Assembly: GCA_032622095.1 (NCBI GenBank)
Contig: CP136063.1
Span: 115,464,723 to 115,528,722 of the forward strand
Direction of reading: 5' to 3'
Origin: Siphonodentalium dalli
Lineage: Eukaryota > Mollusca > Scaphopoda > Gadilida > Siphonodentaliidae
Length of the DNA: 64,000 nucleotides
Positions 1 through 64,000 of the stretch are shown here, piece after piece. Each line of letters begins with the position of its first letter. The stretch's first letter is position 1. The notes under the pieces are model-generated. The model ran no database searches. It had not been told where the DNA came from and was given only the letters and a program-made list of their open reading frames with translations. The position numbers and the translations under genes are program-made.

Positions 1-371
1 CTACCGATGTTCGCAACAGAATTAATTTCTAGGCAATTTGTGTCAGTGGCTACGCTATTAATCACTCTGGTTATTTATACATATGGGTACTTTGTTTCTA
101 GATTGGCCTCTTCTGAACATTTCCGTTCTAAATACACATGGGTGACGAGTAAAAGGCGCATAATGAGAATATTGTTTTCAGTGCATTCGAGCTAGGACGG
201 TTGTCAGGGTTCTTAATTTCAAGAAATATATATATATATATAGTGTGTTGGTGTTATTGGGGCACACGACGCTGTGGTCGTTGTGGCACATTGTAATCAT
301 AAGAATCGTAATAAATAAAACAGAACGAGTCAGATAGACTCTTAGTCCCTGTACACAGATACATACACTTG
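1..371. other. No gene seen; AT-rich flank
   Basis: AT-rich sequence with a short TA run near 228-241. No convincing exon. The open frames here are short and do not look like protein. Confidence 0.5.
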
Positions 372-433
372 ATTTTAGAATAAATAACAGAATCTTCACG
401 GAAAGTCGGTATTGAATTTGATGTCATGGAGAG

Positions 434-1080
434 TCAATTTAATATTATTTTAAATTCCACCATTGACTCAGTCTCTACTATGTATGCCGGTAGAGCATTC
501 CAGCTACAACAAACTCTCTCTAGGAAAAGAAGTCTTTCCTCACATCTTTGTTGTTATGTCCTAATGATAGTTTATAAGAATGTCCTCTGATCGACATGTA
601 GGTCGATCTTGTGAACAGCAATTCTGGATTAACATTGTAGAATCCCTTCAAGAGTTTGATCACCTCTATCAGATCTCCCCTTAACCTTCTGTACTTAAGG
701 GACACAACGTGTAGAATAACCATTCTGTCACGGTAAGAGTATGACCGAAACCACGGAACCATACGCGTGGCTCGTTTTTTGTCACTTTCTAACGATCTTG
801 AGTGTTTGAGGAGATGGGAATCCCAAATATGTTGGCAATACTCGAGAATTGGACGAACCATTGTTGTATATAACCTCTTGAAGGTTTCTGAATCTAATTC
901 AGTGAACGTTCGCCCAAGAATCTGGTTTGCCTTCGATACTACCGCACTAACTTGTCGTTCGAATTTAAGTTTGTCAATAAAAATACTAAGGTCCTTTTCT
1001 GTTTCCGTTGGTAAAATCGATAGTTTTCTCAAGCGACTCTCACTAAAGGTGCCCCCAGCCAACACAGCGCTGGACCCCAC
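434..1080 (-). pseudogene. LINE (CR1/L2-like) reverse transcriptase C-terminal fragment, frameshifted
   Basis: The 186-codon open part matches the region C-terminal to the RT catalytic core in animal non-LTR retrotransposons. Visible blocks are DLSIFIDKLKF, ANQILGRTF, a VRPILEYCQHIWDSHL stretch, RATRMVPW, LKYRRLRGDLIEVIKLL, TRGHS-like SIRGHSYKL and VRKDFFS. After VRKDFFS a one-base shift moves the reading frame, and the family continuation (C-SWNALPAYIVE) follows in another frame before a stop near 434. The catalytic FADD region, endonuclease and 5' end are absent, so this is a dead 5'-truncated copy. The clade assignment is from general resemblance and is uncertain. Confidence 0.8.
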
Positions 1081-1537
1081 GCATATAATTCACCCTACTA
1101 CATTCATTTCTTATAGATAGCGTTTTGATGTTTTATTCCCATAAACAGCTGAGTGTATTCTTATTTATTTTCACAAAAAGTCAACGATATTAATAACTGG
1201 TTTCAGATGAAATTCGCTTTTAGCGATTAGGTCAACAATTTGAGACGTGTTCGTGTTATGATCTGTGTTATTGGGCTATAAAACGATTGAATAAATTGAC
1301 AGTGGACCAATCACGTACGGAACAGGATTTAGTGTAACACAGACGGGCAAAATATGTAAATATATACAATTATACATACACATGCTGTATTATTTTACCA
1401 TGCCAGGAATATACCATCAAGGAAGTTGAAGGAACACCCTTTATTGTTCCATGTTGAAGAATTCGGGGCCGACTGTTTTAAATTCTATGACTTTTTTTCA
1501 TGTGGAATATAAAGTCCATTTATATCTTCAAATGGGA

Positions 1538-1670
1538 AATGCGCTGGTGCAGCATTAAATACGATGTGTCAGTGTATTCTCTTATATAAGTGAGTCTCCC
1601 ATAGGGAGCCTCACATATATACAAGAAAATGCACTGGCTTATACTAGGTCAAGGTAATATTGTTAGGCCA
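1538..1670. mobile_element. DH-TTAA-b MITE, left part only
   Basis: GTGCAGCATTAAAT, then a palindrome (about 1569-1640) of the CAGTGTATTCTCTTAT...GAAAATGCACTGGC type, then the linker. It is cut off at the duplication junction, so the second palindrome is missing here. Confidence 0.7.
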
Positions 1671-2969
1671 ATTTTAGAATAAATAACAGAATCTTCACGG
1701 AAAGTCGGTATTGAATTTGATGTCATGGAGAGTCAATTTAATATTATTTTAAATTCCACCATTGACTCAGTCTCTACTATGTATGCCGGTAGAGCATTCC
1801 AGCTACAACAAACTCTCTCTAGGAAAAGAAGTCTTTCCTCACATCTTTGTTGTTATGTCCTAATGATAGTTTATAAGAATGTCCTCTGATCGACATGTAG
1901 GTCGATCTTGTGAACAGCAATTCTGGATTAACATTGTAGAATCCCTTCAAGAGTTTGATCACCTCTATCAGATCTCCCCTTAACCTTCTGTACTTAAGGG
2001 ACACAACGTGTAGAATAACCATTCTGTCACGGTAAGAGTATGACCGAAACCACGGAACCATACGCGTGGCTCGTTTTTTGTCACTTTCTAACGATCTTGA
2101 GTGTTTGAGGAGATGGGAATCCCAAATATGTTGGCAATACTCGAGAATTGGACGAACCATTGTTGTATATAACCTCTTGAAGGTTTCTGAATCTAATTCA
2201 GTGAACGTTCGCCCAAGAATCTGGTTTGCCTTCGATACTACCGCACTAACTTGTCGTTCGAATTTAAGTTTGTCAATAAAAATACTAAGGTCCTTTTCTG
2301 TTTCCGTTGGTAAAATCGATAGTTTTCTCAAGCGACTCTCACTAAAGGTGCCCCCAGCCAACACAGCGCTGGACCCCACGCATATAATTCACCCTACTAC
2401 ATTCATTTCTTATAGATAGCGTTTTGATGTTTTATTCCCATAAACAGCTGAGTGTATTCTTATTTATTTTCACAAAAAGTCAACGATATTAATAACTGGT
2501 TTCAGATGAAATTCGCTTTTAGCGATTAGGTCAACAATTTGAGACGTGTTCGTGTTATGATCTGTGTTATTGGGCTATAAAACGATTGAATAAATTGACA
2601 GTGGACCAATCACGTACGGAACAGGATTTAGTGTAACACAGACGGGCAAAATATGTAAATATATACAATTATACATACACATGCTGTATTATTTTACCAT
2701 GCCAGGAATATACCATCAAGGAAGTTGAAGGAACACCCTTTATTGTTCCATGTTGAAGAATTCGGGGCCGACTGTTTTAAATTCTATGACTTTTTTTCAT
2801 GTGGAATATAAAGTCCATTTATATCTTCAAATGGGAAATGCGCTGGTGCAGCATTAAATACGATGTGTCAGTGTATTCTCTTATATAAGTGAGTCTCCCA
2901 TAGGGAGCCTCACATATATACAAGAAAATGCACTGGCTTATACTAGGTCAAGGTAATATTGTTAGGCCA
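1671..2969. repeat. Tandem duplication, copy 2 (1299 bp)
   Basis: Identical to 372-1670 as far as can be read. It is followed directly by the second palindrome of the DH-TTAA-b element, which shows copy 2 holds the original right junction. At the breakpoint only AT is shared between the two sides. Confidence 0.9.
1733..2379 (-). pseudogene. LINE reverse transcriptase C-terminal fragment, second copy
   Basis: Same 186-codon stretch and same frameshift after VRKDFFS as at 434-1080. The decay therefore came before the duplication. Confidence 0.8.
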
Positions 2970-3084
2970 ATGTATTCTCTTAAATATGCGAGGCTCCCAT
3001 AATAGGAGACTTGCATATATAAGAGAATGCATTGGCACAGGGTTTTCTCAAAATTTCAGGAAGCTCCAGTCATCGAAGGGTTAA
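2837..3084. mobile_element. DH-TTAA-b MITE (CCCTTTCATGACTGG family), degenerate left end
   Basis: Two palindromes (about 2868-2939 and 2968-3037) separated by a short linker. The right terminus, GGAAGCTCCAGTCATCG then AAGGG-TTAA (TTAA 3081-3084), is the reverse complement of the left end of the intact relative at 55557. The left terminus is too diverged to place. Confidence 0.7.
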
Positions 3085-3324
3085 TATTTATATAATTTTA
3101 TCAACCTTTTTTATCACCGGGCGGGATGGAACGAAAGGGGGCACAAATTCACGCTGGTGGCTTAGAGACAAACAAACAAGGCTTGTCTATTTGACATGCC
3201 TGTTTAAGAAACAATAACTACAATTCAAGCTCAGTCATTTATAACATTTGGGACATGACTCGTTTTCTCTGTATGCAGGGCAGCCAAAAGAATTGAATGG
3301 CAAGGGTATAAGCTTCAGTCTTCA

Positions 3325-3362
3325 TTTGTGTGTGTGTGTGTGGGTGGGGGGGGGGGGGGGGG
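3325..3362 (+). repeat. (GT)n run followed by a 17-G run
   Basis: TTTGTGTGTGTGTGTG leads into TGGGTGGG and an unbroken G run (3346-3362). Low-complexity, potentially quadruplex-forming. The exact length may be unreliable. Confidence 0.9.
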
Positions 3363-3618
3363 TGTTCAATTTATATGAAATTTCCAACCAAAGGTGGTGG
3401 GGTGGGGTCAGTAGTTTTCCACAATTCCAGCAATATACATTTATTTGTGTATATGAAACTCATTTTATGTTCCCATATTATGAGGGTGAACAATGTGTAT
3501 ACAACTTGGCAAAGTCAGTAACTGAAGATAATGTCCATATCTCTAACCATGCAACTAACTCAGTGGACAGTGTCCACGAATAGCCTATCTCGGGATGCGA
3601 AAAAGTTTAGATTGTTAA

Positions 3619-4361
3619 GCTAGTACACCACCTGAATCTATGCTATGTGAAGACCACATCAAACATTGTATAATAATACAAATGTCAAAAAGATGACTTT
3701 AATCATATTTGTTAAGGAAAATTTTGGGAGGAGTGTTCTGAGCAAGTATACAAATTGATTGTAACATGAATAACTGCCATGCTTAGTACATAATCTGGAC
3801 TAGTGAAAGGCTCGAATGACTAGTTAATTGAGAGCAACATGCTTCATAAATGTTAACATAATGTTAGTTGTTTGCTGGAAAATTGTGAGCAGCCATTTGT
3901 AAGAATTGTTACAATGAAAAACCAGCTGGATGAATACAAATGTTGCTATGTAGGCTTGTCCACTCAAGCTGGCAGCAATCAACAGGAAATCAGCCACAGC
4001 ATTAGAGTTAGTTGGTAAGCTGGGGATTTGGCTATGGACCTATGACCTAAAACTCATCTCACCCCAAGGGTTTTTATCAGTTCTTGCAAATATGGCTGCT
4101 CACAATTTTCCAGCACACAACTAACATTTTGTTAACATTCTTGAAGCAGTGTTGCTCTCAATTAAATAGCCATTAGAGCCTTTCAATAGTTCAGATCATG
4201 TACTTGTTAGGGCAGATATTCATTTCCAATCACTTTGTGGAGAACGCTCTTCCCAAAATTTCCCTTAAAAATGTGATCCGCCATCTTTTTTACATTTTTA
4301 TTGTTATATATGCATTATGTTATCTTTAGAAAGCACAGATTCCTTCAGGTGGTGCACTTGC
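3619..4361. mobile_element. FB-TTAA-d foldback element, 743 bp
   Basis: Flanked by TTAA (3615-3618 and 4362-4365). Termini are inverted: GCTAGTACACCACCTG on the left against GCAAGTGCACCACCTG read from the right. The inverted arms run about 290 bp each (to ~3910 and from ~4085) at perhaps 80-85% identity. Both contain GGAAAATTTTGGGA, TTAATTGAGAGCAACA and GCTGGAAAATTGTGAGCAGC. The middle (~3911-4085) resembles the middle of the element at 53204-54160. No transposase. TTAA flanks suggest piggyBac-type mobilisation (inference). Confidence 0.85.
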
Positions 4362-4365
4362 TTAA

Positions 4366-5159
4366 AAATTAAGAATTTTTCTGTGAAGGTCGATCTAAAA
4401 CTTTCCACATCTTGAGATGTGTGGAAACCCCTTAACCGATGCCTGCAATTTAGTCCCACATAGCCCCCCCCCCATATCTTTATAGTATGATCCCCAGGGC
4501 AGGTTGAATTAATGAGCGAAGATAAAATGAGGATATATTATTTGAAAATAACTTTTATAGCCATACAATTTCTGTTTTCTATGGTCATACAAACTATACA
4601 CATGATTATATACAACTCTAATAATGTATACAAGGGCAAGCAATCAACGTGAAGCGACTAATGAGTAAAATAGTGATGTATATATAAAGTCCATTACAAG
4701 ATATACAGACACCCGTTGCCCATAATGCCAACATAATATATACTGGCAACTCATACACAAAGAGTGGCAACATGTTCACAACAAATGACATTCTATACGC
4801 ATGAATTTGCACCAGGCAAAACAACAATAGAAGAATTGAAAATATTTGATTGCCTTGTTTTCACCAATGAAAGCTGCATCATTGGAGTCAATTTTTTATT
4901 TTTTTTTATTTCTCTTCACAAGAGAATGGCATATTGTATCTATAAGCATTATTCCAATATGATTAGATCATAATTAAATATGCCTGAAGAAAATTCAATA
5001 GTCATTAATGATAATGCACAGCTATGTGCAATGCTAATGCTATTTTAAAACACTTTAATTTATACAAATAAATATCAATTCAACTTTAATGTCAGTAAAG
5101 AGGATGAACGGACATATGATTATAAAAAGAAACAAATGTATAGTCTTGTGGTGATAATG
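4366..5159. other. No gene seen
   Basis: AT-rich DNA with a C9 run near 4464-4472 and a T-rich stretch near 4890-4910. No splice-flanked open frame or repeat recognised. Confidence 0.4.
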
Positions 5160-5374
5160 TACAGTAATGCTCTAAGTAATCGACCCCTTAACCACAGCAG
5201 AATTATGGGTAATTTTTCAGGATTTAGTCGGAAATATGGCTTGTTGCCATTCATCGGAAAGCTCTCCCGAGAGCTTTCCGATGAATGGCAACAAGCCATA
5301 TTTCCAACTAAATCCTGAAAAATTACCCATATTCTGCTGTGGTTAAGGGGTCGATTACTTAGAGCATTACTGTA
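5160..5374. mobile_element. PAL-TA palindromic MITE, complete
   Basis: TA-CAGTAATGCTCTAAG on the left and GAGCATTACTG-TA on the right. The two ~105-bp arms are near-perfect inverted copies (..GGATTTAGTCGGAAATATGG..) meeting at CTCTCCCGAGAG. The TA flank and short CAGT start suggest a Tc1/mariner/pogo-type non-autonomous element (inference). Good reference copy for the family. Confidence 0.92.
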
Positions 5375-6175
5375 ACTATAAACAGTCATCCATCTCATTT
5401 TATTATTTTGCTCATGATCAAATGGCAATTTGAAGACAAAACAATTCCTGTTCTTTGTATAATTATTAAGTGTACATTTAACTCAGTTGTTATACTAATT
5501 AACAATTGCACTATTTATGTCCCTAGTTTCAAATAATCTGATTATATATCAAAATGTATTAACTTGATGTTGGAAACTAATCAATCTGAATACTGTGGAT
5601 ACTCAGTATAACTTATACAGAGTGCGGAATATTTGTAACTTTATTCTAATTCCCCATAAAAATGCGGCAACTGAAGTTAATCCTAATCAGATTTCATTTT
5701 TGGTGTGCGGGTGTGGAAGTCTAGAGAGTTCCAACTTCCAACCAAAGCATAAATATGTGCCAATTGTCTGGTATAGAGAGCAATTTAATATTTTGCTATT
5801 ATTAATATTTAATATTAACTGCAAGTTGATATGTCAAAACAGCTGTCCACATGCAATATATGATTACATCAAGAAGTGGTAACAAGGGTTACATAGTTTT
5901 TTTTGTAAATTCTCTTTGACATGCATACAAATTAAAGCAGATGATAGTTATTCCAGACCCTGTATTGAATACACTGAATCTGTACATTTATTCAGACTGG
6001 TTACTAACATACATTTCAAGCCTTGTAAACCCTGAACAAACGAACAAATGCATTATAAAATATGTTCACCAGTAACCAAACTAAATGGTATATTATGAAT
6101 CAATCAACATCACAATAGCACTTTTTAACAATATACAAGAACATATGGGAAGAACATTATATTTAGCAATCTGTT
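5375..6175. other. No gene seen
   Basis: AT-rich single-copy-looking sequence. The 95-codon open frame at 5595-5882 lacks splice context and recognisable residues. Confidence 0.4.
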
Positions 6176-6397
6176 TTAATGTTTGAGTAGTTATCCCTCA
6201 GGAAATGTTCACATAATAAGTTCAACAAAATTACCATTATTTGAACATTTTCCTCCAATAAATAGGACTCCTTCTGTCCTTGTTTTATCTGTCATCTGCT
6301 TATTTTCCTGAAAACCTCTCCAGATGAATAATAGACCATTCCAATTTATACTTGTATAAATGAGTGGGAGAGTCCATTTAGTACAGAAAGGCTTAAA
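6176..6397. mobile_element. TTAA-c MITE, partial left end
   Basis: GAGTAGTTATCCCTCAGG, then AATGTTCACATAATAAGTTC, then the family 3' part (CCATTCCAATTTATAC...GTCCATTTAGTACAGAAAGG-CTTAA). The first ~20 bp of the left terminus are lost. Confidence 0.75.
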
Positions 6398-7257
6398 TAT
6401 TCTCAATAATCTGCAATTCAAATTCAAGAGATAACAAATGCAATTATTATGTAAATGGTCTATCATACAATTTACATTCTATATATTTGGCGTTTACCAT
6501 TGTAACTGGTCCGAACACTTTTGTTTAAATTGATCTATTTTATGCTGGTACATGTACTATGGAGATCAGCTTACCAGTACATGTACTTCCACAATATTTG
6601 TTCTCAAGACTCAAGTCCACTTTAGTAGGAAAGCAATTTACCAGTTACGAAGCAATTCTCTTAATCTCAATTCAATATCAAACATCCCATCACCTTTAAA
6701 ACAATAATTTTCACACTACTGGTTATCCATACACATTTCCCAATTGATTATATCCATGTGGGATAAAAATAAGATTACTAGAACCACCCTGATTAGCCGC
6801 ATCATTAAATAGTCAATAATGCATGAATAGTATTGGCAAACCCCAGCACAAAAAATTCCAATTTATTGCTTTTTGGTTGATGCACAAGGAAATGAAAGCA
6901 GTCTTAAATACTTTGTCTTTACAGTTGAGAGAATCTGCTTTTGAGAAGTAATTTCACTAAACATATTATGCTAATGGTATTCAAATTCCAGATGTGGATA
7001 GGAGAAAGGCTATGCAAATGGAGTTAGATCTTATTGGGTGTAGGTCTGGTATCAATACCCTTTTATCTGAGAGTCATACATTGCATACACATATAAACAG
7101 GCTGGATGTAAGTAATTTATAATGAAAATAAGTAAACTGTTCAGTCTTCAATTAAATTCATTATCATTTGATTGAGTGCCATATATAGCTCACAATTTCA
7201 TTCTTCTTCATCTATTCAGAAATTTTAATTAGTTAAAGTAAATTTAATTTCAAACCC
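6398..7257. other. No gene seen
   Basis: AT-rich. GGTACATGTACT and ACCAGTACATGTACT occur at 6546-6587 as a small inverted pair. No coding signal. Confidence 0.4.
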
Positions 7258-7657
7258 TTAACCCTTTACCCAACAAACCGGCCAAAACTGGCCAAATAAA
7301 GTTTCAACAGCCTAAAATATCTTCGGTCTGTCTCAATAGAACCATACAAATATGGATATCATTAGAACCGGCTCCTTGACCACATTGTGATAGTTACAGT
7401 TATGCCATGTGCCAATGCATTCTCTTATATATGCGAGTCGACCATAGGTCGCCTCGCATATATAAGAGAATGCATTGGCCTAAAAAAAATCTTTTTTTAA
7501 CACTTTTTACCATTTTTTCTTACATTCTTTAACAATTTTATAATTTTTAATGTGTTAAGCCAATGCATTCTCTTATATATGCGAGGCGACTTATGGTCGA
7601 CTCGCATATATAAGAGAATGCATTGGCACAGGGCCCTTCTGTTGGGTAAAGGGTTAA
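7258..7657. mobile_element. DH-TTAA-a dual-hairpin MITE, complete (400 bp with TTAA flanks)
   Basis: TTAA at both ends (7258-7261, 7654-7657) with inverted termini CCCTTTACCCAACA and TGTTGGGTAAAGGG. Inside are two 69-bp near-perfect palindromes, 7411-7479 and 7559-7627, each starting GCCAATGCATTCTC and ending GAGAATGCATTGGC. The small asymmetry at their centres (CGACCATAGGTCG against CGACTTATGGTCG with flipped flanks) shows the second hairpin is an inverted copy of the first. An ~80-bp A/T-rich linker (CTTACATTCTTTAAC) separates them. No transposase. Confidence 0.93.
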
Positions 7658-7800
7658 AACATGGTAATTGACTGAAATGAGCCAATCCACTATGAATCAT
7701 GAAGAGAATGTTCTCAAAAATAATAAATTTCATGTTATTTAAACTCTTGGATTCCCGAATACTCGTGCATGTGGATGAGAATTTACTTGATTCCCATTGA

Positions 7801-7990
7801 TTCATTTTAAATGTCCAGCTAATAAGTTCAACAAACAGCTATGAACTTATTAATTGACAATTTCTATAAATGAATACTTATAGTGCCCCTCTTGTCTGTT
7901 GTATCTGAAATTCCCTACATTAAAGCATTCCGGGGTATATTATTAGAAATTCAGTCTAATTGGGAGAATCTATTTTCTAATCAAAGGGTT
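7801..7990. mobile_element. Possible decayed TTAA-c MITE
   Basis: AATAAGTTCAACAAAC, an inverted GAACTTATTA, then TTGGGAGAATC and AAAGGGTTAA echo the family order. Most of the intervening sequence is unrecognisable. Confidence 0.35.
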
Positions 7991-8149
7991 AAAGATGAAA
8001 CATGATTCAATGATGGATAATGCAAGTATGGGAGTGAGTTGAGATGCAGGTTAAGTGAGTCCTCGTGAATTCATCACAGGATAGTGACATACTCATCTAT
8101 GAAGTGATATTGAGCAAAATTAAATTTGGAGCTATTTTATTAACCCTTT

Positions 8150-8478
8150 ACCCAACAGAAGGGCCCTGTGCCAATGCATTCTCTTATATATGCGAGTCGA
8201 CCATAGGTCGCCTCGCATATATAAGAGAATGCATTGGCTTAACACATTAAAAATTATAAAATGCATTCTCTTATATATGCGAGGCGACCTATGGTCGACT
8301 CGCATATATAAGAGAATGCATTGGCACAGGGCATAACTGTAACTATCACAATGTGGTCAAGGAGCCGGTTCCAATGATATCCATATTTGTATGGTTCTAT
8401 TGAGACAGACCGAAGATATTTTAGGCTGTTGAAGCTTTATTTGGCCGGTTTTGGCCGTTTTGTTGGGTAAAGGGTTAA
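8150..8478. mobile_element. DH-TTAA-a dual-hairpin MITE with shortened linker
   Basis: Same family as 7258-7657, opposite orientation. TTAA at 8150-8153 and 8475-8478, termini CCCTTTACCCAACA and TGTTGGGTAAAGGG. First palindrome 8170-8238. The second (about 8262-8325) has lost its first bases and most of the linker, joined at ATTATAAAATGCATTC. Confidence 0.9.
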
Positions 8479-8688
8479 TGCCCATCAGAACAAGACAAGA
8501 GGTTTTAGAATGCTCCCAGCAACAATCCATCAAGTTAGGGCTGCTATGTTTATGTCCCCAATAAAATGCCTATTTGAAGTGTTGATAAAAACAGAGTTTC
8601 ACTTAATGCCCCCCAGCTAGTGCACAGAGAAGACAAGAGGCAATTACTGACAGGGACAGAGCTTTTGTGTGAAGCACAACAATCATTA

Positions 8689-8902
8689 AGTAATGCCTGA
8701 AGTATATGACCCTTTAAATACAGCAGAATTATGAGAAATTTTTTCAGGATTTAGTCGGAAATATGGCTTGTTGCCATTCATCGGAAAGCTCTCACCAAGA
8801 GTTTTCCGATGAATGGCAGCAAGCCATATTTCCATCTAAATCCTGAAATATTTCCCATAATTCTGGTGTGGTCTAGGGGTCGATTATTTAGACATTACTG
8901 TA
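8689..8902. mobile_element. PAL-TA MITE, AGTATATGACC subfamily
   Basis: AGTAATGCCTGAAGTATATG on the left, GACATTACTG-TA on the right, both arms present and meeting at CTCACCAAGAG. The subterminal AGTATATGACC replaces the usual AATCGACTCC, as at 13308, 33602 and 61977, so it marks a subfamily. Confidence 0.85.
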
Positions 8903-9036
8903 GTTCTGGGCTAGGATCTGGTCCAAGGCTTTGTAGCTAACACATTTCTGTGTTGTTTTTGTTTTATGGTGTTTCAAAAATTATATAATCAAGCTGAGGA
9001 ACCAAATTGCTAAAGGGAATTGGCTCTCATCTTCTG

Positions 9037-9157
9037 TACAGTAATGCCCTAAATAATCGACCCCTTAACCACAGCAGAATTATGGGTAACTTTTAAGGAT
9101 TTAGTCGGAAATATAGTTTGTTACCATTCATCGGAAAGCTCTCACTGTATTACTGTA
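9037..9157. mobile_element. PAL-TA half element
   Basis: TA-CAGTAATGCCCTAAATAA through the left arm to GGAAAGCTCTCACTG, then a jump to TATTACTG-TA. The right arm is missing. The copy belongs to the ~480-bp block that also occurs inverted at 34367-34840. Confidence 0.85.
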
Positions 9158-9182
9158 GCTGAAATTACCATGATCGATTTGA

Positions 9183-9447
9183 TTAACCCTTTTTTGTACT
9201 AAATACTCATTGATGAGTAGTTCTCTTAGGAAATGTTCAGATAATAAGTTAACAAATAGGTTGTTTGTTGAACATATTATCTAATCATTTGCCACCAAAT
9301 ATGAATCCTTGTACCCTTGTAATATCTGTTCGTCATACTGTCATCTGCTAATTTATCCTGAGCACCCCTCCAAATGAATAACAGAAACATTCCAATGTAT
9401 ACCTTTATAACTGAATGGGAGAAACCATTTAGTATTGAAAGTGTTAA
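9183..9447. mobile_element. TTAA-c MITE, complete
   Basis: TTAA 9183-9186 and 9444-9447. Ends CCCTTTTTTGTACTAAATAC and CCATTTAGTATTGAAAGTG. Internal inverted AATAAGTTAACAAATAGG/TTGTTGAACATATTA. Closest relative is 34432-34694, inverted. Confidence 0.85.
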
Positions 9448-9553
9448 ACCTATTGTTTCTTGATACAGGATATCCATAAACATACTTCGTTCACTCACCT
9501 ATTTCCCATATCAATTATTCAGATATTATAAGCTTACAGCAGTCAGAGAGAAG

Positions 9554-9556
<3 letters not shown>

Positions 9557-9608
<52 letters not shown>
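9557..9608 (+). repeat. 52-nt poly-C tract
   Basis: Uninterrupted C run between AAGTAA and GTTGATTC. The true length may differ because such runs sequence poorly. Confidence 0.95.
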
Positions 9609-9609
<1 letters not shown>

Positions 9610-9652
9610 TTGATTCATTTGTATGGATGTTCAATTAGAAAGTTCAACAATC

Positions 9653-9874
9653 TACAGTAATGCCCTAATTATTCGACCCCTTAACCACAGCAAAATTACT
9701 TACGGGTAACTTTTCAGGATTTAGTCGGAAATATGGCTTGTTGCCATTCATCGGAAAGCTCTCCCCGAGAGCTTTCCGATGAATGGCTACAAGGCCATAT
9801 TTCTGACTAAATCCTGAAAAGTTACCCATAATCCTGCTGTGGTTAAGGAGTTGATTACTTAGGGCATTACTGTA
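9653..9874. mobile_element. PAL-TA MITE, complete
   Basis: TA-CAGTAATGCCCTAATTAT to GGGCATTACTG-TA. Arms meet at CTCTCCCCGAGAG. A 4-base ACTT insertion sits in the left arm (AATTACTTACGGG). Confidence 0.9.
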
Positions 9875-10297
9875 AGTTGGAATTATTCGCGGGAACATGC
9901 CAACTAATAAATGAGGAGGAATCAACTATCCATGAGCCAGTATTCAGTTATCAAAGAGTTAATTGAAAAATGTTCCATTCCTTATTCTACTGTGCTCCAA
10001 ATATTGATTAATCATTTATAGAATAAAGGCAGCAACATGATCAGCACAGCTGAAACCAATCTGATTACTGCTTCAGTGCAGTGGGTGGTTCTAAACTACC
10101 TAGGGTTTCTCATGGGGGAAACAATCAGGATACATCATCTAATTTTAGAACAAGTCCCTGTTCTTGGAAGGCTTCTGTGTTAGCAGTTAATCAGAATCCA
10201 TGATTGAACTTGAGTATATTTCCCTATGGCTTTCTCAATCCAGAAGGTCCTATGTGAGATTAATATTTGTCTGCACAATGTTGAGTGTAACTCATTG

Positions 10298-10559
10298 TCA
10301 CAGTCTATAATCCGTTTTGAAAACAGTTTCATCACAGCGAAGGTTGATCTGAAATGTCCCCATGTGGTTTGTTCCTTTGACAGATAAAGTGGAATGTATT
10401 CGTTCCAGTGCAGCAGGATTTAGTGTCACAGTTTGAGGAGTGTTTTCATGGACTTCTGCATATGTGAATGTACATGCTGTGTTCTGTTTATGAAATGCAG
10501 ATGATGCTTGTTCCAATGACTGAATGCACTCAATGGCTGATAGCTTCATGAAGAAAATA
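10298..10559 (-). CDS. Candidate 3'-terminal coding exon, unknown protein
   Basis: On the minus strand CTCTTTTTCAG immediately precedes an 87-codon open frame that ends in TGA at 10298. The pyrimidine tract and AG make a good acceptor. Read with one leading base, the peptide starts IFFMKLSAIECIQSLEQ and has no low-complexity bias. I do not recognise a family. No partner exon or nearby AATAAA was found. Its reading phase does not continue ZNF609 exon D at the first AG, because that frame stops after four codons. It could be a real exon of another gene, an old retrocopy or chance. Confidence 0.35.
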
Positions 10560-10822
10560 CTGAAAAAGAGAAAATATGAGTTATGAGTCATTTGTATGCA
10601 TCAATTGAAATTTTGATTCATTCAACATTGATAAAATGACGAAAAAGTATGAAGTAATCTTCTAGGTAATTTATTACCTACAAATCTACTGTAGTTTATT
10701 GTTATGATCTTAAGACTTCAATATATTACATGTAATATAATTTCTGTGGAACAAAAGTGTTTGTGACGTGATAAAATTCTCTCCTTTCAACTAGAAAAAG
10801 GGGACTTCTTTATCGGACTATC

Positions 10823-10973
10823 TCCTTTTATACTCGACAGAATAATTACAACAAATTAATGTACTTGAGCCACGGATTAGAGCACATGAGTGTATTTTTC
10901 ACTAATCTTTGGCTTAAATGCATTCAGTTGTTGCATATATTCTGTCAAGTATAAAAGGAGATGGTCCTATAAA
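10823..10973. repeat. 150-bp imperfect palindrome
   Basis: The left arm holds CTATCTCCTTTTATACTCGA and the right arm holds its complement, TCAAGTATAAAAGGAGATGG. The match continues inward through GAATAATTACAACA against TGTTGCATATATTC to a centre near 10898. Probably a decayed foldback element. Flanking duplications are not clear. Confidence 0.75.
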
Positions 10974-11274
10974 TGGCCAGATTTAGTGTACAGTACCCTT
11001 TTAAGCTGCTTTTGGTGAGTGTTTGATTGGTGCCCACACAGTCAGTACAGAGTAAACATTCAAAATAAACTTTTTCTCCTTTTTACTGTTAAAAAGTGTT
11101 GAAAACCAAAGATGATTTATACATGTATAATAAACTTATACATATTGAAAAATGTCAAGTTGCTATAAATAATTGTTTGTATCCCTCTAATACATCAAAA
11201 TTATATTAAATATTTACATAAAAAATTCACTATCAAACAAAGAGCATCTTCTATATAGTACAAATACAGTAATG

Positions 11275-11415
11275 CTCTAATTAATCGACCTCTTAACCAC
11301 AGCAGAATTATGGGTAACTTTTCAGGATTTAGTCGGAAATATGGCTTGTTGCCATTCATCGGAAAGCTCTCACCGAGAGCTTTCCGATGAATGGCAACAA
11401 GCCATATTTCCTGTA
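11275..11415. mobile_element. PAL-TA MITE with deleted right arm
   Basis: TA-CAGTAATGCTCTAATTAA, whole left arm, dyad CTCACCGAGAG, 35 bp of right arm to CCATATTTC, then directly CTG-TA. The terminal bases survive while the arm between is deleted. Confidence 0.85.
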
Positions 11416-11541
11416 GTTTAAAACATGTTATTTTATTCACTAGAATTTATTATATAAAAAGTACAATAGGTTTCACAAAAACTAGCATGGAGCCGTGAAT
11501 ACATTTTTGATATATAACAAAAATAGGAGTTTCCACAGTGA

Positions 11542-11881
11542 ATGCTGTGTGCGGCTTCAAGCACTGTATTGTATAGACATCAAATTACTGATATGACCTC
11601 AGAGTTGAACAATGTTTATTCCATTGATCCTCCGACAATGGACGAAAGGGAGGGTTCACAAACAATGTCAGTGTCAAGCCAAGAAATATCTTTTGGATGT
11701 GGTAAGGGCATGCAGTGTAAATCCAGGACAGATTTCACCCAACGATGTAACACAATATATCTACTCAAAGCACACCACATTGGGCCTGCCATGGCTGGTA
11801 AATAAATATGTTCGGGAGGTTATTTCTGGGGCAATGTTAGACGCCACAAAAACCCTTGAAAAAAATCTCCCCAAACACTAA
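11542..11881 (+). other. Overlapping open frames, possible old coding remnant
   Basis: Two frames stay open for ~90 codons: 11542-11805, and 11612-11881 with AKKYLLDVVRACSVNPG and LPWLVNKYVREVISGAML. The second has a protein-like mix of residues. There is no splice-flanked context and no family is recognised. Could be a transposon or retrogene relic, or chance. Confidence 0.2.
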
Positions 11882-13307
11882 CATACTCACAAAGATGTGA
11901 TTTAAACATTCACACATGAAGGAATGAAATGAATGCCCACATTATCTGCATAGCCCCAGGCAAACAGAGCTCAGGTTTCATGCACATGGAGGCTAGCATT
12001 TCATAGACTGGGTATGCCTCATCTGGTATAACAGGACTTCAACAACACCATGTGGGATTTCTGAAGGCTTATATACTTCAATGTCAAAATCTTTATGTCT
12101 CTCACAGAGCATAAAATTTAATTACCCTGCTTTATGAGCCCACTCCAAAAACATAACCAGATCATTAAACACAGCGGGGAGTGCATGTTAAACTCAAAGC
12201 ATTATCAGTGTAGCCAATAGCATTAGGGTTTCTTTTTATTAGTCACAGACTAGGATTTATGATGAAATGTTATACAATTTTATAGTGAAATATGGTGTTG
12301 TGTGATGATCTTTTTTTCTCAACAGTTAATTTTTATAGGTTGTGTTTTCTGTGGGCCTTGAATGAACTATGAAGGGGGGTTTTATTTTACTCTATTTATT
12401 GATAATAAAGCTTACTGCTAAATGGGTTTATAGAAGGGAGACTTGCAGGGAGGTGTAAAGGTTTTAATAACCACAATTAAGAACTACCAGTATGAATTTC
12501 ATTTATTTATTGGACATTTTATCCATTGAGAATTGGAAGTCTTCCCTGGAGTTTCACGGCTCACATCTCTTATTACTAAGACTAAATTGATAACCTGACC
12601 CGATCTCAATTTAGTCACTAATATTGAGTTGAGTCAAGTTGAGTTCACCTTTAATGTTATTCCTAGAGTGATTTGTACTATCAATAATTACCATACTAAG
12701 ATTGTCATTCCATCTCAAATGCTGTATTCATACATTGATTATCTTATTCATGCTTTTAAAAAACTTTCAAAGTAATTCATAGATCTCAGATGACCTTGAG
12801 GGGGCAGGGGTTAGGGGGCAGGGGGTAGTCCAAAGTCCTCATACTGGATCACATTGCAGTATTTCGTAGATTTCATACAAGGCAGCATAATGTTTTAAAT
12901 TGTGAAAACTTACATGCAGTGATGATCTGTATTGTACTCAAACAACTTTTCTGTCGACTGGAGTATTTTCTGTAATTAATAAAATGAAGATAATAAATAC
13001 ATGTACAACAATTTGTGGGTTTATATCATTTATGAACATTGAGTAAGCACCGATCATCTGTGTGAAATAAGTTGTAGAAATCTGTTGATCTTTTTTCAAG
13101 TCAATTGGGGATCTTTATTAATTGATATACTAACGGTGTTGTTGTAAATTGGTTTGGAGGTTTTCGAATTACGATTATCTGGCTCAATTCATGTTGTGAC
13201 ATTTTCAATACCCTAGCTAGTTTGAATGTAGACACTATTAAAAGAATTTGAATATCAAGTATTTTGCTTTATAAAGACAACCTTATCTTTGAACAGAATA
13301 GTCTAGG
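11882..13307. other. No gene seen
   Basis: AT-rich. A G-rich patch at 12798-12826 (GGGGGCAGGGG, GGGGGCAGGGGG) could fold as a quadruplex. Otherwise nothing recognised. Confidence 0.4.
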
Positions 13308-13476
13308 GTAATGTCCTAAATAATTGACACCTAAACCACAGTAGAATTATGGGAAATTTGTTTTTCGGTGAGAGCTTTCCGATTAATGGCAACAAGCCAT
13401 ATTTCCGACTAAATCCTGAAAAATTTCACATAATTCTGCCGTGTGGTTAAAGGGTCATATACTTCGGGCATTACTG
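13308..13476. mobile_element. PAL-TA MITE, internally deleted
   Basis: GTAATGTCCTAAATAATTG, a left arm shortened after GGGAAATTTG, then the full right arm (GAGAGCTTTCCGATTAATGG) to CGGGCATTACTG. The right subterminal GGGTCATATACTT marks the AGTATATGACC subfamily. Confidence 0.8.
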
Positions 13477-13589
13477 TCCTTCTTTCCAATTGTATAGCAT
13501 CCCTGAAAAATGTAGTATTCATGCTACACTCCATCATCATTTGTTCAGACCCAATAAGCCCTACATACAATCTAGAAGAATCTTGACTG

Positions 13590-14050
13590 ATAAAATAAGA
13601 CTGGTACTTGGCACCTAAAACCAGAGAAGATAAGCTAGTGGTTGTAGCTAATCAACTTGGTCTGGCGAATTTCCCCAGAGTGTACCAATTTACCAGGGAC
13701 CCGTGGATCTACCACAGAACAGAAATCTGCTTGCGTTGTCACATTCGTTATGTATTCTCCTCCGGAGAATCGATTCCAGCAGAATACGATTTAAGCCTAT
13801 TGATCTGCGTGCTTCGGAGCCTCATCGGAAGAGTGCTGTAATAGCTCTGTCTGACCGCAGGGTGCTTGTGATTCAATGTGAGCTCTGTCTCTGGTGGCTT
13901 CATCTCCATAAACTGAGTGCCACTATTATTATGGGTTACACAGTACACCAGTATCCCTCTTCTGTGCTCTATCTGAGTTCAGGCTTCACATTTCCAACAG
14001 GGTGGAGGAGTTCTGCACACCTAGTGAATATCTGCATTTTTTTTAGACAA
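13590..14050. other. Complex, less AT-rich island (candidate conserved non-coding DNA)
   Basis: Non-repetitive with CpGs kept (GGAGAATCGATTCC, CGTGCTTCGGAGCC). Frames on both strands are open for 60-116 codons only because stop codons are rare, and none shows a domain. Enhancer-like conserved sequence is my inference. Confidence 0.3.
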
Positions 14051-14772
14051 TGAGATGAAAAATCTAAAGGCAGGGATTTTTCTACCCGTTTTGAAAAAGG
14101 GTCCCAGGCCCTTTCCATTGGGGAAATTAGTGTCATGTAGGCTAATAATTGGGAATATGTAGAGACATTTAGAAACAATATTTTCATTGTGAAACTCAAG
14201 TTTGTTAATCAAACAATTTAATATGTTTCTTAAGATTGTTTCTTCCTTCCTATTTTATGCAAATGGAGCTTTTTTTTGTTTAGAAAAAAAAGAGACTTTC
14301 TGTCCAATCGCCCACCATCTCTCATGCTATACTTCTTGGTTCAGGTCTTGCGGTACATCCCCCATCCTCTACACATTTTCTCAATGCTTTGACCTTTTCC
14401 AATGTTTACCGTCATGTTTTGATTAATTTTGGTATCTTATATTTTTATCAGTAATGTTTACAGTATAATGGTATTGATATGGGAAATCTCATTATTGGAG
14501 AGTTATTACTAATGAAAATAAGAACAAAGTCAAGCTATTTTTTTCATGTACTTGTTGAATAGTTGTTTGAGAGACTTTTATGATTATCTTGCTTGAACCC
14601 ACTTTGAAGGCCTTGGCCCTTGAGCCCCTTTCAGTATATATTTTAGGCTTAAATATTATAAAAAGATTGGAACAAGCCATAAGCATATAAGCTACATAAA
14701 TTAATTGGAACTAATGGCTCAACCTGACTCAACTGTTCAAAATAACATGACTCACAGTATTGAAGAACATTG

Positions 14773-14810
14773 TACAGTAATAGGAGTCGATTATTTAAAG
14801 CATTACTGTA
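14773..14810. mobile_element. PAL-TA remnant (both tips, interior lost)
   Basis: TA-CAGTAATAGGAGTCGATT directly joined to ATTTAAAGCATTACTG-TA. Only ~38 bp remain of ~215. Confidence 0.85.
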
Positions 14811-15714
14811 GGTTATTATGGTTATATATAATACATAGAAACATACTTCAGTGAATAGGCAACATCCTATACTCGGTCATTCCAAAGTGACATTGAGTGT
14901 CAATGCAAAGTACTAATGTAAGCATGACAGGGTTCTGACTATAAAAGTTGATCACCTATCCAGTTACAGAACATGCAAATTTCTTGATATAATGAATTGG
15001 CATGAGAAATAGGAAGTACTTATTTTCTACATCACATTTCCTGTCTATTTACCATGATTGAAGTGATAAGCTGATCTGACACTCATATGGCTTTGTTGGC
15101 CCAGCCAAAACTCAATAATGGAAATGTCATACTTCAAACTATGATATAAATGTCCTGACTCACACTATGACAATTGACATGTCATGGTAATAATAGGTTG
15201 AAATTGTTCTAAAATTGGACTTTTAAATATTTAGTACATCAATAAGTTCATGCACCAATGAAATTTCCCCAGATGGGTGGTGCAAAGGGAATTTGCAAGA
15301 AATCACAAGAAGCAGAGGTGAAATTTGAAAATCGGAAATAGCAGTGGTGAAATTAGAAAATTGGAGGTAAATGCATGTATCTAGCACCCATGTTCTTTTG
15401 AAGAAAGAAGGAAAGGTGATAGCTTGTTATGATGTGTTAAGAGAGTATGCAGTGGTGACATGATAAATCTTGTCAGTATGCTAATCCTGATATTCGCACA
15501 AATAATTTGTAGCCGCTGGGATTACATTGTTGCTTCACCATAGGAGGACAAGATCGACAACAGTGTCATATTTCCTAAGATGGGTGTAATTAAAAGTTTA
15601 ATGTGGCTTGAATATAATTTACTGCATAACACACAGTAACACATGGAATATTATTATTATTAGCTTTGACAAGCACATACCTAACAACTCTACAGGCACT
15701 GGCATACAGTAATG
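14811..15714. other. No gene seen
   Basis: AT-rich. Repeated phrases GGTGAAATT(T/A)GAAAAT near 15318-15365 form a small local repeat. No coding signal. Confidence 0.4.
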
Positions 15715-16018
15715 CTCTAATTAATCAACCTCTTAACCACAGCAGAATTATGGGTAACTTTTCAGGATTTAGTCGGAAATATGGCTTGTTGCCATTCATC
15801 GGAAAGCTCTCACCGAGAGTAATGCTCTAATTAATTGACCTCTTAACCACAGTAGAATTATGGGTAACTTTTCAGAATTTAGTCGGAAATATGGATTGTT
15901 GCCATTCATCGGAAAGCTCTCACTTTCTGATGAATGGCAACAAGCCATATTTCCGACTAAATCCTGAAAAGTTACCCATAATTCTGCTGTGGATAAGAGG
16001 TCGATTAATTAGAGCATT
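15715..16018. mobile_element. PAL-TA composite: extra left arm in front of a full element
   Basis: A first left arm runs 15715-15819 to CTCTCACCGAG. It is followed immediately by a second, complete element from AGTAATGCTCTAATTAATTG to TTAGAGCATTA at 16018, with dyad CTCACTTTCTGATG. The right terminus is mutated. Order left-left-right. Confidence 0.85.
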
Positions 16019-17600
16019 AATTATGATATTGTTCGCGCGTTTTCTAGTATTAGCGCGAAAAAATTGTATTCACAGTCCGTGACATAATGAGTATGGGGGT
16101 AGTTAATTAAGGCCGTAGCCAATGAGAGCAGTGAGTCTGCGGTAGGAGATTAATTAACGAGGAGTGTCAAGTCACTCTAGCCTATTCTTTCGTCGGGTAA
16201 ACTTACTAAATTTTCAATATGCATATATATTTAATGTCAAGAAGACAGATTGATACATACAATTATTGTACAAGACAAATGCATGGGTAATAAAATTTTT
16301 AGTTTTTTGTCAGTATAGATACACCGAAATAACGTGTTTCATATATCATGGAAGTTAAGATGCATGCATGTTTTGTTGTTGTAATGCTATATTATCCAAT
16401 GAGAGTGAATTTCCGACATTGAAACTGAGCAGAATGGTTAATCGGAAAACAGGTTTCCATCCTTTTTTCCCTAAGAAAAAGGGTTTTGGTGGTTTTTCCT
16501 GTACGACTGCGCAGTATGGATAGCATTATATTTATGTATCAGAAATGTTCATATATGTCATTGTAAAACATCAATACTGTTCCAAAATAAACGCCGACGC
16601 TAGATAGACCCGGCTCAGTTGCAATGATAGTTGTGTTATCATTATGGTAGAATTGGGAATACCTGTACTTAGTCCACTGTGGACTTAAAAAGAAAGGTGT
16701 TTGGCAACGAAGTGACAAACTTGATAATAGAGTATAACAAAAAAGGAACAAAATCCTCAACTTAACACCATTCTGCTCTGATGCTGGCCGATGATGTAAT
16801 ATTAATTAACATAATTACATTGCCATTTTATATACCCCATATAAGTATATGTTCTTACTTCATCTTGTTCCATATAATCTTTCCATTTTCTTGTCTTGTT
16901 TATTCTATGTTAATGTACATTTGACCGTACATTGTGTAACATACAAATAAACATGATTGATGATTGGTTATTATTAGCTTTGTATTTTGGCATCTAATTA
17001 TTGATAGGACAGTGCCCATACTTGCCACACAATATTCCACAATAATAATACCAGACTTGGCAGTCTCCAATCATCTCATAAATAACTACAAACAAGTTCA
17101 AGGGAATGAAAGGTGAAAGGAAATAGCTACAGTAAATTGGCCCTCATAAGTTATAAAGTATGTTCAGTATTCATCAAGTGATCATTTACCCCCAGGCTTC
17201 CTACAACATACATATGAGAGAGTGTGATAGCTTTCATATGTATAATACCCACAGTGTAAACACTAGCTGTTATGCTGGCCAGATAGAATGTCTGTGAAGT
17301 TATACAGCCCTGTTATCTGCACAGTTGGCAAACTGTGCTCACAAGCTAAACAAACACTGATAATACAATCTATGTGAACCTGGTACTGGGTGTTATCAGC
17401 AGAGAAGGCAAGGCCAGGTGAAGTACCCTATGAGTGACTGTGTAATATATGGGCAAAGTAGAATACATGTTTGCATTATGACCAACCTGACTTGTTCAAT
17501 GGCTTGCTCACTGATTTTCATCTGTCACAACACCCATTTTTATGTCTACTAAAATAACCACAACATATGCATGGGACTGATATGCCAGATATGTGACTAA
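16019..17600. other. No gene seen
   Basis: The first 200 bp (to ~16200) are CpG-bearing and complex (GTTCGCGCGTTTTCTAG). The rest is AT-rich, with a poly-T/A patch at 16460-16490. No splice-flanked frame accepted. Confidence 0.4.
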
Positions 17601-18220
17601 GGGCCAATTTATATGAGATTGGGCTAGACTGGCTAACCCATCCAGCAAGCCTGGTTAACCAAGCTGAGAGCATGAGGTGTTTAACTGTTTATATGACAAA
17701 AAGCTACCCTAGACCCAACTGCCTGGACAAAGTTCAAATTATGGATTGTCGTAATGCCTTCATTCTGATAGCAATACAGTAATGCCATAATTAATCGACT
17801 TCTTAACCACAGCAGAATTATGGGTAACTTTTCAGGATTTAGTCGGAAATATGGCTTGTTGCCATTCATCGGAAAGCTCTCGGGGAGAGCTTTCCGATGA
17901 ATGGCAACAAGCCATATTTCCATAAAATTAATCCATAAAATAGCGAACAATTTCCCAAAGAGATGTCTATCTCATTTTCATTGAATTTTATGGGTTGTTG
18001 TGTGCATTTTGAAACATTACTCTGTCCAATTAGCTATGCTGATGGCTTTCAGTATGACTCCCAAGTGTTTATATGAGAAAAAGCTGGCTCCGTTAAGTGG
18101 CAGGCCTGGTTTCTCTAACTGAGCTGGCTTAGTTGACAGTTATCATGTGTCAGTATAAGAGACCAGGCTAGGCCGACTTACTTAGCCAGGCCAGCTGGCC
18201 CATATAAACACCCCCTTAAT
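17601..18220. mobile_element. Decayed foldback element, split by a PAL-TA insertion
   Basis: The outer parts are inverted: AGGGCCAATTTATATGAG on the left and GGCCCATATAAACACCCCCT on the right. Internal GGCTAGACTGGCTAAC and AGCCAGGCCAGCTGGCC patches and two TTTATATGA-AAAAGCT copies (17691, 18069) support one family. The arms are degenerate, so the boundaries are approximate. Confidence 0.55.
17775..17921. mobile_element. PAL-TA MITE, right third missing
   Basis: TA-CAGTAATGCCATAATTAA, left arm, dyad CTCTCGGGGAGAG, right arm only to CCATATTTCC. Inserted in the older foldback at 17601-18220. Confidence 0.85.
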
Positions 18221-18797
18221 GTTTTACTCCAGTAGAACAGTTGTAAATATTATCAATAACAACATGTCTGCATGTATTCTATGTTGTACATGTGTAGTGT
18301 TCTTCATGTGAAGATAGCTCTTCTAAGGGTTAAACTTTGAAGACGTGAACTTGACCAGTATTTCTAGGGGTTTATATAGTTGCCCATTCAGCTACAGCTT
18401 ACAAAGGATGATAACTCTAATCAATATGGCTAAGATAAAACTTTATATTCATGTTCCCAAATGGTCATCCTTGCTCCTGCAATCTAGATTTGAAACTGAT
18501 CTATATATATTCAAGCTCAATTACATTATTGGTTGAAAATATGAAAAATGGACAAAAAGCATGACTTTTATTAAGTCAACGTAGAGGTAACATGTTTAGT
18601 CCTTAAATATTCAGTCAATGAAGGTAACATATCGTGTCACAGATTATTTAATGTAGGAAACATAATCTGCCTCTAAATATTCAGTCAACGCATATGTAAG
18701 ATATCAGATCCCAATATCTATGTCAAAAAGAAGAGGAAAGAAATTTAACAAATATCAATCAGACTTCACAAGAACCCAGGCAACCCAGGATATCACC
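18221..18797. other. No gene seen
   Basis: AT-rich. TAAATATTCAGTCAA and nearby bases recur at 18605 and 18675 with GTAACAT/GTAAGATATC, a small tandem-like pair. No coding signal. Confidence 0.4.
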
Positions 18798-19187
18798 TTA
18801 ACCCTTTACCCAACAGAAGAGCCCTGTGCCAATGCATTCTCTTATATATGCGAGTCGACCATAGGTCGCCTCGCATATATAAGAGAATGCATTGGCTTAA
18901 CACATTAAAAATTATAAAATTGTTAAAGGATGTAAGAAAAAATGGTAAAAAGTGTTTAAAAAAAGATTTTTTTAGGCCAATGCATTCTCTTATATATGCG
19001 AGGCGACCTATGGTCAACTCGCATATATAAGAGAATGCATTGGCACAGGGCATAACTGTAACTATCACAATGTGGTCAAGGAGCCGGTTCCAATGATATC
19101 CATATTTGTATGGTTCTATTGAGACAGACCGAAGATAATTTAGGCTGTTGCAGCTTTATTTGGCCGGTTTGTTGGGTAAAGGGTTAA
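18798..19187. mobile_element. DH-TTAA-a dual-hairpin MITE, complete
   Basis: TTAA 18798-18801 and 19184-19187, ends CCCTTTACCCAACA and TGTTGGGTAAAGGG. Palindromes at 18828-18896 and 18976-19044, linker as in 7258-7657. Same orientation as the copy at 8150. One CTCGAC-type centre has changed to GGTCAACTC. Confidence 0.92.
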
Positions 19188-19229
19188 TGTATGAATAGCT
19201 GAGCCATGCAGTCAATCATCCCCAGGCAA

Positions 19230-19560
19230 TGAGTTTGCCATTAGTGTCCATACTGTCTGAGACAGTGATTTCTAATTAACGAGAATTACACCAAGCAGGA
19301 TAAAAATTATTCCTTGGCAGTTCTCAATGACAGGATCCTATGAGGTGTCATCATCGCCACGATAACAGGTTGACGCATTAGAAACGTGTCCGCTATTGGG
19401 TATTGAATCTTTAATAGCACGCTATTGCTATCGATTGGGCCACGTAATCAATGAGCTGCTGGTCCAGGAAATAGGATCGTCGAGTTGACGAAATTAACAT
19501 CAATATTCCACACAGAGAATAACAAATAGCGATAACTTAATTTACTTTTTTCCGTAGATT
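19230..19560. other. Complex island (candidate conserved non-coding DNA)
   Basis: CpG-bearing, non-repetitive stretch with homeodomain-like TAATTA cores and words such as GCTATCGATTGGGCCACG. No open frame of note. Regulatory function is inferred only from composition next to a developmental gene. Confidence 0.3.
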
Positions 19561-20970
19561 ACTGTTGTCGAGTTCGCTTAGGGAAAATATCAATATCTAT
19601 TGGAGAATCCTTATTCAGGAGCGAAACACCAACAATCATACATTCGTTGAAGCATTGTTTGGCAAGGACAGCAAAGAATATAAAAGACAAGGTCCAATTA
19701 CTCAAGAAATCCTACATTTCATATTCCTGACTAAAACTCATTAGTTTTATTTAAAAGCAATTTTGAGAAAGAGTGGCCCAGATGCCATTTTTAGACGCAA
19801 GTTTGTCTTGTGAGCTTTTAAACAGATAGAGATAATTAAGCTCAATCAGTCCAATGATAGGGTTAAATAGTCTTGTTCAGTTGGACTTTAATATAACTTC
19901 AAGCTTCAAGGTTTCTGGATTGGTGACGGCTTTTGGGGCAATTCACCTTGCATAGCAGTAGAGCAAAGTTCTTTTCCTTTGTCTTCACCAGTTTAATTTA
20001 TCCAACACATGCCTCCTTATTAAAAGCACACAGTATCTCCATCCTTGGTGGCAGTTAGTTGGCTTGTTTGTATATTAACAGTTCACTGAAATGTCTGATG
20101 TTGATACTAGCTGGGACTAATATAAATATGTTATATTGGTAGCTGAAAATACGGGTTTAGTTTCTTATATTATTCTTGATAAATTCGAGATTGTTTCTTT
20201 TTGAGCTAGTTCAGTTATTTTAGTCAGCGGTCATGTAAAAATTGCAACTGTTTTTGTACGGGGTGGGGGGCATCATTTTGATACATATAATGCTCGTAGA
20301 AAGGTAGTTCAGGTATCTGCCATGTGGCTTAAGTGTGAAGGCAGGGGGCACGGTTTCCGCTAGGGGTTAAGTACCCCTAGAGCCGCTGGGGAAATCTCAG
20401 TCAATCAACAAACTGCGAATATCTATAGTATTTAGTAAATTAGTTGATAATTTAATCTGAATGTCTTTGGAAATATAAGTATAAGTTAATTAGTGCTAAT
20501 TAATTAACCAATTAATTGATTTATAAAACATTGTCAATTTAACCAATCTTATGTGATCTCACATCATGATTTCTAAATCTATTTTTCCTTTTATTAGTTG
20601 TTAGTAAGAAACCTGGATTATAACATAATTAATCCAGCTTGCAAGTGTCATATAACTGGTTATAAAATAAACCTAGAATAAATTTTTTTTATTGATGGTG
20701 GCAAAAGGAAGACCACCTGGATAGCTCATGTTGCCTCCACATGACATCTCACTTCTTTTTCTTATTATCTCTTTTATATTTTATATACTAAGTTATGTCA
20801 TAAAATAAAGTATTCTGATTCTGAATATGTTGGAAGGGAAATTTGGGTTAGGGGAAACTTTCCAAAAGGAAACCCTATACTAGTGAAGGGTACCGAAAAA
20901 GAGAAGTTTATGTTCCAACAAAGTGCGCAATGGCAGCTAGAGAAATTAATTGGTGGTTTGTTTGTCAAAA
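19561..20970. other. No gene seen; possible retroelement tail near 20690-20830
   Basis: Mostly AT-rich. The stretch 20690-20830 (GATGGTGGCAAAAGG, CCACATGACATC, ending TAAAATAAAGTATTCTGATT) looks like a 3' end with a polyadenylation-type AATAAA, possibly of a LINE or SINE. Confidence 0.3.
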
Positions 20971-21194
20971 TACAGTAATGCCCTAAATAATTGATTCCTT
21001 AACCACATAATTATGGGTAATTTTTCAGAATTTAGTCAGAAATATGACTTGTTGCTATTCATCGGAAAGCTCTCACTGAGACCCAGTGAGAGCTTTCCAA
21101 TGAATGGCAACAAGCCATATTTCCGACTAAATCCTGAAAAATTACCAATAATTCTGCTGTGGTTAAGGAGTCAATTATTTAGAGCATTACTGTA
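20971..21194. mobile_element. PAL-TA MITE, complete with enlarged loop
   Basis: TA-CAGTAATGCCCTAAATAA to GAGCATTACTG-TA. The dyad is CTCACTGAGACCCAGTGAG, itself a small hairpin. The left arm has lost CAGAA within AACCACATAATTATGG. Confidence 0.9.
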
Positions 21195-21806
21195 TATCTT
21201 GACCAACATCACATGCTGGGGAAGATGATAGAGCCTCGGCTGGAGAGAGCAATCCATAAATAAAACACAGACATTGAATGGAACTATTGCCAAAGTGGAT
21301 TAATGGTCTAGTTCCTACTGCTGAAAACAAAGGTCCAGACGGGATATAATCCACCAATTTGAGGGTCACTAACTCTTCTGTGCGAGGAGATAAATTCTGT
21401 CATGTTGCAGAGAAATAAAGCTGATTGGCCTGGCAGACATCCAGCAGGATTAGAGGGAATTACCCAGGCACAATTAACCTGGCAAGTCGGCCAGCAACCA
21501 ACACAGAGGGGAATTATTTATAGGGAACGCTGGGAATTGATCACATGGTCACGAATCGCTACATCTGTTATTCCGCAAGATGATTCCCCGATATTGATCT
21601 TGTGTCTCTTGAGTAGAAATCAGATAGACAAGGATTTATAGAGATCTTATTCTGGGCAAATCTTGCCAGTCTCGACAGACATCTCATGAATATATGCACC
21701 AAGCAATAATACTAAGATGGAAGTAATCTTCCTATTATAAGCAGAACACCTATATTGAAGGCACATATACCAGACACACATTTATTATATTCTAAATTTA
21801 TGGCCT
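21195..21806. other. Complex island, no gene accepted
   Basis: 21360-21660 is less AT-rich with an open frame (21402-21641) lacking splice sites or a domain. Candidate conserved non-coding DNA, low confidence. Confidence 0.3.
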
Positions 21807-21998
21807 ATTCTCAAGGGCCTAATAATAGTGTCAGTACGATTATTAATTTTTGAGAAAATTCCCCAATGATCACTATTATTTGGCATTGAGAAATAGCCCA
21901 AAATTGCCATCACTATTGTTAATTTCAGCGTTTTCAGGTTAAATCCCCACCCATCACTATTAGTAGGCCATCACAATTATTAGGCACCTGAGAGTACT
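21807..21998. mobile_element. Short MITE with CTCA(A/G)G-GCCTAATAAT ends
   Basis: Left CTCAAGGGCCTAATAATAGT and right AATTATTAGGCACCTGAG are inverted. CACTATT recurs three times inside (21880-21960) next to GGCATT/GCCATC, making stem-like pairs. No TSD is clear. Confidence 0.6.
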
Positions 21999-23036
21999 CA
22001 ATTACTGTTTCATCTTTTTTTTATGATGTGTGAATTAAAATAGAACTGAAAATAAATATTTTCTTATGAAACCAGAAAGTGGGTCCCTTTTTTCTCATGT
22101 TTTTTCTGCAGAAAATCTACATTTGTAATGGGATAACCTGATGAGAAAGTGTTGTGATTGGTCTCCGACTTTGTTGAAACAAAACAAACTTTTCTTAAAT
22201 ATATAAATAATCATTTTCTAGTTTTGAATAAATTTAACGCATCTATATTTTTGGGCTTCCTCATCTCAACGGTCTTAAATATACATGTATGAAATCCTAA
22301 GTACCAGAACAATGGTTGGTAAACTCAATGATCCTAACAAAGCTATGTTTATAGTCAGGTTTATAGTCTATACTTTGTGTGAGAAGCTCAACACAGATCA
22401 CAATACTTTGCTTAACAATATTTTGACTCCAGAGCACACAACATTTGTTCAAGCAAAGCTAAACTACTTCACTTATGGGGACAATTGGTTTGAATAATTG
22501 TCACAACATGTCAAATTACCGGGGCCATCAGAGGTTAAATCTAATTAAATTTGTGACAATTTGAAAACTAAACATTCTAGAATTACTATGGCAGCTGCAG
22601 CGGCTATTATGCATGGCAGGCGGTAATTTAAAGTTCGGAATCAATAATCGTGCAGGGGATACTACAATCAGATCAGATTAAAACTGCATCAAAAATTTGT
22701 TTGCGGATCTGACATGGAAATTTACTGCCACATAAATGAGTTTGGATAATTTAAATGTGAACTGAAGCATTCCACTAGGGTGATCAAATGTGCATAGCGA
22801 ATAAACATGTGCAGCTCATATTCTGTAAACTTTTGCATCAATATTGGCTCAGTATGATAACGTCATTCTTTTTAAATAGTATAAGTTATATGTGATGAAT
22901 TTAGTTGGAGAAATCATTCTCTTTTCCTTTAATTTTACCAGTGATTAATTTAGGACAAAGGGAAAACTAAATATTTATATTTTGGCATAGTTCAGATGTT
23001 GTGTTTTACGAAAGGGTACAGTTGACAAGCCTACAA
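21999..23036. other. No gene seen
   Basis: AT-rich. The 70-codon frame at 22285-22497 (NKAMFIVRFIVYTLC) has no splice support. 22560-22700 is somewhat more complex (GCAGCTGCAGCGGC). Confidence 0.4.
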
Positions 23037-23430
23037 ATAGTGTGTATGTCATTTGCAGAATGAGGTACCAGAGGGTGAATTTAGTGACACTATCCTGCAC
23101 GGCAGGCTAGCATCACCAAATTCACCCTCTTGGGGACCTCATTCTGCTTAGGCCTCAACTGCTATGGGAGAACTAGGATCAGATTGAATTCCCCAGTTGA
23201 CGTTGTTGATGTTCACCCATTAGTCACCTCAATTATGCATTTTATCTTCTGCAAATTAGGGGATACAGAAACTTCCCAGAAGGGGAAAAAGTAACTAAAA
23301 ACAATGTTATTTTGAGACTATAGATATTTACAGAAGATGAATGTGTTGATGCTACATATCCCGCTGTTTGGGATAGCGTCACTAAATTCACCCTCTGGGG
23401 ACCTCATTCTGCAAATGACAGACACACTAT
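23037..23430. mobile_element. DH-GAGG dual-hairpin element, subfamily A
   Basis: Ends ATAGTGTGTATGTCATTTGC and its inverse GACAGACACACTAT. Both ends carry hairpins built from GCAGAATGAGG and GAGGGTGAATTTAGTGA with their complements (CACCAAATTCACCCTC, CCTCATTCTGC). The second hairpin is partly decayed. The linker contains GTTCACCCATTAGTCACCTC. Class unknown; no clear TSD. Confidence 0.85.
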
Positions 23431-24646
23431 TTGCACACTTGACAGTTGATATTGTAGTTTTTTTGGCAATAGTTGAATGGGAGGATATGACACAAGCGAG
23501 CATTACTAGGTATAATTTTGGGGCTCCAAAACTGCTATGTAGCTTTAAGGTATTGTTGGTTAGTAGGTTTGCTCTACAATCACTGTAAATGAGGCATGAA
23601 AAGCTTGATGGGAACAGGGGAAAGTGTAATGAGTTAGTTATCACATAATCCTGTAATCTGGCTTGCATTCTGCCATGTAATAGATGAGGCAGTAACAGCT
23701 CACTGCCAATTTTCCCACTGGTGTAGACCAATTTACGAGCATTTGCCTCACAATAAACATGCTGTGTTTGTTCTAGCCAAGAAGCTGAGGAATCTTTAGG
23801 GATATCGACAGATCTGACAAGACTGTGTAAGCGGTAAGAACAAATGGCCAGAACGATAATCAACCATGTTCTATTTTTGACAGAGGAATGTGGAATTTTT
23901 GTCTGGCTCCACATCTCCCACTGTAGTAAAAGCACAGATTGACATGTGCGAAGATCATTCTGGCACCAATGATTACTGTAATTCGCTCCTAATGACTGGG
24001 CCAGTTGTGTCTGAATTGTAGCAGGTACTTTGTGCTTAAAGGTCAATGAGGGAATGAGTAATAAAATGGTTGGAGATATCTAACTTCCTGTACTATATGG
24101 TCACCCCTCTGCTTGCAAGTCACAGTTCATTGCAACCAACTTCTCATGAATTTGTTGGTTGTATTAGGGCCAAATTTGTTGAGACATAATTTAGATTTCA
24201 AGACAAAATACCCACTGAATCCACATTTTGAAGTTGTATCCAAATAAGAAAGAAAATATGTATTTCACTCAATTAAATGAGTAGTTTCTTTGATCTAAAA
24301 ACTTCATCATCACAAAATTTATACAGGTCGCATCAGATTGTAATTGATCAATTATTAACAGTCTCAAGCTATTTACAGTAACTCATGTTTAAATTCTGAA
24401 ATGATTTTGATTGTTTCATTCAAATCAAATGCTAGTTTAAAATAGAGCCAGAAAATCTAATGGATGATTGCCACAAGTGTGAAATTCGAAAACATTATAC
24501 AAATATTAAGCATTTTTCAACTCAAGAGAAATATAATTAAAAAGGGGAAAACATAAATAATTATTAGGAAGTGCAAAATAATGGCTTTATTAAGATGTAT
24601 TCATGGTTCCATCCAGCAGGATGACAATAGGTTGTGTTTATATAAC
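23431..24646. other. No gene accepted; long open frame on minus strand
   Basis: The minus frame 23318-24046 is open for 242 codons. Its last third is DH-GAGG element sequence, it has no splice-site support and I see no domain. 23640-24040 is comparatively complex and could be conserved non-coding sequence. Confidence 0.3.
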
Positions 24647-24906
24647 TTAACACTTTCTATACTAATAACTCATTGATGAGTAGTTCCTTTATGAAATGTT
24701 AAAATAATAAGTTCAACAAACGGTGTTGAACTTATTATCCAAACATTTTCCACCAATGAATATGAATTCTTCTACGCTTGTATTATCATTTCGTCTGACT
24801 GTTGTCTGATTATATATCCTTAAAATTCCTCCAAATGAAAATATACCATTCCAACGTATACTTTTATAACTGAGTGGGTGAATCCATTTAGTATAGAAGG
24901 GGTTAA
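24647..24906. mobile_element. TTAA-c MITE, complete
   Basis: TTAA 24647-24650 and 24903-24906. CACTTTCTATACTAATAACT at the left, CCATTTAGTATAGAAGGGG at the right. Internal inverted AATAAGTTCAACAAACGG/TGTTGAACTTATTA. Good reference copy at 260 bp. Confidence 0.9.
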
Positions 24907-25579
24907 TTTAGCAGCTGAACAGCTGAAGTTGAGCAGCCATTAGTAGAGATGTTTAGATTGTAAATGGCAAACTTCAAACTTGGGTTGCTAAAGAAATATT
25001 CTTGGCACGAAAACACAGCGTCATATACCCGCACAAATAAGTTGAAAGACAGGCTGACTTCACGGAAATTGATATGTGTCAATCACATAACTGAGAACTG
25101 TGTGTAACTTTACAATCTCACAATAACAATCCACTCGCATAACTGACAATTTAATATGTACAGGTTTCAAGATCCATGCATGAAACAAGTTAAAGCAATG
25201 TTCACGCATGCTTTTGTGTGATTTTTGGTGGACACATGAATCTCAGTCTTGGACGTCTTGTTAATGTACTATAAGGAAACAGTGTGCAGACAACGTGCAT
25301 TGGGTTACCATGCTTGCCACCAGTTTGACATTGCCATATGTACAGAATGTACTTTGAATGATGTAAACCAGTTTCTACAAAACAGGAACGTCTGAATCAG
25401 CTATTAGCGACCCATGTTTGAAGTTGGTTGATTTACAATCTTAGCCGCCCCAATATGTGAATGTTGTATTCATTGCCTGAACAGGTGTTCGATCAATACA
25501 CAAAATTACGAAAATTGCTGGTCCCCAAACATTTGCCGGACGTTTTGTTATCCAGTATTTTTATTCAGAAATTTTATTT
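24907..25579. other. No gene seen
   Basis: Moderately complex DNA, especially 25180-25510 (GGTGTTCGATCAATAC, GCCGGACGTTTTG). No exon recognised. Confidence 0.35.
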
Positions 25580-26100
25580 TTAACCATTTTCTTTACTAAA
25601 TATTCATTGACGGGCAGTTCCCTCAGGAATAATTAAGATAATAAGTTCAACAAATGGCCATATTATCTGAACATTTCTCACCAATGAACAGGAATCCTTC
25701 TTCATTTGTATTATAGCTACAGTAATGCCCTAAGTAATCAACCCCTTAACCACAGCAGAATTATGGGTAACTTTTCAGGATTTAGTCGGAAATATGGCTT
25801 GTTGCCATTCATTGGAAAGCTCTCACTGAGAAATATGGCTTGTTGCCATTCAACAGAAAGCTCTTAGTGAGAGCTTTCCGATGAATGGCAACAAGTCATA
25901 TTTCCGACTAAATTCTGAAAAATTACCCATAATTATGTGGTTAAGGAGTCAATTATTTAGGGCATTACTGTATTTTGACATCGGAAAGCTCTCAGTTAGG
26001 GCATTACTGTATTCTTCTGTCTGTCATCAGCATTTATTACATTTCCAATGTAAACTTTTATAACTGCATGGGAGAATCCATAAAGTATATAAATGGTTAA
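25580..26100. mobile_element. TTAA-c MITE split by PAL-TA insertion
   Basis: The left part 25580-25717 starts TTAA-CCATTTTCTTTACTAAAT. The right part ~26012-26100 ends GAGAATCCATAAAGTATATA and GG-TTAA. The middle is the PAL-TA element at 25718. TTAA-c was therefore here first. Confidence 0.85.
25718..26011. mobile_element. PAL-TA MITE, rearranged, nested in TTAA-c
   Basis: TA-CAGTAATGCCCTAAGTAA to GGGCATTACTG-TA at 25972. An extra piece of left arm is duplicated at the dyad (GAGAAATATGGCTTGTTGCC). A further 39-bp scrap (GGAAAGCTCTCAG plus GGGCATTACTG) trails to 26011. Several template-switch-like steps are needed. Confidence 0.85.
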
Positions 26101-26181
26101 TTATCGGAGATGATGAAGAAAGAGTCAGGAGCCATGAATACATCTTAAAAGGAGGAATATGAAGATCACATATTCACTTAC

Positions 26182-27117
26182 CAGAAGTGTAAGGGTCATA
26201 GACAGTTTGCGATTGCGGTGCATATCCTCCGACATAATGAGTGTGAGTGTGGGTGTGAATGTGACGCTGCGTGGGTGGTGAATTTGCATAGTCCCGTTGT
26301 TTATCCAATGAATTCTTATCAGATGGAAGAGGTGATGATGATCCAGGTAACCCATCTTCACCTTTCTTCATCACAGATGGTGATGGGTTTAAGCTGGACG
26401 GCTTCTTATCCTGAAGTTCGTGAATTTTGTGGCTGCCATAATACTGAAGGTTATGCTTAGGCGTGTCAGAAATTTTTGTCGAGTCACTCTCCAAAGGTTT
26501 TTGAATGTGACTTGTTCCCAATTTCTCTTTTTCCATGTCTCGCTCTGACGGAACACTTGGAGTATATCCCAATGAATTTGGATGAACATATCCAGAATAA
26601 TTAAGCACAGGATTAACGTTTAGATTACGATACAGAGGATGACTAGAATCGTATGATGGCTGCGCGTACGTTTGCTGCACATAAGGGTAATACATCCCAC
26701 CACCGAATGATGCCTGTGACGCAGGCGAACCAGAAGGTGGTGCTGACGGAGACATAGTTACAGCACTATCGGGGTTAGAATTAGCACTTGAAACAGGACG
26801 CAGTTTTGGAGGATCGGATAAAGGTTTACCACCCTTATCGACCTGCTTCACTTTGTCACCCTTTTTAGGGTCCATTGTTGGAGGTTTATTTACAGAGTCT
26901 TTGGAAACCATATGATCCTTTGGCTTTTCCTTAATTTTTTCTGGCATTTGTTTAACATCCTTTCGGCTATCACAGACTGGCGACTTAGTGAGGTCCATTG
27001 GAGGTTTGTTAGTATTCACACTAACACCTTGCTTTGGCAAGCTTTCGGCACTCCGCAACTCTGGAGGTTTGCTTGTTGAGCTTTCTTGTTTTCGCTTCTC
27101 CTCTAATTTCTGATGAC
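26182..27117 (-). CDS. ZNF609: ZNF608/ZNF609-like, coding exon D (C-terminal region)
   Basis: 936-nt exon in phase with exon C: exon C ends ATA-G, this one continues GT-CAT-CAG. The acceptor is CATTCATTTAG at 27118 and the donor G/GTAAGT at 26181. It encodes a lysine/proline-rich stretch (GHQKLEEKRKQES). Then comes the tyrosine-rich block YYPYVQQTYAQPSYDSS..HPLYRN (~26610-26700), which parallels YIPYMHGYSYSQSYDPNHPSYR of ZNF609. Near the end RHIHTHTHTHYVGG parallels the histidine run of the vertebrate protein. Family members continue ~25 residues further, so a short terminal exon is expected to the left; I did not find it. If the donor is not used, translation ends two codons on (GK-stop at 26174), with an AATAAA on the minus strand at 26033-26038. 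Confidence 0.93.
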
Positions 27118-27628
27118 CTAAATGAATGATATTTTATTATTAGTCTTTGATGGTCTTTGATTAGTCTTTGGTTTCACAACCATATGATGAAATAAGCAGA
27201 AAATGGCAAACAGATCCTTGATAGAAACAATACAAAAAGATACAAACAATTATGGACTACCTGATCTTCTAAAAATTAAATTGTTGTTCAAGTACAATAT
27301 TAATATTACATTGGGAAATTAACCAACTTTCCATCAATGTATCACATTATTATAATCAATAAATTTGAAAAATGATCAAGGAAATATGGGTTGATACAAA
27401 AATCGGACTTGGCACTGAAAGGGTTAAATCAGGCCCTAATTTTCCAGACTCTGTACAACACATATTGAGTCTACACTGTAGTCAGACTGGGCTGTCTTAA
27501 TAAAATCTGAGGGGGATATTTATTTATAACACATGAAATGAAGTTCAAAATGGAAAAAATAAGCAGATATTATGCTTTACTAGTATTAACATAACACAGC
27601 AATGAATTGTTTACTGAGATCAACTTAC
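27118..27628 (-). other. Intron C-D (511 bp)
   Basis: Short, transposon-free intron. The donor ATAG/GTAAGT is strong; the acceptor has a weak pyrimidine tract. If retained, the frame adds KLISVNNSLLCYVNTSKA and stops at 27570. Confidence 0.85.
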
Positions 27629-30504
27629 CTATCATTTTTTGCTGCTGGTACATCTGATGACGTAGAATGTTTTCATGCTGTTTACGATCCATTTGACTTT
27701 TCAGCTCGATATTTTCCTTCAGAATCTGATGGTTCTCGTTCTGTTTGTCCCGTAAACTATTATCCTTAGCCTCGACTGGTCGAGGTTGCTGAGCCTCGAC
27801 TGGTCGAGATTGCTGAGCCTCGACTGGTCGAGGTTGTTGCTGCTGCTGTTCAGGGGGATGCTCAGACTTTTTCACTTGCTGATGCATTTTGTCACCCTGT
27901 GGAAAGCCCTGAGTAAGTCCGGAAGAATTATCGGTTCCAGGACGTCGTGCTGATAAGTCGGCAGGAGTTCCTGAAGACTGCGGCTCACCTGGCTTTTCTC
28001 CAGGTTTGCCACCATCACCATCAGTTTTTGATTGTTGGTCCGCTTGGTTTTTCCTATGCTCCTCAAACATACGCTCATAATATTGTCGGTATGAAAGATC
28101 GTTAGCCATCATATGCATATGATAATTAGGGTCCAGTGGATAACCGTACTGTGCAAGATACTGACATTGTGCATGGGCATACATTTGCTGCTGAGCCCAT
28201 TTCTGATGCATTTGATAGTCCATTTGAGGAGACATCGCTGGGGTGGGTTCACCAGTCTTTGGTGTTTTTGATTCACCTTTATCCAAGCTTACTGGGCTAT
28301 CCTTCGGATGTTGTTTTTTCAAATCCTCTGAATTCATCATTGGTCTGGAAGTTTGCGGCTTTTGAACATTATCCGTTTTTGGCTCCTCTTTCATGGGCGT
28401 GTGAGGCGATGATTTCGGACTGTTCTGCATCATCTGCTGGTTGACAGGATTTCCAACATTATAATATTGTGACTGCCCATAATATCCATACATATATCCA
28501 GAAACATCAGAATGACCTTGTGTAACAGGAGGTTCCTCTTTTTTACGATTACTAGTAGCACTTTCATCGCGTGTCTTCACTGGGCTTTCACCTTGAGGTG
28601 ATCCCGACTCATTCGCATCCGATATATCCGAATAAGCAGGACTCTGCACATTATCATTCACTGATGAGTTCGTCGGAGTTTTCCTATTTTCCGGCACAGA
28701 CGAATGTATTTTAAGCAAACTGTTGTTGTTATTGGGAGGTATATTCTTTGTAGGCTGCCCATCAGGCATCTTTACTCCCAGTCCCATATTGGATTCAACC
28801 AGTTTGCTCTGGCGGATGTTATCTACAGCCCTATTGGTCATGTCCAACGCTATCCCAGAATCCTTCCTATGCGTCTGCTCCAGTATTTTACCTGGAGACG
28901 GTGCAGACTTTATCACAGCGGGTCTATCATATTTTGGAATGTTTTCTTCCCTGGGGTCTTTGGTAGAAATAGCACTAGAAGTAGCCTGTCCATGGTGTTG
29001 CGCACCCACTGAACCAGGTATCACACATTGACCTTGGCCTTGCACTTGACTTTCTTTTGGCCTCGGCTTTTTCTGCTTCTTTTTCTCTTTCAATGAGACT
29101 AGAGCAGGATTTATTGAAGGTTCGCCCATTATAGTTGGCTTTGGCTGAATGGGTTTCAGCGACGGTGACATCTGCGTATGAGTGGAAACAGGTGCCATAT
29201 TTGTGTGCGTCACAGAAACGTTCGTAGACAGCGCTATCATCTGTGGCGATGGTGCCGGAACTATGGGCCTATTGGCCGATTTCATTTTCATTTTATCGTA
29301 ACTTTTATCAGTTCGGTCATTCGGAGAAGACACAGCAGGTAACGCAGCCACCGGAATTGGAATTGAGGCTGGAAGAGGATTGGTCACCAAGGGCACTGAA
29401 GGTGCTATCACTTGAGTGGCTGGTTGTGTCACCACGGTAACAGATCCAATACATCCAACAGATGTAGTTTGAATAGGGTATAGAGTGTGCGGAACAGAAG
29501 TTGATTTTAATGCAACGACACAAGTAGTTGGAACAACATTCCCTGGAATTTGAATTTCCACACCACTCTTTTTCACTGGTGTCCCCTCACTGAAATTCTT
29601 ACATGAATTCACAACTTCCTTCTTATGGACAGGAGAGATAATTTTCAAACTGTCAGGACTCTTAGATGCTGCCTCAATTTTTGGAACATCAACAGATTTA
29701 ATGGCAGAATCATCTTTACCAGAATCAGACTTTTTGTCAGAGGAACACTCCGCTTTGTTGGATTCCACCTTATTATTAGAATCCAGTTTAACTTCTGCCT
29801 TTTTAATCATACACTCCAGTTTCACTTCAACACTTTTAGTCAATATTTCACTTTTGCTATTCGTGTCCTTGCTAGCACTAGACTTGGAGGAATGATCATC
29901 TTTGTCCTCTTTAGTAGAATTGGACTTTTTATCACTTTCCTTTTGTTTTGTATCAGAATGTTTTGTATCAGAAGACGCCTTCAATATAGGAGTCTCTTCT
30001 TTCTTGTCACTTATGTCGTCCATTTCCACTTCGTCTTCGTCATCCTTCATGACGTCTGCTGCCACAGTCGGTTTCAGAGAAGAATGTTCTTTTGATTGGT
30101 GAAACTTCAAACCACTCTGCTGTTTGTACTTTTTGAAACAGTTCATTTCTGGACATTCAAACACACTAGGAGAAGGAACCTCAGGTTTTGCAGAGTCTCT
30201 AGCTGAACAACTTCTCTTGCATTTTGGAGCTTCTGTTTTGTCCAGCTCGAGCTCTGTTGGTCGTCCTTTACGTTTCACTCCACCACTAGACGAAACATCT
30301 GATTTCGCAGGGCTCGGTGGAGCGGTGAACGTCGAGGTATTTGTGTTGTAGCTGTTGTTGGTCCCTCTGCGATTATTTTTTCGAAGGTTCCTTCCCTCGT
30401 TTACGACTCTTTCTATGACAGGTGTCGCGACAGCTCGACCTCTTTTCCCTCGACCTTTTGGAGTCCTGTTGTCAAGGTCACTGACAGGAGAGTCACAGTT
30501 TAAC
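27629..30504 (-). CDS. ZNF609: ZNF608/ZNF609-like, large central exon C with the C2H2 finger
   Basis: 2876-nt exon. The acceptor CTCTTCACAG lies at 30505 and the first base completes the Arg codon of exon B (AG-G). The frame opens LNCDSPVSDLDNRTPKGRGK, matching FCDSPTSDLEMR..GRGK of ZNF609, so the first Met (30278) is not the start. The single finger, CPEMNC-x12-H-QSKE-H (30084-30155), aligns with the family's only C2H2 finger. Later family landmarks are KPIQPKPTIMGEP plus a Lys-rich run (~29060-29165), SPAYSDISDANESG (~28605-28655) and SYRQYYERMFEEHRK (~28045-28110). Between them lie Ser/Lys/Asp-rich disordered segments. Known of the family: ZNF609 is nuclear and associates with NIPBL and Integrator; fly scribbler/brakeless is a transcriptional corepressor. 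The same role here is inferred. Confidence 0.96.
27769..27840 (-). repeat. Coding 24-bp tandem repeat, 3 copies, each palindromic
   Basis: Three units of 24 bp inside exon C encode QPRPVEAQ or QSRPVEAQ repeats, preceded by a glutamine run. Units 1 and 3 carry the perfect inverted repeat CCTCGAC-TG-GTCGAGG. The middle unit has one change (GAGATTG). Confidence 0.9.
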
Positions 30505-30610
30505 CTGTGAAGAGAAATATAACATATTGTTAAATAACAATCTCCTTTGAGGTTTCTTATCCTTTAACTTACACCTGTCCTAAATTATATTATTTTCAAC
30601 AATAGTACAC

Positions 30611-30730
30611 ATGTAATTGTGACACATGATATGTACTTGTGACAAATGATACATAATTGCAACACATGATATGTAATTGTGACACGTGACATGTAATTGT
30701 GACACGTGACATGTAATTGTAGCACATGAT
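30611..30730 (+). repeat. 20-bp minisatellite, 6 copies
   Basis: Units of ATGTAATTGTGACACATGAT with small changes. Units 4 and 5 read GACACGTGAC, containing the E-box-like CACGTG. Lies 107 bp intronic of the exon C acceptor. Confidence 0.9.
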
Positions 30731-31549
30731 ATGAGGCTGGAACATATAAATAATTTTGGTTCTGAGCTTTGTGTTCTTCAATCTATAAATAACACTTGTG
30801 CAGTTTAAGTTTATGTAATTACACATGTTTAACGAAAGGTTAAAAGACAAATTCTATAACATGCGTAAGGCTTTATAGTTAATTTGTCTTCAAATTTTTC
30901 AGTTATAATTTCATAAACTTAAAAGAAACAAGAGATATATTTCTTTTAATCTAACCTAAGAAATTGGCCAAAAGCTAGCTACCTTCTAATGTCCCAAAAT
31001 CCATAACATTTTGCGAGAATCAAAACAGCGTTTCTGCAGGGAATCAAGACTTTTTACGAGAATCAAAATGTGAATAATGTTCAGATTCTCGTCGGATTTT
31101 AAGGCCTGCTTCCCCATTATATTTTCATTAAATAAATTTTTGCAAAGAACTATTATGCTTGAGGGCCAAACATCATTCAATGACGCTCCTAGTTGCAGAA
31201 TAACATTTACATGTAGACCAAACTGCTGTTAAATATAATCTGCAATGGTAGTCAAATTCAGGGTATGTAATGAGTGAGAAATTACCCAGCCATCACTGTC
31301 AAATTTAACAGTATAAATCTCAACAACACTGATGACCCACTGTATGAAACTAATAAGGCAATTCGTTATATGCCACATAATCAGCAAATAATTCATTATG
31401 AATGGGTTTAATAGATGTGGCCAACTGATGAAATCAAGTCATCATTATGGAACCTTTATATTCCCCGAAATGGATGACCTTGATTAATTTATATGCACTA
31501 TTGTTTAGATATAAAAAAATTCTCATAAACTGTGAAGAGATAACTATAT

Positions 31550-31692
31550 TTAATTCTTTCTTTACTAAATAATCATTGACAAGTAGTTCACTTCATAAAT
31601 GTTCAGATAATAAGTTCAACAACCTTTTATTGAACTTAATATCTAAACCTTTCCCTGTTAGAACTGAATCCATTTAGTAAATAAAGGGTTAA
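31550..31692. mobile_element. TTAA-c MITE, internally deleted
   Basis: TTAA 31550-31553 then TTCTTTCTTTACTAAATAAT. Internal AATAAGTTCAACAACC with its inverse. The right end is CCATTTAGTAAATAAAGGG-TTAA. About 115 bp of the standard interior is missing. Confidence 0.85.
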
Positions 31693-31824
31693 ACTTGGTA
31701 AGTTCAGGAGACATCAGGAAGAGATATAACCCAAAGAATAAAGATATATTCAGGGTTAAGCTTAAAGATGTATTCAGGCCAAGTTTGACAAATTCTGCTT
31801 TGCTGCTTATATGAATATGTCGAG

Positions 31825-32055
31825 TTAACCCTATCTATACTAAATGGATTTTCCATACTCAGTTATAAAACTATTCATTGGAATGGTCCCTTATTCACTT
31901 GGAGGGATGTTAAGAATATGAGTAAGATGAAAACATATTAATACAAGTGCAGAATAATTCATGTTTATTGGTGGAAAATGTATAGATAATAAGTTAATGA
32001 ACATTTCCCAAGGGATAACTACTTGTCAATGAGTATTTTATATAGAAAGGGTTAA
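31825..32055. mobile_element. TTAA-c MITE, complete, opposite orientation
   Basis: TTAA 31825-31828 and 32052-32055. CCCTATCTATACTAAATGG at the left and GAGTATTTTATATAGAAAGGG at the right. Lies 130 bp from the previous copy and inverted relative to it. Confidence 0.88.
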
Positions 32056-32469
32056 AACTCCGAGTAAACAAAGGAAAACCAAAGTGAATATACAAACATG
32101 GACAAAAGGAGCCATGGCAAGATCAAGTGTATGATATTACGTCTGATCATCATGTATTATGGAGGACATTTGTTAATCACTACTTTATGTAACTTATGTA
32201 ATGGACATCCCTCCCTTTGACTGACAGGAATATATTGTTGATTTGGGTGAAACACGCAGACAAAAAAGCGCTACGTTTGTCTGTGGCATAATAGAACACC
32301 ACGATGTCGGCAAATTGATTTTCTCCTAAGTAAACGACTACGTTAATAAGATACATTGGTTATCTGAACATCGCTGTATTGATGTGAAGGTGCGGGGTTT
32401 AGGTGAGCCAGTACCATCAATGCGAGGTGCGTGCACAGAATATTCATTCGACTATTAATGTTAAGGGCA

Positions 32470-32885
32470 AGCCTGGTATAGTGTGTCTGACATTTGCAGA
32501 ATGAGGTCCCCAGATAGTGAATTTAGTGATGCTACACCGCACAGTGGGCTAGCATCACCAAATTCACCCTCTGTGGACCTTATTCTGCTTAGGCCTCATC
32601 TTCTGGGAAATATCTCAAAATTAACATTGTTTTAGTTACTTATTCCCTTCTGTCAGTTTCTACAGAAGATAAAACGCATAATCGAGGTGACTAACGGGTG
32701 AACACCACCAACTGGGGAACTTCAATCTGATCCTAGGTCTCCCGTAACAGTTGAGGCCTAAGCAGAATGAGGTTCCCAGAGGGTGAATTTGGTGATGCTA
32801 GCCCATCGTGCAGGATCACTAAATTCACCCTCTGGGGGACCTCATTTTGCAAATGTCAGACACACTATCTCCAGACTTGGTTATT
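32470..32885. mobile_element. DH-GAGG dual-hairpin element, subfamily A
   Basis: Left CAAGCCTGGTATAGTGTGTC and right GACACACTATCTCCAGACTT are inverted. Hairpin 1 (32488-32588) and hairpin 2 (32763-32860) each pair GAATGAGG..GAGGGTGAATTT with its complement. The linker contains GAGGTGACTAACGGGTGAAC, the inverse of the linker at 23037-23430. Best copy of the family. Confidence 0.9.
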
Positions 32886-33470
32886 GGATTGATGTGCTCT
32901 GTGCTCGTACTATGGGAAATTATTTAGCAGAGAAGCACAGCCAGTTACAAATGAGTTTTGCCTTTACGGAGACATGCCGATGTAATCTCACGAATACTAA
33001 TATCATTAGCATTCTGGGATTGAGATATTGAGTTGCCAGATAATAAATCACATGCATCAAACATGACACGACTTCATGAATAATCATGAGATCATGCAGA
33101 TGAAATCCATGGAGATCTTCCAGTTTTCATTTTTTCCCCCTGTTTGCTTGTGAGGGTCTGTCAGGAGAGATTTTAGACTGGTGTGCATGCCAATCAAATG
33201 AGAATGAAAAGAAGACTTTGATGGACGGCACTAAATCTCATGCAAATTCAACAGAACTGAATTAGGATATGTGTCGGCATCGGTGAGCATCATGTTGAGT
33301 TCTATCAGAAAACATGCCAGGTTTTAGATGCCCTTGCATCTAAATGTAATAGAATTTCTAATATTTGGCAGGAAGCTCATGCAGTGAGAATCAGTCATAC
33401 ATGACAAGAGTATGGTTTGGATTCATATAAATAGTGATTAGACTAGACAAGATCCAAAAATCTGCTGATG

Positions 33471-33570
33471 TTAACCCATTCTATACTAAATGGATTCTCC
33501 CACTCAGTTATAAAAGTATAAACAGGAATGGTCTATTATTCATTTGGAGGGGTGTTCAGGATAAATTAGG
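33471..33570. mobile_element. TTAA-c MITE, left part only
   Basis: TTAA-CCCATTCTATACTAAATGG through GGAGGGGTGTTCAGGATAAA, then unrelated sequence. Confidence 0.8.
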
Positions 33571-33601
33571 CATATATGCCAGCCAGACCCCGTACTGGAT
33601 A

Positions 33602-33908
33602 TACAGTAATGCCCGAAGTATATGACCCTTTAACCTTGTTTATCTGTATGGTTTTAGCAATCTGCTATCATTACACTCACTTACTTGAGACATCATTTCT
33701 GACTGTGTATATGATATTGGTCAGTATGATTGGTCAGAAATTGCAAGGAAAGGATTTAGTCGCAAATATGGCTTGTTGCCATTCGTCGGAAAGCTCTTAA
33801 CGACAGCTTTCCAATGAATGACAGCAAGCCATATTTCCAACTAATTCCTGAAAAATTTCCCGTAATTCTGCTGTAGTTTAGGGATTGATTATTTAGGACA
33901 TTACTGTA
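33602..33908. mobile_element. PAL-TA MITE interrupted by ~115 bp of other DNA
   Basis: The left tip is TA-CAGTAATGCCCGAAGTATA to ACCCTTTAACC. Unrelated sequence follows at ~33638-33751. The arm resumes at AAGGATTTAGTCGCAAATATG, passes the dyad CTCTTAACGACAG and ends GGACATTACTG-TA. Subfamily AGTATATGACC. Confidence 0.8.
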
Positions 33909-34252
33909 CTCTATCTGTGCTTGAGCCAAACCATAATGTCACATGAAACTGGTAAAACATGGTTCAACTGCAGGTCAGTCACATATCCAAGTGATTTACA
34001 TGATAGTTGCATAGTAGATGGTTGGTGCTACTAACTTGGTGGGTTCAATGTGTAGCAGAGCAAATCCAGCAATTAAATTTAAAGGGAACTATAATTAACT
34101 TATCTAAGTTCCAACATCAACGAACATGATGAGAGAAACAAGACCTGATGAAAGTTATGGTGGAAATACAATCATTCGATCATATCTCAACATATTATAA
34201 CCTTAGTTAATGAGGAAAGTGGAAGAAAACATAAAACAATTTTGTTATGATA

Positions 34253-34840
34253 TACGAATGCCCTAAGTAATCGACTCCTTAACCACAGCAGAATTATGGG
34301 TAACTTTTCAGGATTTAGTCAGAAATATGGCTTGTTGCCATTCATCGGAAAGCTCTCCCCGAGATTGATAGGGGAAATAGGTGAGTGAACGAAGTATGTT
34401 TATGGATATCCTGTATCAAGAAACAATAGGTTTAACACTTTCAATACTAAATGGTTTCTCCCATTCAGTTATAAAGGTATACATTGGAATGTTCTGTTAT
34501 TCATTTGGAGGGGTGCTCAGGATAAATTAGCAGATGACAGTTTGATGAACAGATAGTCCAAGGGTACAAGGATTCATATTTGGTGGGAAATGTTTAGATA
34601 ATAAGTTCAACAAACAACCTATTTGTGAACTTATTATCTGAACATTTCCTGAGGGAACCACTCATCAATGAGTATTTCGTACAGAAAGGGTTAATCAAAT
34701 CGATCATGGTAATTTCAGTTAAAGTAATACAGTGAGAGCTTTCCGATGAATGGCAACATGCCATATTTCTGACTAAATCCTGAAAAGTTACCCATAATTC
34801 TGCTGTGGTTAAGGAGTTGATTATTTAGAGCATTACTGTA
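34253..34840. mobile_element. PAL-TA MITE whose loop carries ~365 bp of cargo
   Basis: Left arm 34253-34365 (TA-CGAATGCCCTAAG..GGAAAGCTCTCCCCGAGA), right arm 34731-34840 (CAGTGAGAGCTTTCCGATG..GAGCATTACTG-TA). Between them is a TTAA-c element with ~65 and ~37 bp of its own flanks. 34367-34840 is the inverse of 9037-9514, flanks included. Confidence 0.88.
34432..34694. mobile_element. TTAA-c MITE, complete, inside the PAL-TA loop
   Basis: TTAA 34432-34435 and 34691-34694; CACTTTCAATACTAAATGG and TTTCGTACAGAAAGGG ends. Nearest relative is 9183-9447. Confidence 0.88.
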
Positions 34841-36228
34841 TCTGAGAAAACATGAATAGAAGTCTGATTCTGTTTCTGACCCCTACCATTAAGACCAGGC
34901 ATGATATATTTTTCTGGATATATTTCAAAATCTGCCATTTTTATTTCAACCTGAGACCATGTTTATTTCTGATCGGTATTATTTCTCTTCACTATTCTGC
35001 AAAACTAGTCTGAACATTGCATGGTGGGTACTATATACAATAATGTTATTCAGTCTGAGTTCTATGTTAACTCGCCATCTGAATTCCAGAACAAAATTCC
35101 TCAATGTCAAACAGAGAATGTGTCTAGGGTTAATTACAGGCATGTTCTGAGCAAAGCAACAGTAATTTATTGAGTAGCTATATACCAGGTAGCCCTGTGT
35201 TCTAATTTACAAAGCTGTAGTAAAATGAGCTTGGGTGGGAGTATAATGATATACATAATTTATTTTCATTTTGATTGATTTTTGTAATGTTTAAATCTTT
35301 TAAATCGTATATACCAAATAAAATACCATTCAAATTGATTGATTAAATGCACTTGACACTGGGTTACTGCTTTGAATAAAAATAGTTGAACCTCAACACA
35401 TCTTGCAATTTTAAGACCGATGATGTGCAATTATATACATCTTATACATGTAAGTGAACTTTGTCACATTTATTTTAGGTAAATCTTTTTCCATGTTTTA
35501 TAAATGTATATCCCAGAATATTGTTCTGTCCCACTGTCTGCGGGCGTGATTTTCAGAACTAGAACACAACTCATGGAACAGAGTACAGAAATCCAAGATG
35601 TGAATGCCACTACCAACAAAAGAGTAAAGAGCTAATTCTTCCTGAGTATTAAAATACTGAGATAATCATCGACGTGATCAGTTTCATGGATTTTGTCCAG
35701 TGAAATTGATAATTGATAAGTGAAATTGATATTCATTTGCCCAAATTTCACTAATCGATTAGAATGTTAAAAGCTGGATTATCAATTCGAGGATCGAAAT
35801 TACAGCTGCAGCTAAAAAGGCACCATAGTCGAGTCTCTGCTGACTTCCTAATTCAATTGGCTCCCATTTCAGCTGATATCGTAGACACGGAGCGAATAAT
35901 GATTCTGCTCATTGATTTTTGTGAGAAGCAAATGAAATTATTTTCGGGATGTGCACAAGCTATTGATGTTTTAACGGAAGATATAATAGGCAGATAAGCG
36001 AATCTATGATCACTCTGTGAAAGCTAAGTTTACATCACACTGTCAAAAGATAGATGAGAATCATGAGTTTTTTTTATGTTGGTTATGAAAAGTTCAAAGC
36101 AGTATGTGGTGCAGACAGTAATATAAAATGAAAATTTAAATACATTTGCATCATCAAAATACATGTGCGGATATAAAAATAAATGGGCTAAGTCAGGATG
36201 ACAATAACATATAGGCCTACTAGCATGG

Positions 36229-36337
36229 TACAGTAAAGCTCTAAATAATCCACTCCTTAACCACAGCAGAATTATGGGTAACTTTTCAGGATTTAGTCAG
36301 AAATATGGCTTGTTGCCATTCATCGGAAAGCTCTCGG
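36229..36337. mobile_element. PAL-TA left half
   Basis: TA-CAGTAAAGCTCTAAATAA to GGAAAGCTCTCGGTGA. Stops at the dyad centre. Confidence 0.85.
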
Positions 36338-36419
36338 TGATATATTTGCATGAATCTTATGTTCATATTAACTTTCTAATGTACCTGTTAGGACAAAGTG
36401 CTAAATTTGAAAGCAGACA

Positions 36420-36634
36420 CTTTTAATTTAGGGACCTAAAATAGGTCATTTGTTGAACTATTATCTGAACATTTTCCTCCAACAAAATGAATCGTTTTGC
36501 ACTTGCATATTATCTTTTCACCTGTTTGTCATCTGCTAATATTTCCTAAACACCTCTCCAAATTTAATATAGACTATTCCAATGTATACTGTTATAAATG
36601 AATGGAAGAATCCATTTAGTAAAGAAAGGGTTAA
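36420..36634. mobile_element. TTAA-c MITE, degenerate left end
   Basis: GGTCATTTGTTGAACTATTA, ATCTGAACATTTTCCTCCAA, then CCATTTAGTAAAGAAAGGG-TTAA (36631-36634). Confidence 0.75.
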
Positions 36635-37099
36635 AAAGGTTCACATGGTTATTTTTGTCAAGTGATAATATTAATAGCATAATCCTGGGCCCACCAAAAA
36701 TGATCTAACAGCAATTCATTAGTTCATCAACCAACATCAAGGGCCTTCAGTATTCTAGTATTAAAGCCGTAATATAGTTATTTGAGATTTCTTTGGGGCA
36801 TTCTTACAAGGTTGAAATATTCACATGGTTCAATGACTAATTGCCCATGTTAATTATGCTTGTTCGATTTGGCTGATCCTGGGTCTAAGCACAAACTACA
36901 TATATGTGCAAGGAGGACAAGTGAAGAATCCTTGTCAAGATGTTAATCTATCACAGCTGATAGCCCAAGGTTGTGTCCATGGATGGAATAAAATTATTTG
37001 CATGATATCCCTTTAACATCCATCATGTGTAAAAGCACAGAAACTGACTGTTTTGTCAAAGAGAACAACAAATTTCATGTTGCACTACACATGTGGTGT

Positions 37100-37480
37100 A
37101 TGCTTCGTGATACTTGACCCTGAATATATGCACAATAATGTCAGTGTTGCCGAGAATGTGAATACGCGATTGCATTCAATTTAATACATCAGAGTGTTTC
37201 CGCTAAATTGAACAAGGACGCCAGCAACATTCATGAATGTGAAGATGAATACAACTTTCGATCTAATCGCGCTGGATATTATTGTGAGTTAAATGCATAT
37301 GAAAATGTTCTAGCTGGCTGAACAGACGTTATATGAGTCTAATTCACAGCGCGGCATTATTGTCAGAATCCTATTGTCGGAGCTGTGTATGCCCAGGGGG
37401 CGGACATTAATAATAATGGCCCACGCACTGCCTTCCTCAGTTGGACTTTACTTCATGCGTTTAAATACCACCCTGAGCAT
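37100..37480. other. Complex island in the giant intron
   Basis: CpG-bearing, non-repetitive (GAATACGCGATTGC, TCTAATCGCGCTGG, CAGCGCGGCATT). No exon. Candidate regulatory sequence by composition only. Confidence 0.3.
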
Positions 37481-38167
37481 TGGAGCACAACAAGAGAATA
37501 ATTTTATGTGGAGATGAACCTTTTATGCTATTGCAAATACAATGGCAATGACAGGTGTACTCCATGAGGGATCTCTTATATGGAAAACCAGACTTGCATC
37601 AGGGATTCTGTTCAACGGCTCCTGAATTGTGAACATCTATTGTGCACCCTGATAAACTTCCAGTTTTCGAACTCGAGGAAACAATTACATCGCACACACA
37701 GTATAGCTATCATATGTAAGGGGTGCAAGAAACAACCAAGACTAAGGGCACACAATTTTGGGAAAAATGTTTTTTAGTCAATTGTAAAGCTAGACTAATT
37801 GCTATGTTTATTATATATGCAGAAAAGGCAACATTTTGCTACTCAAACACAATTTATAAATGCCATTATAACCCACAAAACACACTTTGTGTGAACATGG
37901 CATTTGTTTATATACAGCGAGTAAAGAGTCGGTGATAAGCAAAACACTAAACACTGTCAATTTGTTTGGGAGAGTGATTTACAATGACCCATTCAACACC
38001 GAAATCTTGAGTGGCGAAGATTAGCAAGCGCTATATTGTAAACAATATGGAAACTTTCATGGAACAGCTACAAGAATGGATATAATTTGCTCCCAGGACA
38101 ACAGAACAGTTCTGTTTCAGTTGATATATAATTTATTTTTACTTGCCATACTGTGGAGCGCATTTAA

Positions 38168-38269
38168 GCACTTTAGATAATAAACCATAGGCCATTTGTG
38201 GAACTTATTATCTGAACATATACCTATGGACAGCTACTCCTCAATGAGTATTGGTATAGAAAGGGTTAA
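38168..38269. mobile_element. TTAA-c MITE, right part
   Basis: TTTAGATAATAAACCATAGG, GGAACTTATTATCTGAAC, then ATGAGTATTGGTATAGAAAG and GG-TTAA (38266-38269). Confidence 0.8.
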
Positions 38270-38973
38270 AATTCCTTTGATGTTGTTGAAGTTTTCCTGT
38301 CAAAACCAACTGCAGGTAACTCCAATGTTTCCCCCGTCAGTCAGAATGTTCTGAATAGTTTCAAAATTATGTCAGATGAATATCACCACTTCAAAGTGAT
38401 AGGAATAGCAAAACAAAATACCCAGATGAAACAGGATGAAATCTAATTTACTCTGTGTGTTCTAACTATCAGTCAGCAGATACCAAAAGTTCAAACATAT
38501 TATATAGGGTGCTAGTGTTGTCTATTTTTAGATTGGGAAGCAGGTTCACAGTTTGGCCCTGGAAAATAAATAACCTTCATGGTAAACCTAACAGCAGTTC
38601 CTGGAGAGTGTATAAGCATACAATGTTTAGGGCGTACAGACACACAAACAACAAGTGAACAAACACATGCATGGCAGACTCCGATTTGTTTGTACTGCGA
38701 CCCTGGCCAGATCCTGTTACCACCTGCACTTAATGACTTCAGTCAGATCTACTGGAAAATTGTAAAGAGCTATCAAAAACACATTTGCTAAATTTCTTTT
38801 TCCAAAAAAGTTCCTGGATATCCTGAGATATCTGGGAATTTTTCAGGGACAGCCAGATGTTGGGGTTATGATGGTTTCATGATGGACTTGCTTGGATCAC
38901 CAAGTTAATCAGTCTTATTGTCATTTTCATTTGATAAACAAGTGCCAAATGATAATAACTTATTTTTCATTCA

Positions 38974-39107
38974 TACAGTAATGCCCTAAATAATTGACTC
39001 CTTAACCACAGCAAAATTATGGGTAACTTTTCAGGATTTAGTCGGAAATATGACTTGATGCCATTCATCGGAAAGCTCTCACTGAGATTATTTAGGGAAT
39101 TACTGTA
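38974..39107. mobile_element. PAL-TA left half plus right tip
   Basis: TA-CAGTAATGCCCTAAATAA to GGAAAGCTCTCACTGAGA, then directly TTATTTAGGGAATTACTG-TA. The right arm is deleted from the dyad to the subterminal region. Confidence 0.85.
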
Positions 39108-39620
39108 GATGCCCATATATCAGGTATACACAGCTCATGTTTTAACATGTTTTAACATCAATGAAAAAAATCTCCCCTATTAATATCAAAATCTATTTTT
39201 GAAAGTGAATCTGTCTATTTCTGATTTACAAAGTAAAAAAAGAAAGTCTGGTTTCAATTGGTTCTGGGGTCATCTGTCATCAACCATGTGTTGTTTCTGC
39301 TATAAACCATATAAATTAGTGACATGATAATGCTATTTTGTTGAGAAACAACAGATGCTTAGCCTAATTTTATATATACTTGATATTCCCTGAATACTAA
39401 TTCTGCAGGTAATTACCATACTCAATATAATGAGCTTGTTTCAATCATAGTTTACTTAACCATGAAATAGTTTGCACATTAGTGTGCATTAATATGTTGG
39501 AAAAATGTTGCTGGTATATCCATGCAAAATGATGCTAAACTAATTGCTAGGTTTATTATAAATGGTTGGAATCCATTTAATTAGATGGCATTGTGTCAAC
39601 AAACACACAAGTTGCACAAC
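39108..39620. other. No gene seen; weak repeat
   Basis: GCTAAACTAATTGCTAGGTT at 39533 resembles GCTAGACTAATTGCTATGTT at 37788 with ~60 bp of loosely similar flank. This may be an old dispersed repeat. No coding signal. Confidence 0.35.
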
Positions 39621-39837
39621 TACAGTAATGCTCTATAATCAACTCCTTAACCACAGCAGAATTATGGATAACTTTTCAGGATTTAGTCGGAAATATGGCT
39701 TGTTGCCATTCATCGGAAAGCTCTCACTGAGAGCTTTCCGATGAATGGCAACAAGCCACATTTCCGACTAAATCCTGGAAGTTACCCATAATTCTGCTGT
39801 GGTTAAGGAGTCGATTATTTAGCGCATTTATACTGTA
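39621..39837. mobile_element. PAL-TA MITE, complete
   Basis: TA-CAGTAATGCTCTATAATC to GCGCATTTATACTG-TA. Dyad CTCACTGAGAG. A 3-base insertion sits in the right tip. Confidence 0.88.
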
Positions 39838-39979
39838 ATTGGCAAGCCGAGGGCATATAGGACTGCTGAAGGCAAAGCTTCTTACTTTACACTGGTTTAC
39901 CCAGGAAAGTCTCGCAGAAACAACCAAGGTTAGGGAGCCAAATGTTGCCAAGATATATTAATATCAACATTAAACTATA

Positions 39980-40460
39980 AAATATGACCCTGACAAGCAG
40001 TAAATATGAACCGTGATAATGAAATACTGGGGATCAAAGTAGGAAGATAACTTAGTTTAATTTTAGCCACAACCTTTAATAACACTCGGCTTGTCTGCAG
40101 CAACATGCAACCGCACTTAATCATCTCTTCAAAATGCTGATTAAAACGCAGTAAAGAAAATAACGAGAAACATTGATCGCTTGCACAAAAGCTTCCTTGG
40201 GGCATCTGCTGTTGGCATAATCAGCGCATTTATTGGCAAGATATAAATTACATTAAATCGCGGGGAAAACTCTGTCAAACTGAAGCGGGACTTGAATACG
40301 TTCAGAGGAAAATCAATGTCCTCATACTGTGGCGCGCTTCAGATATAATCGGAACCGATCGCTCATCATTAGGCCTTATAGCATTGCAAATAGAAAGCAC
40401 TGCGTCTTGTATTGTATCATTGGGTCACTGTTCACCATAGATAATTCTCCAAGGGCACTG
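39980..40460. other. Complex island in the giant intron
   Basis: CpG-bearing sequence with few repeats (AAATCGCGGGGAAAAC, GTGGCGCGCTTCAG, GGAACCGATCGCTC). No splice-flanked open frame. Candidate conserved non-coding DNA. Confidence 0.3.
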
Positions 40461-41214
40461 CATTAGAGGAAGACGCATATGAGTGAGAAGACTGCTGATT
40501 TTTTTCTCTTTGTGAATGTTATACTACTCAGATGCCATTGTATATGAAGCATCATCAGTGATATGGCTGGAGGGTCTTTGTAGAGCCCATGTCTAACTGC
40601 ACCCCCTTCCCAGGCAGGGATTCCTTATGGCAGTGATACCTTAAGTTTCTAACTGTTGATAGAAAATACATATAGCTTTATTACTAAAACTGATTGTTTT
40701 ATAAAAGGGAGGAGCCTCTTCTTATATATAAAGTTCATAATTTGAACATTTTTATAACTAGTATTAAAAAATACAATTGTGTTAGGTGAAAAGAGGTCTC
40801 ATATAGAAACCATGGGTCCAATTGATGTTGAAATGCCTATAGAGGTTTGGGGACAGAAACAATACCTAGTCACATTCCTGGCTGGTCCAAATATACAAGA
40901 AGTTATATGCTTACCACTTCAGAAACATAAAGGGTGCCATTGTTTCTCCAGTTATTTTTGCATGATTGCACAACAAAGAATTTTATAAACTATAGTGATA
41001 CACTGTCGGTTGAAGTTTACCTCTAAAGTAAATTGTATACAACTTCCAAGTCACCTAACAATTGATTACTGAGTAAATATCCTAGCTTCCTGCAGGAGAC
41101 TTCATATAACCCCATGGTATGCAAATGAGCAGCATGCTTCTATCGACAAGAAAATGAGTTATGTATAAAGCATGGCATAAAGTGCCCACACGGGATAGAT
41201 GGGTGAGGTACATG

Positions 41215-41328
41215 TACAGTAATGCCCTAAGTAATCGACTCCTTAAACACAGCAGAATTATGGGTAACTTTTCAGGATTTAGTCGGAAATATGGCTTGTT
41301 GCCATTCATCGGAAAGCTCTCGGGGAGA
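41215..41328. mobile_element. PAL-TA left half
   Basis: TA-CAGTAATGCCCTAAGTAA to GGAAAGCTCTCGGGGAGA. Ends just past the dyad. Confidence 0.88.
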
Positions 41329-42447
41329 ACAAATGAGCTGGGTTTTAATTAATGTTATTGACAGGAGCGAGGCCTTTGTAAGTTTTGCAACTTGTGCCTG
41401 AATCCCATGAATTTGAGTAGATACAAATAAATATGTTTACATCAACTAGTAAGACCTATGGCATGCAGCTAATTAAGAAACCAATGAATACATTTATTAA
41501 GTCTCTTTGAACTCCAAAAACCTAATCAATTAGAAAACAAAATATCAAGCATGCACCAAGTATATTCTCTGATTTGCCATTCGAAGAAAATAAAGGACAT
41601 TGCAATTCTCTATTCTGTGTTCTGAGTGCCCTCTCAGATTCAAAAAATTCCCATGGGTTTAGATTACAACATACTGATATTGGAGAAGCACCATTATTAC
41701 TGACATGAATATTCATATAGAATTCCACATGGGCGAGCTGTTCAACACGCCAGCCATTAAATCAACGTTATTGAATTTTTTTCCTTTTTACACCGATTAT
41801 GTTGTGAGGCAGCCTCACAAGGGATTAATAAACAATGACGAGCTAGAAAATAGGAAGTGTGTTGTGCGGGATGCGAGTCGGAAAGCAGACGTTCAGAGGA
41901 CTCCGCTCTAAAATCTCATTACGCAGTGAGTCAGTCAGGCACACAGGCTTGATATCACCGATATATCTGACAATTCTTTTGGTGCGTGTTCGCCCTGACA
42001 CATGTTGCCAATACGATATTGATCCAGCTCCCGTTCTTATAATTAAGAATTACTCTGAATATATTGCCATGCCACAGAGAATATCTCGGCAAATGTTATT
42101 ACCGGGCTTCTCAGACACTATCTTTTGAAACATTAGCTGCCTTGCGGCCCAGTGCCAAGATGAAATTTGCTTCAAATTGAAAATTCATTTTGATCTCGAT
42201 TAGTGAAGGTGGGCTTCTGAAAACTACTGTCTGTTGTTAACTGATCTCAACCGTGTTGTTAATTGATCTCTGCCCATCTTAGAAGAGATTAGATTAAAAG
42301 ATGTACTCATGAATAATGTTTTGTTTTCTTTCTGCCATTAGACCATTCCTTTTTGTCTATTTTACATCACTTTGTATAATTATCACCATTTTATCTTCCT
42401 TCAGTAGTACAAACAGTAGATTATAGTGCTCAACATGACATAGCTTA
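41329..42447. other. Complex island at 41700-42130; rest AT-rich
   Basis: The island has CpGs and long open frames on one strand (41705-41911, 41859-42128) but no splice pair or domain. Words such as GATGCGAGTCGGAAAGC and GTGCGTGTTCGCCC. Candidate regulatory DNA. Confidence 0.3.
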
Positions 42448-42627
42448 TACAGTAATGCTCTAAATAATTGACTCCTTAACCATAGCAGAATTATGGGTAA
42501 TTTTTCAGGATTTAGTCTGAATACGTCAAGAGCTTTCCGATGAATGGCAACAAGCCATATTTCCGACTAAATCCTGAAAAATTACCCATAATTCTGCTAG
42601 GAGTCGATTATTTAGAGCATTACTGTA
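42448..42627. mobile_element. PAL-TA MITE with part of left arm deleted
   Basis: TA-CAGTAATGCTCTAAATAA, left arm to TTTAGTCTGAATACGTC, then the right arm from AAGAGCTTTCCGATGAATGG to GAGCATTACTG-TA. TGTGGTTA is also lost from the right arm. Confidence 0.87.
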
Positions 42628-43329
42628 CATACTCATTATCAGTTTCCCTTTCCTGTCATACTTTCATTATTATGTTATAATTCTTGCAGTGGCTTCTTTT
42701 AGCATGGTAATACAACAAATAACAGGTATCCACCAGGAATTCAATCAGATTCAATAGTCTATAAACAAGAGAGCTCATTTGCTCAATTAAATTAGCTGAA
42801 AACCACAAATTTCTTAAATCTTCAAACAATTTTGCAGTATATGTACAGAATTTGAGGAAATCAGCTGAGAACTCAAGCCTGCTTGACATATACATGCACA
42901 AACTTCATTCCTAATGTCTATGACCATAGTGAAATCTAGAAGAGAATACAGGTGCAACTCCAGCACTCCACTAACAGCCAACAGCACAGAATAATATCCC
43001 ATACTATACCCATCTGCATGCCTCCCACCCAATAAATCATTTCTGGCATGTTTTCAATTGCAAACTGGCATATGCTGCTATGTGCTTGCTAATTCCAGCT
43101 GATGAGTTAACTACTTCATTGTTAATTCAATTAATCAAATGATTGTTTGAGAAGATATAGTCTTGACCAACCAAAGATGTTAACAGAAAAGCCCAATCAA
43201 ATTATATAAGCCTTCAGGTGAACTATGACCTTTATAGTGTGTTGGACAGATCTCCCCTCAGGCTGATAGCATCTAACACATAGCATGATGCATCACATTA
43301 GGACAATGTGTGTCTCAATCCTATGTGGT
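42628..43329. other. No gene seen
   Basis: AT-rich. Short frames on the minus strand (42656-42901, 42814-43032) have no splice support. Confidence 0.4.
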
Positions 43330-43640
43330 TTATCTGTGTTTGCATGCAGCAGCCCCTTACGGTGACCCTGGGTACATACACGTGGGTAATTTAATAAGAA
43401 TAAGGGCACAGCGTGATCAATACTTTATCTGGTCACGAGATCGCAACATCTTGACGGGCGTATTGACAAAGACCGATAGGAGCACTATGAATTCCCATAG
43501 CAATCCACTCGGCTAAATATTTAATAGACACGGAGGTTTATCTGCCTCGATTTCCTCGGGTTATCAGTCAGCGTAAACATGAACTATGGGCAGGCTTTTG
43601 TTAGCGAACTGAATTGAAGCTATTGTGTTGATCGGGAGAA
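43330..43640. other. Complex island in the giant intron
   Basis: CpG-bearing, non-repetitive (CACGAGATCGCAAC, TTGACGGGCGTATT, CCTCGATTTCCTCGG). No exon. Candidate regulatory DNA. Confidence 0.3.
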
Positions 43641-43904
43641 ATACCAGCGTGATGTTATACATAATGTGGCATGTGCACTCGATTTGTCTGTCGGGCTGTT
43701 GGCTGACAGGACTGGTTTCAGGCCATATAAGGAAAGTAGAGTGGCCATATATAGAGTATAAAATACAATCGTCGAGTTAGAACATGCATGTATAGCAAGC
43801 AAATTTCTATAGTATGAGTATTTCTTAGAACTTTCACAGTATTCTCATTTATACATTTGTCCAATTAAAGACATATTGTGGACTTATTTCAGTTAATAAA
43901 CCCG

Positions 43905-44230
43905 ATAATTTAGTTTATCACATGATTAGCACTATTTTCCAATGTAATATTCGAGCGTAATAGACACGTGTAATATCGTCGCGTGCAATGACGTCACGCT
44001 GCTCTTTGTGACAAAGTTCGCTGGCTGTTAATTATTGTTCTTTTCGATAAAATTTTAGCGATTATATGATCATGTGATAAAAAGTATTTCAAACTCGTTC
44101 TATTTTATAAGTAATTTATCAACCTCATCCACTAAATTCTATTTGAGCCTCGGTAAACCTCGGCTCAAATCAAATTTAGTGAACTCGGTTGATAAATTCC
44201 GTATAAAATAGTAACTCGTTTGAGATCCTC
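43905..44230. mobile_element. Foldback-like repeat pair with CRE-type site
   Basis: TTTATCACATGATTAGC (43914) is inverted at TGATCATGTGATAAAAAG (~44066-44083). A second hairpin follows: ACTCGTTCTATTTTATAAG (44094) pairs with TATAAAATAGTAACTCG near 44203, and TTTGAGCCTCGG pairs with CCTCGGCTCAAAT around 44156. TGACGTCA lies at 43989-43996 in CGTCGCGTGCAATGACGTC. Family unknown. Confidence 0.6.
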
Positions 44231-44422
44231 TATATCCAAATACAATCTCCACTGGAAAAACGTAGCAATCAACTATTAGAGAGTCGATAATTCCAACATA
44301 GACTGTACTACTTCAGAGAAAACCATGTTTGAATTATGCACAGATGAAATTATTTACCTTATTAGGGACAAATTATTAGGTGATACCTTCCGCAATGATT
44401 CCGCAAACATAGTCACTGTATG

Positions 44423-44626
44423 TAGAGTAATGCCTATAAAGTAATCGACTCCTTAACCACAGCAGAATTATGGGTAACTTTTCAGGATTTAGTCGGAAAT
44501 ATGGCTCAGGGAGAGCTTTCCGATGAATGGCAACAAGCCATATTTCCGACTAAATCCTGAAAAGTTACCCATACCGGGGGTAATTCTTCTGTGGTTACGG
44601 AGTCGATTAATTAGGGCATTACTGTA
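44423..44626. mobile_element. PAL-TA MITE, slightly shortened
   Basis: TA-GAGTAATGCCTATAAAGTA to GGGCATTACTG-TA. The left arm loses ~20 bp before the dyad (ATGGCTCAGGGAGAGC). The right arm carries an inserted CCGGGGG. Confidence 0.87.
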
Positions 44627-45832
44627 ATTCCTTTATAACAATGATGCTCTTTACTGCCTGTTTAGATATAAAATTTATAAAAAAAATAATTTTGGCATCA
44701 GTTCTGAACATCTACTACTTCAAACAGATATTTTACTATTCAGTCATTATATCCATTTGAGGAATGTGACATCCAATTATTATTGACAAAAACAATATCG
44801 TTGTACCCTTTCTTAAAACTCAACATATAAACGATGCAAATATGTACATAATTAGTCCCGAAGTAATCCCTGATAAACGAACAGGAAACACTCGGCCAAT
44901 CAGAGTTTATTATCATTTGTGACAATAACCCGCTTTGAGTAAGTTTATGTGCTTTGCATGTTTAAATGCCCCAAGGAAGCATGTTTCTTCACTTTAACAG
45001 TACATGTACATAGATATAGTGACCATGTAGTGACTTTCTACATTGGGTGAATTGTAGTTCAGAGATTTTAGACCAAGATCATTATCATACTTTGTTTCTC
45101 ATTTCTATTTAATATTATGCTACTGGTGTGATATATATAGTGTAGTCTAAACAAAAATTAGAATGACATATGACATATTGTATAGGTGAATTCTCTGAGA
45201 TCACTCAATTATTCACTATTTTCATATTCATCAATCAGATTATAAGCTTTTGAATACTTTAAAGACTTGCACAGATGATATAATTTTGTATCATTACACA
45301 TTCATTATCGCTTTCTTTCTTTGATGACAGTCTAATAATGAGATTAGTTTTTATGCTTCTTCACATTCCTCGGGGACAGAGAAATCAATAGCATGATTTG
45401 CAAACAGCAGCTCTCATAATTACTTCTTGTACCTCATACTGAGCGCTCAAAGCCAGTCTTGAATTTACAGCAAAAGATAAATAATAGCAAGGTCAGATAA
45501 AAAATGTTTTTATTGTGAGTAAACCAAAGTCTTCAAAACTATGTGAGAGATATCTCAAAGTGATCAACTAAAAAAAAAAAGAATAAAAAACAATATATAC
45601 AAGAAGGATATGTAGGCCTACAGTGGCTACATGCAGGCTATTACAAATATTTTGACTATATGCTGATCAGTCTTGAATGATTATATTAAACTAAAGTCAT
45701 ATTATGTGCTTATTTCACCAAAATCTTTTGTTTTACTAACCAGCCACAACACCCGCTTCGATAAACTTTCATTGAGAAAACAATATCAATGAGTGATCAA
45801 GAAACAGAAACAATTCAGTTAATACATACATG

Positions 45833-45959
45833 TACAGTAATGTCCTAAATAATCAGTGAGAGCTTTCTGATGAATGGCAACAAGCCATATTTCTGACTAA
45901 ATCCTGAAAAGTTACCCATAATTCTGTTGTGGTTAAGGAGTATTTAGAGCATTACTGTA
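45833..45959. mobile_element. PAL-TA right half plus left tip
   Basis: TA-CAGTAATGTCCTAAATAA joined directly to TCAGTGAGAGCTTTCTGATG, then the right arm to GAGCATTACTG-TA. Mirror image of the deletion at 38974-39107. Confidence 0.87.
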
Positions 45960-46078
45960 ATTCACATAAAAGAATGACCTTGTGTGCTGCCAATGAAAAC
46001 AACTGTGCAGAACAAGATTATTTGCTATATGGGTGTGTTTTGACTGTTTCAAAACCCATCCAAGTGTTTCACTTCATT

Positions 46079-46265
46079 TTAAACCCTTTCTATACTGAAA
46101 GGATTCTTCCATTCAGTTATAAAAGTATACATTGGAATGGTTTAATAGTCATTTAGATGGATGTTCCGGAAATGAGCAGACAATAGACAATGTAGATAAC
46201 ACAAGTGCATAAGGATTCCTATTCATTAGTGGAAAATGATCAGACAATAGGTTCAACAAATGGAA
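46079..46265. mobile_element. TTAA-c MITE, left two thirds
   Basis: TTAA-ACCCTTTCTATACTGAAAGG, CCATTCAGTTATAAAAG, to CAATAGGTTCAACAAATGG, then abrupt junction with the PAL-TA right half at 46266. Confidence 0.85.
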
Positions 46266-46378
46266 CTCACTGAGAGCTTTCCGATGAATGGCAACAAGCC
46301 ATATTTCCGACTAAATCCTGAAAAGTGACCCATAATTCTGCTGTGGTTAAGGAGTCGATTATTTAGAGCATTACTGTA
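46266..46378. mobile_element. PAL-TA right half
   Basis: TCACTGAGAGCTTTCCGATG to GAGCATTACTG-TA. No left arm. Starts at the dyad and abuts the broken TTAA-c element. Confidence 0.88.
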
Positions 46379-46729
46379 CACTTGGTTCAAGAAGAAATTA
46401 AATTGGCTGTAAAATTGGTTTATGGACATTTTTTTGGTGATAAATGATAATTATAAGCGGAGTTGAAAAATGAGACCAAAAAAAAAAAGGTGCAGAATTA
46501 AATTTTCCCACAAAAAATGTATATACACATTTTTCTGTGATAGATAGTAATTGCAAGCAGAGTCCCTGAATAAGGAACGAGACCAGATATCTGTCAGTGC
46601 CTTTGTCAAAATTATCCATTTGTCACAGGGGCAATTATGGACGGAGGTTCATTGACTCAATATAACTATAGGTCTCTGTCAATTGTTAGGACAATTGATT
46701 TCTGATCTTCTTGATTTGCATACACAAAA

Positions 46730-47130
46730 TAGAACAAACCGCAACATCCGGCCCATTGTGCTCCACAATAAACAGATTATGTATAGGCATATTGGCCCAG
46801 GAATTAATATCCCGCGCTCCCAATTTTAGCAGCGACTAATCTTTGTCTGCAAGCCTCTTACGTTAATTACGAGAATCAGCTTATTATGGTTGTTGCCCGA
46901 GCGTATTAAATACTGGAGATTGAGTTGGAGTGTTGTGAAGTCGAGAGCGAAAAAATCAATACGTCTCGTGAACCTTTCTGCGGGACTTTCGATCAGACGC
47001 CAATAACTTTGGTGATTATTTTATCAGAATTAAATTTTACACGAATCACTGGCTACACAATTCAGTTGCAACAAAAGAAGGTTTTGATTAATCCTTCCAC
47101 AGACTAGTGGCTGACGCTGGTGAATATTAA
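46730..47130. other. Complex island in the giant intron
   Basis: CpG-bearing (ATCCCGCGCTCCC, GCCCGAGCGTATT, GATCAGACGCC) with TTAATTA-type cores at 46862. The open frame 46925-47107 has no splice context. Confidence 0.3.
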
Positions 47131-48726
47131 CACGAATATAATACCAGAACTGAGAACTGAATTAATGCACTACAAGGTATCATAGGATGGATCCGTGGAA
47201 TTGATTTCCTCAAAAAGCTCAAGGGAGTGACAGTTTTTGTCTGTATGTTAATATCACGATAAGCCTTCTTGACTATTGAGATCGTCTTAATATAATTTCA
47301 GAAATAGCTACTATTACTATCAAGAATATCTGTATCAATCTTAGGGTGATCGCACTTAATATAGAAAATGTTTAGCCTTATATCAGACAGGCTGATGTGG
47401 TTTAGACAGGACACTGCGACTTCAATCACCATTTAAAGTGGCATCACTGTCATCTAGTAATATATGTTTGACAGCTGATGTGATCTAATCTGCTATATAA
47501 AAGAGCAAGCACCTTTGAAATACAAATAAAGAGGGATAAAATTTAGTTCTCGCCAACATATTTGTAATGATATTGAAGATATGCATACAGTTCAATCTCC
47601 TAACTTAAGCAGTTAATATATTTAAAATAGGATGTTCAGAAATATAAATAAATTTTTATATGAAATGATAAACCATAAAAATTCTTCCACAATGACCAGT
47701 ATCCAATCAAAGTTACAATAATATAATTTTTGCATGAGGGCATATATTGTCATAACATTGCAAAAAATCGCAATGAAACAATTTCACAATTTGCCAACAA
47801 GATACACTTTTCCCTTGCAAATTCCAGTGAAAACGGAACACCTCTTTTGCCTTAGAATGGACTGCATAGAATTTAGATCTGACTGGGTACAGCCCCTGAC
47901 AAATGAAGTCTAAATCTTTTCCATCGCTCAATACACAAACACAAGCAAATACACTTGACTCCCAATCTGACTATACAAACATATTGCCCCAGGGCGGGGA
48001 AAAATAGGTGCCAGGCCTTCGTTCAGCTGACAAATATACATAGCCATAAATTCCTCATAAATATCATGAATATTATCCTTATAGCTCCATCAAATTTTTA
48101 GTTGGTCAAGGGTCGCCTATCACATGTGATTATATGGGCTATGACCCAGGGCTATGTATTGGGATAGTACACACAGCTATATATGATCATGATATGGTGC
48201 AGTGGTAATGAAAATCTAACTGATTGTATCTTCATGTATCATGGGGGTTGCCTCAGTTGTGACATAACAATACACTGGAGGAGCATTAACATAACTAAGG
48301 AATGCATATTAACTGGGGGCCATATCAATTAGCACAGGTGTTAATAATGCTGTACTTTTTGTGTGGACATAAAAGGACAGCAAATAAAAGAATTTAATAT
48401 AAATATGGTACTAATTGGAAACAGAGACATCATGGAGTGGCTATATCCTACAGTCAATAATGTTACATAATTTGTTTGCATTTCAGTAGTTACATGTATT
48501 TTTATTTGCATGTTGGCTTTTTGCTATCGGTGACCTGTCATATAGCACCATCCAGTTTTCAACACTATAGATAAAATTAGGGTGTGAACACTCTAGCTTA
48601 AGGATGTGACCACTCTTCCCATACTACATAAACTTACAAGAATTTTTTTTATGAAACTCATTTTGTATATTAGTATCTCCGAAAAACACAAACAATATGT
48701 ATCACATATTTAACTCAAACTGATTA

Positions 48727-48974
48727 CCCAGGTCTTCAATGACTGAAGCTCACTGAAAATTTGCGAAAACCCTGTACCAATGTATTCTCTTTAATATATC
48801 AGTTAGTCTCCCTATGCATATATAAGTGAATACATTGGCCTAACAATATTTACTTTGACCATGTAAACCAGTGCAATATCTTATATATACGAGGCTGTCT
48901 ATGGGAGACTTGCATATATAAGAGAATGCACTGGCATATGATCTTTAATGCTGCTCTCGTCATGAAAGGGTTAA
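48727..48974. mobile_element. DH-TTAA-b dual-hairpin MITE, diverged
   Basis: Left end degenerate (CAATGACTGAAGCTCACTG), then GAAAATTTGCGAAAACCCTG. Hairpins at about 48777-48837 and 48869-48934. Right end CTCGTCATGAAAGGG-TTAA (48971-48974). More mutated than 55557-55878. Confidence 0.8.
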
Positions 48975-49172
48975 AGAGAGACCATCAATTGAATGACAGC
49001 TCACAGGCGAATAGTGCTAATATGTTCTACAATAGTAATATTAATTTTGTTGTCTTAATAGTCTGAATGTGCAAAATAAAATTCTGTTGACATTTTTTTC
49101 TGTTGATGTTAGTAATTTAAATGAGCCAACAGCAAGAAGGTTAAAAGGGAAACCCTTGTAAGAAAATTAACA

Positions 49173-49391
49173 TACATTAATGCTCTAAATAATCGACTCC
49201 TTAACCACAGCAGAATTATGGGTAATTTTTCAGGATTAAGTAGGAAATATGGCTTGATGCCATTCATCAGAAAGCTCTCACAATGAGAGCTTTCCTATGA
49301 ATGGCAACAAGCCATATTTCCGACTAAATCCTGAAAAATTACCCATAATTCTGCTGTGGTCAAGGAGTCGATTATTTAGAGCATTACTGTA
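49173..49391. mobile_element. PAL-TA MITE, complete
   Basis: TA-CATTAATGCTCTAAATAA to GAGCATTACTG-TA. Dyad CTCTCACAATGAGAG. Good full-length copy. Confidence 0.9.
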
Positions 49392-50569
49392 AATCAGGCC
49401 CACAATGCACTTCAGCAAAGTATTAAAATCATTTGAATGAACAGTGACTAAGAAGGGTTAACAAGGAAACACTAGCAAGCAGACCTAACATAAAACAGTC
49501 CCAGTGAGTGGTGTTTAAATATGACACTATTGTGTTGGGAATGTGAACTCTATCTGCTGGGTTCTGTTTAACACTGAATAGTGAAATCATGGCAATTACT
49601 CCACATGACTCCTAGCTAAAGCCAGCATAGGATATTTTCACTAGACTAAGAATGTTTATTCTTTGCCAAGGAATTTTTCTTGTTGATGGCCACGATATGT
49701 ATTTTATAACCAATCGCTAATGTGAGGCAGATGTTACAAGAAATCCTATTTCTTCAAAGGTGGAGCAACTTGAAGGGGAAAATGCACCAGGGGCAGGATG
49801 ATAAGCCAACAAAAACTTAGCGGCAATTCACTCTGCCGTGAACAAAATATCACACCATGAGAGCGGATGTGAAACCAACACATGTTTGCTTAATTACTCG
49901 CAAATTGAAATGTTTTTTGTCTATAAAATTTATTCCCTAGATTTCTCTCTAATCTGCACCACTTGATATTAAATCGCTAACACCTTGCTTTTATCCAGAA
50001 ATTACTCTGCTTGTGGTTTGAACTTATGTCAAGTGACCTGTTGTGAAGTCAGCCTATTAACAGAGGAATGTATGTGGAAAGCTCAATAAGCCAGAGTTTG
50101 ATGAGGAAATACCAAGCCAGGCATTTAATCAATTATAATAAAGAGATTGAGCAAAAGTAAGCTGTAGGTGTACTAATTTACCTGTGCAATGTAAAGATGG
50201 TAAAGTCATTGGCAAACAAGGAATGTCATGAGATATTCAACTTCATAAATAGGAATAGCATGTTTTCAATAACCCTCTCCCCAATTTGAATATGTAACTA
50301 CTGATACTGATGCCAATGATTAGGTTTATATAACGGTAACAACTCGGTAACAACTCTCGGGACAAGGTGACTCAGGTGCATTCACTATTAAGATGTGATA
50401 TGTGCATGTTTTTTTTTATTTTGAAAATCTCTCTTTTAAATCACTTTTACATTGATTGTTTAATTGACACCAAGTTGTTGGATGCTATAACAGAGGTGTT
50501 TGCAAAGAAAGTTTCATAAAAGATGTTGTTGTAGTTCATTCTGTTTGTACGTACATGTATTATCAGGTG
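49392..50569. other. No gene seen
   Basis: AT-rich intron. GGTAACAACTC is directly repeated at 50335-50357. Nothing else recognised. Confidence 0.4.
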
Positions 50570-50803
50570 GGAGAAACACATCTTTCTATACTAAATACTC
50601 ATGTCATCTGCTCATCTATCTTGAACATCCCTCGTGAAGACCTAGGTGTACATTCAAAATTTCTTCGTTCTATTCATATTTTGTATATAATTTTCGTTTT
50701 CTCATGTCACATTGGATCAGAGAATAAAGCATATATAAGAATAAACCAGTACAATGTATACTATTAATATAACTGAGTGGGAGAATCCATTTAGTAAATA
50801 GTA
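50570..50803. mobile_element. TTAA-c MITE, rearranged
   Basis: CATCTTTCTATACTAAATAC at the left, then GTCATCTGCTCATCTATC directly (part of the left interior lost). An unrelated ~90-bp segment follows, then CCAGTACAATGTATACTATT and GAGAATCCATTTAGTAAAT. TTAA ends are mutated. Confidence 0.7.
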
Positions 50804-53091
50804 AATTTATGTCTTATAACATGTATTACTTCTATTTCAGGTGAACATGATAGAAAGTGAATTTTGGAATAAATAGCCATCTGGACTCAAATCCACAGAC
50901 GAGTATTAAACATGCAGTGAGGAATACTGCACACAGTGGGCAAAGGGGGGGGGGGCAGAAAATGGCCATCCAGAATGACAGACAATTATGAAATATCAAG
51001 AGAAAATAACTTTAATAAATTAGATCGACTTATTTAATTTGTCAGCCTACGGGGTCCCTCATCTCCTGGACCATCTTTACACTAATAAACTTTAATATTG
51101 TTTCATTTCCAATAGAATGAAACAATATAAAATTATTTCTATTTCTTGTAGTTAAAGATCAATGACAGGATAGTTGTAAAATGTGATGAAAATTCTACTT
51201 AAGCATTATTTGTCTACTGTTTATCCATTTCTAGCTTTATGCATGTACATGTACTTTAGAATGTGACTGGTGTGTTTCTCCGGAAAAAGTGCCCACCTTT
51301 CCCCTCTTCTCTGATCATCTAGAATCTCTGATTAACTCAATGCATCCTCAAGACAAGTGCTTGTAAATCGTTCAGACATGACATGTAACAGCCAAAAGAA
51401 ATCTTCTCAAACTTCACAGTGAAGAGAAAAAGAAATAACACAACTAGCCTGAACTAGCAGGAGTAAATGAGTGATAATTAAAACATTTAACACAAGGTAT
51501 CAGCACAGAGGATCTCTACAAAGAGTGAACCTGGGGTGCCATTCATAGCATTTTGAATCTGCCATCATAAGTAATGTATTTAATATGCTCCCCATGGCTA
51601 AATCAGCCCCTACAAGAAGCCCCAAAACCAATTTATAAAACAAATGTTTCCACTCTCAGCTACAGATCTAATCAGCCTGGATATGAGGGAGTCAGTTGTG
51701 TATCAGTTTCTACCCCAGTCAGCACATGTTTACACTAAGCCTGCAGAGAAACATGTGAATTTGTATTGGGCAGGTTTTTATGTAAATAAACCAGGTTTTG
51801 AGTTACACAAGACTGGCAGCTCCAGGCTAGAGATAATGGCCTATGATCTATTTACCAACTATATTAGCCACCTCAATCAGAGCAATTTGTTCAGCTGAAG
51901 ATAATTTCATTCAAATTAGCCAAACATTGTAGCACCCAGGCTAAATGAAGATTAAGTGGTATAGCATTTAATTTGTAATCTTGGGTGACTCACTCCCAAT
52001 TAATGTTATTAATTTAAAGGGTCTGAAATGAAATTCATACAGTTTGCATGTTTTATGATTGATGAGCGAAGTAGTAATTTTTGGCACAGGGGTCACTTTT
52101 AATCACTTGTGAATCAAATATGGGTGGCCACCTGCATAATTTGATACAAGGAAGCTAAATTAAAAATAAATTCACTCTCTAGGATCCTTTGTTGATACTA
52201 GAATATACAAAGTTTTAATTCAATTTAAAAGGATTATTATGTTTTTATGATGTTAAATTTTGAAATTACTGAGGGGGCTCTTCTTCTAGTTTAAATTTAA
52301 AACTTATTTACAGAGTTGTATCAGTGATGTATGCAATTTACGTGCATGGTTACATGCAGATCTGACATAGCCTAATACACTATCAAAAAGAGGATAAAAA
52401 AAAACCTTGCAAAATGTGCCATTTGCAGTTTGTAGGGTGCATTTAAATTCATTGATAACGAATGGTAACTAGATATACTGTATATGCTGCATTCTCTGAA
52501 AACAATTTTCATTATCATATTATCATATTTGAGTTTTTATGAGGCTTTAAGTTTGGCTACTCATGCTCTTAGCTTTGTTAAAAGATATAATCTCTAAATT
52601 CCCTACTTTTGTATGCTTAGCTTATGAACCACATCTGGTTTCCGAGATCTATTTTGTGACAATCAAGACATAGATACTGAATTATGTAATTTTTGGTGTT
52701 TTTTTAATCTTGGGGCTAAACACCCTAGCCTTTTTCTGTGAACACCAGTTAGCTTAATATAATTCTCATGGCAGGCCAATGATGCAGGAATACATGTCTA
52801 CCACGGACTTGCCAAAAATGGAAAATGGCAACCCAGTGACCAACTGCTAGACAGAATACGCGACCAGACGAATGCAAATTCCCAATAAGTTGAATAAAAC
52901 CAAACTCGATGCAAATACATATAACTACTTTATTATGTGCGACATATTGTGTCAAGAAAAGAAATGGCCGTATGAATGCATGTCCTTTCACTACATTGTT
53001 ATAAATTATGTTTCTTTATTATGTATGTATACATTTGACCATATTTGGTGTAAAAGTATAATAAAATTGATAAAATAGCATGTTACCCATG
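50804..53091. other. No gene seen
   Basis: AT-rich intron. A G10 run at about 50946-50955. ATTGTTTCATT and AATGAAACAATATAA near 51098-51130 form a small hairpin. The minus frame 52749-52991 and plus frame 51644-51898 lack splice support. Confidence 0.4.
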
Positions 53092-54192
53092 TACAGTAAT
53101 GCTCTAATTAATCGACTCCTTAGCCACAGCAGAATTATGGGTAACTTTTCAGGATATTTCCGACTAAATCCTTAAAAGTTACCCGTAATTCTGCTGTGGT
53201 TAAGGGGGAGACGCACGTTTTGCATAAATCACAGTAAATCCAGCCAGAAATGGCAAGTGATTTTCAACAAAGAATTTCTCTGGATCTATCTGGTGAAAAA
53301 TCTTGAATTTTACATATGATAATTTTCATTATATATAGAATCAGAGCAATTATAAAGAGACAATAACAATAATGGATTTTAATACATTTGAGAGGTTGAA
53401 AATATTTGTTTCGTTTCTGTCCCTTTAGGTACCGAGAACTGCCAGAAAAATTTATAATTTCAAACAACATGTCAACCATCAAATAGCTTATTGTCTTGAC
53501 TCCATGAGAGGAGGCTTCATTTGTATCATAATGTTGAGTTAGCTTTTTAATTGCATATTATAGCATCATACCCCATGTATTATAATGAAGAACAAAGCAG
53601 TCACAAATATGCCAGCCCAATGAAAACAAATGTTCAAATGTGGTGCTGTCCACTCAAGCAGGGAGCAATCAACAGAAATTAGGCCACAGTGTTAAGAGAT
53701 ATAGTGGTCAGATTTAACTTGGTTATGAACCCATGACCCAGAACTCAACTGAGCCCAATTTTTCAATGACCAACAAGCATGGCATGAAAATTCTCAATAA
53801 TAAAAAAATATTTATGGTAGTTGTCTTTCTGAATGAAAATAATCATTTAATTTCATGAATCAAGAAAAATTAAGTCTCCTCTCATGATCTTCAGATATGA
53901 TATCATGTATATATGAAATGCACTTTCGAAAAAAATCTGTTTTACAGTAGTTCTCGGTACCTGAACACAGTGAAATTTTAAAGATTTTTCATGCCATAAA
54001 AGTAAAGTAAATGAGATTATAATAACCAAATGTCCAATGGTTCTTATGAATGGTACCACAATAATCTCTTGTACAAAATTTCACAAAGATATTCCTGATA
54101 GATTTAGAGAAAATACATTTTGAAATACCAGGACATTTTGGCAAAACGTGCGTCTGACCCTTAAGGAGTCGATTATTTAGAGCATTACTGTA
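53092..54192. mobile_element. PAL-TA MITE (dyad deleted) hosting a TTAA insertion
   Basis: TA-CAGTAATGCTCTAATTAA, left arm to TTTTCAGGAT, jump to the right arm ATTTCCGACTAAATCC, to CTGTGGTTAA (53203). After the insertion it resumes TTAAGGAGTCGATTATTTAG to GAGCATTACTG-TA. Confidence 0.88.
53204..54160. mobile_element. FB-TTAA-e foldback element, 957 bp
   Basis: Inserted cleanly at TTAA of a PAL-TA right arm, with TTAA duplicated (53200-53203, 54161-54164). The ends are GGGGGAGACGCACGTTTTGC and, read from the other side, GGGTCAGACGCACGTTTTGC. GTACCGAGAACTGCCAG (53431) and TAGTTCTCGGTACCTGAAC (53949) show the arms extend inward. The centre, TGTCCACTCAAGCAGGGAGC and following, resembles FB-TTAA-d at 3911-4085. 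The two ~70-codon frames inside are not transposase. Confidence 0.9.
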
Positions 54193-54458
54193 ATATGCAG
54201 TGATTCTGAGGTTATTTCCAGGCTAGTATGATCTGCTGCTAGTTCAAGATTGCATCAACTCCTATCCACCTCAGAGGCATAGTAATGTATTGAGTGTATT
54301 CTTATCATCTAATTACTAATGGAGAAAACTGATCTTCCTGTTATTGTAGCACCTCCTACTAACATCCTGATAAACTATTATCACTGGAAGTGAATGGACT
54401 AGATAATGATTATCAGCCAGGTTAACCCACTTAGTGAATCACTCAAAACAAAATTGTT

Positions 54459-54562
54459 TACAGTAATGCTCTAATTAATCAACTCCTTAACCACAGCATA
54501 ATTATGGGTAACTTTTCAGGATTTAGTCGGAAATATGGCTTGTTGCCATTCATCGGAAAGCT
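54459..54562. mobile_element. PAL-TA left half
   Basis: TA-CAGTAATGCTCTAATTAA to CATTCATCGGAAAGCT, stopping a few bases before the dyad. Confidence 0.88.
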
Positions 54563-54967
54563 GCATAAAATCGACAAGAAAAGCCCTTCCTTATCCACAG
54601 TACCTCTCTGCCCAACCAGTGTTGTCGTATCTTTAGAAACTACCATCCTATTTCTTAAAACCAGCCCATATTTACAAATGTCAAAACTTTAATTTGTTGA
54701 TGAACAAACTTTAACAATTCACAAGGGTCTATTTAAAGGATTTGAAGATCAGGACTGTTTTCAACTACCCGGTATATAGGTCAATACAAAAGAAATGTCA
54801 ATCCAAAAACTATAGGCCTATTAGCAAGAGTTGAGAACTAAGTACTCTGAAAACAGGATGTAGAGGATATGTTTACATGCTAATAAAATCAAAGGCGTAC
54901 AAAGCTACATAACAACACACATATTTCATGATATGAAAGAAAGCAGTAAAATTCTTACTAGTGTTAC

Positions 54968-55055
54968 CTTGGTGGTGCCCAGTCGTGCTTTGTTGCATCT
55001 AATAATGTCCCGACATATGTTTTGCCCCTCCATGTTACATTGATTACCAGCACGC
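54968..55055 (-). CDS. ZNF609: ZNF608/ZNF609-like, coding exon B
   Basis: 88-nt exon. The acceptor GTCTTTTGCAG precedes 55055 and the donor CCAAG/GTAACA follows 54968. Two leading bases complete the Gly codon of exon A (G-GC). The exon then reads [19 protein letters not shown] and ATKHDWAPP, and ends on AG of an Arg codon finished in exon C. This is the best-conserved block of the family: ZNF609 has [19 protein letters not shown] followed by CTRHDWAPPR. The ATG upstream at 55146 is intronic and not used. Confidence 0.95.
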
Positions 55056-56184
55056 CTGCAAAAGACATCGAAAAATGCATCAGATCATACACCCTGCATG
55101 CAGAATGACTTATCACGCTGACAACTTGATGAGATGCATAAAACATTTGATCTCACCATTCCCACTATGTTGGGTGGTAATGTATTTTTAGGCTGGCGTT
55201 GTTATTTCACTCTTCTCATTTATCCATGAACCATCATAGCTTATGAGCCAAGCAAATTTCTGGCTTAACCATTGCAGAAATAAGATGGAATGTGGGCTAG
55301 TCAGAATTACATTCTTGGAAAAAATGTTTTTATTTCTGAAGTATTACTGAGAACATTCTTATTTATTATAGATATGGCTTATATATATAGATCTACATTG
55401 ATACTCAGGACAATTTAAAAAAAATGCAAATCTTCAAGAAATAAAGTTCAATTAGATAAGTCTTCAATCTAATGAAATCAGAGAAAGGTAGAACACTTAA
55501 TTAACCAATGCAAGCGAAGTGGTTCAATTTATGGAGAAAACAAACCAAAAGGTCTATTAACCCTTTCATGACTGGAGCTTCCTGAAATTTGCGAAAACAT
55601 TGTGCCAATGCATTCTCTTATATATGCGAGTCTCCCATAGGGAGCCTCACATATATAAGAGAATACATTGGCCTAACAATGGTTACCCTCACATTGTAAG
55701 CCAGTGCATTCTCTTACATACATGTATGCAAGGCTCCCTATGGGAGACTCACATATATATATACCTCAGGATTTAGTTGGAAATATGGCTTGTTGCCATT
55801 CATCATACATGTAAGAGAATGCACTGGCAAAGGATAATTAATGCTGCACAAGTTCAGCTCCTGTCATAAAAGGGTTAAGAGCAACCTTGTGCACATCATT
55901 GAGTATGAAGTTTTGAAGTAACAAAAGAAGGATGTTTTAAATCTACAACAGGTTTGGTCGTCTCATTTATGGTCATATACATTTACATGCAAGTCAAACG
56001 ACGAGACACGGTGGTGAAATCTCATATGCACATGATATGTCTACATCCAATATCGGCAGTGTTTACACTCGACATTGTTAACACAGCAAACTAAGAACCA
56101 AAACGTGATGCAGCAATGTACACAGACTGCTTTCGCACTTGCTCGTCAAAACACAAACACAACACGCAAAAGTTAGGAACGCAC
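55056..56184 (-). other. Intron A-B (1129 bp)
   Basis: Donor GAATG/GTGCGT at 56184, acceptor GTCTTTTGCAG at 55056. Contains one DH-TTAA-b MITE. The rest is AT-rich with no further exon seen. Confidence 0.88.
55557..55878. mobile_element. DH-TTAA-b dual-hairpin MITE, second hairpin invaded by PAL-TA sequence
   Basis: TTAA 55557-55560 and 55875-55878. Left CCCTTTCATGACTGGAGC, right GCTCCTGTCATAAAAGGG. Hairpin 1 at 55607-55673. Hairpin 2 starts CCAGTGCATTCTC at 55702 and ends GAGAATGCACTGGC at ~55829. Its right arm is split by ~40 bp of PAL-TA arm (CTCAGGATTTAGTTGG to GTTGCCATTCATCA). Confidence 0.9.
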
Positions 56185-56341
56185 CATTCTCAGTTTCATG
56201 CCAAACGATCCCTTCTAGCGTCACGCTTGTTCCAGGCTCACATGGGCCGAGGCAGTCAGGTTCGGTGATGACGCCAACATCGCTGGTTTCCACGCCAACG
56301 TCCTGACATGTGGAATGAATCGGTGATGAGCCCGCCTCCAC
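56185..56341 (-). CDS. ZNF609: ZNF608/ZNF609-like, coding exon A
   Basis: 157-nt exon after the acceptor GGCCTTCTTCAG, phase 0 at its start. It encodes [37 protein letters not shown], then [19 protein letters not shown]609 has RSVGVNTCDVALATEPECLG then [20 protein letters not shown], so orthology is secure. The first codon is GTG directly after the splice site. This is an internal exon and the initiator lies further right. The family's acidic N-terminus (DEWDIGVGNLIIDLDAD type) was looked for to 64000 and not seen. Confidence 0.95.
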
Positions 56342-56586
56342 CTGAAGAAGGCCGAAGCAATAGAAAAGATCACTTCAGTAAACTGCTAAGTCAAACAACA
56401 CTAATACATAGCAAACGTTTGAGAAGTTCACGAGGTGAGCTAAAAAGAGTCTTGTTGATCTTGTGTGATCGAAGGCCACCGAGGGTCTTCATTGAATGGG
56501 AATGTGTACCTCTGATGATTGTGGATTTAACATGGAGGGTAAACACATTTCTGGTTACCTACTGATTCCCTCGCTGTGCGAGGACA

Positions 56587-57100
56587 CTCCCAATGTCGAG
56601 AGTAATTGGTTCTTAGATATATGGTGCCGGACATTTGCAGAATGAGGTCCCCCAGAGGGTGAATTTAGCGACGCTACCCCACACAGCAGGCTAGCATCAC
56701 TAAATTCACCATCTGGGGACCTCACTCTTCATGGCCTCATCTGCTATGGGAAACCTAGACTCAGATTTAAGTTCCCAGATGGTAAATATTGTAATGTGCA
56801 CCCATTGGGTACCTCGTTTTTGCAATGTGTCGTCTACCAATTTGAGGATATAGAGAAACTAAACTAAAAAATTTCCAAAGAAACTAAAAAACTTGTAAAT
56901 TTGATAACAAAGATACATGTACTTGCCAGAGAAGATGAGGATTAAGCAGAATGAGGTGCCCAGAGGGTGAATTTAGTGATGCTAGCCCACAGTGCAGGGT
57001 AACATCACTAAATTCACCTCTGGGGACCGCATTCTGAAAATGTCCAGCACCATATTCTCAGGCCTGGTCCCAATGTCAAGAGTTATTGGTTCTTAGATGT
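56587..57100. repeat. 33-bp direct repeats flanking a DH-GAGG element
   Basis: CCCAATGTCGAGAGTAATTG and TTCTTAGAT at 56591-56619 recur as CCCAATGTCAAGAGTTATTG and TTCTTAGAT at 57069-57098. The pair brackets the element at 56620-57058. Too long for an ordinary target-site duplication. Confidence 0.8.
56620..57058. mobile_element. DH-GAGG dual-hairpin element, subfamily B
   Basis: Left ATATGGTGCCGGACATTTGC, right GTCCAGCACCATATTCTCAG. Hairpin 1 ~56635-56735, hairpin 2 ~56945-57040, both built on GAATGAGGT and AGAGGGTGAATTTAG with complements. The linker carries GTTTAGTTTC-type inverted bits (GAGAAACTAAAC) shared with 62925-63394. Confidence 0.88.
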
Positions 57101-57122
57101 AAAACTGTTAAACAGAAATGGT

Positions 57123-57313
57123 TAAGTAATGCCCAAAGTAATTGACCCCTTAACCACAGCAGAATTATGGGTAATTTTTCAGGATTTACTCGGAAATATG
57201 GCTTGTTGCCATTCATCGGAAAGCTCTCCCCGAGAGCTTTCCGATGAATGGCAACAAGCCATATTTCCGAGTAAATCCTTAAAAATTATCCATAATTCTG
57301 CTGTGGTTAAAGT
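57123..57313. mobile_element. PAL-TA MITE, right tip missing
   Basis: AAGTAATGCCCAAAGTAATT, left arm, dyad CTCTCCCCGAGAG, right arm to CTGCTGTGGTTAA, then unrelated. The left CAG is also lost. Confidence 0.87.
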
Positions 57314-57439
57314 GATGTGAAACGTAAATTGAACCTCACAATTGAGTTCCCTGTGTTATTCTGTGGAAAGACTGAATAAAATAACCCCCATACACGAAAT
57401 GCCCCAACCAGATATCAGTTTGTACTAATTATACGGCCA

Positions 57440-57740
57440 CGTAACTAACTATTTACTTTCCCTCAATCGGGACGAATAATTCCACTGTAAACGCGAATAA
57501 ATACACCAACGAGTTGTCGTATGCAATCGCGGAAACACCCGAACACTTCCGACTTGGTCGGGATTGAGTCGGCTTTCGTTCTCAGAAAATAGCTTCCGTG
57601 GAGGGAGGCCGTTTGCTGGAATAGCGTAACATCAGCTTAATGAAACGAAAAACAAGCGGTATAGTCAATTCGAATGGGAGGGATATAAAAGGAATTGTTG
57701 CCTGAAATCACCAACGGAAGAACATTGACCGAGTTATGAA
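57440..57740. other. Complex CpG-bearing island upstream of exon A
   Basis: Words such as CAATCGCGGAAACACCCG, CTTGGTCGGGATTGAG and GGAGGGAGGCCGTTTGC. Non-repetitive, no open frame. Could be a promoter or enhancer for the ZNF609-like gene; position and composition are the only support. Confidence 0.3.
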
Positions 57741-58203
57741 AGAATTATAATCATAGTGGTCATGATCGAGCAATGAACAACGGTAACAGTTGAAAATGTT
57801 ACTATTTATTGAAATTTGTAATCGTTGCAGATTGTTGACCGATTTTATGATCGATCAACAGCAGGTAGTCTCGTGCAGAAAGAGTTGTCTTACATGTGTA
57901 TTTCAAACTGTTTAATTACCTGTGCAATGCTACATGTGTGCCATATTGCTATTCACTATTCTAGTACAGACCGTATTTGTTTGGGACAGCGATGGTGATA
58001 TAGATATCCATATGGAATTATGTTTTCTTCAATTTTTGAGTTTATATAGGCCCAAATAAATATACCATAAGATGGACTCAATCATTGACAGTTAAAATTG
58101 GATGGAAGTAAATTTTTATTTGCGCAAATGATTTACACTGAAGCGCAAATGATAGATGTTATTTTGCGAAATATTTGCGCTTGATCGTAAATGAATAATA
58201 AAT
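57741..58203. other. No gene seen
   Basis: AT-rich. GCGCAAATGAT is repeated at 58124 and 58144, with related TTTGCG words between 58120 and 58190. Confidence 0.4.
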
Positions 58204-58819
58204 GTGAAATGGGTATCCCATACATGAAATGCCGTATCTATATGCTATAGCGCGTATATCTTACAGGTCTGGGTGAACCACCGATCAATCAATAACAGCC
58301 CGATCAGGCTAAAGTAGACCGATCAGGCTAAAATAGACCGATCGTTCTTTCACAGCCAGCTTGAATCTTGGATAAAGGGAGTAGGTCTACTCTAAATTGT
58401 TTTTTCAAGTGAAATAGGCCTCCCATACATGAAACGCCTTATCTATATGCTATAGCGCGCATACCCTACAGGTCTGGGTGAACCACCGATCTATTAATAA
58501 TAGCCCGATCGGGCTAAAATAGACCGATCGGGCTAAAATAGACTGATCAGTCTTTCACAGCCAGTCTGAATCTTGGATAAAGGGAGTAGGCCTACTATAA
58601 ATTGTTCTTTCAAGTGAAATAGGCCTCCCATACATAAAACACCTTATCTATATCCTATAGTGCGCATATCCTACAGGTCTGGGTGAACCACCGATCAATC
58701 AATAATAGCCCGATCGGGCTAAAATATACCGATCGGGCTAAAATAATCCCATCGGTCTTTCACAGCCAGCATGAATCTTGGATAAAGGGAGTAGGCCTAC
58801 TCTAAATTGTTCTTTCAAG
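58204..58819 (+). repeat. Tandem repeat, 3 x 205 bp with nested GATCGGGCTAAAATA repeats
   Basis: Units begin GTGAAAT(G/A)GG at 58204, 58409 and 58614. Each contains CCCATACATGAAA or a variant, a TATAGCGCG/TATAGTGCG patch, CAGGTCTGGGTGAACCACCG, and two or three ~18-bp sub-repeats CCGATC(G/A)GGCTAAAATAGA. It closes with CTTTCACAGCCAGC and GGATAAAGGGAGTAGG. Units are about 90% alike by eye. Confidence 0.93.
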
Positions 58820-61080
58820 TTACAACCATTTTTTTGTAAAAAAATTATTCTGATTCATTTTGAAACTAATGAAAGACAATTTTGAAACTAATGAAAGACA
58901 ATGTATAATTTTTTGCTGGTATATTCATCATAAATTTGAACAAATCTTCAAGCAAACAAAATTTCAATATTCAAGAAATCTCTTACAACAGTGTCAGGAA
59001 GACCAATCGATCTAGCTCAGAACGATTGGTCTATTGTGATGTCAAATATTATTGAAATATTGCTTATAATTTACATTTACAGAAGTCAATAATTCGCATG
59101 CAGATAACTTCACCTTGTATTCGGCCAAATATGTTGACGTTAGATTAGAAGGCAGAATTCCCAGATTTGTTTATTATTGGTGAACCTGGATAATTTCGGA
59201 GGGTGCCAATCGTCTTTTGCACACTGTGAATACGTACTCATTCTCTCCTAAATTTGCAAAAATTCCATATACATAAATATATATACAGAGTGTGAAAACT
59301 TTGTTAGTTGCCAAATAATTGTCGACATTTTACTTAGAAAACTTGAATGCAAAAACTATGATAGGCCCCCTATTATTATTATTTTTTTCTCTTTTTGTTG
59401 AATCTACTTTCGTTATCGACATGCCGGCCTTTGTTTTGGCTGTTCTCCCAGTCGTGCGTGCCAGCCGATCGTCGTTATTCGGGTGGTTCCGATTTCCTCC
59501 GAATATAATTCCATGAGACTCCGCGCGCTGATTCGCTCCGAAAATGTGTTAGTATCTGAGAAGATTTCTTACTCTGATCGCAGTTTTCAACAATTTAATA
59601 CAGGGCGAGTACCGCACTAATAATATGCCACATTGGGGTTTTCTTTCTAGTTTTTTATGACCTTTCTTGTGATATATCGGGCACAGTTCTGTCTGACATC
59701 AAATATATGCCCACCGGGAGTGAAGCTAATGACTTTAAGGGGTCAATTACTTTGGGCATTACTGTACTTTAATAACATCACATTGTTTTTTTTAACTCTG
59801 GTATCCATGTGTACATGTGTGTATTTGAGTACTAAGGACGACTTAAACTAAAATTAATCACAGTAAATTAGATACAATGGGGAAATTTTTTTTAAACTAA
59901 CTGAAATGCTATGAAATTTTCAGCAGACAATTATCATTTAGTTAAAATTTACTCATGTTTACGGCAGTGATTCTGCAAACGGATGGAAGTTGCAGTAACT
60001 TTGCAGGTAAAGTTTTATGGCACACATCTCTGAACTTGGGCCACTTCGTGACTTCCAGGTAACAAATTAATGATCAAAGAATATTTCTTTGTGTCATACT
60101 GTTCTCACACATATTGATGAAATAGTGCATATTTTGAGGCAAAAATTAAATTTCTAATCTAGTTCGATTTGTGAAATCCAAAAGACAATTCTCTGCTTAA
60201 TATTTGTTAATTCCATTGAGACATGCCATTCATCAAATCAAGTTCTATTTACAAGTCAATCTCGCATGTTAAATGTGTTGAACTTTGACGCACTCATTAC
60301 TAATGCGATTCGGAATGTTTTATAGCGAGCAAGTGTGTTGGGTAATTAATATCACGCATTAAGCTTCTCCCAACCAAGTCGGCTCATTATCCGCGAGTAA
60401 CAAAGAGCGAACAAACAGCGATACTAGCAGTGAATCAAATCCTCTGAGCCGCAAACAAACAAAATAAATAGCTCGACCTTCGCTATCGCACACAAACAAT
60501 TACACTAGAAACAGGTTCGAATGCTTTAAATTTGCCTTCGATTTGCTTTTGTAGAAAAGACTTTGTCTAGCGTGATATCCTTGCTAACATCTCTTATTAT
60601 CCCATTTCGCATTGTTTATGTTGAAGAGAAGCCAGACACCAGGCAGCTATTCAATAATATCTCTGCCACCATGGTAGGATTTAAAGCTTGGGTGATGATT
60701 TGGGAGCTTGTGTGTGATGTTTAAGATGTTACTGGGTGTGTTGAGTTAGCCTTTTTTCTCTCAATGTGAATAGGTACAACAGAGATTATGTAGATTGCAC
60801 ACTGCCACAATTCATGAGGGATGAAGTTAGCAGCACCACAGCTGAATGGTAGGAGGTTGTTCATGTCTAGACAACACACTCATTTGAACCGTTTAATACT
60901 AATGTTAAGTAGCATTGAATAAGGTGGAATAATAGTATCGGACATCACATTAAATTTTTGCAGTAATTTAAACAATTACCAGGTTTTAAGTAAAATTCCA
61001 ACAAATGAATTGTGACAGTTGAAAAACCAGGACAGTGTTTCTTATAGGCACCCATACCAGTGGTATTTGGAAATGTTTTA
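58820..61080. other. No gene accepted
   Basis: AAACTAATGAAAGACAAT is tandemly doubled at 58862-58900. 59100-59580 and 60290-60660 are complex, CpG-bearing islands (GTGCCAGCCGATCGTCG, TTCGCTATCGCACACAA) without an exon. Remaining DNA is AT-rich. Confidence 0.35.
59733..59766. mobile_element. PAL-TA right tip only
   Basis: TTAAGGGGTCAATTACTTTG and GGGCATTACTG-TA. Terminal ~34 bp of a copy otherwise absent. Confidence 0.8.
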
Positions 61081-61289
61081 AATAACCCTTTCTATACTAA
61101 ATACTCATTGTTGAGTAGTTCCCTCAGGAAATGTTCAGATAATAAATTCAACAAATGACCATTCGTCTGTCTGTCATCTGCTTATTTTTCCTGAAAACCC
61201 ATCCAAATAAACAATAGACCATTCCAATCCCAGTACCGGTATATACTTTTAAAACTGGGTGGCAGAATCCATTTAGTATAGCAAGTGGG
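61081..61289. mobile_element. TTAA-c MITE, ends mutated
   Basis: AATAACCCTTTCTATACTAA at the left, AATGTTCAGATAATAAATTC, then GTCTGTCTGTCATCTGCTTA, ending CCATTTAGTATAGCAAGTGG. About 50 bp of the standard interior is missing. Confidence 0.82.
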
Positions 61290-61976
61290 AATTAGCATTT
61301 GCTTAATCAGAGTGGAGAAAATGCCTAATAAGCATAATTGGGAGATGTGGTTTTTACATTGGGCCTTTGTTCAGCTAAATAATGCCTTGTAATCTGTTTG
61401 AAAAAGGAGCCCTGTTTTCAGAATATTGAAATAACTATTGATATACTCTCCATGACTTTTACACAAGGATGGATCAACTGTGATAGAATGTGATCGGAAT
61501 CGTCATTACTGGAAATATATTCTATTAGTACTGTTACATACATGTAGCAATAATACTGCAAAGGCTGTACATGCAGGATAAAACAACTGGCACATCACAG
61601 CTGATCTACCAGTGATTGGAGTTCATTCGCTCAAAATTCCTAAATTCCCATTTTTTAAATATTCCATACTAAGGTAAAATCTCCAATAGAACATCTTTTT
61701 TAACTGTTCTACTAGTAAACATGTAAATCAAACCCACTTTCCTAATAATAATTATTTTTTTACTCGGACCATAGCAACTAGAATATACTGTAGTTTCTTT
61801 GCAAAACATTTATTGTGCTCATTGTTTAGGTTAGGTTTTGCTTTGCGCAAATCACGAATACAGTTAAAACATAAAATGAAAGAAATGCGCAAATTGCTGA
61901 ATCCACCAAAAAGGACCACCAGTTATTTTACAAAAGTAAAATTACATCTACTGGAGATAGTACAGTTACAGTAATG

Positions 61977-62199
61977 CCTGAAGTATATGACCCAATAACC
62001 AGAGCAGAATTATGCCAAAAAAATAAGGATTCAGTTGGAAATACGGCTTGTTGCCATTCATCGGAAAGCTCTCACCATTGATATCTTACTGAGAGCTTTC
62101 CACCGAATGGCAAGAAGCCATATTTCCGACAAAATCAAGAAAAATTTCCCATAATTCTGCTGTTGTTAAAGGGTCATATACTTTGGGTATTACTCTATA
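61977..62199. mobile_element. PAL-TA MITE, AGTATATGACC subfamily
   Basis: TA-CAGTAATGCCTGAAGTATA, arms meeting at CTCACCATTGATATCTTACTGAG (enlarged loop), right end CATATACTTTGGGTATTACT. Diverged arms, so an older copy. Confidence 0.85.
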
Positions 62200-62349
62200 C
62201 AGTACATGTAGCTTGTCTATAATTCCAAGGGATATCTGAAAGATTTTATTCAATGTTGATGATCGCTACACATAACTGAGAACGAAAAACAAGTTTGAAT
62301 ATGAAATCAATCAGTTCAGTCAAACAGAAAAGCTATTCAGTTATTCGGA

Positions 62350-62640
62350 CCTGTTCTCCACGTTGAGGGTGGGCACGGTGGGACGTTTATGCATAAACCT
62401 GTCAAGACAGCCAATTACCTTGACAAGCCGGCCTTATAATTATATAATAATACAGCGCGTTTATACTGTGCTATTATTGTGTGAGATTCATACAGTACTG
62501 CTAAGATCAGACAAAGGGACCTGAACGAAGCACAACCTTTCACAAGCATCGTCTGTGCTGAATAGGAAAACACTTAGCTGCGGGCTGTTTTGCTGGAGTT
62601 ATTGTAATTTAGTGAGTTGAAAGGCCGCCCCACAACAGTT
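62350..62640. other. Complex island
   Basis: CpG-bearing (GTGGGACGTTTATG, ACAAGCCGGCCTTATAA, TACAGCGCGTTTATAC). No open frame. Candidate regulatory DNA by composition only. Confidence 0.3.
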
Positions 62641-62924
62641 GTAGCGTGACATAACATTCACAGTTTTGACTTTAAATTAAAGACATTTGGCAAGGATTAC
62701 GTTGATTATGTTATTTCAAAGGTAGAAGGCAAATCATTATGGCAAGCCACGGGGAGTACGGTTTGAGCTAGTGACTCAGAATATATAAAGCCACCTTCAG
62801 GTTCAGCCGAAGATTGGTGGCTTGATCTCGATTTATACTGCTGTACATTTGTGGCTTTGTATTTTCTTTCCTACTTTGATTGGTTGCTTTGTTTATGTTG
62901 TGCAGTTTCGACCAAGCCTGAGAA

Positions 62925-63394
62925 TATGGTGCTGAACATTTGCAAAATAAAGTCCATAGAGGGTGAATTTAGTGATGCTACCCCACACAGCAGGCTTGCT
63001 TCACTAAATTCAATCTTTGAGCACCTCATTCTGCTTTAATAGGCCTCATCTTCTCAAGAAAGTATCTTTATTATAAAATTAACATGTAATATTATTAGTT
63101 TCTTTTGAAACTTCTTCACAAAAATTATTTTTATTTTTTAGTTTAGTTTCTCTATATCCTCAAATTGGCAGACAACGCAATGCATAATCGAGGTGCCCAA
63201 CATGTGCATATCACAATCTTCATCATCTAGAAACCTAAATCTGAGTCTAGGTCTCCCATAGCAGACGAGGCCATATACTAGTAGTACGAGGTCCCCAGAG
63301 GATGAATTTGGTGATGGTAGCCCCTGCAGTGGAGTAGCGTCTCTAAATTCACTCTCTGGGGGCCTCTATCTGCAAATGCCTGGCACCATATTTT
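62925..63394. mobile_element. DH-GAGG dual-hairpin element, subfamily B
   Basis: Left CCTGAGAATATGGTGCTGAA, right GCCTGGCACCATATTTTGAG. Hairpins ~62938-63035 and ~63288-63370 pair AGAGGGTGAATTTAGTGATG with decayed complements. The linker has TTTAGTTTCTCTATATCC and GTGCCCAACATGTGC, the inverse order of the copy at 56620. Confidence 0.85.
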
Positions 63395-64000
63395 GAGAAA
63401 TGGTATTTGGCGACTACATGTATACAATGAATTTGATTTCCAATGGCTGGAAAGTTCCAATAATTTATCATGAATTCATGATGTCCAATAGCTAACATCA
63501 TGAAGAGTGACGCTATCTGACTGATTCGAGTTGTTTCTCATGCACTCGCCTTGAGTGGACAGCGCTCTATTGACAATAGCGCCTCAAGTGAGAACCCGAC
63601 GTTAAGAGACACTAATTAATCACTATCGACCTTCCGTGGAGCAAAAAATCAATACTCGGGAGCCTGAGATAAGTGGACCCATAAATGGGAAAGAATTATC
63701 TGGTCAACGATCCAGAAAAAACGCAGTGATACATGCATCCAATATTAATGTAACTCTCAGCCAAATAAAGTTACCAGTATTAGATTTAAATATCTGAGCT
63801 TCAACTGAAATCCAACCCTACAAAAATCGAATGGCAAATTAAAGTCAACCTACTACTATTATAGCTACGCGATCTATGATTCTTAATATAAAGTGGTAGT
63901 TTATGTTCATCAACCTTCCAATTACAATATAATTACATGTAGGTTGCATCTCAGTCTCTTTGAAAAGCCAACGAAAATCCTATTAGATGTACGCCTCTAG
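63395..64000. other. Complex island, then AT-rich DNA
   Basis: 63480-63740 is non-repetitive and CpG-bearing (ACTCGCCTTGAGTGG, CTATCGACCTTCCGTGG). GACAGCGCTCTATTG and CAATAGCGCC form a small inverted pair. No exon seen to the window end. Confidence 0.35.

Follow-up and report, generated by a model that had tools for sequence, protein, structure and literature searches.

A polarised 69-bp hairpin module in several MITE types of Siphonodentalium dalli: distribution, inherited variation and possible role

A near-perfect 69-bp palindrome occurs twice, in mutually inverted orientation, in a MITE at positions 7258-7657 of the window, i.e., the 64,000-nucleotide stretch of Siphonodentalium dalli DNA analysed here. 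The palindrome belongs to a module that is common to MITE types (designated a to e) with different ends and target sites. Within type a, represented by the element at 7258-7657, the hairpins have far fewer inherited changes than their surroundings, and private changes are as frequent in them as in the left arm of the element. On balance, these sequence comparisons incline us towards a cis-acting hairpin module that a non-autonomous DNA transposon carries in two inverted copies, that is constrained while the element propagates and that has been exchanged among MITE types. Some MITEs amplify to tens of thousands of copies although their autonomous partners are rare. A constrained sequence that lies outside the transposase-specific ends, and that is shared by elements differing in ends and targets, would be a direct handle on this disparity.

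The type-a element, its relatives in the window and insertion at TTAA

The element at 7258-7657 (forward strand) is 400 bp long, counting the TTAA at each end, and has full-length matches in the genome. Its left end (7258-7275, forward) consists of TTAA followed by CCCTTTACCCAACA, and its right end (7640-7657, reverse) is the left end inverted; the two 18-bp ends match perfectly and read TTAACCCTTTACCCAACA. The left arm (7276-7410, forward, 135 bp) is devoid of the hairpin module, has 17 inherited variant sites and, as read from the sequence, holds an imperfect palindrome CCGGCCAAAACTGGCC at bp 17-32 after the TTAA. It is followed by hairpin 1 (7411-7479, forward, 69 bp), an AT-rich linker (7480-7558, forward), hairpin 2 (7559-7627, reverse), which is hairpin 1 inverted, and 12 bp comprising the CCCTGT flank and the gap up to the right end (7628-7639, reverse). 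The arms of each palindrome, 33 and 32 nt long, are 97% complementary, and the two hairpin units are mutually inverted with 80-nt arms of 96% complementarity. Each palindrome contains a single mismatched pair near the loop, T.C (on the outer side) in the first and G.A on the forward strand in the second, which indicates one unit in inverted orientation. The first-pass annotation had described a TTAA-flanked MITE with two such palindromes, the second reversed relative to the first; the former is confirmed at 7258-7657, and the latter is borne out by the complementarity and by the orientation of both centre and flanks.

The window contains two further type-a copies, both oriented oppositely to the first. 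One of them (8140-8478, reverse) is internally shortened to 339 bp, with hairpins at 8170-8238 and 8260-8325, one of which lacks 3 bp at its inner end. The other (18798-19187, reverse) has hairpins at 18828-18896 and 18976-19044. Thus, the starts given earlier for the copies at 7258 and 18798 stand, and the one placed at 8150 moves to 8140. Type-b ends are unlike those of type a and are clearest at 55557 (TTAACCCTTTCATGACTGGAGC). The type-b MITE at 55557-55878 (forward) has one hairpin at 55604-55672 and a second at 55700-55828 that is interrupted by other sequence. Two decayed type-b MITEs with approximate left ends lie at 48727-48974 (forward; hairpins 48776-48839 and 48867-48935) and 2837-3084 (forward; hairpins 2867-2937 and 2966-3036). 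The three b relatives that had been listed at 2837, 48727 and 55557 do exist, but they are decayed, with a discontinuous second hairpin near 55.7 kb in the last. Another type-b hairpin (1568-1638, forward) lies in a tandem duplication, within its upstream copy.

The exact 18-bp type-a end occurs 91,621 times (45,789 + 45,832) in the 2.23-Gb genome, compared with 0 + 0 for the reversed end used as a control, so the abundance is far above chance. The best 40 full-length genome matches are 98-100% identical, which indicates that type-a copies are young; most of them are near 400 bp. Type a agrees with the definition of a MITE in the available text of PMC5199201, namely a non-autonomous element of <800 bp with inverted ends and a high copy number. 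At some places type-a ends are regularly spaced, by ~14.6 kb (C1:735542-785694) and ~11.2 kb (C1:848468-915516), which suggests large tandem arrays.

To look for empty sites, the sequences on either side of 111 MITE copies were joined, and each junction was compared with every locus and with the window. Clear type-a junction matches were obtained for L002 and L003 (both inside an abundant window repeat), L011 (90% to L070), L020 (95% to L087, one flank of which is covered over 13 bp only), L022 (91% to window 23094-23200) and L029 (100% to L110 over 103 bp). The pairs L029/L110 and L020/L087 are reciprocal: each partner has a different MITE near the same place. Matches for L007, L008, L028 and L039 are weaker, and L035 matched itself. 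Since uninterrupted loci match the joined flanks, type a inserts at TTAA, in line with the first-pass annotation. The repeat that received the copies L002 and L003 is an abundant sequence of ~100 bp with TTGTTGCCATTCATCGGAAAGC, found at window positions 5160-5374 and 9648-9879 and in many other places, in some of them as inverted pairs.

With its TTAA duplication and inverted ends starting with CCC (CCCTTTACCCAACA at both ends), type a resembles MITEs of the piggyBac superfamily, with which it shares a TTAA target with empty sites, a short non-coding body and a high copy number. It differs from them in carrying one 69-bp polarised palindrome per arm, shared with a non-TTAA type, and no transposase with type-a ends is present among those read.

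One hairpin module in MITE types that differ in ends and target sites

A 21-nt half-site of the palindrome has 150,862 + 150,689 exact matches in the genome, likely more than type a would account for. We read 26 hairpin loci that lie outside exact type-a pairs and type-c ends, a subset of such places taken from the first 100 places listed. By reading, they were sorted into six of type b, three of type a with mutated ends, eight of types c/d, five of type e and four with no assignable ends (L089, L092, L095 and L100). Three of the c/d loci (L084-L086) resemble one tandem array, another (L087) additionally holds a b-like hairpin, and the type-e locus L090 additionally holds b-like ones.

The types differ in their ends. 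The type-b end, TTAACCCTTTCATGAC.GGAGC, has 4,477 + 4,709 exact matches, many within tandem arrays; one such array (L125 and L152; C1:3257437-3273395) repeats every ~37 bp and looks like a satellite derived from the end of a MITE. Type c ends in TTAACCCTTTGAGTGCCAGG (7,409 + 7,560 exact matches) and has a single hairpin in L105-L111, and type d, with the end TTAACCCTTTCAGTGCCAGG, has a single hairpin in L088, L091, L094 and L104. Type e has two hairpins and GTGACCC ends (GTGACCCGCCATATCAAATCCAG; 9,725 + 9,788 exact matches). Among 18 type-e pairs, the duplication is ATAT in ten, ATTT in two, AAAT in one and AATT in one, the two sides differ in four (L090, L126, L127 and L138), and TTAA appears in none. 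Hence type e departs from the TTAA target of the piggyBac superfamily and duplicates four AT-rich bases instead; AWWT duplications are described for Sola2-type elements in the available text of PMC3627910. One type-e element (L137) is inserted within a type-b hairpin.

Despite these different ends, the consensus hairpins are identical at 69/69 positions among a-left, a-right, c and e, and at 68/69 in d, whose consensus was built from four sequences. The outer 23 bp agree between types at only 2-12 of 23 positions, with the exception of the related types c and d (22 of 23). Type b carries diverged forms of the a/c/d/e hairpin. Read inward from the element end, the module consists of CCCTGT, the 69-bp palindrome and usually CTAA or TTAA. 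The flanks and the centre give the same orientation for 191 of 192 hairpins (193 extracted, some of those counted stemming from duplicated regions), the exception being L164:2994, so the polarity of the module is fixed within the sample.

Type e shares the hairpin but has non-TTAA duplications, and thus the module does not depend on ends of the piggyBac type. The link to piggyBac-type elements made in the first-pass annotation therefore does not extend to the hairpin as such: it is also found in type e, with GTGACCC ends and no TTAA duplication. Where the same module sits in each arm of an inverted-repeat element, the dual hairpin follows. Nor do two hairpins appear to be needed, although their retention as a pair had been taken as a sign of function: each of the type-c elements L105-L111 has one, and the number of type-c ends suggests that one hairpin is enough for amplification. 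The same palindrome in elements with different ends suggests a shared part that may help elements spread. No description of a hairpin module shared between MITE types or superfamilies was found in the literature covered, in which subscription journals are sparsely represented.

Several known systems have features in common with type a. Mitochondrial double-hairpin elements are short mobile DNA with two hairpins as well; according to the descriptions available they are organellar, whereas type a is nuclear, has inverted ends and duplicates its target. Bacterial REP/BIME pairs and the subterminal hairpins of IS200/IS605 likewise represent inverted palindrome pairs or subterminal palindromes linked to mobility, but they rely on bacterial single-strand transposases.

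A Bcl-2-family open frame (PF00452, 1.8e-13 in L127) lies within a 1.4-kb type-e element (loci L126 and L127; C1:4550081-4550617), and in L126 it is read between two half-hairpins. The frame has at least 153 genome matches, including many full open frames and many inverted pairs, and resembles a gene that travels within a multicopy element.

Inherited changes, private changes and damage in the hairpins

The type-a alignment comprises 38 copies from 43 loci, drawn from the start of contig C1 and the three window copies. L036 and L037 provide no usable element, L001 is too long, and L003 and L032 were left out as likely duplicates of L002 and L019. A variant was taken as inherited if present in two or more copies and as private if present in one copy only. 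Shared-variant sites number 17/135 in the left arm, 11/79 in the linker, 2/12 in the right gap, 3/69 in hairpin 1 and 0/69 in hairpin 2. The hairpins together (3/138) thus differ from the left arm, linker and right gap (30/226, p = 2.3e-4) and from the left arm alone (17/135, p = 9e-4); two of the three sites in hairpin 1 involve L007, the hairpin of which is rearranged. With three or more carriers required, the values are 0/138 vs. 19/226 (p = 1.2e-4). Private changes, on the other hand, occur in 31/4918 cells of the hairpins vs. 40/4950 of the left arm (p = 0.34). The linker is also richer in private changes (33/2744 vs. 31/4918 in the hairpins, p = 0.012), so its excess is partly a matter of alignment or local mutation, and the left arm is the better control. 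After insertion, the hairpins decay ordinarily.

Type e adds little. Its alignment includes 12 of the 18 pairs (L126-L130 and L138 were left out), and shared sites again are fewer in the hairpins (1/138 vs. 20/284, p = 0.003), but the contrast is gone at three or more carriers (0/138 vs. 1/284). Private changes in type e amount to 22/1625 vs. 58/3233 (p = 0.28).

That inherited type-a variants nearly avoid the hairpins is the main evidence for a function during propagation, and homogenisation is its main weakness. It lends a measure of support to the earlier proposal that the hairpins matter for mobility. The principal rival to a constrained module is homogenisation among source copies: the palindrome would have arisen once, recombined between MITE types and hitchhiked passively without a function, the low variation being due to recent exchange or conversion among sources. 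Palindromes are easily broken and recombined, and the identity of the consensus hairpins across types may only mean recent exchange. The left-arm variation is indeed reticulate. Its 17 shared sites have 17 different carrier sets, so the variants do not form one block, and 26 of 66 pairs of 12 left-arm sites show all four gametes, which implies that lineages exchange sequence or mutate recurrently. Exchange between lineages could homogenise source hairpins and mimic constraint. Against this, private changes are as frequent in the hairpins as in the left arm, and hence the fixed copies do not look converted. Furthermore, exchange alone hardly explains why both hairpins avoid inherited change and the neighbouring sequence does not. 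We regard passive hitchhiking as unlikely, although it is the alternative to be taken most seriously.

Among 40 aligned type-a copies, 30 have both hairpins intact, six have hairpin 1 damaged and hairpin 2 intact, three have both damaged and one has a single hairpin. A hairpin is thus damaged or missing in 10/40, which counts against the constrained module, as does the recurrence of some of the deletion products below. Losses of 17-47 nt inside hairpin 1 with intact flanks are found at 589 places genome-wide. The 100 places listed represent 55 products, none of which is present in more than 11 places; the recurring ones are found in 11, 9 and 6 of these places. Among the same 100 places, 33 products are simple deletions with a mean microhomology of 2.0 (1.2 expected), and in seven places the centre of the broken hairpin is inverted, which is in keeping with exchange as assumed by the hitchhiking account. 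The losses look like slippage or hairpin-mediated deletions, and there is no large subfamily among those listed. Copies were also searched for in which the sequence after the left arm departs from CTGTG at all five bases. This test yielded 63 places vs. 1 in the control; at a chance of 0.75 per base, raised to the fifth power, it would catch roughly one in four hairpin-less copies and miss about three quarters. As read from the letters, 58 of the 63 still enter the module, in favour of its retention; of the remaining five (L169-L173), two lack hairpin 1 but retain hairpin 2, one is intact, and two have neither type-a ends nor the half-site.

Pairing of the arms was assessed in 126 young hairpins (136 minus L007:348, L037:278 and WIN:48867, with seven diverged ones set aside). 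Their arm changes include 74 one-sided and 0 compensated ones, with 0.4 double changes expected if the changes were independent. All 74 being one-sided, nothing indicates that pairing is maintained once an element has inserted. The compensatory changes that the first-pass annotation proposed to look for are therefore missing from current copies, and the lack of compensated pairs accords with a functionless palindrome. It also leaves the idea that pairing is kept via conversion within hairpins with no support in young copies. The diverged set gives another picture; it consists of 22 hairpins, mostly type b, hand-picked from 44 (duplicates and strongly truncated ones omitted), together with the core consensus. 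It shows 17 both-side cells vs. 7.6 in shuffles (reached in 0/500) and nine both-side pairs vs. 5.6 (reached in 15/500), both reflecting few independent events, and slid controls give up to eight both-side cells. The main double changes are the centre CGACC/GGTCG vs. CTCCC/GGGAG and A-T to G-C at pair 5; they may represent few, inherited events. The view that the dual hairpin is incidental, which the first-pass annotation had linked to copies with one hairpin or none and to arm changes free of pairing bias, is half supported: one-hairpin copies exist, and young arm changes have no such bias.

Transposases and possible roles of the hairpin

The genome has 128 matches to PF13843 (DDE_Tnp_1_7), some of them pieces of one gene. 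Twenty loci from this list (L041-L060) and 14 stretches found via homologues of the L054 protein were read. The closest transposases among them carry TTAACCCTTTACCCA ends; the closest end, TTAACCCTTTACCCATCACATCGGC, is present in four loci (L054, L065, L077 and L078), and none is identical to type a. Several homologues, 51-100% identical to L054, have ends beginning with TTAACCCTTTA(C/G)C. L054 itself contains a 680-aa open frame (PF13843, 2.1e-84; PF13842, zf-Tnp_2, 2.5e-6). The first 15 bases of its end, TTAACCCTTTACCCATCACATCGGC, are those of the type-a end, but it differs from base 16 on and has no half-site, and it was rejected as a partner. The half-site is absent, at up to four mismatches, from all 20 loci L041-L060, and in the further transposase pieces read the sole half-site is in a type-c MITE neighbouring L078. 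Another candidate, L001 (2,406 bp between type-a ends), proved to be a MITE with a nested TTAA insertion and no long open frame. Type-a tips with an unusual inner sequence occur at 247 places, ten of which were fetched. They include elements collapsed to 53 bp (L159-L161), MITEs in which one end is shifted or rearranged (e.g., L162, L164-L166 and L168) and tips with no partner end in the piece read (L163, L167 and L174); the pieces L159-L174 contain no open frame of 200 aa. Thus, the autonomous element with CCCTTTACCCAACA ends that had been anticipated was not found among the 20 + 14 transposase stretches and the ten fetched places.

The hairpin could be bound by the transposase, as a longer counterpart of the palindromic repeats recognised by the cysteine-rich domain (CRD) of piggyBac-type transposases. 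According to the available text of PMC7351741 and PMC11707139, the ends of piggyBac and piggyBat contain palindromes bound by CRD dimers, and one end of piggyBat contains three of them, of which the innermost lies at bp 107-120. There as here, TTAA elements have palindromes no more than ~120 bp from their ends, so position alone leaves this explanation standing, and the zf-Tnp_2 domain of the closest transposase read (PF13842, 2.5e-6) speaks in its favour. The sites described there are 14-19 bp long, however, compared with 69 bp here, and the transposase loci L041-L060 have no half-site. A stronger argument than position is type e, which has the hairpin with GTGACCC ends and no TTAA duplication; the palindrome is not tied to one transposase type. 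Transposase binding is accordingly quite improbable.

MITE-derived microRNAs have been proposed to act in small-RNA silencing. The least probable reading is that the hairpin acts as RNA, its transcripts folding into a stem of ~33 bp, close to the length of a microRNA precursor, that would feed or block such silencing: four hairpins do fold stably (z = -9.3 to -14.1), but this is expected of any long, near-perfect palindrome, the loop is only 3 nt, and no Rfam family reaches the gathering score in the window.

We prefer the constrained cis-acting module. Copies with a damaged hairpin would propagate poorly, which would place the action of the hairpin at the time when the element is mobilised or copied. 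Because the TTAA types a, b, c and d as well as the non-TTAA type e carry it, what reads the hairpin is probably not one particular transposase. The element tips would serve the transposase, and the hairpin would have a role at the DNA level, via host replication or repair, which we favour. Folded into a cruciform, or into a single-stranded hairpin at a fork, it may raise the yield of cut-and-paste, for example, by favouring donor-site repair from the sister copy; alternatively, a host protein bound to the hairpin may do so. A bolder and more doubtful version makes the palindrome itself a parasite of parasites: as a propagation cassette independent of any transposase, it would pass by recombination from one MITE type to another, unrelated one and, via a host factor, multiply the copies of its carrier.

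A few other features were encountered. Starting at the TTAA end of the L054 transposase, the sequence matches L065 over ~9 kb at 98%, up to the end of the data, so the 3′ end of L054 was not reached; this region, seen in L054, L061, L065 and L119, may represent an exceptionally long element or a block that was duplicated. The window contains identical 189-aa open frames at 520-1089 and 1819-2388, in a ~1.3-kb tandem duplication, with no Pfam match at 0.01. A run of 52 C is located at 9557-9608.
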